A DNA stretch of 39,162 nucleotides from Gammaproteobacteria bacterium (GTDB taxonomy: Bacteria > Pseudomonadota > Gammaproteobacteria > Ga0077554 > Ga007554). The stretch covers positions 1 to 39,162 of the forward strand of contig JAGVME010000137.1 of NCBI GenBank assembly GCA_020053945.1, read 5' to 3'. Under the pieces are notes generated by a model. It was not told the origin of the DNA. It saw only the letters and a list, made by a program, of their open reading frames with translations, and searched no databases. This document shows positions 1 through 39,162 of this stretch, piece after piece. The translations under genes were made by a program, and so were the position numbers. Position 1 is the stretch's first letter; the number at the start of each line of letters is the position of its first letter.

Positions 1-1
1 C

Positions 2-748
2 CCAGTTCTCAATTTAGAAGGCTATCTGGCCACTATCCAAGACAGAATGCGATCTTCGCATTTCCCTGATTTTAAAAGGGAAATTTTTCAGCAGCTGATT
101 GTTCCGTTTAGCGCGGGGCAAGCGGGGCAGGTTCCAACGCCGTCTTTTTTGCCGCAGGCACGCTGCATTTTTGGGGACATTGACAGCACATCGATTTTTA
201 TTTTAGAAAACAATGCATTAACCTTTCAGACTACGGCTTATGATACGTTTGAGACCTTCTCAAGGACACTATTGGATGGGTTAAGTATCGTGAACGATAC
301 TTTACGCCTCGACTTCAGCGAACGAGTTGGGTTGCGATATTTGGATGCGGTGTTACCCCAGCCGAACGAGTCACTGTCAGACTACCTAATTCCTGAAGTG
401 TTGGGTCTGTCGCAGAAACTTGGTGGGCAGATGGCTCATTCCGTGAGTGAGACCGTTACTATAAACACTATTGGTCAATTAGTCTCTCGGGTTATTATCC
501 AAAACAGTAGTGCAGGGCTATCGGTAGGGTTGCCAGCAGAGCTAACGGCTTTTGCGCCAAGAATAGCTCCTCGTTTTACGCAGCCCGAAGGCTGTCACGC
601 TATTATTGACGTGGATGCTTTCTACGAAAAGCGCGAAGCGTTTAATCTGGAAAAAATTGAGGCTAAGTTGCTTGCGCTTCATGATGATGTGATCAGGAAA
701 TCGTTTGAAGTAACCGTAACACCTCATGCACTAGCGGTCTGGGCATAA
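2..748 (+). CDS. TIGR04255-family-like protein of unknown function (5' end outside window)
   Basis: The frame stays open to the left window edge (PVLNLEGYLATIQDRMRSSHFP...), so the listed ATG at 47 is probably internal. Features such as LRLDFSERVGLRYLDAV and the C-terminal ...DVDAFYEKREAFNLEKIEAKLLALHDDVIRKSFEVTVTPHALAVW resemble the sporadically distributed TIGR04255 family. Confidence 0.7.
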   Translation, partial: PVLNLEGYLATIQDRMRSSHFPDFKREIFQQLIVPFSAGQAGQVPTPSFLPQARCIFGDIDSTSIFILENNALTFQTTAYDTFETFSRTLLDGLSIVNDTLRLDFSERVGLRYLDAVLPQPNESLSDYLIPEVLGLSQKLGGQMAHSVSETVTINTIGQLVSRVIIQNSSAGLSVGLPAELTAFAPRIAPRFTQPEGCHAIIDVDAFYEKREAFNLEKIEAKLLALHDDVIRKSFEVTVTPHALAVWA

Positions 749-764
749 CAGAGCAGAGGGATAC

Positions 765-1403
765 ATGGCTACTACTTTGAGCTACGGATGCGGCTGGTTT
801 AACGCCCATCAAGCACCGACGGGTGCGCCTTCCGGGTTGAACAAAGCAGCAACTAACGTTTTTCTCGCAACTATGCTGGCCAGCGTCGGTACTGGTGCGT
901 TCATGGATGATCTCGACCGATGGCGGCAATGTCGGCTCAATGATCCTGTGGCCAATCCTTTCAGATCTCCGATTGTTGAGATAGTAGCGGAAAGAACCCC
1001 TGTGGAGGATCTTGGACGAATTCGTGAGGTTCTGTCCCCTGCCGTGTCCGATCTCGCCAACACCTTCGGTGTTTCTCGACAGGCTGTTTACAATTGGTTG
1101 AACGGGGAGCAACCGAGGCCGGAACACATCGCGAAGCTACGCGACCTTGCTCATGCGGCGGATATGTTTGCCGAAGCAGGTATTCCGGTAACGGGCGCTT
1201 TACTGAAGCGCAAGGTGATTGAAGGTAAAAGTTTGTTTGAGGTTACACGTGACGGTGGCTCGGCGCGAGAGGCGGCTCAATTGTTCGTGCATATTATTCG
1301 GCGGGAGCTTGAGCAACGGGAGATGATGGCGAGCCGATTTGCGGGTCGTAAAAGTCTCCGTTTGGTTGAATCTGATTTTCCGGCTGACAACGATGCAAGG
1401 TAA
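765..1403 (+). CDS. HTH-domain protein (central Xre/homeodomain-like helix-turn-helix)
   Basis: 212 aa ORF with VSDLANTFGVSRQAVYNWLNGEQPRPEHIAKLRDL, a clear HTH. It starts 17 bp after the preceding gene. Confidence 0.7.
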   Translation: MATTLSYGCGWFNAHQAPTGAPSGLNKAATNVFLATMLASVGTGAFMDDLDRWRQCRLNDPVANPFRSPIVEIVAERTPVEDLGRIREVLSPAVSDLANTFGVSRQAVYNWLNGEQPRPEHIAKLRDLAHAADMFAEAGIPVTGALLKRKVIEGKSLFEVTRDGGSAREAAQLFVHIIRRELEQREMMASRFAGRKSLRLVESDFPADNDAR

Positions 1404-1412
1404 ATAATTGCT

Positions 1413-2252
1413 ATGGCGGGGTGGACTAGAAAGACGCCATGGCGACAGGGTCACTTGCTTACGGATGAAGCTGTAAAGTCACTGGATTTGGTGCGTTCGG
1501 ATTATCCAAACGACACCATCGTTATCGTAGCCACTCACGACTGTGACCGTGCTCAACTCACAAATATTGAACCGCAATTAGAGGTGGTAATTGGTCGTCG
1601 AATTACCGACACCGATGGTAACTACACCCACGCAAAGACTGCTCGAATTCTTCATGTCGAGTTCGAAGGTGATGTGCCATTGTGGGTCGAGTTCATTATC
1701 ACCGCCAAGTGTAGTGTCCCCAAAGAAGCGCTGGTCGATTTCGAGCCGGCAGCCGGACACCGGCTCTCTCCATCAGGTCAAGCGACATTCCAGCGTTGGC
1801 TGGCATCCCGATACCGTCGTTCCGCTTTTCCAGATGAATTTGAACGTCGGCTTGTCCATGAAACCAAGCTGGCCGAACGCATCGCCAAGGCAGTGAAGCC
1901 TCATGGCGACCGGATTGCCGCTATATTGTTCGACGTAGACGAAGGGCAAGAAAAGGACAGAACCCGCTCGGACGATGTATACGTGCTGGACATCACCTTG
2001 TTGCACGCTGTTGAACCCGGTTATGACGCAGCTAAAGAGGCTGCAAATACAGCGAAAAGGGTGATTAAGGATGCTTTCGAGGCAAAATTGCTGGATAAGC
2101 AATCGGGTAAATGGCAGAGCATTGAGCTTCGCTATATCGATGTGGTTTCAGAAGAAGCGCTGACTTATCGCCAGTTTACTCTGGTGAAACCGTGGCGGCT
2201 GGAATACATCAGTTTGGGTGCTGATCCGCAGCAGCCTATTCTGGCTGAGTAG
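1413..2252 (+). CDS. uncharacterised protein with ATHDCD motif
   Basis: 279 aa ORF starting 10 bp after the HTH gene. Contains IVIVATHDCDRAQ and RWLASRYRRSAFPDEFERRL. No confident family assignment. Confidence 0.6.
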   Translation: MAGWTRKTPWRQGHLLTDEAVKSLDLVRSDYPNDTIVIVATHDCDRAQLTNIEPQLEVVIGRRITDTDGNYTHAKTARILHVEFEGDVPLWVEFIITAKCSVPKEALVDFEPAAGHRLSPSGQATFQRWLASRYRRSAFPDEFERRLVHETKLAERIAKAVKPHGDRIAAILFDVDEGQEKDRTRSDDVYVLDITLLHAVEPGYDAAKEAANTAKRVIKDAFEAKLLDKQSGKWQSIELRYIDVVSEEALTYRQFTLVKPWRLEYISLGADPQQPILAE

Positions 2253-2287
2253 GTGAGCCTGACTGATCGTAACGCTTGGAGGTTTCT

Positions 2288-2380
2288 ATGGGCTTCCGCA
2301 TTGCCGACACCTTTGCCAGCAGCCTCGCCAAACTTTCCGGCGAGGAGCAGAAGGCTGTCAAGATTACGGCGGGCAAGTAA
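2288..2380 (+). pseudogene. N-terminal remnant of a UvrD-type helicase with RelE-like N-terminus
   Basis: Reads MGFRIADTFASSLAKLSGEEQKAVKITAGK*. This resembles the start of large helicases beginning MxFRIADTFxxSLxxLxxEEQKAVKxTA, but stops after 30 codons. Confidence 0.55.
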
Positions 2381-2389
2381 GATAAAAAC

Positions 2390-2635
2390 ATGACCGATCC
2401 GCAGCAAATCCTAATCTACCAAAGCGAAGACGGCTCCACCCGCATCGACGTGATGCTGGAGGTTGAAACCCTGTGGCTGAGCCAGAGGCAATTGACCGAT
2501 CTGTTTGGTTATTCCAAACAATTCAAATTAGAGAGTGGCCGGGAAGTGATCCGCGAGGTGGCGCACTACAATCTGGATAGGATGCTGGCATTGACAAAGC
2601 CGCCAATATTCTTGAATGTGGTACAACCACCTTGA
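2390..2635 (+). pseudogene. RhuM-like (virulence protein RhuM family) remnant
   Basis: MTDPQQILIYQSEDGSTRIDVMLEVETLWLSQRQLTDLFG is RhuM-like. The sequence then jumps to a later block (REVAHYNLDRMLAL) and ends in an unrelated tail, so it appears internally deleted and truncated. Confidence 0.65.
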
Positions 2636-2671
2636 ATTAACGCAAAGCTAACTATGATGATGAGGTAAACC

Positions 2672-3919
2672 ATGTTGAAAGCTGAATTAATGGAAATCAT
2701 CGCTAACGGCGAAAACTCTGGGGTTGAATTCAAGCGAGATGATATTCGCCCAGAACAGTTGGCTAAAGAAATTGTCGCCCTGGCAAATCTTCAGGGTGGC
2801 AGGCTGATACTCGGCGTCGAGGATGATGGAACGATATCAGGGCTCCAGCAAAAGAATACTCAGGAATGGGTTTTGAATGTGTTTCGTGACAAAGTATTTC
2901 CTCAAATTATCCCATTTTATGAAGAATTAAAAATTGATGGTCAGTACCGGGTTGCTGTTATTACAATTGCGCCCGGCATTTCAAAACCTTACATGCTGAA
3001 ACATGATAATCGGGAGGAGATTTATATTCGCATGGGGGATCGCTCTGAAAAGGCTTCCCGGGAACAGCAATTGCGGCTTTTTGAAAGCGGTGGATTGCTG
3101 CATGTTGAAGTGCTTCCTGTGGCTGGGACCTCTTTGGCTGATCTGGATCTGGATCGGCTCAGCTACTATTTGTCAGCCATCATAAGAGACCCTGAAATCC
3201 CCAACACTAGCTCAGAATGGGAAGAACGTTTATTGGGTCTTGGCCTGATGGCTTCCGATGGGCTAGGGAATACAGTTTGCTCAGTAGCCGGGTTGATCTG
3301 TTTTGGCATAAATCCCCGGCGATTTCTTCGGCAGGCTGGGTTGCGTGTGATGGCCTTTGCCGGAACAGAAAAGGAATATCAAGCTTTGCTGGATATAGTG
3401 TTGGATGCACCGCTAGTTGGGCGATGGAAAGTCAACGAGGCCGGAAAAAAACAGTTGGTCGATGAAGGTTTGATAGAAAAATTTGCGGCAGCCATAGGTC
3501 CTTTCATTACACAAGAGGCTGCTGGTATTGACGAACATATGCGCCGAGAAAAGATAGAGTTTTATCCTTGGGAAGCGGTTCGCGAAACGGTCATCAATGC
3601 TTTGGCGCATCGTGACTGGACAAGGGCGGTAGATATAGAAGTAACAAATTATTCGGATCGGCTAGAGGTTATCAGCCCCGGAAAACTTCAAAATTCCATG
3701 ACCATTAGTAAAATGGTTGCAGGGCAACGATCACCACGAAACACACTTATTATGGAAATCCTCCGTGATTATGCCTATGTCGATTCACGGGGCATGGGAG
3801 TACGTACCAAGGTGATTCCACTGATGAAGAAATTTAATCAGGTTGAGCCGATATTTGAGGCAACAGAGGATTACCTGAAGACTGTTTTGCCGAGAAAACC
3901 ATGGGGATCACGATTGTAA
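2672..3919 (+). CDS. ATP-binding protein, AlbA_2 (Schlafen-like) domain plus HATPase_c_4-type C-terminus
   Basis: 415 aa. N-terminal GVEFKRDDIRPEQLAKEIVALANLQGGRLILGVEDDGTISGL is an AlbA_2 signature. VINALAHRDWT...VEVISPGKL-type motif and GMGVRTKVIPLM are typical of COG2865 proteins. Confidence 0.85.
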   Translation: MLKAELMEIIANGENSGVEFKRDDIRPEQLAKEIVALANLQGGRLILGVEDDGTISGLQQKNTQEWVLNVFRDKVFPQIIPFYEELKIDGQYRVAVITIAPGISKPYMLKHDNREEIYIRMGDRSEKASREQQLRLFESGGLLHVEVLPVAGTSLADLDLDRLSYYLSAIIRDPEIPNTSSEWEERLLGLGLMASDGLGNTVCSVAGLICFGINPRRFLRQAGLRVMAFAGTEKEYQALLDIVLDAPLVGRWKVNEAGKKQLVDEGLIEKFAAAIGPFITQEAAGIDEHMRREKIEFYPWEAVRETVINALAHRDWTRAVDIEVTNYSDRLEVISPGKLQNSMTISKMVAGQRSPRNTLIMEILRDYAYVDSRGMGVRTKVIPLMKKFNQVEPIFEATEDYLKTVLPRKPWGSRL

Positions 3920-3939
3920 GCAATGCCAACCATCTCGCC

Positions 3940-5136
3940 ATGAAAAAACTCCCCACCACCGTCATTGTTCTCGGCGCCGTAAGTTTCTTCAATGACATCG
4001 CCAGTGACATGATTTTGCCGCTGTTGCCGATTTTTCTCACCGCTACGTTGGGCGCAGGTCCTGCCGTGTTGGGTTTGATTGAAGGGGTGGCCGAGGCGAC
4101 GGCGAGTTTGCTGAAGTTGTGGGCGGGGCGCTTGGGTGATGCGGGCGTGGGTCATAAGCGTTTGGCGTTGACCGGCTACAGTATCTCGAATGCTGTCAGG
4201 CCGTTGATCGGCTTTGCCGGGAGTTGGCCCACGGTACTGGCGTTGCGGTTTGCTGACCGGATCGGCAAGGGCATACGCACCGCACCGCGCGATGCTTTGC
4301 TGGCGGCGGCGGTGGATGCCAATGAGCGCGGCCGCGCGTTTGGGTTTCACCGTTCGATGGATCATGCCGGGGCGATGGTGGGCCCGTTGATCGCCAGTGC
4401 CTTGCTGGCACTCGGCATGGGTATGCAGGACGTGTTTCTGGCGTCCGTGGTGCCCGGTGCATTGGCAGTGTTGCTGCTGGCGTTTGGGGTGCGGCGTGAT
4501 AGCGCAATTACCATACCCTCTGTAGCTATGCCATTGCCGCCGCTACGCTGGTCAGCGCTGGATATACGCCTGCGCGGCCTGGTGCTGGCGTCCGGCGGCT
4601 TGGCGTTGGCGGCGGTGCCCGAGGTCATGCTGATTTTATGGTTGAGCCAGTCGGGGGTGTCAGTCGTATGGATTCCGTTGGTGTGGGCCCTTGCACATGG
4701 CATACGCGCGCTAGTGGCGTTACCCGCGGGGCGGTTGTCAGACCGTTTCGGCCGCTTGCCGGTGGTGCTCACGGGCTGGCTGTCGCGCGCCGTGCTGCTG
4801 GGCTGCATTCCGTGGTTTAGTGATCTTGCTATCGTGATAACCTTATTCATGATGTATGCGGCGGTCACCGCCAGCACTGAGGGCGCAGAGCGGGCGTTGA
4901 TTGGCGATGTGGCTGACCCTGCCGCTAAAGGTTCGGCGTTTGGTATTTATCACATGACGGTGGGCTTGCTGGCGTTGCCCGGCGCGATCTGGTTTGGCGT
5001 GGTGTGGGAGATGCTGGGTAAAGAAACCGCGTTTCTTGTGTCTGCGGGACTGACTTTGGTGATGACGGCCTGGTTGTGGCATAGCGCGCGGCGGGCGCAA
5101 AAACCACGGATAACGGATTCCAAGGGATTATCCTAA
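3940..5136 (+). CDS. MFS transporter
   Basis: Multi-TM protein MKKLPTTVIVLGAVSFFNDIASDMILPLLPIFL... with RFADRIGKGIRTAPRDALL. The ATG at 3940 is preferred over 3901, which overlaps the preceding CDS. Confidence 0.85.
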   Translation: MKKLPTTVIVLGAVSFFNDIASDMILPLLPIFLTATLGAGPAVLGLIEGVAEATASLLKLWAGRLGDAGVGHKRLALTGYSISNAVRPLIGFAGSWPTVLALRFADRIGKGIRTAPRDALLAAAVDANERGRAFGFHRSMDHAGAMVGPLIASALLALGMGMQDVFLASVVPGALAVLLLAFGVRRDSAITIPSVAMPLPPLRWSALDIRLRGLVLASGGLALAAVPEVMLILWLSQSGVSVVWIPLVWALAHGIRALVALPAGRLSDRFGRLPVVLTGWLSRAVLLGCIPWFSDLAIVITLFMMYAAVTASTEGAERALIGDVADPAAKGSAFGIYHMTVGLLALPGAIWFGVVWEMLGKETAFLVSAGLTLVMTAWLWHSARRAQKPRITDSKGLS

Positions 5137-5161
5137 AAATTCGATCAAGAGGGGGCGCGCT

Positions 5162-5815
5162 CTACTCGCATACCAACCCAACACCCACAGGACACGACAC
5201 GCCGGTACCGCCTAATCCGCAGTAGCCACCGGGATTTTTGGCGAGGTATTGTTGGTGATCATCTTCGGCATAGAAAAAGGGTGGGGCGGGCTGAATTTCA
5301 GTAGTGACCGCGCCATAGCCCGCTTTGTTTAGCGGCGCTTGATAGGCATCACGGCTCGCCAGTGCGGCGGTGTGTTGCGCTTCGTTAAAAGTGTAAATCG
5401 CGGAGCGGTATTGCGTCCCGACATCATTACCTTGGCGCATGCCCTGCGTGGGATTATGCGCTTCCCAAAATATTTTCAGCAAGCCTTCATAGCTTATGGC
5501 TTGCGGGTCATACACCACTAACACTGCTTCGGTGTGCCCAGTCATCCCGCTACACACTTCACGATAGGTGGGGTTGGGCGTGACGCCACCGGCATAACCA
5601 ACCGCCGTGGTATACACGCCTGGCGTTTGCCAGAACTTGCGCTCTGCACCCCAGAAACACCCCAGGGCGAATACGGTGGATGCCATACCCGGGGGGAACG
5701 GTGGTTTGATTACGCGTTCATTGACATAGTGACGATTGGCAACCTGCATCGGACCGGCCCGTCCGGGTAAAGCTTGGCTGGGAGTAGGTAACTGTAAAAG
5801 TTTGCTGGATGACAT
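5162..5815 (-). CDS. msrA: peptide-methionine (S)-S-oxide reductase MsrA
   Basis: [34 protein letters not shown] and QYRSAIY motifs. Confidence 0.95.
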
Positions 5816-5839
5816 GATTAAATTTCCTTTAAAAATGTA

Positions 5840-6049
5840 TCAATAATGCGGTGGCGGCGGTTCCTGAGCCGTTGGCAGCACATCAAATTGCGCCTGGGCG
5901 TGCATCTGCCGCCTGACCAATTCAAGCTGCGCGCCGAGGTTATCCAGGATTTTTTGCTGGCGCACAATCACATCATTCAACTCCTGCAACGCGGCCTCCT
6001 GATACGTAAGCCGCGTTTCCAGGTCAACTCTATGCGCATCCTGATCCAT
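5840..6049 (-). CDS. slyX: SlyX-like protein
   Basis: MDQDAHRVDLETRLTYQEAALQELNDVIVRQQKILDNLGAQLELVRRQM...PPPHY. The ATG at 6049 lies just past the tex stop codon. Confidence 0.85.
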   Translation of the reverse strand: MDQDAHRVDLETRLTYQEAALQELNDVIVRQQKILDNLGAQLELVRRQMHAQAQFDVLPTAQEPPPPHY

Positions 6050-6050
6050 A

Positions 6051-8369
6051 TTACTTTTGACGCAACTTTGAAAATGCGGCGGACATGGCATTTTCAATGA
6101 CGGGCTTGGATTCCTGCCTGGGCCTGGATTGAGGTTTGGGCGGCGGCCTGCGTGGCATCTCTGTTTTCTCAACAGCAGTGGCAACGGCTGTGTCTTCCAG
6201 GCGCATCGTCAGCGCAATACGGCGACGTTTTTCATCGACCTCCAGCACGCGCACCTGCACGATGTCGCCGGTCTTGACCACGCTATGCACGTCTTTAACG
6301 AACTTGTTCGCCAACGCCGAGACATGCACCAAGCCATCCTGATGCACACCAATATCCACAAACGCACCGAAGTTGGTGACGTTTGTCACCGTGCCTTCCA
6401 GTATCATGCCCACTTGCAGGTCTTTCAATTCTTCTACGCCTTCCTTGAACACCGCCGCCTTGAATTCAGGGCGCGGATCACGCCCGGGCTTTTCCAGTTC
6501 GGCAAGAATATCCTGCACCGTGGGCAAGCCAAAGCGTTCATCAGTAAAATCCCGGGGCGAAAGTGTTTTTAACAAGGTGTTGTTACCTATCAGCGTGCGG
6601 ATGTCGACACCCAGTTTGCCGACGATGCGTTGCACCACCGGGTAACTTTCCGGGTGCACGGCGGAGGCATCCACCGGATTATCGCCGTTCATGATGCGCA
6701 AAAATCCGGCGGCCTGTTCAAAGGTTTTATCACCCAGGCGCGGTACTTTTTTGAGTTGGTCGCGGCTCTTGAAAGAGCCATTGTGATCACGAAATTCGAC
6801 GATGTTTTTTGCCAGTGCCTGGTTCAAACCCGAGATACGCGCCAGCAAGGGAACTGATGCGGTATTCACATCGACACCTACGGCATTCACACAATCTTCC
6901 ACCACGGCGTCCAGGGTGCGCGCCAACTCTACTTGATTCACATCGTGCTGATACTGCCCGACACCAATTGCTTTGGGATCAATCTTCACTAATTCCGCCA
7001 GGGGATCCTGCAAGCGCCGCGCAATGGATACCGCGCCGCGCAGGCTAACATCCAAGTCAGGAAACTCTTGTGACGCAAATTCTGATGCTGAATACACCGA
7101 TGCGCCCGCTTCTGAAACCACCAGCTTTTGCAATGCGAACTCAGGGTGACGCTTGGCCAAATCAGCGGCCAAACGCTCGGTTTCGCGTGATGCCGTACCA
7201 TTGCCGATGCTCACCAGCTCTACCTTGTGCTTGCGTGACAACTCGGCCAACGCATGCAGCGCGGCATCCCATTGGTTGCGTGGCACATGCGGATAAATGG
7301 TCGCAGTGTCGAGCAATTTGCCGTTGATGTCCACCACCGCCACTTTCACACCCGTGCGCAACCCAGGATCCAGCCCCATCACCACGCGCGGCCCGGCGGG
7401 GGCGGCCAGCAACAAGTCATGCATATTGCGCGCGAACACCTTCATTGCCTCGGCTTCGGCGTTATCACGCAGACGCATCATCGACTCAAGCTCAAGATGC
7501 AGGAATATTTTCACGCGCCACGACCAGCGTATTGTTTCATTTAACCAGGCATCGGCTGGGCGGTTGTGGTCCATGATATTGAAGCGCTGCGCAATCATGC
7601 GTTCGCCGGTGTTTTGCTGGGCTTGCCGGGCCTGTTCCGTCGCTTCCTCCTCAGGCAACACCAGCGTCACCTGCAAAAATCCTTCATTTCTTCCGCGCAA
7701 GAGTGCCAAGGCGCGATGCGAAGGTACGGTTTTAAGTGGTTCACGGTAATCAAAATAATCGCGGAATTTCGCGCCTTCGTCCTGCTTACCGTCTTTCACG
7801 CGGGAAATAACTACCGCATTACCCCAAACAAATTCGCGTAACCGGCCTAGAAGTTCCGCATCTTCGGCAAACTGCTCAATCAGGATATGGCGCGCGCCTT
7901 CCAGCGCCGCTTTCACATCAGCCACGCCCTTGTCGGCACTCACATAGGCCATGGCGGCCTCTTCCGGTGTCAACGCCGGGTCAAGCAGCAACGCGTGCGC
8001 CAGCGGCGCCAACCCCGCTTCACGCGCAATCTGCGCTTTGGTGCGGCGCTTGGGCTTGTACGGTAAGTACAAATCTTCGAGACGGGTTTTGGTGTCCGCC
8101 CCGCTAATTTCTTTTTCCAGCGCTGGCGTGAGCTTGTCCTGCTCAGTGATGCTTTTTAATATCGCGGCACGGCGGTCTTCCAGTTCACGCAAATAACGCA
8201 CGCGTTCTTCGAGAAAACGCAGTTGTATGTCATCCAGCCCACCGGTGGCCTCTTTGCGGTAGCGCGCGATAAACGGCACCGTCGCGCCCTCATCCAGCAG
8301 TTGCACCGCGGTCTCAATCTGGCTTTCACGTACGGCTAGTTCAGTGGCGATACGTTGGGTAATACTCAT
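6051..8369 (-). CDS. tex: Tex/YhgF RNA-binding transcriptional accessory protein
   Basis: About 770 aa with YqgF-like, HhH and C-terminal S1 domains ([32 protein letters not shown]). Start placed at the ATG at 8369. Confidence 0.95.
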
Positions 8370-8541
8370 GATCATGTGCCGCGGACCTTCTTGATAAAAT
8401 AAGTTGTTATTTTAACATAATCGGTCATTCCCGCCTTGGGGGATGAGGGGATCATCGAAAGCGCCTATCTTTCTTATAAATCCGCACCAATAATATATTT
8501 TTTTGATAAAATCCCTGAAATCATTACCTTCAATACAATCC

Positions 8542-9360
8542 ATGTCCCAAGACCTGTTTCACCGTGCTTACACCTGCCTGCAAACCAATGACGTAGACAG
8601 CAAGCTTGCCATGACGGCGGCGTTAATGGCTGACTGGGCATGCGGCACGCTTACCCTGCAAAACGCCAGCTCCCCTGTAGCGCCGATTGCCGAACCTGGC
8701 CGTCCCGACCAGCCTGAACTGGTCTGCGCACTGAAAGTGGCGCAACGCAAAGTATCTTCACCCGCAGGCCGCGCGGCGCTGATCCACTCGATTGCGCATA
8801 TCGAATTTAATGCCATCAACCTGGCGCTGGATGCCGCTTACCGTTTTCGTGCTCTGCCCCGCGAATATTATGGTGATTGGCTCAAAGTGGCTGCGGACGA
8901 GGCGTATCATTTCACATTGCTGCGTGATCATCTGCGCAGCCTGGGCTATGATTACGGCAGCTTTTCCGCGCATAACGGCCTGTGGGAAATGGCGGTGAGG
9001 ACGGCGCATGACCCGCTGGTGCGCATGGCGCTGGTGCCACGCGTGCTGGAAGCGCGCGGTCTGGATGTCACACCCGTGCTGATACACAAACTGGCATCGG
9101 GTGGCGACAAACGCGCTGTAGATATTCTTGAGATCATCCTGCGCGATGAAGTCGGCCATGTGCGCATTGGCAACCACTGGTATACCTACCTGTGCGAACA
9201 ACGCGGCATCGAACCAATGGCAATGTTCCGCACCTTATTGCAGGAATACAATGCGCAGGTTCGCCCGCCCTTTCACACCGAAGCGCGGTTGGCCGCAGGC
9301 TTCAGTAAAGAAGAATTGCAGGCGCTTGAGCGTTCATCAACAACTACCCCACCGAAATAG
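8542..9360 (+). CDS. DUF455 ferritin-like protein
   Basis: HSIAHIEFNAINLALDAAYRF, ADEAYHFTLLRDHL and RDEVGHVRIGNHWY are typical of DUF455. The ATG at 8542 is more plausible than the TTG at 8503. Confidence 0.85.
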   Translation: MSQDLFHRAYTCLQTNDVDSKLAMTAALMADWACGTLTLQNASSPVAPIAEPGRPDQPELVCALKVAQRKVSSPAGRAALIHSIAHIEFNAINLALDAAYRFRALPREYYGDWLKVAADEAYHFTLLRDHLRSLGYDYGSFSAHNGLWEMAVRTAHDPLVRMALVPRVLEARGLDVTPVLIHKLASGGDKRAVDILEIILRDEVGHVRIGNHWYTYLCEQRGIEPMAMFRTLLQEYNAQVRPPFHTEARLAAGFSKEELQALERSSTTTPPK

Positions 9361-10219
9361 TATACCGCCACGCGCGTTCCTGCCCGGCAGCGATGCTTAC
9401 CACACCCGGCTTGTCACGAAACTCGCCGTCAAATTCTTGCGGGCTGGCGTGCCCTTGCCATGGCTCGATGCACACAAAAGGTGCGCCTGGCTTGGTCCAT
9501 ATGCCCAAATGCGGGAAATCCTTAAAATCAATATGGATCACTGGCGCGCCAGCAACATCAGGCGCGACATACTTCAGTGAACGGCTTTTCAGGTTATCAA
9601 AAAATATTACGTCATTGACAAACAGTGCATCACTCAATGGCATGTCACGCCCCTGCACCGGCGTTGGATACGCCTCACCTTTCACCAACCCACCTTGCAA
9701 ACGGCGAATCGGTGCGGGCTCTGACTGGTCAAACACAAGCTTGTGTTGCGCCCTGTCAGCATTCGCGGACAACGGCCAGGCAAACGCCGGATGCGTACCG
9801 ACGCTGCACAATAAATCGCTGGCCGCCGGATTGCGCACGGCATAAATAATTTCCAACGCATTATTCTGCAAGCGGTGGGTAATATGCAACTCAAACGCAA
9901 AGGGATAATGCTCGCGTGTCTGCTCGTTATCTTTCAACAACATCGTGCAACTGCTATCACTTGACGATTCACATACAAAGGGCAAGTCGCGTGCGAAGCC
10001 GTGCTGACCAAGCTGATAACTTTTACCTTCATGATGCAGTGTGTCGTTTTTCAACCGGCCGACAATCGGAAACAAATGCGGTGCATGACGCGCCCATACG
10101 GCGGGATCAGCCTGCCACAGCAACTCCAACCCGGCCGCTGTTTTGATAGACTGCATTTCAGCGCCCTGGGTAGAGATTGCGACTGACAGCGCCTTGGAAT
10201 GCAATTTAATCATAGTCAT
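9344..10219 (-). CDS. aldose 1-epimerase family protein (LacX-like galactose mutarotase)
   Basis: AEMQSIKTAAGLELLWQADPAVWARHAPHLFPIVGRL, VGTHPAFAWPL and CIEPWQG motifs. Confidence 0.88.
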   Translation of the reverse strand: MTMIKLHSKALSVAISTQGAEMQSIKTAAGLELLWQADPAVWARHAPHLFPIVGRLKNDTLHHEGKSYQLGQHGFARDLPFVCESSSDSSCTMLLKDNEQTREHYPFAFELHITHRLQNNALEIIYAVRNPAASDLLCSVGTHPAFAWPLSANADRAQHKLVFDQSEPAPIRRLQGGLVKGEAYPTPVQGRDMPLSDALFVNDVIFFDNLKSRSLKYVAPDVAGAPVIHIDFKDFPHLGIWTKPGAPFVCIEPWQGHASPQEFDGEFRDKPGVVSIAAGQERAWRYTISVG

Positions 10220-10256
10220 TTTTATGCCTCTTCTTCAACAGTAAACCCAGATAATT

Positions 10257-10340
10257 TGTCATTTCGACCAACGGGAGAAATCCTTGTCTCGAACGAAGGT
10301 GAGATATCTTTCAAGATTTCTCCCGTTGGTCGAAATGACA
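10257..10340. repeat. perfect 25-26 bp inverted repeat (REP/BIME-like or terminator hairpin)
   Basis: GTCATTTCGACCAACGGGAGAAATC (10258-10282) and its exact reverse complement GATTTCTCCCGTTGGTCGAAATGAC (10315-10339), with a 32-bp spacer, between metH and the epimerase gene. Confidence 0.9.
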
Positions 10341-10368
10341 GACCGGGACTTGTTCAGCAACATATCGT

Positions 10369-13300
10369 TTATTCATCATAAGCCAGTACTGGCGCCAACC
10401 ACCGCTCAACGGTCGCCACGTCCATCCCCTTGCGCCGCGCATAATCTTCCACTTGATCTTTTTCTATTTTCCCCACTGAAAAATAAGATGACTCAGGATG
10501 CGAAAAATAAAAACCACTCACGGCGGCGGTGGGCAGCATGGCGAAACTTTCGGTGAGTGTAATTCCGGCATTCTCCGGAGCATCCAGCAGATCAAACAAC
10601 GGTCCTTTTTCGGTATGGTCAGGACACGCCGCATAACCCGGCGCGGGACGCACGCCACGGTATTTTTCTTCTATTAATTCTTCGTTACCCAGGTGTTCAT
10701 CAGGCGCATAACCCCAAAATTCCTTGCGCACCCGCTGGTGCATCAACTCAGCGCAGGCCTCAGCCAAACGATCCGCAAGCGCCTTGAGCATGATGCTATT
10801 GTAATCGTCGAGATTTTTTTCATATTCAGCAACCCGCGCATCAATGCCAATGCCGGTAGTCACTGCAAACGCGCCGATATAATCCTTAACACCGCTGTCT
10901 TTAGGCGCAATGAAATCCGCCAGGCATAGATTGGGCCGGCCCGGTGGTTTCATCACTTGCTGGCGTAGTGTGTGGAACGTCATGGCTATTTTCGTGCGTG
11001 ATTCATCGCTATAAATTTCGATGTCTTCATTAACGCTGTTGGCAGGGAAAATGCCAATTACCACATTGGCCTGCAACCATTTTTCATCAATGATACGTTT
11101 GAGCATATGCTGCGCGTCATTAAATACATTAGTCGCCGCTTCACCCACCACGGCATCGCTCAGAATTTTTGGGTAACGTCCGGCAAGCTCCCAGGTTTGA
11201 AAAAAAGGTGTCCAGTCAATATATGCGCTGATATCCGCCAAGGGGTAACTTTCAAACGCTTTCAAACCAATAAGATGCGGTGTGGGGGGAACATAGGTTT
11301 GCCAATCGGTTTTCAGGCCGTGCTGGCGCGCGTCCGCCAGTGCATGGCGCTTGCTTTCAGACTTTCTGCCCTTGCGGTCTATGCGTATTTTTTCATATTC
11401 AATTTTTACATTGTCAACAAAGCCAGTCTTTAGATCATCGCTTAACAGGCTGGAGCACACACCGACACTGCGCGACGCATCCTGCACATACACGGTAGGC
11501 CCGTGGTAGCCTGGCTCAATTTTAACAGCGGTATGCACGCGCGATGTCGTAGCGCCGCCAATCAACAGCGGGATGGTGAAGCCTTCCCGCTGCATTTCCT
11601 TGGCAACATACGCCATTTCTTCCAGTGACGGCGTAATCAACCCCGACAACCCGATAATATCCACTTTTTCATCACGCGCCGTCTGCAATATTTTTGCGCA
11701 TGGCACCATTACGCCCAAGTCAACCACGTCAAAATTATTACATTGCAACACCACCCCGACAATGTTCTTGCCAATATCGTGAACATCGCCTTTCACGGTA
11801 GCCATCAAAATTTTACCTTTGGCCTTTTGTTCACCGCCCGCACCCTTTTCCGCTTCAATGTATGGAATCAGATGCGCTACTGCCTGCTTCATGACACGCG
11901 CGCTTTTAACCACTTGCGGCAGAAACATCTTGCCCTCACCAAATAAATCACCCACCACGTTCATGCCCGTCATCAATGGGCCTTCAATCACGTGGATGGG
12001 ACGTTCCGACTGGCTGCGCGCTTCCTCGGTATCTTCTATCACGTAAGTGGTAATGCCACGTACCAACGCATGGGTGAGCCGCTCAGTCACTGTGCCATTG
12101 CGCCAGGCTAGATCTTCGACCTTAACCTTATCACCGCCTTTGACGGACTCGGCAAAATCCACCAGCCGCTCGGTTGAATCGGGACGACGGTTAAGCAGCA
12201 CGTCTTCAACGCGCTCCAGAACATCGGGCGGAATCTGTTCATACACGCCCAATTGCCCGGCATTGACAATGCCCATCGTCATCCCCGCCTTAATGGCGTG
12301 ATATAAAAATGCGGTATGTATCGCTTCGCGCACCGGTTCATTGCCACGAAACGAAAACGAGACATTACTCACGCCACCGCTGATCTTTGCATAGGGCAAG
12401 GTTTGCGTGATAACCCGCGTGGCCTGGATAAAATCCACGCCATAATTGTTGTGTTCTTCAATGCCCGTCGCGACGGCAAAAATATTCGGATCAAAAATAA
12501 TATCTTCCGGCGGGAAACCCACTTCATTGACGAGAATATTATAGGATTCAGTACAGATCTCCACCTTGCGCTGTTGCGTATCAGCCTGGCCTTTTTCGTC
12601 AAAGGCCATCACAATCACTGCCGCGCCATAACGCCGCACCAACTTCGCCCTTTCAACAAACTCGGCCTTGCCTTCTTTCATGCTGATGGAATTAACAATC
12701 GGCTTGCCCTGCACACACTTCAGGCCCGCCTCGATCACCGACCACTTGGACGAATCAATCATGATCGGTACGCGCGAAATATCCGGCTCGGATGCAATCA
12801 AATTCAAAAAAGTCACCATCGCCTTTTCCGAATCCAGCATGCCTTCATCCATATTGATGTCGATAATCTGCGCGCCGTTCTCCACCTGCTGACGCGCCAC
12901 GTCAAGCGCCTTATCGTATTCACCACCGATAATCAGGCGCGCAAACATTTTGGAGCCGGTGACATTGGTGCGCTCACCAACATTCACAAACAGCGAATCA
13001 GCGCCAATATTAAACGGCTCCAGCCCCGACAGACGGCACTTTTTTTCAATTTCAGGTACGGCACGCGGTGGTATCGCGCGCACCACGTCGGCAATTGCCT
13101 TGATATGTGCGGGCGTGGTACCGCAACATCCACCCACAATATTCAAAAAACCACTCGCGGCAAACTCCTTAATCAGCGCTGCCATCGACTCCGGGCTTTC
13201 ATCATATTCACCGAACTCATTGGGCAGACCCGCATTCGGGTGTGCGCTGACATACGTATCCGAAATCTTTGACAACTCCTGAACATACGGGCGTAATTCT

Positions 13301-14043
13301 TTGGCGCCTAACGCACAGTTCAAGCCAACACTTAACGGCTTTACATGTGACACTGAATTCCAGAATGCCTCGGTGACCTGACCCGACAACGTACGGCCAC
13401 TGGCATCAGTGATGGTGCCCGAGATCATGATCGGTAGCTGTACACTATGATCTTCAAAATATTGCTCAATCGCAAACAACGCGGCCTTGGCATTGAGTGT
13501 GTCAAAGATGGTTTCCACCATCAAAATATCCGCGCCGCCTTCCACCAAACCGTGTATCGCCTCAATATATGTCACCACCAACTGATCGAACGTCACATTC
13601 CTGAAGCCCGGATCGTTTACATCAGGTGAGATTGATGCGGTACGGCTGGTCGGCCCCAACACCCCCGCAACAAAGCGCGGCTTATCCGGCGTCTTTGCCT
13701 GTGCCGCATCGGCCGCCGAACGCGCCAGTTTTGCAGCAGCGAAATTCAGTTCATACACCAGTTCTTCCATGTGATAATCCGCCATGGAAATCGCAGTGGA
13801 ATTGAAGGTATTGGTTTCCAGGATATCCGCGCCCGCATCAAGATAAGCGCTATGGATGGCGTAAATAATCTGCGGCTGCGTGAGTGTGAGCAAATCATTA
13901 TTGCCTTTTACGTCATGCGCAAAATCAGCAAAGCGCGTGCCCCGGTAATCGGCCTCATCCAGCTTGTAGGTCTGAATCATAGTGCCCATCGCACCGTCCA
14001 GAATCAAAATACGCTGCTTGAGATGCTGCTCCAAAAGACTCAT
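10369..14043 (-). CDS. metH: cobalamin-dependent methionine synthase
   Basis: [63 protein letters not shown] and a C-terminal activation domain; full-length. Confidence 0.97.
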
Positions 14044-14065
14044 GCTATTTTCTTTCATAATCCTG

Positions 14066-14575
14066 TTAATCACTATCCTGTATCATTTCCAGCACGCCGC
14101 GCAGGGCAGCCATCACTGCCGCGCGGCGTACCGCTTCACGGTCGCCCAAAAAATGCATCGTGCTACTGCGCGTCACATGGCCAAGCCTGGCCCACGCCAG
14201 GCACACCGTTCCCACCGGCTTGTCGACAGTCGCTCCACCCGGTCCGGCAATGCCGCTCACCGCGACACTGATCTGCGCATGGCTATGCCGCAACGCGCCC
14301 TCGGCCATCTCACGTACGGTGGGTTCGCTCACTGCGCCGTAGCGTTGCAGCGTATCGGCCTGCACCCCCAACATTTCCTGTTTGGCAAGGTTGGTATACG
14401 TAATGAAACCGCGCTCAAACCACTGCGAGCTTCCGGCAATCGCCGTCACCGCCTCGGCAACCCATCCGCCGGTACACGACTCCGCCGTCGTCAGCAGCAT
14501 GCCATGACGCTGCAACGCCTTACCCACTTGCCCCGCCAATAATTCGAGTTCTGCGTCCATCGCCACCCCCTGCAA
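14066..14575 (-). CDS. pncC: CinA C-terminal/PncC-type nicotinamide-nucleotide amidohydrolase
   Basis: [45 protein letters not shown] and [23 protein letters not shown]. Confidence 0.92.
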
Positions 14576-14608
14576 ACACGCAGCATTCTATCATTGCTCC
14601 ACACCCCC

Positions 14609-14630
14609 ACCAACCGTGCCCCGGGTTGGT
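14609..14630. promoter_or_regulatory. inverted repeat ACCAACC-N8-GGTTGGT in the divergent pncC/psd intergenic region (possible operator)
   Basis: Exact 7-bp arms at 14609-14615 and 14624-14630. Confidence 0.35.
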
Positions 14631-14661
14631 TGCATTTACACCTGTCCACCTCCCAGAATTT

Positions 14662-14671
14662 TTGATAAAAT
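14662..14671 (+). promoter_or_regulatory. extended -10 promoter-like motif TTGATAAAAT upstream of psd
   Basis: TG-A-TAAAAT fits an extended -10 element. The same 10-mer also occurs at 8391-8400 and 8503-8512. Confidence 0.4.
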
Positions 14672-14721
14672 ATAAAGGTTTATGCTTCCCCTTTGGCCAA
14701 ATATCAGGGATTTACTTACGC

Positions 14722-15624
14722 ATGGAACACCCGCAACACCCGAACAATGAAAATAAAACCGCATCGCTTTCTGACCATATATCCACATTCCTTACCCAGC
14801 ACATCTCCCCACATCATGCGCTAAATCAGCTTATGTATACTCTCACGCGTGCCCGGTATGCGCGCTGGAAAAACTGGCAGATTCGCTGGTTTATCAAGCG
14901 TTACCAAGTGGATATGAGCATCGCCCTGGAACAAAACCCTTTCATCCACCCCGACTTCAACACCTTTTTCACCCGCGCCCTCAAACCCGGCGCGCGCCCG
15001 ATAGTCAACGGCAGCCACGACATCGCCTGCCCGGTGGACGGTGCCGTCAGCCAGGCCGGTACGATTCGTGACGGGCGCATCTTCCAGGCCAAAGGGCAGG
15101 ACTACAGCTTGGAAACCCTGTTGGGAGGCTCCGCGCAGCGTGCAGCTCCATTTATGGGCGGCACCTACGCCACACTCTATCTTTCACCACGCGACTATCA
15201 CCGCATCCACATGCCACTGACGGGCCGTTTACTGGAAACCATTTACCTTCCCGGACGGTTGTTCAGCGTGAATCCCCGCACCGCGCGTTGCGTACCGGGA
15301 TTATTCGCGCGCAACGAGCGTCTTGTAGCAATTTTTGATACCGCCGCTGGACCCATGGCATTGATTCTGGTGGGGGCCATGTTTGTCGCAGGCATCGAAA
15401 CAGTGTGGGCCGGCCCGATTCACCCGCATGCCCGGAAAACGCAGAAAGCCTGGGACAACCGCGCAGACAACATCATATTGCCACACGGCGCAGAAATGGG
15501 GCGGTTTAATATGGGATCGACGGTCATCGTATTATTTGGCGGGAAGAAAGGCGTGGATCTTGCTGCCACGATTCAACCCGCGGCGCCCGTGCAAATGGGG
15601 CAACTGTTGGGAACTTATGGTTAA
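14722..15624 (+). CDS. psd: phosphatidylserine decarboxylase
   Basis: FFTRALKPGARPI, CPVDGAVSQAG, YLSPRDYHRIHMP and a C-terminal autocleavage motif FNMGSTVIVLF. The ATG at 14722 is preferred. Confidence 0.95.
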   Translation: MEHPQHPNNENKTASLSDHISTFLTQHISPHHALNQLMYTLTRARYARWKNWQIRWFIKRYQVDMSIALEQNPFIHPDFNTFFTRALKPGARPIVNGSHDIACPVDGAVSQAGTIRDGRIFQAKGQDYSLETLLGGSAQRAAPFMGGTYATLYLSPRDYHRIHMPLTGRLLETIYLPGRLFSVNPRTARCVPGLFARNERLVAIFDTAAGPMALILVGAMFVAGIETVWAGPIHPHARKTQKAWDNRADNIILPHGAEMGRFNMGSTVIVLFGGKKGVDLAATIQPAAPVQMGQLLGTYG

Positions 15625-15676
15625 GCGCTGCAAAAGACCGGCTAAGATGTAATCACACCATCCGGTGGAGTATTTT

Positions 15677-15778
15677 AGAACCTGTTTACGATTTCGCTGA
15701 AGGACGTTGCCCTTGTTATGGCGGGGAGGCTCAAAATGCTCACATACATCCGCGGGGATGTGAGTGCCTGTAACAGGT
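15677..15778. repeat. degenerate or partial copy of an intergenic MITE-like repeat
   Basis: AGAACCTGTTTACGATTTCGCTGAAGGACG ... GGCTCAAAATGCTCA aligns with the reverse complement of the 16207-16349 element (AGAGCCTATTCCAACTCTCACTGAAGGGCG ... GACTCAAAATGCTCA). Confidence 0.7.
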
Positions 15779-15787
15779 GATTTAGAG

Positions 15788-15793
15788 TATAAT
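15788..15793 (+). promoter_or_regulatory. -10 box TATAAT of probable rpoZ promoter
   Basis: TTTAGAGTATAATGCCC about 110 bp upstream of rpoZ; no strong -35 seen. Confidence 0.5.
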
Positions 15794-15901
15794 GCCCTAA
15801 ACCCATCCCGACGCCTATGGAAAACGCAGTTTTGCTGCGGGTCATGCTGTACTAAATGCAACTTTCTCATAGGTTCATCCATTTTTAGGAGTTTTTATCT
15901 G

Positions 15902-16171
15902 ATGGCACGCGTTACCATAGAAGATTGCCTGGCTAATGTAGATAACCGTTTCCAGTTGGTGCTGGTCGCGGCCAAGCGCGCACGCCAGCTTGCGGCGGGT
16001 GCCGAGTCCACCGTGGCGTGGGAAAATGACAAGCCTACCGTTATGGCGTTACGTGAAATCGCGGCCGGTCACGTTGACCGCAGCATCCTGGACGTGGTGA
16101 TTGCCAAGGAGCACGCTATTGAATCCCATGTAAAGGATGAAGAACTGCAAGACCTGCGCGGCGTGGACTAA
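15902..16171 (+). CDS. rpoZ: RNA polymerase omega subunit
   Basis: [30 protein letters not shown]... ; the ATG at 15902 lies inside the longer ORF listed from 15764. Confidence 0.97.
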
Positions 16172-16206
16172 AGGGTCATATGTTATCGCGTGCCGCGATT
16201 TCGCTT

Positions 16207-16349
16207 AGAGCCTATTCCAAATCTCACTCAAGGGATGCAGTGCAAGGCGGAAACGGGCGAAAAAGCGGAGTGTACACGCAGTACATGAGCATTTTGAGTC
16301 CGTTTCCAACGCCGCGATGCGCCCTTCAGTGAGAGTTGGAATAGGCTCT
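16207..16349. repeat. 143-bp MITE-like element with 28-bp imperfect terminal inverted repeats
   Basis: AGAGCCTATTCCAAATCTCACTCAAGGG (16207-16234) versus the reverse complement of 16322-16349, AGAGCCTATTCCAACTCTCACTGAAGGG (26/28 identical). Possible TTA/TTA flanking duplication. Confidence 0.88.
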
Positions 16350-16411
16350 TATATGTCCCCTGGCTCCGCCCGCGTTGCATGCGGTTCCGATGGCCGCTTT
16401 ATAGGTGAGAT

Positions 16412-18667
16412 ATGAGTGCCGCCCCTGAGCCATCCCTGTATGCACCCGCTCTTCCCGAGGGTGGCGATGATGCCGGGAAATACCGCGGGGCTCCTGCGTT
16501 TTCGATTGATGATTTATGTGGCATGCTGGCCCATTATCTTGAGCCAGAGCAGGTTGATCTGGTGCGCCGTGCCTACGTGTTTGGCGCCGAAGCGCATCAA
16601 GGCCAGCAGCGCTTGTCCGGCGAGCCTTATATTTCCCACCCCTTGGCGGTGGCGCGCATCCTCGCTGAGATGCATCTTGACCATCACAGCATCATGGCCG
16701 CGTTGCTGCATGATGTCATTGAAGATACCGATACCATAAAAGAACATCTCGTTAAAGAGTTTGGCGATGAAGTTGCCGAACTGGTGGACGGTGTCAGCAA
16801 GCTTACCCAGATAAAATTCCAAACCAAAGCCGAAGCGCAAGCCGAAAATTTTCGTAAAATGCTAATGGCCATGACGCGGGATATCCGCGTTATCCTGGTG
16901 AAGCTGGCAGATCGCCTGCACAACATGCGCACCTTGGGACCCATGGCGCCAGACAAACGGCGCCGCATCGCGCGTGAGACGCTGGATATTTTCGTGCCGA
17001 TCGCGCATCGCCTGGGACTCAATACACTGCGCCTGGAGTTGGAAGAGCTCGGTTTTGCCGCCCTGTACCCCATGCGTTACCGGATCCTCGCCGAGGCGGT
17101 GCGTAAAGCGCGCGGTAACCGCAAAGAAGTATTGCAAAAAATCAAACTTGCCATCGAAAGCCGCCTTGCGCATGAGGGTTTAACGGGGCGCATTCTTGGC
17201 CGCGAAAAACATCTTTATAGCCTCTACCAGAAAATGCGTGCCAAGCACGTGTCTTTTTCGGAAGTGTTTGACGTCTACGCGTTCCGCATCATCGTTGACA
17301 AGGTGGACACCTGTTACCGGGTATTGGGCGTAGTCCATGGCTTATATAAGCCGGTGCCGGGCAAATTCAAGGATTATATCGCCATTTCAAAATCAAACGG
17401 TTATCAGGCAATACATACCGTGTTGTTTGGTCCGTATGGGGTTCCCATTGAAGTGCAGATCCGCACTGAAGACATGAACAAAGTCGCCGAAGCGGGCATT
17501 GCCGCGCACTGGCTATACAAGGCGGGCGACAAATCAGGGGGCGCGCATATGCGTGCCCGCGAGTGGCTGCGTGAAGTGCTGGAGATGCAAAAGAACGCCG
17601 GAAATTCCCTGGAATTTATTGAAAACGTCAAAATTGACCTGTTCCCGGATGAGGTCTATGTGTTTACCCCCAAAGGTAAAATCATGCAGTTGGTGAGAGG
17701 CGCGACAGGGGTAGACTTCGCTTACGCCGTGCATACCGACGTGGGCAATAGTTGTGTGGCGATAAAAATAGACCGGCATCTGGCGCCTTTGAGCACGGCT
17801 TTAAGCAATGGACAAACTGTAGAAGTGATTACCGCCGCAGGCGCAAAGCCTAACCCCTCATGGCTTAATTTTGTGGTGACAGGCAAGGCGCGCGCCAATA
17901 TCCGTAATTACCTGAAAAATCTTAAAAGCGAAGAGGCGATTAGTTTGGGGCGGCGCCTGCTGGATAACGCTTTGGCTGAAGCGTCATTATCCATTGCTAC
18001 ATTGCCGCAAGAGCGTGTCATGACGCTGCTTAAAGACCTTAAGGTGAAAAATGTCGAGGGCTTATACGAAGATATTGGCCTGGGTAACCGCATGGCAACC
18101 TTGGTCGCGCACCGCTTGATGCCGGTGGGTGAGATGGAAAATGAACGCGGCCTTAGCGGCATAAAAGATGTGTTGACGCGTTATGTGCCCGCTTGGTTAA
18201 AAGGGGGTGAGCGTTCCGCATCGCAGCCCTTGCTGATCAAGGGTACCGAAGGTATGGTGGTGGCGTTTGCCAAGTGTTGCCACCCTATTCCGGGCGACCA
18301 GATTTTAGGTTTTGTTTCGGCCGGGCGCGGCATCGTGATCCATTCGGAAGGATGCAAGAACGTCGCGGATTTCCGCAGCCGTCCAGAAAAATGGATTGAC
18401 GTGCAATGGGCGCAGGAAATCAGCGGCGAATTTCCGGTGGAAGTGCGGGTCGATGTAGTCAATCAGCGCGGCGCATTAGCCACGGTGGCGGCCGCCATTG
18501 CTGAAATGGGCGCAAACATAGATAATCTTCAGCTTGAAGAGCGCGATGGCAAATACAGCACCTTGACGATTGTGCTTGAAGTGCGCGACCGCGTGCACCT
18601 GGCGAAAATCATGCGACGCATCCGTTCCCTGGATATTGTCGCACGCATTAATAGAACCAAAGGATAA
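16412..18667 (+). CDS. spoT: bifunctional (p)ppGpp synthetase/hydrolase (RelA/SpoT family)
   Basis: HD domain ([11 protein letters not shown]), synthetase YKAIH-like [17 protein letters not shown] and ACT domains; directly downstream of rpoZ. Confidence 0.96.
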
Positions 18668-18675
18668 GTGGATTT

Positions 18676-19068
18676 ATGCTGAAGAAAATTATCCATACTG
18701 ATAACGCCCCCAAAGCCATCGGCACGTATTCACAGGCCGTGAAAGTGGGTGATACGGTGTATTTGTCCGGGCAAATTCCATTGGTGCCGCACACTATGGA
18801 ATTGGTGCAGGGTGATATGTCAGCGCAGATCCGTCGCGTGTTTGATAATCTGCAGGCGGTAGCCGAAGCGGCCAGTGGTAATCTCGCTGACGTGGTCAAA
18901 CTCAATGTCTTTCTGACTGACCTGAGCCATTTTCCGCTGGTTAACCAGATCATGGCCGATTATTTTGAGGAGCCTTATCCAGCCCGCGCAGCGATTGGCG
19001 TCGCCGCATTGCCACGCGGTGCCGCCGTGGAAATGGATGCGGTGATGGTGGTGGGAGCGTCGGGTTAA
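18676..19068 (+). CDS. ridA: RidA family protein
   Basis: [21 protein letters not shown] ... [26 protein letters not shown]. Confidence 0.93.
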
Positions 19069-19904
19069 TTACTCCCCAGGATTTTTTCCAGATACTGCAG
19101 CAGTTTTACGCGGTTGCCCTCGTAGGTAAGTGCTTCAATATGTCCACCGGGTGAAGAAATCCATAACTCCTTGGGATTCTGCGCCGCGTTAAACAGATGG
19201 TTAGCATGATGCACCGGGATGATTCCGTCCTGTTCGCTGTGAATGATTAGCAACGGAATGGGGCTGATTTTTGCGATGGCATTCACCGGGCTGAAAGTGT
19301 CGTCGATAGTCAGCCATGGTAACCATTGCAATGGCCAGGTGGGCCAGAAGCCCGCCATTTTTTCGCGGGTGATAGTGTTGTAACTGCTGAAGGCGCTGTC
19401 AGCGATGACGGCTTTAATCTGGCCGCGCAGTTGGGATTGCGCTACGGCAGAAATCGCCAGCGCGCCGCCTAAACTTTGGCCCAGCACCACAATGCGATCG
19501 GGATCAATGTCGGGTCTTGCGGTGAGCGTGCGCAGCGCCGCTTCAGCATCTGCCAGCGCGCCAGCAACGTCAGCCTGGCCTTGCGAGCGCCCATATCCCC
19601 GATAATCAAACATGAAAACATTGTAGCCTCTGCCGGGCAGCCAATACACGCTAAGAATATGTGTGCTGATGTTTTCTGCATTGCCATGCAGAAAAAGTAC
19701 CGTGCCCTTGGCTTTTCCCTGGGCTGGCAAAAACCAACCATGCAGCATTACGCCATCAGCCGATTTAAAATTCACATCCTCATATTCAAGCTCGAAACGC
19801 TCGGGGGAAAGAACATGGTTTTTTTGCGGCTGGAAGAATAGTGTGGTACATCCGCTCACGCCGATGAACATGCAGAAGCTGAGCAATATCCTGGATAAGT
19901 GCAT
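19065..19904 (-). CDS. alpha/beta hydrolase, predicted lipoprotein
   Basis: Lipobox ...IGVSGC, nucleophile [19 protein letters not shown] and PGGHIEAL catalytic motifs. Confidence 0.9.
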
Positions 19905-19929
19905 GTTTAGCTATTCCTCATGATGCGGC

Positions 19930-21930
19930 TTAAAAATAAATGTAAAGCCCCGCGCTGGCTTCCAGATATTCATGCCCCATCGATTGGATGTGGCTAACAT
20001 CAATGCCCAGCGAAACATCCTTGCTTAAAATCACGCTTTGTTTCAGGGCGATCTGGCGTAAATCAAGTTCATAGTTGCCGATGCTGTGGTGAGTATTGAT
20101 TTCTGCATGTGCTGTCCAGGCGGTATTGATCTTGAATAGCAGTCCACCGAGAAAGCCTGCAGTGGCGATACCATTGTTGCGATACTGGTTGGAGTATTCG
20201 CCGCCCACTTGTAATAAGCCATAGGCGAGGGTGCGTTGAAAGAGTGGCAATTCATAGGTCAGCCCGGGCCCGCCTTCCATAACCAGGGCGCCGTGACGCT
20301 GCCCGCCAATAGCGCGGTTTTTCCAGCCCAAGGTGGCATTCCATGAAATGTGTTTGAAAAAATCATCACGGGGTTCCAGCGAAACAATGTCAATCAAGGT
20401 AAATTTATGAACTTCCAGTGCTTGCGTATCATCATAATAACGCAGTTCTGCATTAAAAAAATCCAGCTTGGAGTTCCATGCGTAGCCGGGGCTGGGGTCT
20501 AAAAGATCATGATAGGCGGCGCGCCAGCCAAGCTGTGTGAAACTGCCGTTATTTGCAGTGCCGGCAGCCAGCGTAAAGCGTGATGTTTCATGACCCTGGT
20601 CGGGGCGCACCATAGGTTGCGGTATAAGCGGTGGGTCGCTGCGCACCTTGATTTTGCTGCGCGTCAAAAGCATGGAGCGTTCCACCGCTGTCAGGTCTGA
20701 TCCGATGGCGGCAGCGCTGCCGGTCTTTTGGTGGCGCAGGTAATCAAAAGCCAGATCTAGCACGGCGGCTTGGCGCTCGGGAGGCAAGGCGTGTAATGGC
20801 GTTTCTATGCTCGCCGTCCCTTGCCGATAGGCTTGTATGGCAAGCCGGTTTTCTTCGGCAGACAAGCCGCCACGTCGGCTTTGTATCACCCTTTTATGAG
20901 AAGGATGAAACGTAACGCTGGAGACCATGCCATATTTCTGATCGAGCAGTTTGAGGGTGTCAACCGGAATTGTCCAACCCTTAAATTCATCCGTTAAATC
21001 AATATCAGGCATTGCCACCTCAAGGAGGGAGAGCAGATGGTAAGCGCAATTTTCGGTAAAGAAGTAATAATCAAAGTAGGTAGGTATGAGCTCATAGGCG
21101 TGTTGCAGAATCATCTCGACCTGTTGTGGGTTAAGGTTCAGGCGATATTCCCATAAATCCCGGTTTTCCATTTGTACATATTCACGCAGCTTGAGATGGT
21201 ACGGCAAAACATTGAACCGTCCTTCAAATCCGCCACTGAGGCCCTTTATGGCATACATCATGGTGCTTTGACTATCCACTTGTGCGGCATAGTTAATGGT
21301 GAAGTCAAGCATGCGGGTTTCACGTACTTGGTCTTGCCTGTCGATGCGCACAAAGGTGTGCCCGAACATTGACGCGGGGCTGTTGGGGTGCGCAGAAGGA
21401 AAAATAATGGTGATTGTCTCGGGTCGCAAGGCGGCACGTAATTCCTCGAACGGCACGCAGGTGTCACTGGGCATGCGTGACACATCAAACCCCAGCTTTT
21501 GTTTGAGCCATTGATAACGGGCAATGAAGCGGCATTGCGGGGGCAGTTTAGTGGGCGCTACGGCGGCCGCAGAAAAAAAACGCGCCAGGGTTGCTTCCAT
21601 CTCCGCCTGCGGATTATTTTTGCCCGCGGCAGAATTAAAGAAATCCGCGCCATCCACCTGGCTGGTATATCCGCCCCAGAGATTTTTCTTGTAGTGCAGG
21701 AGTTTTTTCCAGGTGGGTTCATTCCATAAGGCCTGTGCACGGGCCCGTGTGATTAATTCGTGGAGGTGGCTTCCGGGAAAGCGTCCAATGTCTCTGGCGG
21801 CCTGATCATAGTGGCCAGTGGTGATCAGGGTATTCAATGCCCCACCCGAGCCGTCAGCCCCTGTGCTGGCATGTATAAGCGCGCAATAAAAAAATAACGC
21901 CATGCTGGTGATGGGATATCGAAACATCAT
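19930..21930 (-). CDS. DUF4105 (Lnb N-terminal periplasmic domain) protein with C-terminal beta-rich region
   Basis: FPSAHPNSPASMFGHTFVRID and FFTENCAYHLLSLLEVA are DUF4105 hallmarks. Signal-like N-terminus MMFRYPITSMALFFYCALIHAS. The ATG at 21981 abuts a terminator U-tract, so the Met at 21930 is preferred. Confidence 0.82.
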   Translation of the reverse strand: MMFRYPITSMALFFYCALIHASTGADGSGGALNTLITTGHYDQAARDIGRFPGSHLHELITRARAQALWNEPTWKKLLHYKKNLWGGYTSQVDGADFFNSAAGKNNPQAEMEATLARFFSAAAVAPTKLPPQCRFIARYQWLKQKLGFDVSRMPSDTCVPFEELRAALRPETITIIFPSAHPNSPASMFGHTFVRIDRQDQVRETRMLDFTINYAAQVDSQSTMMYAIKGLSGGFEGRFNVLPYHLKLREYVQMENRDLWEYRLNLNPQQVEMILQHAYELIPTYFDYYFFTENCAYHLLSLLEVAMPDIDLTDEFKGWTIPVDTLKLLDQKYGMVSSVTFHPSHKRVIQSRRGGLSAEENRLAIQAYRQGTASIETPLHALPPERQAAVLDLAFDYLRHQKTGSAAAIGSDLTAVERSMLLTRSKIKVRSDPPLIPQPMVRPDQGHETSRFTLAAGTANNGSFTQLGWRAAYHDLLDPSPGYAWNSKLDFFNAELRYYDDTQALEVHKFTLIDIVSLEPRDDFFKHISWNATLGWKNRAIGGQRHGALVMEGGPGLTYELPLFQRTLAYGLLQVGGEYSNQYRNNGIATAGFLGGLLFKINTAWTAHAEINTHHSIGNYELDLRQIALKQSVILSKDVSLGIDVSHIQSMGHEYLEASAGLYIYF

Positions 21931-21981
21931 GGTTAGCCGCGCAGCCATAGTAGGGAAGATATGGGTTGATAGGGCGAGCAT

Positions 21982-22015
21982 AAAAAAACTCCGGCGGTAA
22001 TGAGTCGCCGGAGTT
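21982..22015 (-). terminator. Rho-independent terminator for the DUF3015 genes
   Basis: On the minus strand AACTCCGGCG-N9-CGCCGGAGT followed by a run of T; lies 27 bp past the DUF3015 stop. Confidence 0.85.
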
Positions 22016-22041
22016 GTTGCCGCCTATTGGTGTACGGTTGT

Positions 22042-22533
22042 TTATTGTGTTACATACTGGGACAGGCGGACATCGCTCAGCATGGCTGTATTGAGGGTCG
22101 TCAGTACAGTCGCCGGGGTGGTTCCGGTGGTGCTGAACAATGGCTCATACTGGTCTTTAGCCAAGCTGTAAAATGCTGCTTTGTCAGCCTCGGCCACGCC
22201 AAGAATAGAGGCCAGTGCTGCCAGGTGATCACCCGTGCCCTGCGCCATTTCTACTGCCAAGGTATCCATGTTGCTAGCCACAAAGGTTTCGCCCTGTTGT
22301 TCATTTTGCACAGTTTTGGTAGTGTCGCAACCCAGAATGCCGGTGGTCATGAAGAATGTATTTGGGATCAGGATGTTGTTGAGAATGGCGGCCACCAAGT
22401 TTGAACCTAACCCGGTTTTTCCGGCCATGATTTCTTTACCAATGCCGCATCCGCCTGCTTTTTCTGTGGCGAAAGCCATGGAGGTTGAGCCCAGCGCAAA
22501 TGCACAGCATAAACCTATTGCCAATTTTTTCAT
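22042..22533 (-). CDS. DUF3015 family protein
   Basis: Signal peptide MKKLAIGLCCAFALGSTSMAFA, then GGCGIGKEIMAGKTG...GILGCDTT...FVASNMDTLAVEMAQGTGDHLAALASILG. Confidence 0.85.
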   Translation of the reverse strand: MKKLAIGLCCAFALGSTSMAFATEKAGGCGIGKEIMAGKTGLGSNLVAAILNNILIPNTFFMTTGILGCDTTKTVQNEQQGETFVASNMDTLAVEMAQGTGDHLAALASILGVAEADKAAFYSLAKDQYEPLFSTTGTTPATVLTTLNTAMLSDVRLSQYVTQ

Positions 22534-22606
22534 GTGTAATCTCCCGTTTTCCATATTTGGAACTCAAAATATTATGAGGAAAAATCCCCTGGTCTTAGTC
22601 CGCAAT

Positions 22607-23089
22607 TTAGTTGGCGTAGCTGGCGAAGTGTGAGTCAGCGCGCAAGGTGCCGGTCAACGCGGCATACATGTCATCCGCGCTGTTGCTGGTGGAAACCAGT
22701 GTGGAAGCATTATGCTGGGTCAGTGCAAAAAAGGCAGGTTGTTCATTTTGGGGAATTCCCATCAAGGCGGCAAGCGCGGCAAGGTATTCGCCTTGGCCTT
22801 GGGCAATATCTTGTGACAGGTTATCCAGGTTGGCGGTCATGAATGCTTTACGTTGATATTCATTGGTGACGACATTAGTTTCATCGCAACCCAGGCTGTT
22901 GAAGCTGATGCCAAGCCATTGGTTGGTGGTACTGCCATTAGTGGTGGCGGCAACAACGTGGGCAAACAGGCCGGTTTGTCCAGCGAAAAGCTGCTGACCC
23001 AACCCGCAGCCCGCGCCACTGTCCGCGAAGACGGCGCCTGCAGGTATAACTAATGCCAAAGCCAGAAACGATCGACGAATCTTTTGCAT
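22607..23089 (-). CDS. DUF3015 family protein (paralogue of the neighbour)
   Basis: GAGCGLGQQLFAGQTG...SLGCDETNVV...FMTANLDNLSQDIAQGQGEYLAALAALMG; aligns along its length with the adjacent protein. Confidence 0.83.
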   Translation of the reverse strand: MQKIRRSFLALALVIPAGAVFADSGAGCGLGQQLFAGQTGLFAHVVAATTNGSTTNQWLGISFNSLGCDETNVVTNEYQRKAFMTANLDNLSQDIAQGQGEYLAALAALMGIPQNEQPAFFALTQHNASTLVSTSNSADDMYAALTGTLRADSHFASYAN

Positions 23090-23302
23090 TATCTTGCTCC
23101 TTAATTCTTTAGTTGAGTTTAGAACCCCAGATTTTATAGAGGCAACAGTGTGGCTTATGTTGCGCCCTAAGTCTTAGCTATATAGCTGCAATGAATATAT
23201 TTTGTCAAAGGTATTTTTGGCGACCCAGGATTTTTGTGGGATAAATGAGACAGCTAAAAGTACATCCGGGTGGTTCACTGTTTCTCTTATAGGCTCTACT
23301 GA

Positions 23303-23311
23303 TGATACAAT
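23303..23311 (+). promoter_or_regulatory. extended -10 (TGATACAAT) of rnpB promoter
   Basis: TG-A-TACAAT ending 8 bp before the P1 helix of rnpB. Confidence 0.5.
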
Positions 23312-23318
23312 CACCGTG

Positions 23319-23663
23319 GAGTTGGCCAGACAGCCGCTGTTGCCGTAAGGTTAATAGAGGAAAGTCCGGGCTCCACAGGGCAGGGTGCCAGGTAACACCT
23401 GGGAGGCGTGAGCCTATGGAAAGTGCCACAGAAAATATACCGCCGATGTGCCGTGAGGCGCAGGTAAGGGTGAAATGGTGCGGTAAGAGCGCACCGCGCG
23501 GCTGGTAACAGGCGTGGCAGGGAAAACCCCACCCGGAGCAAGACCAAATAGGGGAACGATGGTGCGGCCCGCACTGTTCCCGGGTAGGTTGCTTGAGGTG
23601 TACGGTGACGTGCATCCCAGATGAATGGCTGTCCATGACAGAACCCGGCTTATCGGCCAACTC
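23319..23663 (+). ncRNA. rnpB: RNase P RNA (bacterial class A)
   Basis: P1 helix GAGTTGGCC...GGCCAACTC; conserved GAGGAAAGTCCGGGCTCC, GGTAAGGGTGAAATGGTGCGGTAAGAGCGCACCGCG, GGCAGGGAAAACCCCACCCGGAGCAAGACCAAATAGGGG and ACAGAACCCGGCTTATCGGCC. Confidence 0.98.
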
Positions 23664-23751
23664 TTTTTATTTATGTTTTATTTTTCCTCATGATTGCTTC
23701 CGCTCTTGAGAAGTTGCCGTAAGTAACTATTACAACTCCATGATTTTTATC

Positions 23752-23776
23752 GCCCCGCAACGGGGCTTTTTTGTTT
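23752..23776 (+). terminator. Rho-independent terminator downstream of rnpB
   Basis: GCCCCG-CAA-CGGGGC followed by TTTTTTGTTTT. Confidence 0.85.
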
Positions 23777-23853
23777 TGTCTATTATATCCCCAATAATGT
23801 GCTAAGTCCCTGTCCCTACAACAGGAACACCTTACCATTTCCGATGATTTTTC

Positions 23854-23883
23854 TTGACATTTGCCCCTTTCAATACCTATAGT
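23854..23883 (+). promoter_or_regulatory. sigma70-type promoter of the dcw cluster
   Basis: TTGACA (23854-23859), 18-bp spacer, TATAGT (23878-23883). Confidence 0.75.
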
Positions 23884-23891
23884 GTCGCGAA

Positions 23892-23916
23892 GTGGGTAAA
23901 AGTGGTGAAAAGTGGG
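23892..23916 (+). promoter_or_regulatory. MraZ-binding boxes: three direct repeats with 10-bp period
   Basis: GTGGGtaaaaGTGGTgaaaaGTGGG just downstream of the promoter and upstream of mraZ, as known for MraZ operators (TGGGN-type repeats). Confidence 0.82.
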
Positions 23917-23957
23917 GCAAGCAAGCGTCGTAGACGCTGAATAACAGGGGCGGTAGT

Positions 23958-24410
23958 GTGTTTCGTGGCGGTGCATCACTGAGCTTGGACATCAAAGGCC
24001 GCATGGCAATGCCGGCCAAGTATCGCGAGCGTCTCCAGGAAATGTGCGGCGGTCAATTGGTGGTCACGGTGGATCGTGATCATTGCCTATTGTTGTACCC
24101 GTTGCCGGAGTGGGAAGAGATTGAGCGCAAGCTGGTGAAGCTGCCAAGCCTTAACAAGCAGGCGCGTCGATTGCAGCGTTTGTTGATTGGCCATGCGACT
24201 GAATGTGACCTGGACAGTGCGGGACGGATTTTATTGTCGCCGTTGCTGAGGGATTTCGCGGGGATTGATAAGCAAGTGATGCTGATAGGCCAGGGCAATA
24301 AATTTGAGTTATGGGATGAAGCCACCTGGAACGCGCGCCGCGAGAGCTGGCTGGGCGAAGCTGAAGGTGAAGAACAGTTGGCGATGGAGTTGGAAACATT
24401 GTCGTTGTGA
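23958..24410 (+). CDS. mraZ: transcriptional regulator MraZ
   Basis: [25 protein letters not shown] and a second copy [22 protein letters not shown] start. Confidence 0.97.
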
Positions 24411-24494
24411 GCGGCCTTGAAGTAATTTGATTTTTACGGCTGTTGAGTTTGGCGTCAGGAACCTGCGTCGTGTTGGCGGGTGGTGAGATTTAGC

Positions 24495-25445
24495 ATGGAT
24501 TCTGACATCGCCACTTCTGCGGTTTATGCCCATCGTCCGGTGCTGCTGGCTGAGGTGATTGAAGGGCTGTCTATCCGGTCTTCAGGTGTTTATGTAGACG
24601 CTACTTTTGGCCGGGGCGGCCATGCCCAGGCGTTATTGCAACGTCTTGATGCACAAGGTGTGTTACTAGCCATCGACAAGGATCCCGAGGCGGTGGCGGC
24701 AGCGCGGAAAATGTTTGCGGATGATGCGCGGTTTTCAATTCAACAGGGGACGTTTGCCATGCTTGAGCATTACGTTCAAGAGCGCGGATGGAAAGGCAAG
24801 GTCGACGGGGTGTTGCTCGATCTTGGCGTCTCTTCGCCGCAACTTGACGATCCACTGCGTGGCTTTAGTTTCCGCCACGATGGGCCTCTGGATATGCGCA
24901 TGGATCCGCAGGTGGGCATGAGCGCTGCGCAATGGCTGGCGGATGCCAGCGAAGCTGGAATTATCGCTGTGTTGCGCAATTATGGCGAAGAGCGTTATGC
25001 GCCACGCATTGCGCGCGCCCTGATCACGGCACGGAAGGAATCCCCGCTTACTACCACCCGCCAGTTGGCGGCGATTGTCGCCGCCGCCAATCCGGCATGG
25101 GAACCGGGTAAAGATCCCGCAACACGCACATTTCAGGCGATACGTATTTTTATTAATCGTGAGCTTGAAGATGTTGCGGCCTGCCTGCCCCAAGCGCTCG
25201 AAGTGTTGGCGCCGCGCGGGCGCATTGCCGTCATCAGCTTTCATTCCTTGGAAGATCGTATCGTGAAACGCTATATGCGTGACGAGGCGCGCGGCGACCG
25301 TTTTCCCGTCGGCGTGCCAGTGCTCGCCACGCAATTGCGGCCGCGTGTGCGTCTTGCGGGCAAGGCAATCCATGCCAGCCCACAGGAATTGTCTGAAAAT
25401 CCACGGGCGCGCAGCGCAGTGTTGCGCATCGCGGAGAAAATTTGA
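24495..25445 (+). CDS. rsmH: 16S rRNA (cytosine(1402)-N(4))-methyltransferase
   Basis: HRPVLLAEVIEGLSI, YVDATFGRGGHAQALL and LLDLGVSSPQLDDPLRGFSF. Confidence 0.97.
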   Translation: MDSDIATSAVYAHRPVLLAEVIEGLSIRSSGVYVDATFGRGGHAQALLQRLDAQGVLLAIDKDPEAVAAARKMFADDARFSIQQGTFAMLEHYVQERGWKGKVDGVLLDLGVSSPQLDDPLRGFSFRHDGPLDMRMDPQVGMSAAQWLADASEAGIIAVLRNYGEERYAPRIARALITARKESPLTTTRQLAAIVAAANPAWEPGKDPATRTFQAIRIFINRELEDVAACLPQALEVLAPRGRIAVISFHSLEDRIVKRYMRDEARGDRFPVGVPVLATQLRPRVRLAGKAIHASPQELSENPRARSAVLRIAEKI

Positions 25446-25446
25446 C

Positions 25447-25725
25447 ATGCTGAATAATCGCTATACAAGAATAGGTGTATTGATTGGCGCGGTGGTGTTG
25501 TCGGCATTGGCCGTGGTCTACGCCAAGCATCAGAGCCGCAAGTTGTTTATTGAATTACAGACCCTGCAGAAAAGCCGGGATGATATGGCGGTTGAATGGG
25601 GACAATTGCAGTTGGAGCAGAGTACGCTGGTCACACATGGGCGCATTGAAAATACCGCGCATGCCCGATTAGGCATGATACTGCCGCCCGCCGATGCGAT
25701 GGTGATGGTGAAGGTAAGGCCATGA
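25447..25725 (+). CDS. ftsL: cell division protein FtsL
   Basis: MLNNRYTRIGVLIGAVVLSALAVVYAKHQSRKLFIELQ...; single TM, between rsmH and ftsI. Confidence 0.92.
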   Translation: MLNNRYTRIGVLIGAVVLSALAVVYAKHQSRKLFIELQTLQKSRDDMAVEWGQLQLEQSTLVTHGRIENTAHARLGMILPPADAMVMVKVRP

Positions 25726-27551
25726 ACCTGGATGCCATGAAACAAGCCAATGGCCCGGAAGCATGCAAGACGCCGCGCATCCGGCTTTTGGCGGTGTTGG
25801 CGATTTTGGGCGTGGCTACGGCATTGCTGGTGTGGCGTGCGGTGGACATTCAGGTGTTGCGCCGCGAATTTTTACAGGAACAAGGTGATGCGCGTCATTT
25901 GCGGGTGGTGGCCATGCCTGCGCACCGTGGCATGATCACTGACCGCAATGGCGAGCCCCTGGCGATCAGTACCCCGGTTGATTCAGTGTGGGCCAATCCG
26001 CGTGAATTACTCGCGGCACGCGCGCAGTGGCCGCGCTTGACGCGCTTGCTGCATCTGGATGCCACTACGTTGCAGCGGCATCTTGCCAAGCGCGTGGACC
26101 GTGAATTTATTTATTTGAAGCGTGCAGTCAGCCCCGAGTTGGCGCGGCAAGTAGTTGCCTTGGCTGTGCCTGGAGTATCTTTGCAGCGCGAATACCGCCG
26201 CTATTACCCGGCGGGTGAAGTGGCGGCGCATGTGCTGGGTTTTACCAATGTGGATGACCGTGGACAGGAAGGTATTGAACTGGCCTATGAAGAGTGGTTG
26301 CGCGGCGTGCCGGGCAGTAAGCGCGTCATTAAAGATAATTTGAAACGTATTGTGGAGAACGTGGAAGGTGTCACTGAGCCAGTGCCGGGCAAAGACTTGG
26401 CGCTCAGTATTGACCGGCGTTTGCAATACCTGGCGTACCGCGAATTAAAGGCCACCATTCAGGGCAGTGGCGCGAAGGCAGGTTCGGTGGTTATGTTGGA
26501 CGTGGGTACCGGTGAAATATTGGCGATGGCTAACTACCCTTCATTCAATTCCAACAATCGCGTTAAATTACGTGGGGAGGCTTATCGCAACCGCGCGGTA
26601 ACGGATGTGTTTGAGCCGGGTTCCACGATTAAACCTTTCACTATTGCTGCGGCTTTGGAAGTGGGTAAGTACCGGCCGCATACCATGATTGATACAACGC
26701 CTGGGTTTTATAAAGTGGGCCGTCATGTGGTGCGTGATATCCATAATTATGGCGTGCTTGATGTTTCTACGGTGTTGCAGAAATCCAGCAATATTGGCGC
26801 GACTAAAATGGCGTTGGCGATGGAGCCGCAGCAGTTGTGGTCAATTTTTTCACGCGTAGGGCTTGGCTCAAGTACCCACAGTGGCTTCCCAGGTGAAATG
26901 GCCGGGTTGTTATCAAGTTACAAAAGCTGGCGTGAGATTGACCGCGCTACCCTGGCGTATGGTTATGGTGTTTCGGTTACACCATTGCAGCTTGCCCAAG
27001 CCTATCGTGTGCTTGCGGATAATGGACAAATGAAACCCGTTTCATTTGTGCGGACCGATGCAACGCCGGTGGGCGAGCAAGTCATGAGCCCGGAAGTTGC
27101 GGCGCAAGTGCGTGCCATGATGGAAGCGGTGGTTAATGAAGGCGGTACGGGTACGGCGGCAGATGTATTGGGTTATCGTGTCGGTGGCAAAACGGGTACG
27201 GTACATAAATCCGAAATGGGTGGGTATGCTGAAAACCGTTATCTTGCGTTATTTGCTGGCGTCGCGCCGATCAGCCACCCGCGTTTGGTGACTGTGGTGA
27301 TGATTGATGAGCCGGCGGGTGGTGAATATTATGGTGGCCAGATTGCCGCGCCTGTGTTTGGCCGGGTGATGGCTGGCGCATTGCGTTTACTGGATATTGC
27401 GCCGGATGATGTGCAATCACTGCGGACTCAATTGGTGGAGGGCACGGCTGGTGCGCCACCAACCATCGTAAATCCCGCCCCCGCCCCGCCAAGTCCCCGT
27501 CTTGAACCGGCTAAACCCTACATCAAGCATGTTTCCGCGGGAGGTTTATGA
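25722..27551 (+). CDS. ftsI: peptidoglycan D,D-transpeptidase FtsI (PBP3)
   Basis: GSTIKPFTI (SxxK), KSSNIGA (SxN) and GGKTGT (KTG) motifs. Confidence 0.97.
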   Translation: MNLDAMKQANGPEACKTPRIRLLAVLAILGVATALLVWRAVDIQVLRREFLQEQGDARHLRVVAMPAHRGMITDRNGEPLAISTPVDSVWANPRELLAARAQWPRLTRLLHLDATTLQRHLAKRVDREFIYLKRAVSPELARQVVALAVPGVSLQREYRRYYPAGEVAAHVLGFTNVDDRGQEGIELAYEEWLRGVPGSKRVIKDNLKRIVENVEGVTEPVPGKDLALSIDRRLQYLAYRELKATIQGSGAKAGSVVMLDVGTGEILAMANYPSFNSNNRVKLRGEAYRNRAVTDVFEPGSTIKPFTIAAALEVGKYRPHTMIDTTPGFYKVGRHVVRDIHNYGVLDVSTVLQKSSNIGATKMALAMEPQQLWSIFSRVGLGSSTHSGFPGEMAGLLSSYKSWREIDRATLAYGYGVSVTPLQLAQAYRVLADNGQMKPVSFVRTDATPVGEQVMSPEVAAQVRAMMEAVVNEGGTGTAADVLGYRVGGKTGTVHKSEMGGYAENRYLALFAGVAPISHPRLVTVVMIDEPAGGEYYGGQIAAPVFGRVMAGALRLLDIAPDDVQSLRTQLVEGTAGAPPTIVNPAPAPPSPRLEPAKPYIKHVSAGGL

Positions 27552-29101
27552 CCGTGCCATTTCCTCCCCGCGTTGTGCCACGTAAGCAACCATTGAGCGT
27601 ACTGCTGGCGGGTTATGCGGTGGTCAATGAGGCGGATGATCGTGACATTTACGGCTTGTCCATGGATAGCCGTAAGGTACAGGCCGGTGACCTATTCCTG
27701 GCCTGCACGGGTCAGCAGGCGCGGCATGGCCATGAATTTATTGCGGACGCAATCCAAGCCGGTGCCGTAGCGGTGGCTTATGCCCTTGACGGTGACATTG
27801 GCAATGAAGCCAGGGTGGAGATACCGGATGTTCCCGTAAAGGTACCCGCGTTTGGCATTGCTCAGTTAGGGCAGCAAGCGGGTGTAATTGCCGCACGTTT
27901 TTATGATTATCCTTCACGGGATTTATTCGTGGTGGGCATTACCGGCACCAATGGCAAGACCTCCTGCAGCCAGTTTATTGCGCAAGCGCTGAATGAAGAC
28001 GCCCCAGCAGGTGTGATAGGCACGCTCGGCAATGGTCTGTATGGCAAGTTGCAGGAAACCAGCCACACCACCCCGGATGCGATTTCCCTGCACGGTTTGC
28101 TGGCAGAGATGCGCACGGCGGGAGCCACGAGTGTGGCCATGGAAGTGTCTTCGCATGCGTTGGAGCAGGGCCGTGTGAATGGCGTGGTTTTTGATGCGGC
28201 GGTCTTTACTAATTTGAGCCGTGACCATCTGGACTATCACGGCGACATGGTTTCGTATGGCCGGGCCAAGCAACGCTTATTTACCATGCCGGAATTGCGT
28301 TACGCCATCATCAATGCCGATGACAGTTTTGGCCGTGAATTGTTGCGGTCGCTGCCAGCCAATGTTGCAGCCATTGCCTATGCCTTGGGTGCCATGGATG
28401 ACGGGGAAGACGTGGGCTGCAAGCAGGTAGTGCGGGGCACGCTGCTATCTCAAGGGCTTGATGGCTTGATCCTGCAAGTAACATCACCGTGGGGTGAGGC
28501 GCGTTTTACCACGCGTTTGTTGGGGCGCTTTAACGCCAGCAACCTGCTGGCCGTGCTGGCGACGCTGGTGGTATCAGGTGTTCCGTTTGACGCCGCCATA
28601 GAGAAGATGAGCCGACTCCAGCCAGTGCCAGGGCGCATGGAATGTTATGGCGGCCGTCATGGCAAGCCGCTGGTAGTGGTCGATTATGCGCATACGCCTG
28701 ATGCCTTGAAGCAAGTGTTGCAGTCGTTGCGTGAGCATTGCCAGAATGACCTATGGGTCGTGTTTGGCTGTGGTGGAAATCGTGATCGTGGCAAACGGCC
28801 ACTGATGGGTGAGATTGCGCAGCGCCATGCTGATCATGTGGTGCTGACTGACGACAATCCACGTTATGAAAATGCCGATGAAATTATCGCTGACATTCGC
28901 GCCGGATTGCGGTCATCTCAATCTGTATATGTTGAACGTGACCGCGCCCAGGCCATTGCCTGGGCGGTAACCCGTGCCACCGGGCATGATGTGGTGTTGA
29001 TTGCCGGTAAAGGCCATGAGAATTATCAGTTGATAGGCGATATGACTGTAACATTCAGCGACAGTCTGCATGTGCGAAATCTATTAAGGGAAGCCGCGTA
29101 A
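27548..29101 (+). CDS. murE: UDP-MurNAc-tripeptide synthetase MurE
   Basis: VGITGTNGKTSCSQFIA ... LTDDNPRYENADEIIADI (DNPR motif of meso-DAP-adding MurE). Confidence 0.97.
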   Translation: MTVPFPPRVVPRKQPLSVLLAGYAVVNEADDRDIYGLSMDSRKVQAGDLFLACTGQQARHGHEFIADAIQAGAVAVAYALDGDIGNEARVEIPDVPVKVPAFGIAQLGQQAGVIAARFYDYPSRDLFVVGITGTNGKTSCSQFIAQALNEDAPAGVIGTLGNGLYGKLQETSHTTPDAISLHGLLAEMRTAGATSVAMEVSSHALEQGRVNGVVFDAAVFTNLSRDHLDYHGDMVSYGRAKQRLFTMPELRYAIINADDSFGRELLRSLPANVAAIAYALGAMDDGEDVGCKQVVRGTLLSQGLDGLILQVTSPWGEARFTTRLLGRFNASNLLAVLATLVVSGVPFDAAIEKMSRLQPVPGRMECYGGRHGKPLVVVDYAHTPDALKQVLQSLREHCQNDLWVVFGCGGNRDRGKRPLMGEIAQRHADHVVLTDDNPRYENADEIIADIRAGLRSSQSVYVERDRAQAIAWAVTRATGHDVVLIAGKGHENYQLIGDMTVTFSDSLHVRNLLREAA

Positions 29102-30477
29102 TGATGACTTTATCAGAAGCCGCCCGTGCATTGAACGCCACCCTGTTGGGTAATGATGTGACGTTTCAGGCGGTGAGCACCGACACCCGCACCCTGCAAC
29201 CGGGTGATTTATATGTTGCCTTGACCGGTGACAATTTTGATGGCCACGCTTTTGTTGCTGACGCGATTGCAAAAGGCGCCAGTGCGATATTAATTAGCGC
29301 GGCTCTCGAAGCTGCTGCGGTTCCGGCATTGCGCGTTGTGGATACACGCCTGGCGTTGGGCCAGTTGTCTGCGGCCTGGCGGGCACGCTTTTCTATTCCT
29401 GTTATCGCAGTAACGGGTAGTAATGGCAAGACCACCACCAAAGAAATGCTGGCGGCGATTTTTGGGCAGCGTGGCAGTGTGTTGGCGACGCAAGGTAATC
29501 TGAATAATGAAATTGGCGTGCCGTTGACCTTGCTGCGCTTGCGTGCGGAACACCGCTACGCCGTCATTGAAATGGGCGCCAGTCATCCCGGTGAAATCGC
29601 CTACCTGAGTAGCCTTGCACGCCCCACCGTTGCATTAATTACCAATGCGGCCGTAGCGCATTTGGGTGGCTTTGGCAGTCTCGATGAAGTGGCGCGTACT
29701 AAAGGTGGAATTTATGAGGGCCTGGCAGATACTGGCGTGGGAGTAGTGAATGCGGATGACGCGTATGCCAGCCTGTGGCGCGGCATTGTCAGCGAACGCC
29801 GCTGCGTTACATTTGGTATGCGCACTGCCACGGATGTGCATACAGATAGGGATGAGATTAAGTGCCAAATGGATTCCCAGGCCGTGACTACAGTTTTCGA
29901 AATGCATGCCCCGGTTGGTGATGTGACGATAGCGTTGCCACTATTGGGTACGCACAATGTAATGAATGCCCTGGCAGCGAGCGCTGCGGCGTTGGCTGCA
30001 GGCGCGACGCTGGATGATATACATAATGGTTTGCAGGGCATGCACGCAGTCAAGGGGCGCTTGACGGTCAAGCAGGGAATTCATGGCGTGCGGGTTATTG
30101 ATGACACCTACAACGCTAATCCGCCGTCAGTGCGTGCAGCGATTGATGTTTTGGCCGCAGCCACCGGGCAAAAAATATTGGTGTTGGGCGATATGGGTGA
30201 ATTGGGGGATGACGCCCCGGCATTTCATGCGCAAGTGGGTGTGCAGGCGCAGGCGGCCGGGATCAACCAGCTTTATGCGATCGGGGATTTGAGTCTGCTG
30301 GCAGTACAGAGTTTCGGTAATGGAGGGCATCATTATGCTTCGCATGAAGGCATGTGTGCCGCATTGGCGTCGGCGTTGCCCGGATTAGGGTCAAGCACAA
30401 CAGTGTTGGTGAAAGGGTCACGCTTCATGCGCATGGAGCGTGTTGTTGAGGCCATTGTAAACACAGGGAAGGATTGA
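29101..30477 (+). CDS. murF: UDP-MurNAc-pentapeptide synthetase MurF
   Basis: [42 protein letters not shown]. Confidence 0.97.
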
Positions 30478-30482
30478 TCGCT

Positions 30483-31565
30483 ATGCTCCTTGAGCTCGCA
30501 AAGTACCTTGCCCATTACTACAGCGGTTTCAACGTATTCCAATACTTGACCTTACGCGTGGTATTGGCGACCTTGACGGGATTGATCATCGCCTTGGTGA
30601 TTGGTCCGGCCATGATACGCAAGCTGACCCACTACAAAGTGGGCCAGAGCGTGCGTAGCGATGGGCCACAGACGCATCTTGGCAAGTCGGGCACGCCTAC
30701 CATGGGCGGTGTGTTGATATTGGTGGCCATTGCGGTAAGCACTTTGTTGTGGGCGGATATGGGTAACCGTTATGTATGGTTGGTGCTGGTGGTTACTTTA
30801 TTATTTGGGGTGATTGGCTGGGTAGATGATTACAAGAAATTGGTATTGCGCAACTCCAAAGGCTTATCGGCACGCGCCAAGTATTTCTGGCAATCCGTGG
30901 TAGGTTTGGGCGCGGCAATATTTCTTTATTCATTGGCGCATACCGCGGCGGAGACCAATCTGCTGATCCCGTTTTTAAAGAATTTTTCCATCGAACTAGG
31001 CGTGATGTTTGTGCTGCTTACTTATCTCGTGATTGTGGGTTCCAGTAATGCAGTGAATTTGACGGATGGCCTGGATGGATTGGCAATTATGCCCACGGTG
31101 CTGGTGGCAGGGGCGCTGGCCGTATTTGCTTATGTCGCAGGTAATGTGAAATTCGCCACGTATTTGAGTGTGCCGTATGTGATGGGAGTGGGTGAGGTTG
31201 CGGTATTTTGCGGCGCCATGGTGGGCGCGGGGCTGGGTTTCCTGTGGTTTAACACCTACCCTGCCCAGGTTTTCATGGGCGATGTGGGTGCGCTGGCGTT
31301 GGGCGCGGCGTTGGGTGTGGTAGCCGTTGTGGTGCGCCAAGAGCTGGTGTTTTTCATCATGGGAGGCGTTTTTGTCATGGAAGCGGTTTCGGTGATGTTG
31401 CAAGTGGCGTCTTTCAAGCTCACGGGACAACGGATTTTTCGCATGGCACCCCTCCATCACCACTTTGAGCTTAAAGGGTGGCCCGAGCCGCGCGTGATTG
31501 TGCGTTTTTGGATTATTACGGTGATTCTGGTGTTGATTGGCTTGGGTTCATTGAAGATACGCTAA
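30483..31565 (+). CDS. mraY: phospho-MurNAc-pentapeptide transferase MraY
   Basis: [32 protein letters not shown] and [28 protein letters not shown]. Confidence 0.98.
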
Positions 31566-31578
31566 GGCATTGCACGCG

Positions 31579-32964
31579 ATGGGTAGCGCAAAACCGAATA
31601 CGTTGATTGTTGGCTTGGGTAAGACCGGGTTGTCATGCGCGCGTTTTTTGGCTGCCCAAGGCGTGCCACTGGCAGTGACTGATAGCCGCGCCCAGCCACC
31701 GGGGTTGGTTGAATTGCAGCAAAATCTGCCCGATATCGCGGTTTTTGTGGGGGGCTTTGATCCTGCCGCTTTTGCTGCGGCGCAACAATTGGTCGTCAGT
31801 CCGGGCGTATCATTGCGTGAACCATTGATCGCAGAGGCGATGCTGCGTGGTACGCCAGTGCTGGGTGATATTGAGTTATTTGCGCGTCACGCCAAAGCGC
31901 CCGTGGTGGCAATTACCGGCTCCAACGGTAAAAGTACGGTCACTACCTTGGTCGCTGAAATGGCGAAAAGCGCCGGGCGCAAGGTACGGGTAGGTGGCAA
32001 TTTGGGAACGCCCGCGCTGGATTTGCTGGATGATACCGAACCAAATTTGTACGTGTTAGAACTATCTAGCTTCCAATTGGAAGCCACGTCATCGTTGAAT
32101 GCGGCGGCAGCCGTGGTCTTGAACATCAGCGCCGACCATATGGACCGTTATCAGGATATACCTGAATACATTGCCGCAAAAGAGCGCGTTTATCACGGTA
32201 CGGGAGTCATGGTGTTGAATGCTGATGATGCGGCAGTCATGTCCATGGCGCAGCCGGATCGGAATACCGTAAGTTTTGGTTTGGGCTTGAATCCGAATGG
32301 ATTGGGCAGTGAATTAAAAATTAATGATTTTAGTGTGATCGGCCCTGCGGGGCAGGCATGGTTAGCGCACGGCGGGCAACCCTTGATGGCAATGTCAGAG
32401 GTGCGTATTAAAGGACTGCACAATATTGCAAATTCACTTGCGGCGCTTGCCTTGGGTAATGCCGTGGGTTTGCCCATGGATGCGATGTTGAATACTTTAC
32501 GTGATTTTCCTGGCTTGCCGCACCGCAGTCAATGGGTGGCTGAAAGGGGTGGCGTGGCTTGGTATAACGACTCAAAGGGAACCAATGTGGGCGCTACGCT
32601 GGCGGCCTTGCAAGGAATGCCCGGCAAGGTAGTGTTGATTGCCGGCGGACTGGGTAAGGACGCAGATTTTACACCCCTGCGCCAAGTGGCGCTGGAGAAG
32701 GCGCGCGCAATAGTCTTAATAGGCCGTGACGCACCATTAATCGAAGCTGCGCTAAATGGCGCAGTGCCTGTGGCGCATGCCGCCACCCTGCAAGATGCGG
32801 TAATGCAGGCGCAGGGTCTGGCTCGCCCGGGTGATGTGGTGCTGCTGTCCCCCGCGTGCGCCAGTTTTGATATGTTCAGTGGCTATGAGGAACGGGGCCA
32901 GGTATTTACCGACGCCGTATTGGGCTTGGCGACGGATGTATCGGGTACGGGGGATGCTCCATGA
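31579..32964 (+). CDS. murD: UDP-MurNAc-L-Ala-D-Glu ligase MurD
   Basis: VVAITGSNGKSTVTTLVAEM, VWYNDSKGTNVGAT-type AWYNDSKGTNVGATLAAL, LLSPACASFDMFSGYEERG. ATG at 31579; TTG at 31570 also possible. Confidence 0.97.
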   Translation: MGSAKPNTLIVGLGKTGLSCARFLAAQGVPLAVTDSRAQPPGLVELQQNLPDIAVFVGGFDPAAFAAAQQLVVSPGVSLREPLIAEAMLRGTPVLGDIELFARHAKAPVVAITGSNGKSTVTTLVAEMAKSAGRKVRVGGNLGTPALDLLDDTEPNLYVLELSSFQLEATSSLNAAAAVVLNISADHMDRYQDIPEYIAAKERVYHGTGVMVLNADDAAVMSMAQPDRNTVSFGLGLNPNGLGSELKINDFSVIGPAGQAWLAHGGQPLMAMSEVRIKGLHNIANSLAALALGNAVGLPMDAMLNTLRDFPGLPHRSQWVAERGGVAWYNDSKGTNVGATLAALQGMPGKVVLIAGGLGKDADFTPLRQVALEKARAIVLIGRDAPLIEAALNGAVPVAHAATLQDAVMQAQGLARPGDVVLLSPACASFDMFSGYEERGQVFTDAVLGLATDVSGTGDAP

Positions 32965-34262
32965 ATGCGCGGCCGAAGCTATGGGCGAAGTTATGGGGGA
33001 AAATGCACCGGAATCCGACCCATATGGGCGTGGTGATTATGCCACGCGCGCGTATGGATGTTGCCGCGGGCGGGCGTTCAAGCGCGTCAACTAAACAGCG
33101 GGCCTTGCCGTTCGGCGATCCCTGGTTATTTGGCGCGGCGTTGATCTTGTTATTGCTGGGGCTGGTGATGGTCAGTTCCGCCTCTACCAGTATTGCCGAA
33201 CGCCAGTTTGGCCACCCTTTTTATTATTTGATTCGTCAGGCAATGTTTGTGATGGTGGGCGTCATTGCCGCACTAATGGTGGCGCGGACCCGCCTCGTAT
33301 ACTGGGAAAAAAGCGGCGGCACGTTATTGCTTCTCGGCATGTTGCTGCTGGCGCTGGTGTTGTTGCCGGGAATCGCCCCACCAATTAATGGCAGCCAGCG
33401 CTGGATATCCTTGGGATTTTTTAACCTGCAGGCCTCTGAGCTCGTCAAATTGTTTATGGTGATTTACGTGGCGGGTTATTTAGTGCGGCATGGCGCGGAG
33501 GTGCGCGCTTCGGTGCTGGGTTTTGTTAAGCCCATGCTGTTATTGGCGCTGGTGGCTTTGCTGCTCTTGGCTGAGCCTGATTTTGGCGCGACGGTGGTGA
33601 TATCAGCGACGGTAATGGGCATGCTGTTTCTCGGTGGCGTGCGTTTGTGGACTTTTGCGGCATCGTTGGCACTGGCCGCTTCCGCGGGCGCGGCATTGAT
33701 TTTGTCATCACCGTATCGCCTGGAGCGTATGACGGGCTTCATGAATCCGTGGGCAGATCCTTTTGATACCGGTTTTCAATTGACCCAAGCATTGATTGCG
33801 TTTGGCCGGGGTGAATGGTGGGGTGTAGGTTTAGGCGCCAGTGTCCAGAAGTTATTTTATCTGCCGGAAGCGCATACCGATTTCTTGTTTGCGGTGTTGG
33901 CTGAAGAATTGGGATTGCTCGGCTCGTTGGTGGTGATCGCTTTATTTGGTTTGATTGTGGTGCGCGCCTATATGATTGGGCACGTGGCAGAACGGGGCGG
34001 GAATTTCTTTGCGGCGTATCTGGCATATGGTTTGGGCTTGTGGATTGGCCTGCAAGCATTGATTAACATCGGCGTGAATATGGGCATGTTGCCTACCAAG
34101 GGTCTGACGTTGCCATTGATGAGTTACGGAGGCAGCAGCATTGTGGTGATGTGTGTCGCAATTGCATTGCTGTTGCGCATTGCCCACGAGACGCATTTTA
34201 CAAATGCTGAGGCGCGCCTGTCGGCGACTGGGTTGCATGTTGCGCCGCCCGTGAGACCATAA
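32961..34262 (+). CDS. ftsW: peptidoglycan glycosyltransferase FtsW
   Basis: SEDS family: PPINGSQRWISLG, EPDFGATVVI, PTKGLTLPLMSYGGSSIVV. Confidence 0.97.
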   Translation: MNARPKLWAKLWGKMHRNPTHMGVVIMPRARMDVAAGGRSSASTKQRALPFGDPWLFGAALILLLLGLVMVSSASTSIAERQFGHPFYYLIRQAMFVMVGVIAALMVARTRLVYWEKSGGTLLLLGMLLLALVLLPGIAPPINGSQRWISLGFFNLQASELVKLFMVIYVAGYLVRHGAEVRASVLGFVKPMLLLALVALLLLAEPDFGATVVISATVMGMLFLGGVRLWTFAASLALAASAGAALILSSPYRLERMTGFMNPWADPFDTGFQLTQALIAFGRGEWWGVGLGASVQKLFYLPEAHTDFLFAVLAEELGLLGSLVVIALFGLIVVRAYMIGHVAERGGNFFAAYLAYGLGLWIGLQALINIGVNMGMLPTKGLTLPLMSYGGSSIVVMCVAIALLLRIAHETHFTNAEARLSATGLHVAPPVRP

Positions 34263-34273
34263 CAGGTGGGACC

Positions 34274-35395
34274 ATGAAAAATGCGGCCGCGAAATCCCAT
34301 AACGTGCAACGGGTGCTGATTATGGCGGGTGGCACGGGTGGACATGTGTTTCCGGCGTTGGCCGTTGCCGAAGCATTACGTGCGCAAGGTGTTGAAGTGA
34401 TCTGGATGGGCACCCGCAAGGGACTGGAAGCTGATGTCGTGCCACGTGCTGGTTTTGATATGGAATGGGTATCTATTAGTGGGTTGCGCGGCAAAGGATT
34501 GTCGAGCTGGGTGTTGGCGCCGTTTAAATTGGCATGGGCAATGGCGCAGTCGCTGGCAATTATTATGCGCCGCCGTCCGATGATGGTGTTGGGCGTGGGC
34601 GGTTTTGTTACTGGCCCAGGTGGTTTTGTCACGTGGTTGTTGCACAAGCCGTTAGTGATCCATGAACAAAATGCTGTGGCAGGTATGACTAATCGCTGGC
34701 TATCCCGTTGCGCCACTAAAGTGCTGGAAGCATTTCCCGGAACTTTTGCCGCGCGGGTCAATGCTGTCGCGACAGGTAACCCGGTGCGTACAGAAATTGT
34801 GGCGGTGCCATCCCCGGAACAACGCATGGCAGGGCGCACTGGCAAGTTGAATATATTGGTGGTGGGCGGGAGCCTGGGCGCGCAGGTATTTAATCAGGTG
34901 GTACCTGAAACGATTAAGCAGATGGCGCCGCACTGCCAGCCTGAAATATGGCATCAAGCCGGGAAGCGTCATATTGATGCGGCGCGTGCCGCTTATCGGC
35001 AGGCGGGTATTGCGGTGGCGCGTGTAGAGCCGTTTATTGGGGATATGGCCGCCGCCTACACCTGGGCAGACCTGGTGTTGTGTCGTGCAGGCGCATTAAC
35101 CATATCCGAATTGGCTGCGGCAGGTGTGGCGTCGATTTTGGTGCCTTACCCCTATGCGGTGGATGATCATCAGACGCATAACGCCGCCTATTTGGTGCAG
35201 GCTGGCGCCGCATTACTCATACCACAGCCCCAGCTTAATACGCAGGCATTGGGCGCGGCGCTGAATGATTATTGCCAGGCCCCGGATCAAGGGCGTGCGC
35301 GCTTACTGAAAATGGCGATGGCGGCGCGGCAATTGGCAAAGCCTGGTGCGACCCATGAAGTGGCGCAATGGTGTTTAGAGGTGGCGCGTACATGA
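34274..35395 (+). CDS. murG: MurG glycosyltransferase
   Basis: [50 protein letters not shown]. Confidence 0.97.
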
Positions 35396-36849
35396 GGCGT
35401 ATTAAACATATTCATTTTGTAGGCATTGGCGGCGCGGGCATGAGCGGCATCGCCGAGGTGCTGCTTAACCTGAATTATCAGGTATCCGGATCGGATATGC
35501 ATGAAAGTGCGGTAACGCGCCGCCTCAGTAATTTAGGCATAAATGTAAGCTTCGGCCATAGCGCCGCCGCGGTGAATAATTGTGATGTGATCGTGACCTC
35601 TACCGCGGTGCGTGAAGATAACCCTGAAGTATTGGAGGCGCACCGTTTGCGCATCCCCATTGTGCCGCGCGCTGAAATGTTGGCGGAGCTGATGCGTTTT
35701 CGTCAAGGCATTGCTGTTGCGGGCACGCATGGCAAGACCACCACCACCAGCCTGGTAGCCAGTTTGTTGGCGGAAGGTGGCCTTGATCCCACCTTTGTGA
35801 TTGGTGGGCGCCTTAACAGTATTGGCGGCAATGCGCGCCTGGGCACCGGGCAATATCTGGTGGCGGAGGCGGATGAAAGTGATGCCTCGTTTCTCTATTT
35901 GCAACCGATGATCTCCATTGTCACCAATATTGACGCTGATCACATGGAAACCTATGGTGGAGATTTTGGTCGTTTACGCCAGACGTTCGTGGAATTTTTG
36001 CATCACTTGCCGTTTTACGGGCTCGCTGTATTGTGTGTGGATGATCCGGTAGTGCGGCAGATTCTGCCGCAGGTCACACGGCCGGTGGTGACGTATGGCA
36101 TCGCCAACAATAACAGTGAAGGCGATATCATTGCCAGTGACATACGGCAAACGGAGGCGCGCACTTCGTTTACGGTGTCACGTCCCGATAAGCCTAATTG
36201 GTTGCATGTCACTTCTAATCTGGCAGGGCGGCATAATGTGTTGAACGCCCTGGCGGCCATTAGCGTGGCGCATGAAGTGGGTGTATCAGATGATGCGATT
36301 TTGCGGGGGCTGGCTAACTTTCAGGGGGTCGGCCGACGCTTCCAGAGTTATGGTGAGCTTGCCACGCCTGCCGGTTCCGTGTTGATGATTGATGATTATG
36401 GCCACCATCCCCGTGAAGTTGCCGCAACGTTGCAGGCGATTCGTGCGGGCTGGCCGAAGCGTCGGCTGGTGCTGGCCTTTCAGCCGCATCGTTATACGCG
36501 CACGCGTGATTTGTTTGAGGACTTCACCAAGGTATTGTCCGAAGTGGATGTGCTGGTGCTGATTGAGGTTTACGCCGCCGGTGAAGCGCCGATCGCGGGT
36601 GCTGATGGCCGTACGCTGTGCCGCGCGATCCGTGCGCGTGGACATGCGGATCCGGTATTTATAGAGCGCGCGTCCGATCTGGCGCAGACGCTCGCCAGCG
36701 TATTGCGTGATGGCGATGTTTTGCTGACTTTGGGCGCCGGTGATATTGGCGCGACGGCAGCCAAGTTGCCGCAGCAGTTGCGATGCGCAGGGACGCACGA
36801 GTGCAGTGAAAGGCAGGACGCCGTAAACGGTCAAGGAGGCAGCGTGTGA
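35392..36849 (+). CDS. murC: UDP-MurNAc-L-Ala ligase MurC
   Basis: [39 protein letters not shown] overlap with murG. Confidence 0.97.
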
Positions 36850-37769
36850 TGCCCATGCAGAAACAACCAGCATTGCGTGGCGTCCTGCTTCACAACGAAC
36901 CTATGGCGCGCCATACCACCTGGCGCGTCGGGGGTCCGGCGCGGCAATTTTATCAACCACTGGATGCGGATGATCTGGCCATGTTTTTGCGGCAGTTGCC
37001 TGAGGCGGAACCGCTGTTTTGGGTGGGTCTAGGCAGTAATTTATTGGTGCGTGATGGTGGCATTCATGGCACGGTGATTATGACATCCGGCACATTGAAT
37101 GGCCTGGCTGTAGGGCAGGATGCCGTCACGGTGCGTGCCGAGGCGGGTGTGCCCTGTGCGAAAGTAGCACGCTTCAGCGCACGCCATGACCTGACGGGCA
37201 TTGAATTTTTTGCCGGAATCCCCGGCACCGTGGGTGGCGCGTTGGCGATGAATGCCGGAGCCTTTGGCGGTGAAACCTGGCCAGTGGTACGCGCGGTGGA
37301 AACGCTGGACCGTAACGGTGTGAGCCATATGCGCGCGCCCAGTGATTATCAGGTCAGCTATCGGCATGTGGTGGGTCCGGCAAATGAATGGTTCATTGCC
37401 GCGCACTTTAACTTACAAAAAGGCGACGGCGCCGCCAGCATGGCGCAAATCAAGGATTTGTTGGAAAAACGTAATCGTACCCAGCCCACCAATCAACCCA
37501 GTTGTGGTTCGGTATTCCGTAATCCGCCGGGCGACCATGCCGCACGCCTGATCGAGGCCAGTGGCTTGAAGGGTGTTTGTATCGGTGGCGCTTGCGTATC
37601 TGCCAAACACGCCAATTTTATTGTTAACACGGGCACGGCAACCGCCGCTGATATTGAGATGCTGATAGCGCGGGTAGCTGAAACGGTGGAACGGGAGCAC
37701 GGAATTAAACTGGTCCGCGAAGCCCACATTATTGGCGAGCTTCAAGACGCGAAGGTGAAACATGGCTAA
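36849..37769 (+). CDS. murB: UDP-N-acetylenolpyruvoylglucosamine reductase MurB
   Basis: HTTWRVGGPARQF, GLGSNLLVRDGG, GIPGTVGGALAMNAGAFGGE, GSVFRNPPGDHAARLIE. Confidence 0.97.
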   Translation: MPMQKQPALRGVLLHNEPMARHTTWRVGGPARQFYQPLDADDLAMFLRQLPEAEPLFWVGLGSNLLVRDGGIHGTVIMTSGTLNGLAVGQDAVTVRAEAGVPCAKVARFSARHDLTGIEFFAGIPGTVGGALAMNAGAFGGETWPVVRAVETLDRNGVSHMRAPSDYQVSYRHVVGPANEWFIAAHFNLQKGDGAASMAQIKDLLEKRNRTQPTNQPSCGSVFRNPPGDHAARLIEASGLKGVCIGGACVSAKHANFIVNTGTATAADIEMLIARVAETVEREHGIKLVREAHIIGELQDAKVKHG

Positions 37770-38829
37770 CAACAACTCAAGACACGCAAACCATCACGCA
37801 TATCATCCAAGCGATTTCGGCAAGGTTGCAGTGCTGTTTGGCGGTTGGTCGGGTGAACGCGAAGTGTCACTCAAAAGCGGTAATGCGGTGGTGCAGGGAT
37901 TGCAGCGGCGCGGCGTCGATGTACATGGCATTGACGCAGATAAAAATGTATTGGAAAAATTGGCCGCAGGAAAATTTGACCGCGTTTTTATCGCATTGCA
38001 TGGACGTGGTGGCGAAGATGGCGTCATGCAAGGCGCGTTGGAAACGTTGGGTCTTCCCTATACCGGGAGCAAGGTGCTGGGCTCGGCGCTGGGCATGGAT
38101 AAATTGCGCGCCAAGCGTTTGTGGGTCAATGTAGGCTTGCCCACGCCCACATTCCGGGTAATGGATGAGGGCACGGATTTACCCGGGTTGGTTCGGGAGC
38201 TTGGGTTGCCATTAATCATTAAACCGGTGCATGAAGGCTCAAGTCTAGGTGTGGCCAAAGTGACGCACATTGATGAGCTTGCCGCTGCATGGCAAGCCGC
38301 GCGCGCGCTGGACAGCACCGTGTTGGCCGAGCGCTGCATCAAGGGAGGGGAATACACTGCCACCATTCTTGGTGACGAAGTGTTGCCGTTGATACGCATA
38401 GATACGCCCCATGCTTTTTATGATTACCACGCCAAATACTTGGCCAACGATACACGTTACGTATGTCCGTGCGGCCTTGATGCCTTGAGTGAACAGACCA
38501 TGCAGACCCTGGCGATGCAGGCGTTCCAGGCGCTGGATTGCAGCGGCTGGGGACGTGTGGATTTTATGCGTGATGAACAAGGTCACCCGTGGTTGATTGA
38601 AGTGAATACCGTGCCGGGCATGACTGACCACAGTCTGGCGCCGATGGCTGCCCGTGAGGCGGGGATCGGGTTTGATGAATTGGTATGGAAAATTTTAGAG
38701 ACCACTTTAACCGCTACTGGCATCCCCAGCCCCTCGCTTCTCTCTCCTGCGACGTGCACGGATGCACTAGTGTCGCCAGAGGCAGGATGCCGGGAGCGAC
38801 CGGCAGTTGTGCCTCCAAGTACGTCGTAA
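37762..38829 (+). CDS. ddl: D-alanine--D-alanine ligase with atypical C-terminal tail
   Basis: VAVLFGGWSGEREVSLKSG, HGRGGEDGVMQGALE, EVNTVPGMTDHSLAPMAAREAG. The expected end (..LVWKILETTL) is followed by about 39 extra residues. Confidence 0.95.
   Translation: MANNNSRHANHHAYHPSDFGKVAVLFGGWSGEREVSLKSGNAVVQGLQRRGVDVHGIDADKNVLEKLAAGKFDRVFIALHGRGGEDGVMQGALETLGLPYTGSKVLGSALGMDKLRAKRLWVNVGLPTPTFRVMDEGTDLPGLVRELGLPLIIKPVHEGSSLGVAKVTHIDELAAAWQAARALDSTVLAERCIKGGEYTATILGDEVLPLIRIDTPHAFYDYHAKYLANDTRYVCPCGLDALSEQTMQTLAMQAFQALDCSGWGRVDFMRDEQGHPWLIEVNTVPGMTDHSLAPMAAREAGIGFDELVWKILETTLTATGIPSPSLLSPATCTDALVSPEAGCRERPAVVPPSTS
38748..38828. repeat. multi-hairpin structured element (GGA-loop hairpins) overlapping the ddl 3' end
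   Basis: Outer pairing 38748-38757 with 38819-38828 (two G-U pairs). Inner hairpins GTGCA-CGGA-TGCAC (38754-38767), GGCA-GGA-TGCC (38781-38791) and GGCA-GTTG-TGCC (38802-38813). Confidence 0.6.
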
Positions 38830-38833
38830 CATT

Positions 38834-39162
38834 ATGCTTGACGCACTGTTTAAGAAGGCAAATAAAACCAACCGTCGTCTTGAGCCGCCACAAGAGGCGG
38901 GTAGCATAAGGCGTTTGCGTTGGCGCATGCCCGTGGCCATTGTGGCCGCAAGTATGTTAGCCGCGTTGGTGGCATGGGGTGGCATGGAGCTGGAAGACCC
39001 ACACACATTGCCCATTACCAATGTTGAGATCCAGGGTGAGTTTCATTATCTGGATAAACAGCAAATCCAGCAGGCGCTGAACGGACGGTTAGGGGCTGGC
39101 CACTCCTGCGCATCCCTGTGCGGCGGTTTTTTTAATGTGGATGTTGATGTGGTGCGCGACAG
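38834..39162 (+). CDS. ftsQ: cell division protein FtsQ (truncated by window end)
   Basis: MLDALFKKANKTNRRLEPPQEAGSIRRLRWRMPVAIVAASMLAALVAW... then the POTRA-like ITNVEIQGEFHYLDKQQIQQAL; follows ddl. Confidence 0.88.
   Translation, partial: MLDALFKKANKTNRRLEPPQEAGSIRRLRWRMPVAIVAASMLAALVAWGGMELEDPHTLPITNVEIQGEFHYLDKQQIQQALNGRLGAGHSCASLCGGFFNVDVDVVRD

Follow-up and report, generated by a model that had tools for sequence, protein, structure and literature searches.

A conserved, mobile three-gene cassette with operator-like tandem repeats as a candidate phage-defence module

Toxin-antitoxin-chaperone (TAC) systems have a third gene next to an HTH antitoxin with a hydrophobic tail. Three genes also make up omega-epsilon-zeta of pSM19035, in which a small DNA-binding regulator acts on arrays of short tandem repeats (PMC4803016). 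The cos-proximal gpA-gpQ locus of P2-like phages is an antiviral hotspot that holds much anti-phage and some non-defence cargo, and the Rst_3HP system of the E. coli P2 hotspot consists of three genes without clear predicted domains that are active against P1 (PMC9122126). NCBIfam describes the TIGR04255 family as sporadically distributed and without known function. Here we describe a strongly conserved, previously uncharacterised mobile cassette of three genes, the first of which belongs to TIGR04255. Its closest functional likeness would be to a tripartite toxin-antitoxin operon such as omega-epsilon-zeta, used for abortive infection. The two differ in that omega-epsilon-zeta has an RHH regulator and 7-bp heptads whereas the triad has an HTH protein and repeats with a 12-bp period, and their toxin and antitoxin families are unrelated. 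The likeness to TAC is an analogy only; the third protein there has a SecB fold whereas gene1 of the triad has a predicted TBP/AdoMetDC-like fold, and the hydrophobic segment of gene2 is N-terminal.

The window, by which we mean the whole stretch of 39,162 nucleotides that was analysed, is a complete contig (G000:C133) within a fragmented genome of 2.14 Mb. Three ORFs run in one direction from its left contig end (2-748, 765-1403 and 1413-2252). An earlier note made from the sequence alone had described three close, co-directional genes separated by 17 and 10 bp; the arrangement is as described, and the gaps are in fact 16 bp (gene1/gene2) and 9 bp (gene2/gene3). The features of the locus are as follows.

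1 to 32, no strand assigned: overlap with contig C101, an exact 32-bp identity with the 3' end of that contig, which carries the operator and hemL
2 to 748, plus strand, open at the left contig end: gene1, TIGR04255 family; the 3' 248 codons lie in the window and the first 20 codons (MGKKMNNAPAYFTIAQVRFN) on C101
765 to 1403, plus strand: gene2, HTH protein of 212 aa, characterised by sub-cut-off HTH_3, YdaS and HTH_28 matches, alignment, hydropathy and residue counts
1413 to 2252, plus strand: gene3, 279 aa, characterised by an AF2 model, Foldseek against PDB and BFVD, and residue counts
2390 to 2635, plus strand: chimeric remnant, of which residues 1-44 are RhuM/PDC-S05-type (PADLOC PDC-S05, 1.2e-15) and the sequence after them is unrelated
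2672 to 3919, plus strand: Schlafen/AlbA_2 and HATPase_c_4 protein of 415 aa (PF04326, 2.3e-23; PF13749, 1e-15), outside the cassette

The open 5' end of gene1 was recovered from contig C101, which was pinpointed by the motif of the tandem repeats described below: TGTMAA-N6-TGTMAA has a single site in the 2.14 Mb of this genome, and the two overlapping matches returned there form one four-unit array. This array, TGTCAACCATAG-TGTAAAG-TGTAAACTCGAT-TGTAAAC, lies between hemL and gene1 at about C101:14963-15000, which puts it ~78-115 bp ahead of window base 1, with ~110 bp left to the end of C101. The last 32 bp of C101 are identical to the first 32 bp of the window, and the join completes gene1 in frame as a protein of 268 aa (MGKKMNNAPAYFTIAQVRFNPVLNLEGYL...) that starts 59 bp before window base 1. 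The leftward extension called for earlier thus yielded the true start of gene1, and there is no fourth gene on this side because the operator and hemL lie directly upstream. On the left, DNA homology to the congeneric genome G400 breaks off at the hemL stop codon, and on the right it returns at window position 2593, which marks the cassette and some debris as a strain-specific insertion of ~2.8 kb. The cassette itself extends from the operator to the gene3 stop codon (~2.4 kb).

The right edge of this insertion, at ~2593, falls inside the ORF at 2390-2635. Between the cassette and the conserved flank (2253-2592) lies debris consisting of an orphan peptide of 30 aa and the N-terminal 44 residues of a RhuM-type protein, which are probably the scars of earlier insertions. 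Remnants of both helicase and RhuM-type genes had been proposed beside the cassette; the RhuM assignment stands (PDC-S05, ~1e-15, residues 1-44 of the ORF at 2390-2635), and the helicase assignment was not confirmed, as the 30-aa peptide had no match. The Schlafen-type gene further downstream is intact, with a RecG-like C-terminus and weak PADLOC pAgo/Aga-type matches. It predates the cassette, because it is common to G400.

Conservation of the triad was assessed in a non-redundant set of 55 gene3 homologues that were near full-length and had 1.5 kb or more of sequence upstream. Gene2 adjoined gene3 in all 55 and gene1 in 54, so the gene arrangement is not due to chance. These counts fully support the operon-like accessory cassette of the earlier note and exclude that homologues of the three proteins rarely co-occur. 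Plasmid searches with tblastn recovered the triad, identical in gene order and strand, in records of Klebsiella, Pseudomonas (two), Meiothermus, Robbsia, Gloeocapsa, Gloeocapsopsis, Acinetobacter and Vibrio (two); the flanks differed in each plasmid record. A scan of IMG/VR gave 26 contigs, nearly all with a complete triad, and among sampled genomes the triad was present in 8 of 399 from the phylum and in 13 of 370 from the class (~2-3.5%). The carriers are plasmids, prophages and chromosomes of Pseudomonadota, Deinococcota, Cyanobacteriota and Desulfobacterota, a phylum list drawn from named records.

Departures from the complete triad were few. Intact gene3 never occurred without gene2 where at least 1.5 kb of upstream sequence was present, and the sole gene3 with upstream sequence and neither partner (L003, ~1.5 kb to the contig end) is missing its first 28 residues. 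In one copy under decay (L077/L096) each of the three genes survives only in fragments, and gene3 contains stops. Gene1 is not strictly required, because gene2-gene3 persist alone at L082:9180-10684, where they are flanked by housekeeping genes and the N-terminus of gene2 is altered. Two further records are noted for themselves. One IMG/VR contig holds a divergent triad in which an IS-type transposase gene splits gene2 from gene3 (L039:4722-5702). Another record, listed among those of 'Acinetobacter phage MD-2021a' (L013, CAKLQF020000006.1), is a contig of 207 kb that carries ordinary genes of bacteria (MFS, OmpA-type) and is probably a mislabelled chromosome.

Upstream of gene1 we found direct repeats of ~8 bp (TGTxAAx) with a 12-bp period, typically TGTCAACC-nnnn-TGTAAACT, which are often doubled to four units spaced 12-7-12, giving 2-4 copies and ~50 bp in all. 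With identity of at least 6/7 at spacing 12 as the criterion, a repeat pair was present in 51 of 54 triads, whereas 60 shuffles gave 8 on average and never more than 13. Neighbouring spacings were not enriched, and a spacing of 19 (12+7) was (21/54). When the set was thinned to gene3 identity <40%, the repeat was found in 17 of 20 clusters, 14 of them with a perfect 7/7 match versus 0.2 expected. The unit itself differs among lineages (TGTMAAC, TGTCTAA, TGTATAG, TGTAAGG, TGTGCAA, TGGGTAA), with both copies changing in step, and the distance between operators correlated with that between recognition helices even when gene3 distance was taken into account (partial Mantel r 0.27, p 0.001, 44 loci; such p-values may be too small).

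The repeats also located the cassette blind. Scanning IMG/VR with TGTCAACCNNNNTGTAAACTG returned 15 stretches, 11 of which lay directly before a triad, including two triads previously unseen (L141, L149); two of the other four were within coding sequence and two were intergenic, with no shared neighbour. That the repeats are transposon ends was rejected on this distribution, in which most matches directly precede the triad and the remainder have no common context. A repeat operator was present in none of 12 TIGR04255 genes outside triads, no shared palindrome of the inverted-repeat kind was seen upstream of gene1, and a consensus sigma-70 promoter scan near the repeats found nothing. Judged from sequence, the parsimonious reading is that the repeats are an operator that gene2 would bind in cis. 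Its covariation with the HTH points to cis autoregulation by gene2 and strengthens the earlier suggestion that gene2 is a DNA-binding component, and the single operator site in the genome argues for cis-only control. Type II toxin-antitoxin systems are small operons in which a DNA-binding partner autoregulates through an operator; the triad has operator-like repeats that covary with its HTH protein, and gene2 may bind them and repress.

The XRE-type HTH of gene2 begins at about residue 94 and reaches to about residue 115-125; HTH_3, YdaS and HTH_28 all scored under their Pfam gathering cut-offs, and a PDB sequence-profile search gave generic HTHs only. Residues R105 and W111 are conserved in 56 of 58 sequences, and the C-terminal part is conserved in the alignment. 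A hydrophobic N-terminal segment at residues ~28-44 (window 849-896, for example) usually ends in GTG or STG, and by hydropathy the N-terminus of several members is not hydrophobic. This stretch sits in an otherwise cytoplasmic-looking HTH protein. It is possibly a membrane anchor or a partner-binding arm.

Gene1 matched NCBIfam TIGR04255 well above the family cut-off (E 3.7e-31; 108.8 bits against 30; profile positions 20-250 of 252). The AF2 model of a homologue (L002; pLDDT 87) has a duplicated beta-alpha-beta fold, and this predicted structure bears a weak likeness to AdoMetDC and TBP. Conserved residues were R108-x-G110-x-R112-Y113 and D203-x-D205 (window numbering). Most TIGR04255 genes sampled lie outside triads and have no repeat operator, and the gene1 members of triads are a distinct subgroup of the family. 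A second TIGR04255 gene of the same genome (G000:C97:4661-5395, L159) is followed by a different partner of 161 aa and likewise has no repeat operator. Several types of cassette may make use of TIGR04255 proteins.

Gene3 had no match in Pfam or NCBIfam and none that was meaningful in PADLOC; its sole family match was PHROG 34320 (5.5e-8), which has no assigned function, and PDB sequence-profile searches gave only chance matches for gene1 and gene3 alike. Structure prediction had been proposed as a check. In the AF2 model (pLDDT 80, pTM 0.57) a long helix closes off a barrel at the N-terminus, a putative PemK/MazF-like SH3-barrel at residues ~1-135, and an alpha/beta part follows. Foldseek against PDB matched MazF toxins (prob 0.98/0.97, TMt 0.59, E 0.026-0.058) and CptN (4rmo, prob 0.87), and against BFVD it matched Endoribonuclease / PemK-like proteins (prob 0.99/0.91/0.85). 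Sequence homology was not found: hhalign of gene3 with 20 PemK relatives (PF02452) gave no signal (probability 0.1-0.9%), 15 members tested for PF02452 homology had no Pfam match even at E 10, and the MazF catalytic Arg/Thr were not evident. Because the Foldseek E-values were 0.02 or worse and hhalign was blank, the likeness to MazF is one of fold and not of membership, and gene3 is not assigned to PF02452. Gene3 departs from the PemK/MazF/CcdB-fold toxins, which its N-terminal half resembles in two structure libraries, by carrying a further ~140 aa as a C-terminal domain and by its invariant Cys, which lies in the loop that follows the second strand.

This cysteine, C44, and W129 were invariant in all 59 sequences, and W10, Q12, G13, R78, F143 and Y190 were nearly so. 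C44 belongs to the ATHDCD motif that the earlier note had picked out as a conserved Cys/His/Asp set, possibly catalytic or metal-binding. The motif is present; as a conserved set it is unsupported, because only C44 is invariant (H42 is kept in 43 of 59, D43 in 42 and D45 in 52). Cys44 is likely the functional centre of gene3.

The surroundings of the triad bear on its function. In at least nine prophage contigs of IMG/VR (L021, L023, L028, L029, L030, L032, L033, L034 and L035), some of them close relatives of one another, the triad is flanked by the replication gene gpA on one side and the portal gene on the other, which is the cos-proximal hotspot of P2-like phages (PMC9122126), and its portal side is visible in four more (L018, L019, L026, L031). 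Members tested carried Pfam Phage_GPA, Phage_portal and gpP-like terminase. Elsewhere the triad neighbours a retron I-A ATPase and RT, AbiLi, Fic and DNA methylases, and type I restriction genes flank it on Meiothermus and Acinetobacter plasmids. The triad is thereby recurrently located in a defence hotspot, a feature of anti-phage systems. PADLOC families near triads numbered 358 compared with 129 near controls, which is only suggestive because the tally is by family, not by protein, and the controls held genes matching defence models as well. Genes 1-3 themselves had no significant match among known PADLOC systems (2023). Overall, position in the P2 gpA-gpQ hotspot and among such neighbours lends support to the still hypothetical defence role of the earlier note. 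The triad is probably a new defence or toxin-antitoxin-like system, and defence is the best-supported function for which it is a candidate.

We hypothesize, with slightly less than even confidence, that the triad is a self-contained, autoregulated, horizontally mobile, toxin-antitoxin-like phage-defence cassette. Gene2 would bind the 12-bp-spaced repeats before gene1 and keep the operon low. Gene3, with its PemK/MazF-like barrel and extra C-terminal domain, would be the effector, which on release would probably harm the cell or else phage RNA or translation. Gene2 would also be the obligate partner that restrains gene3, possibly via the hydrophobic GTG-tipped N-terminal segment, and gene1 would be a sensor or adaptor that couples the gene2-gene3 pair to infection. 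Invasion would disturb gene1-gene2, gene3 would be freed and the infection would be aborted. The order of an HTH gene followed by gene3 resembles that of many antitoxin-toxin pairs. A more specific form of this model, which we regard as unlikely but credible, is a tripartite immune module of a new type, in which the repeat-bound HTH protein would restrain, by its GTG-tipped arm, a PemK-fold effector that uses the invariant Cys and not the MazF active site, and in which the TIGR04255 protein (TBP/AdoMetDC-like fold, R-x-G-x-R-Y, D-x-D) would be a phage sensor or signal enzyme.

An addiction or stabilisation module is a serious, if doubtful, alternative: a putative three-gene toxin-antitoxin operon would maintain plasmids and prophages without dedicated phage sensing. 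The presence of the triad on many large plasmids and prophages fits this, as do the PemK-like fold of gene3 and a tandem-repeat autoregulation like that of tripartite toxin-antitoxin operons such as omega-epsilon-zeta (PMC4803016), whereas the triad is also chromosomal, in ~2-3.5% of genomes, and occupies a defence hotspot with much anti-phage cargo (PMC9122126). We think it quite unlikely that the triad is instead a non-toxic module for regulation or phage competition, acting for example in superinfection exclusion, in anti-defence or in the control of a prophage function, with gene3 as an enzyme. The invariant Cys44 and conserved R78 could be enzymatic, PHROG 34320 places relatives of gene3 among phage proteins, and P2-type hotspots hold non-defence cargo too (PMC9122126); the single operator site, however, argues for control in cis only, and a role in the biology of one phage is disfavoured by the spread over plasmids, chromosomes and several prophage types.

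On indirect evidence, it is very unlikely that the triad is Rst_3HP. Locus type and gene number are shared with this system and other gpA-gpQ cargo, but the authors' HHpred screen of Rst_3HP gave no clear domain (PMC9122126), whereas the HTH of gene2 is recognisable. In addition, three different cassettes had no DNA match in 5,426 E. coli genomes, and no model of PADLOC 2.0.0, which may or may not include Rst_3HP, matched the triad. Least probable is a type III toxin-antitoxin system, with the upstream repeats as RNA antitoxin and gene3 as a ToxN/CptN-like RNase: CptN is among the fold matches of gene3 and tandem repeats do precede the operon, but type III repeats are pseudoknots of ~35 nt directly before the toxin gene, whereas those of the triad measure 8 bp, recur every 12 bp (2-4 copies, ~50 bp in all) and lie before gene1, two genes upstream of gene3, and covary in sequence with the HTH helix, so that ToxIN/CptIN membership was rejected on repeats too short and wrongly placed.

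The preferred reading, a toxin-antitoxin-like candidate for phage defence, brings three separate 'hypothetical proteins' together as a single defined and testable system with set borders. The repeats are a DNA signature by which further copies of the cassette can be found blind, and the predicted effector, gene3, offers a single invariant Cys for mutation. Repeat units that drift with the HTH provide a ready case for the co-evolution of an autoregulator and its operator. If the reading is true, one branch of TIGR04255 would receive its first function, and the prophage-borne defence repertoire would gain a candidate.
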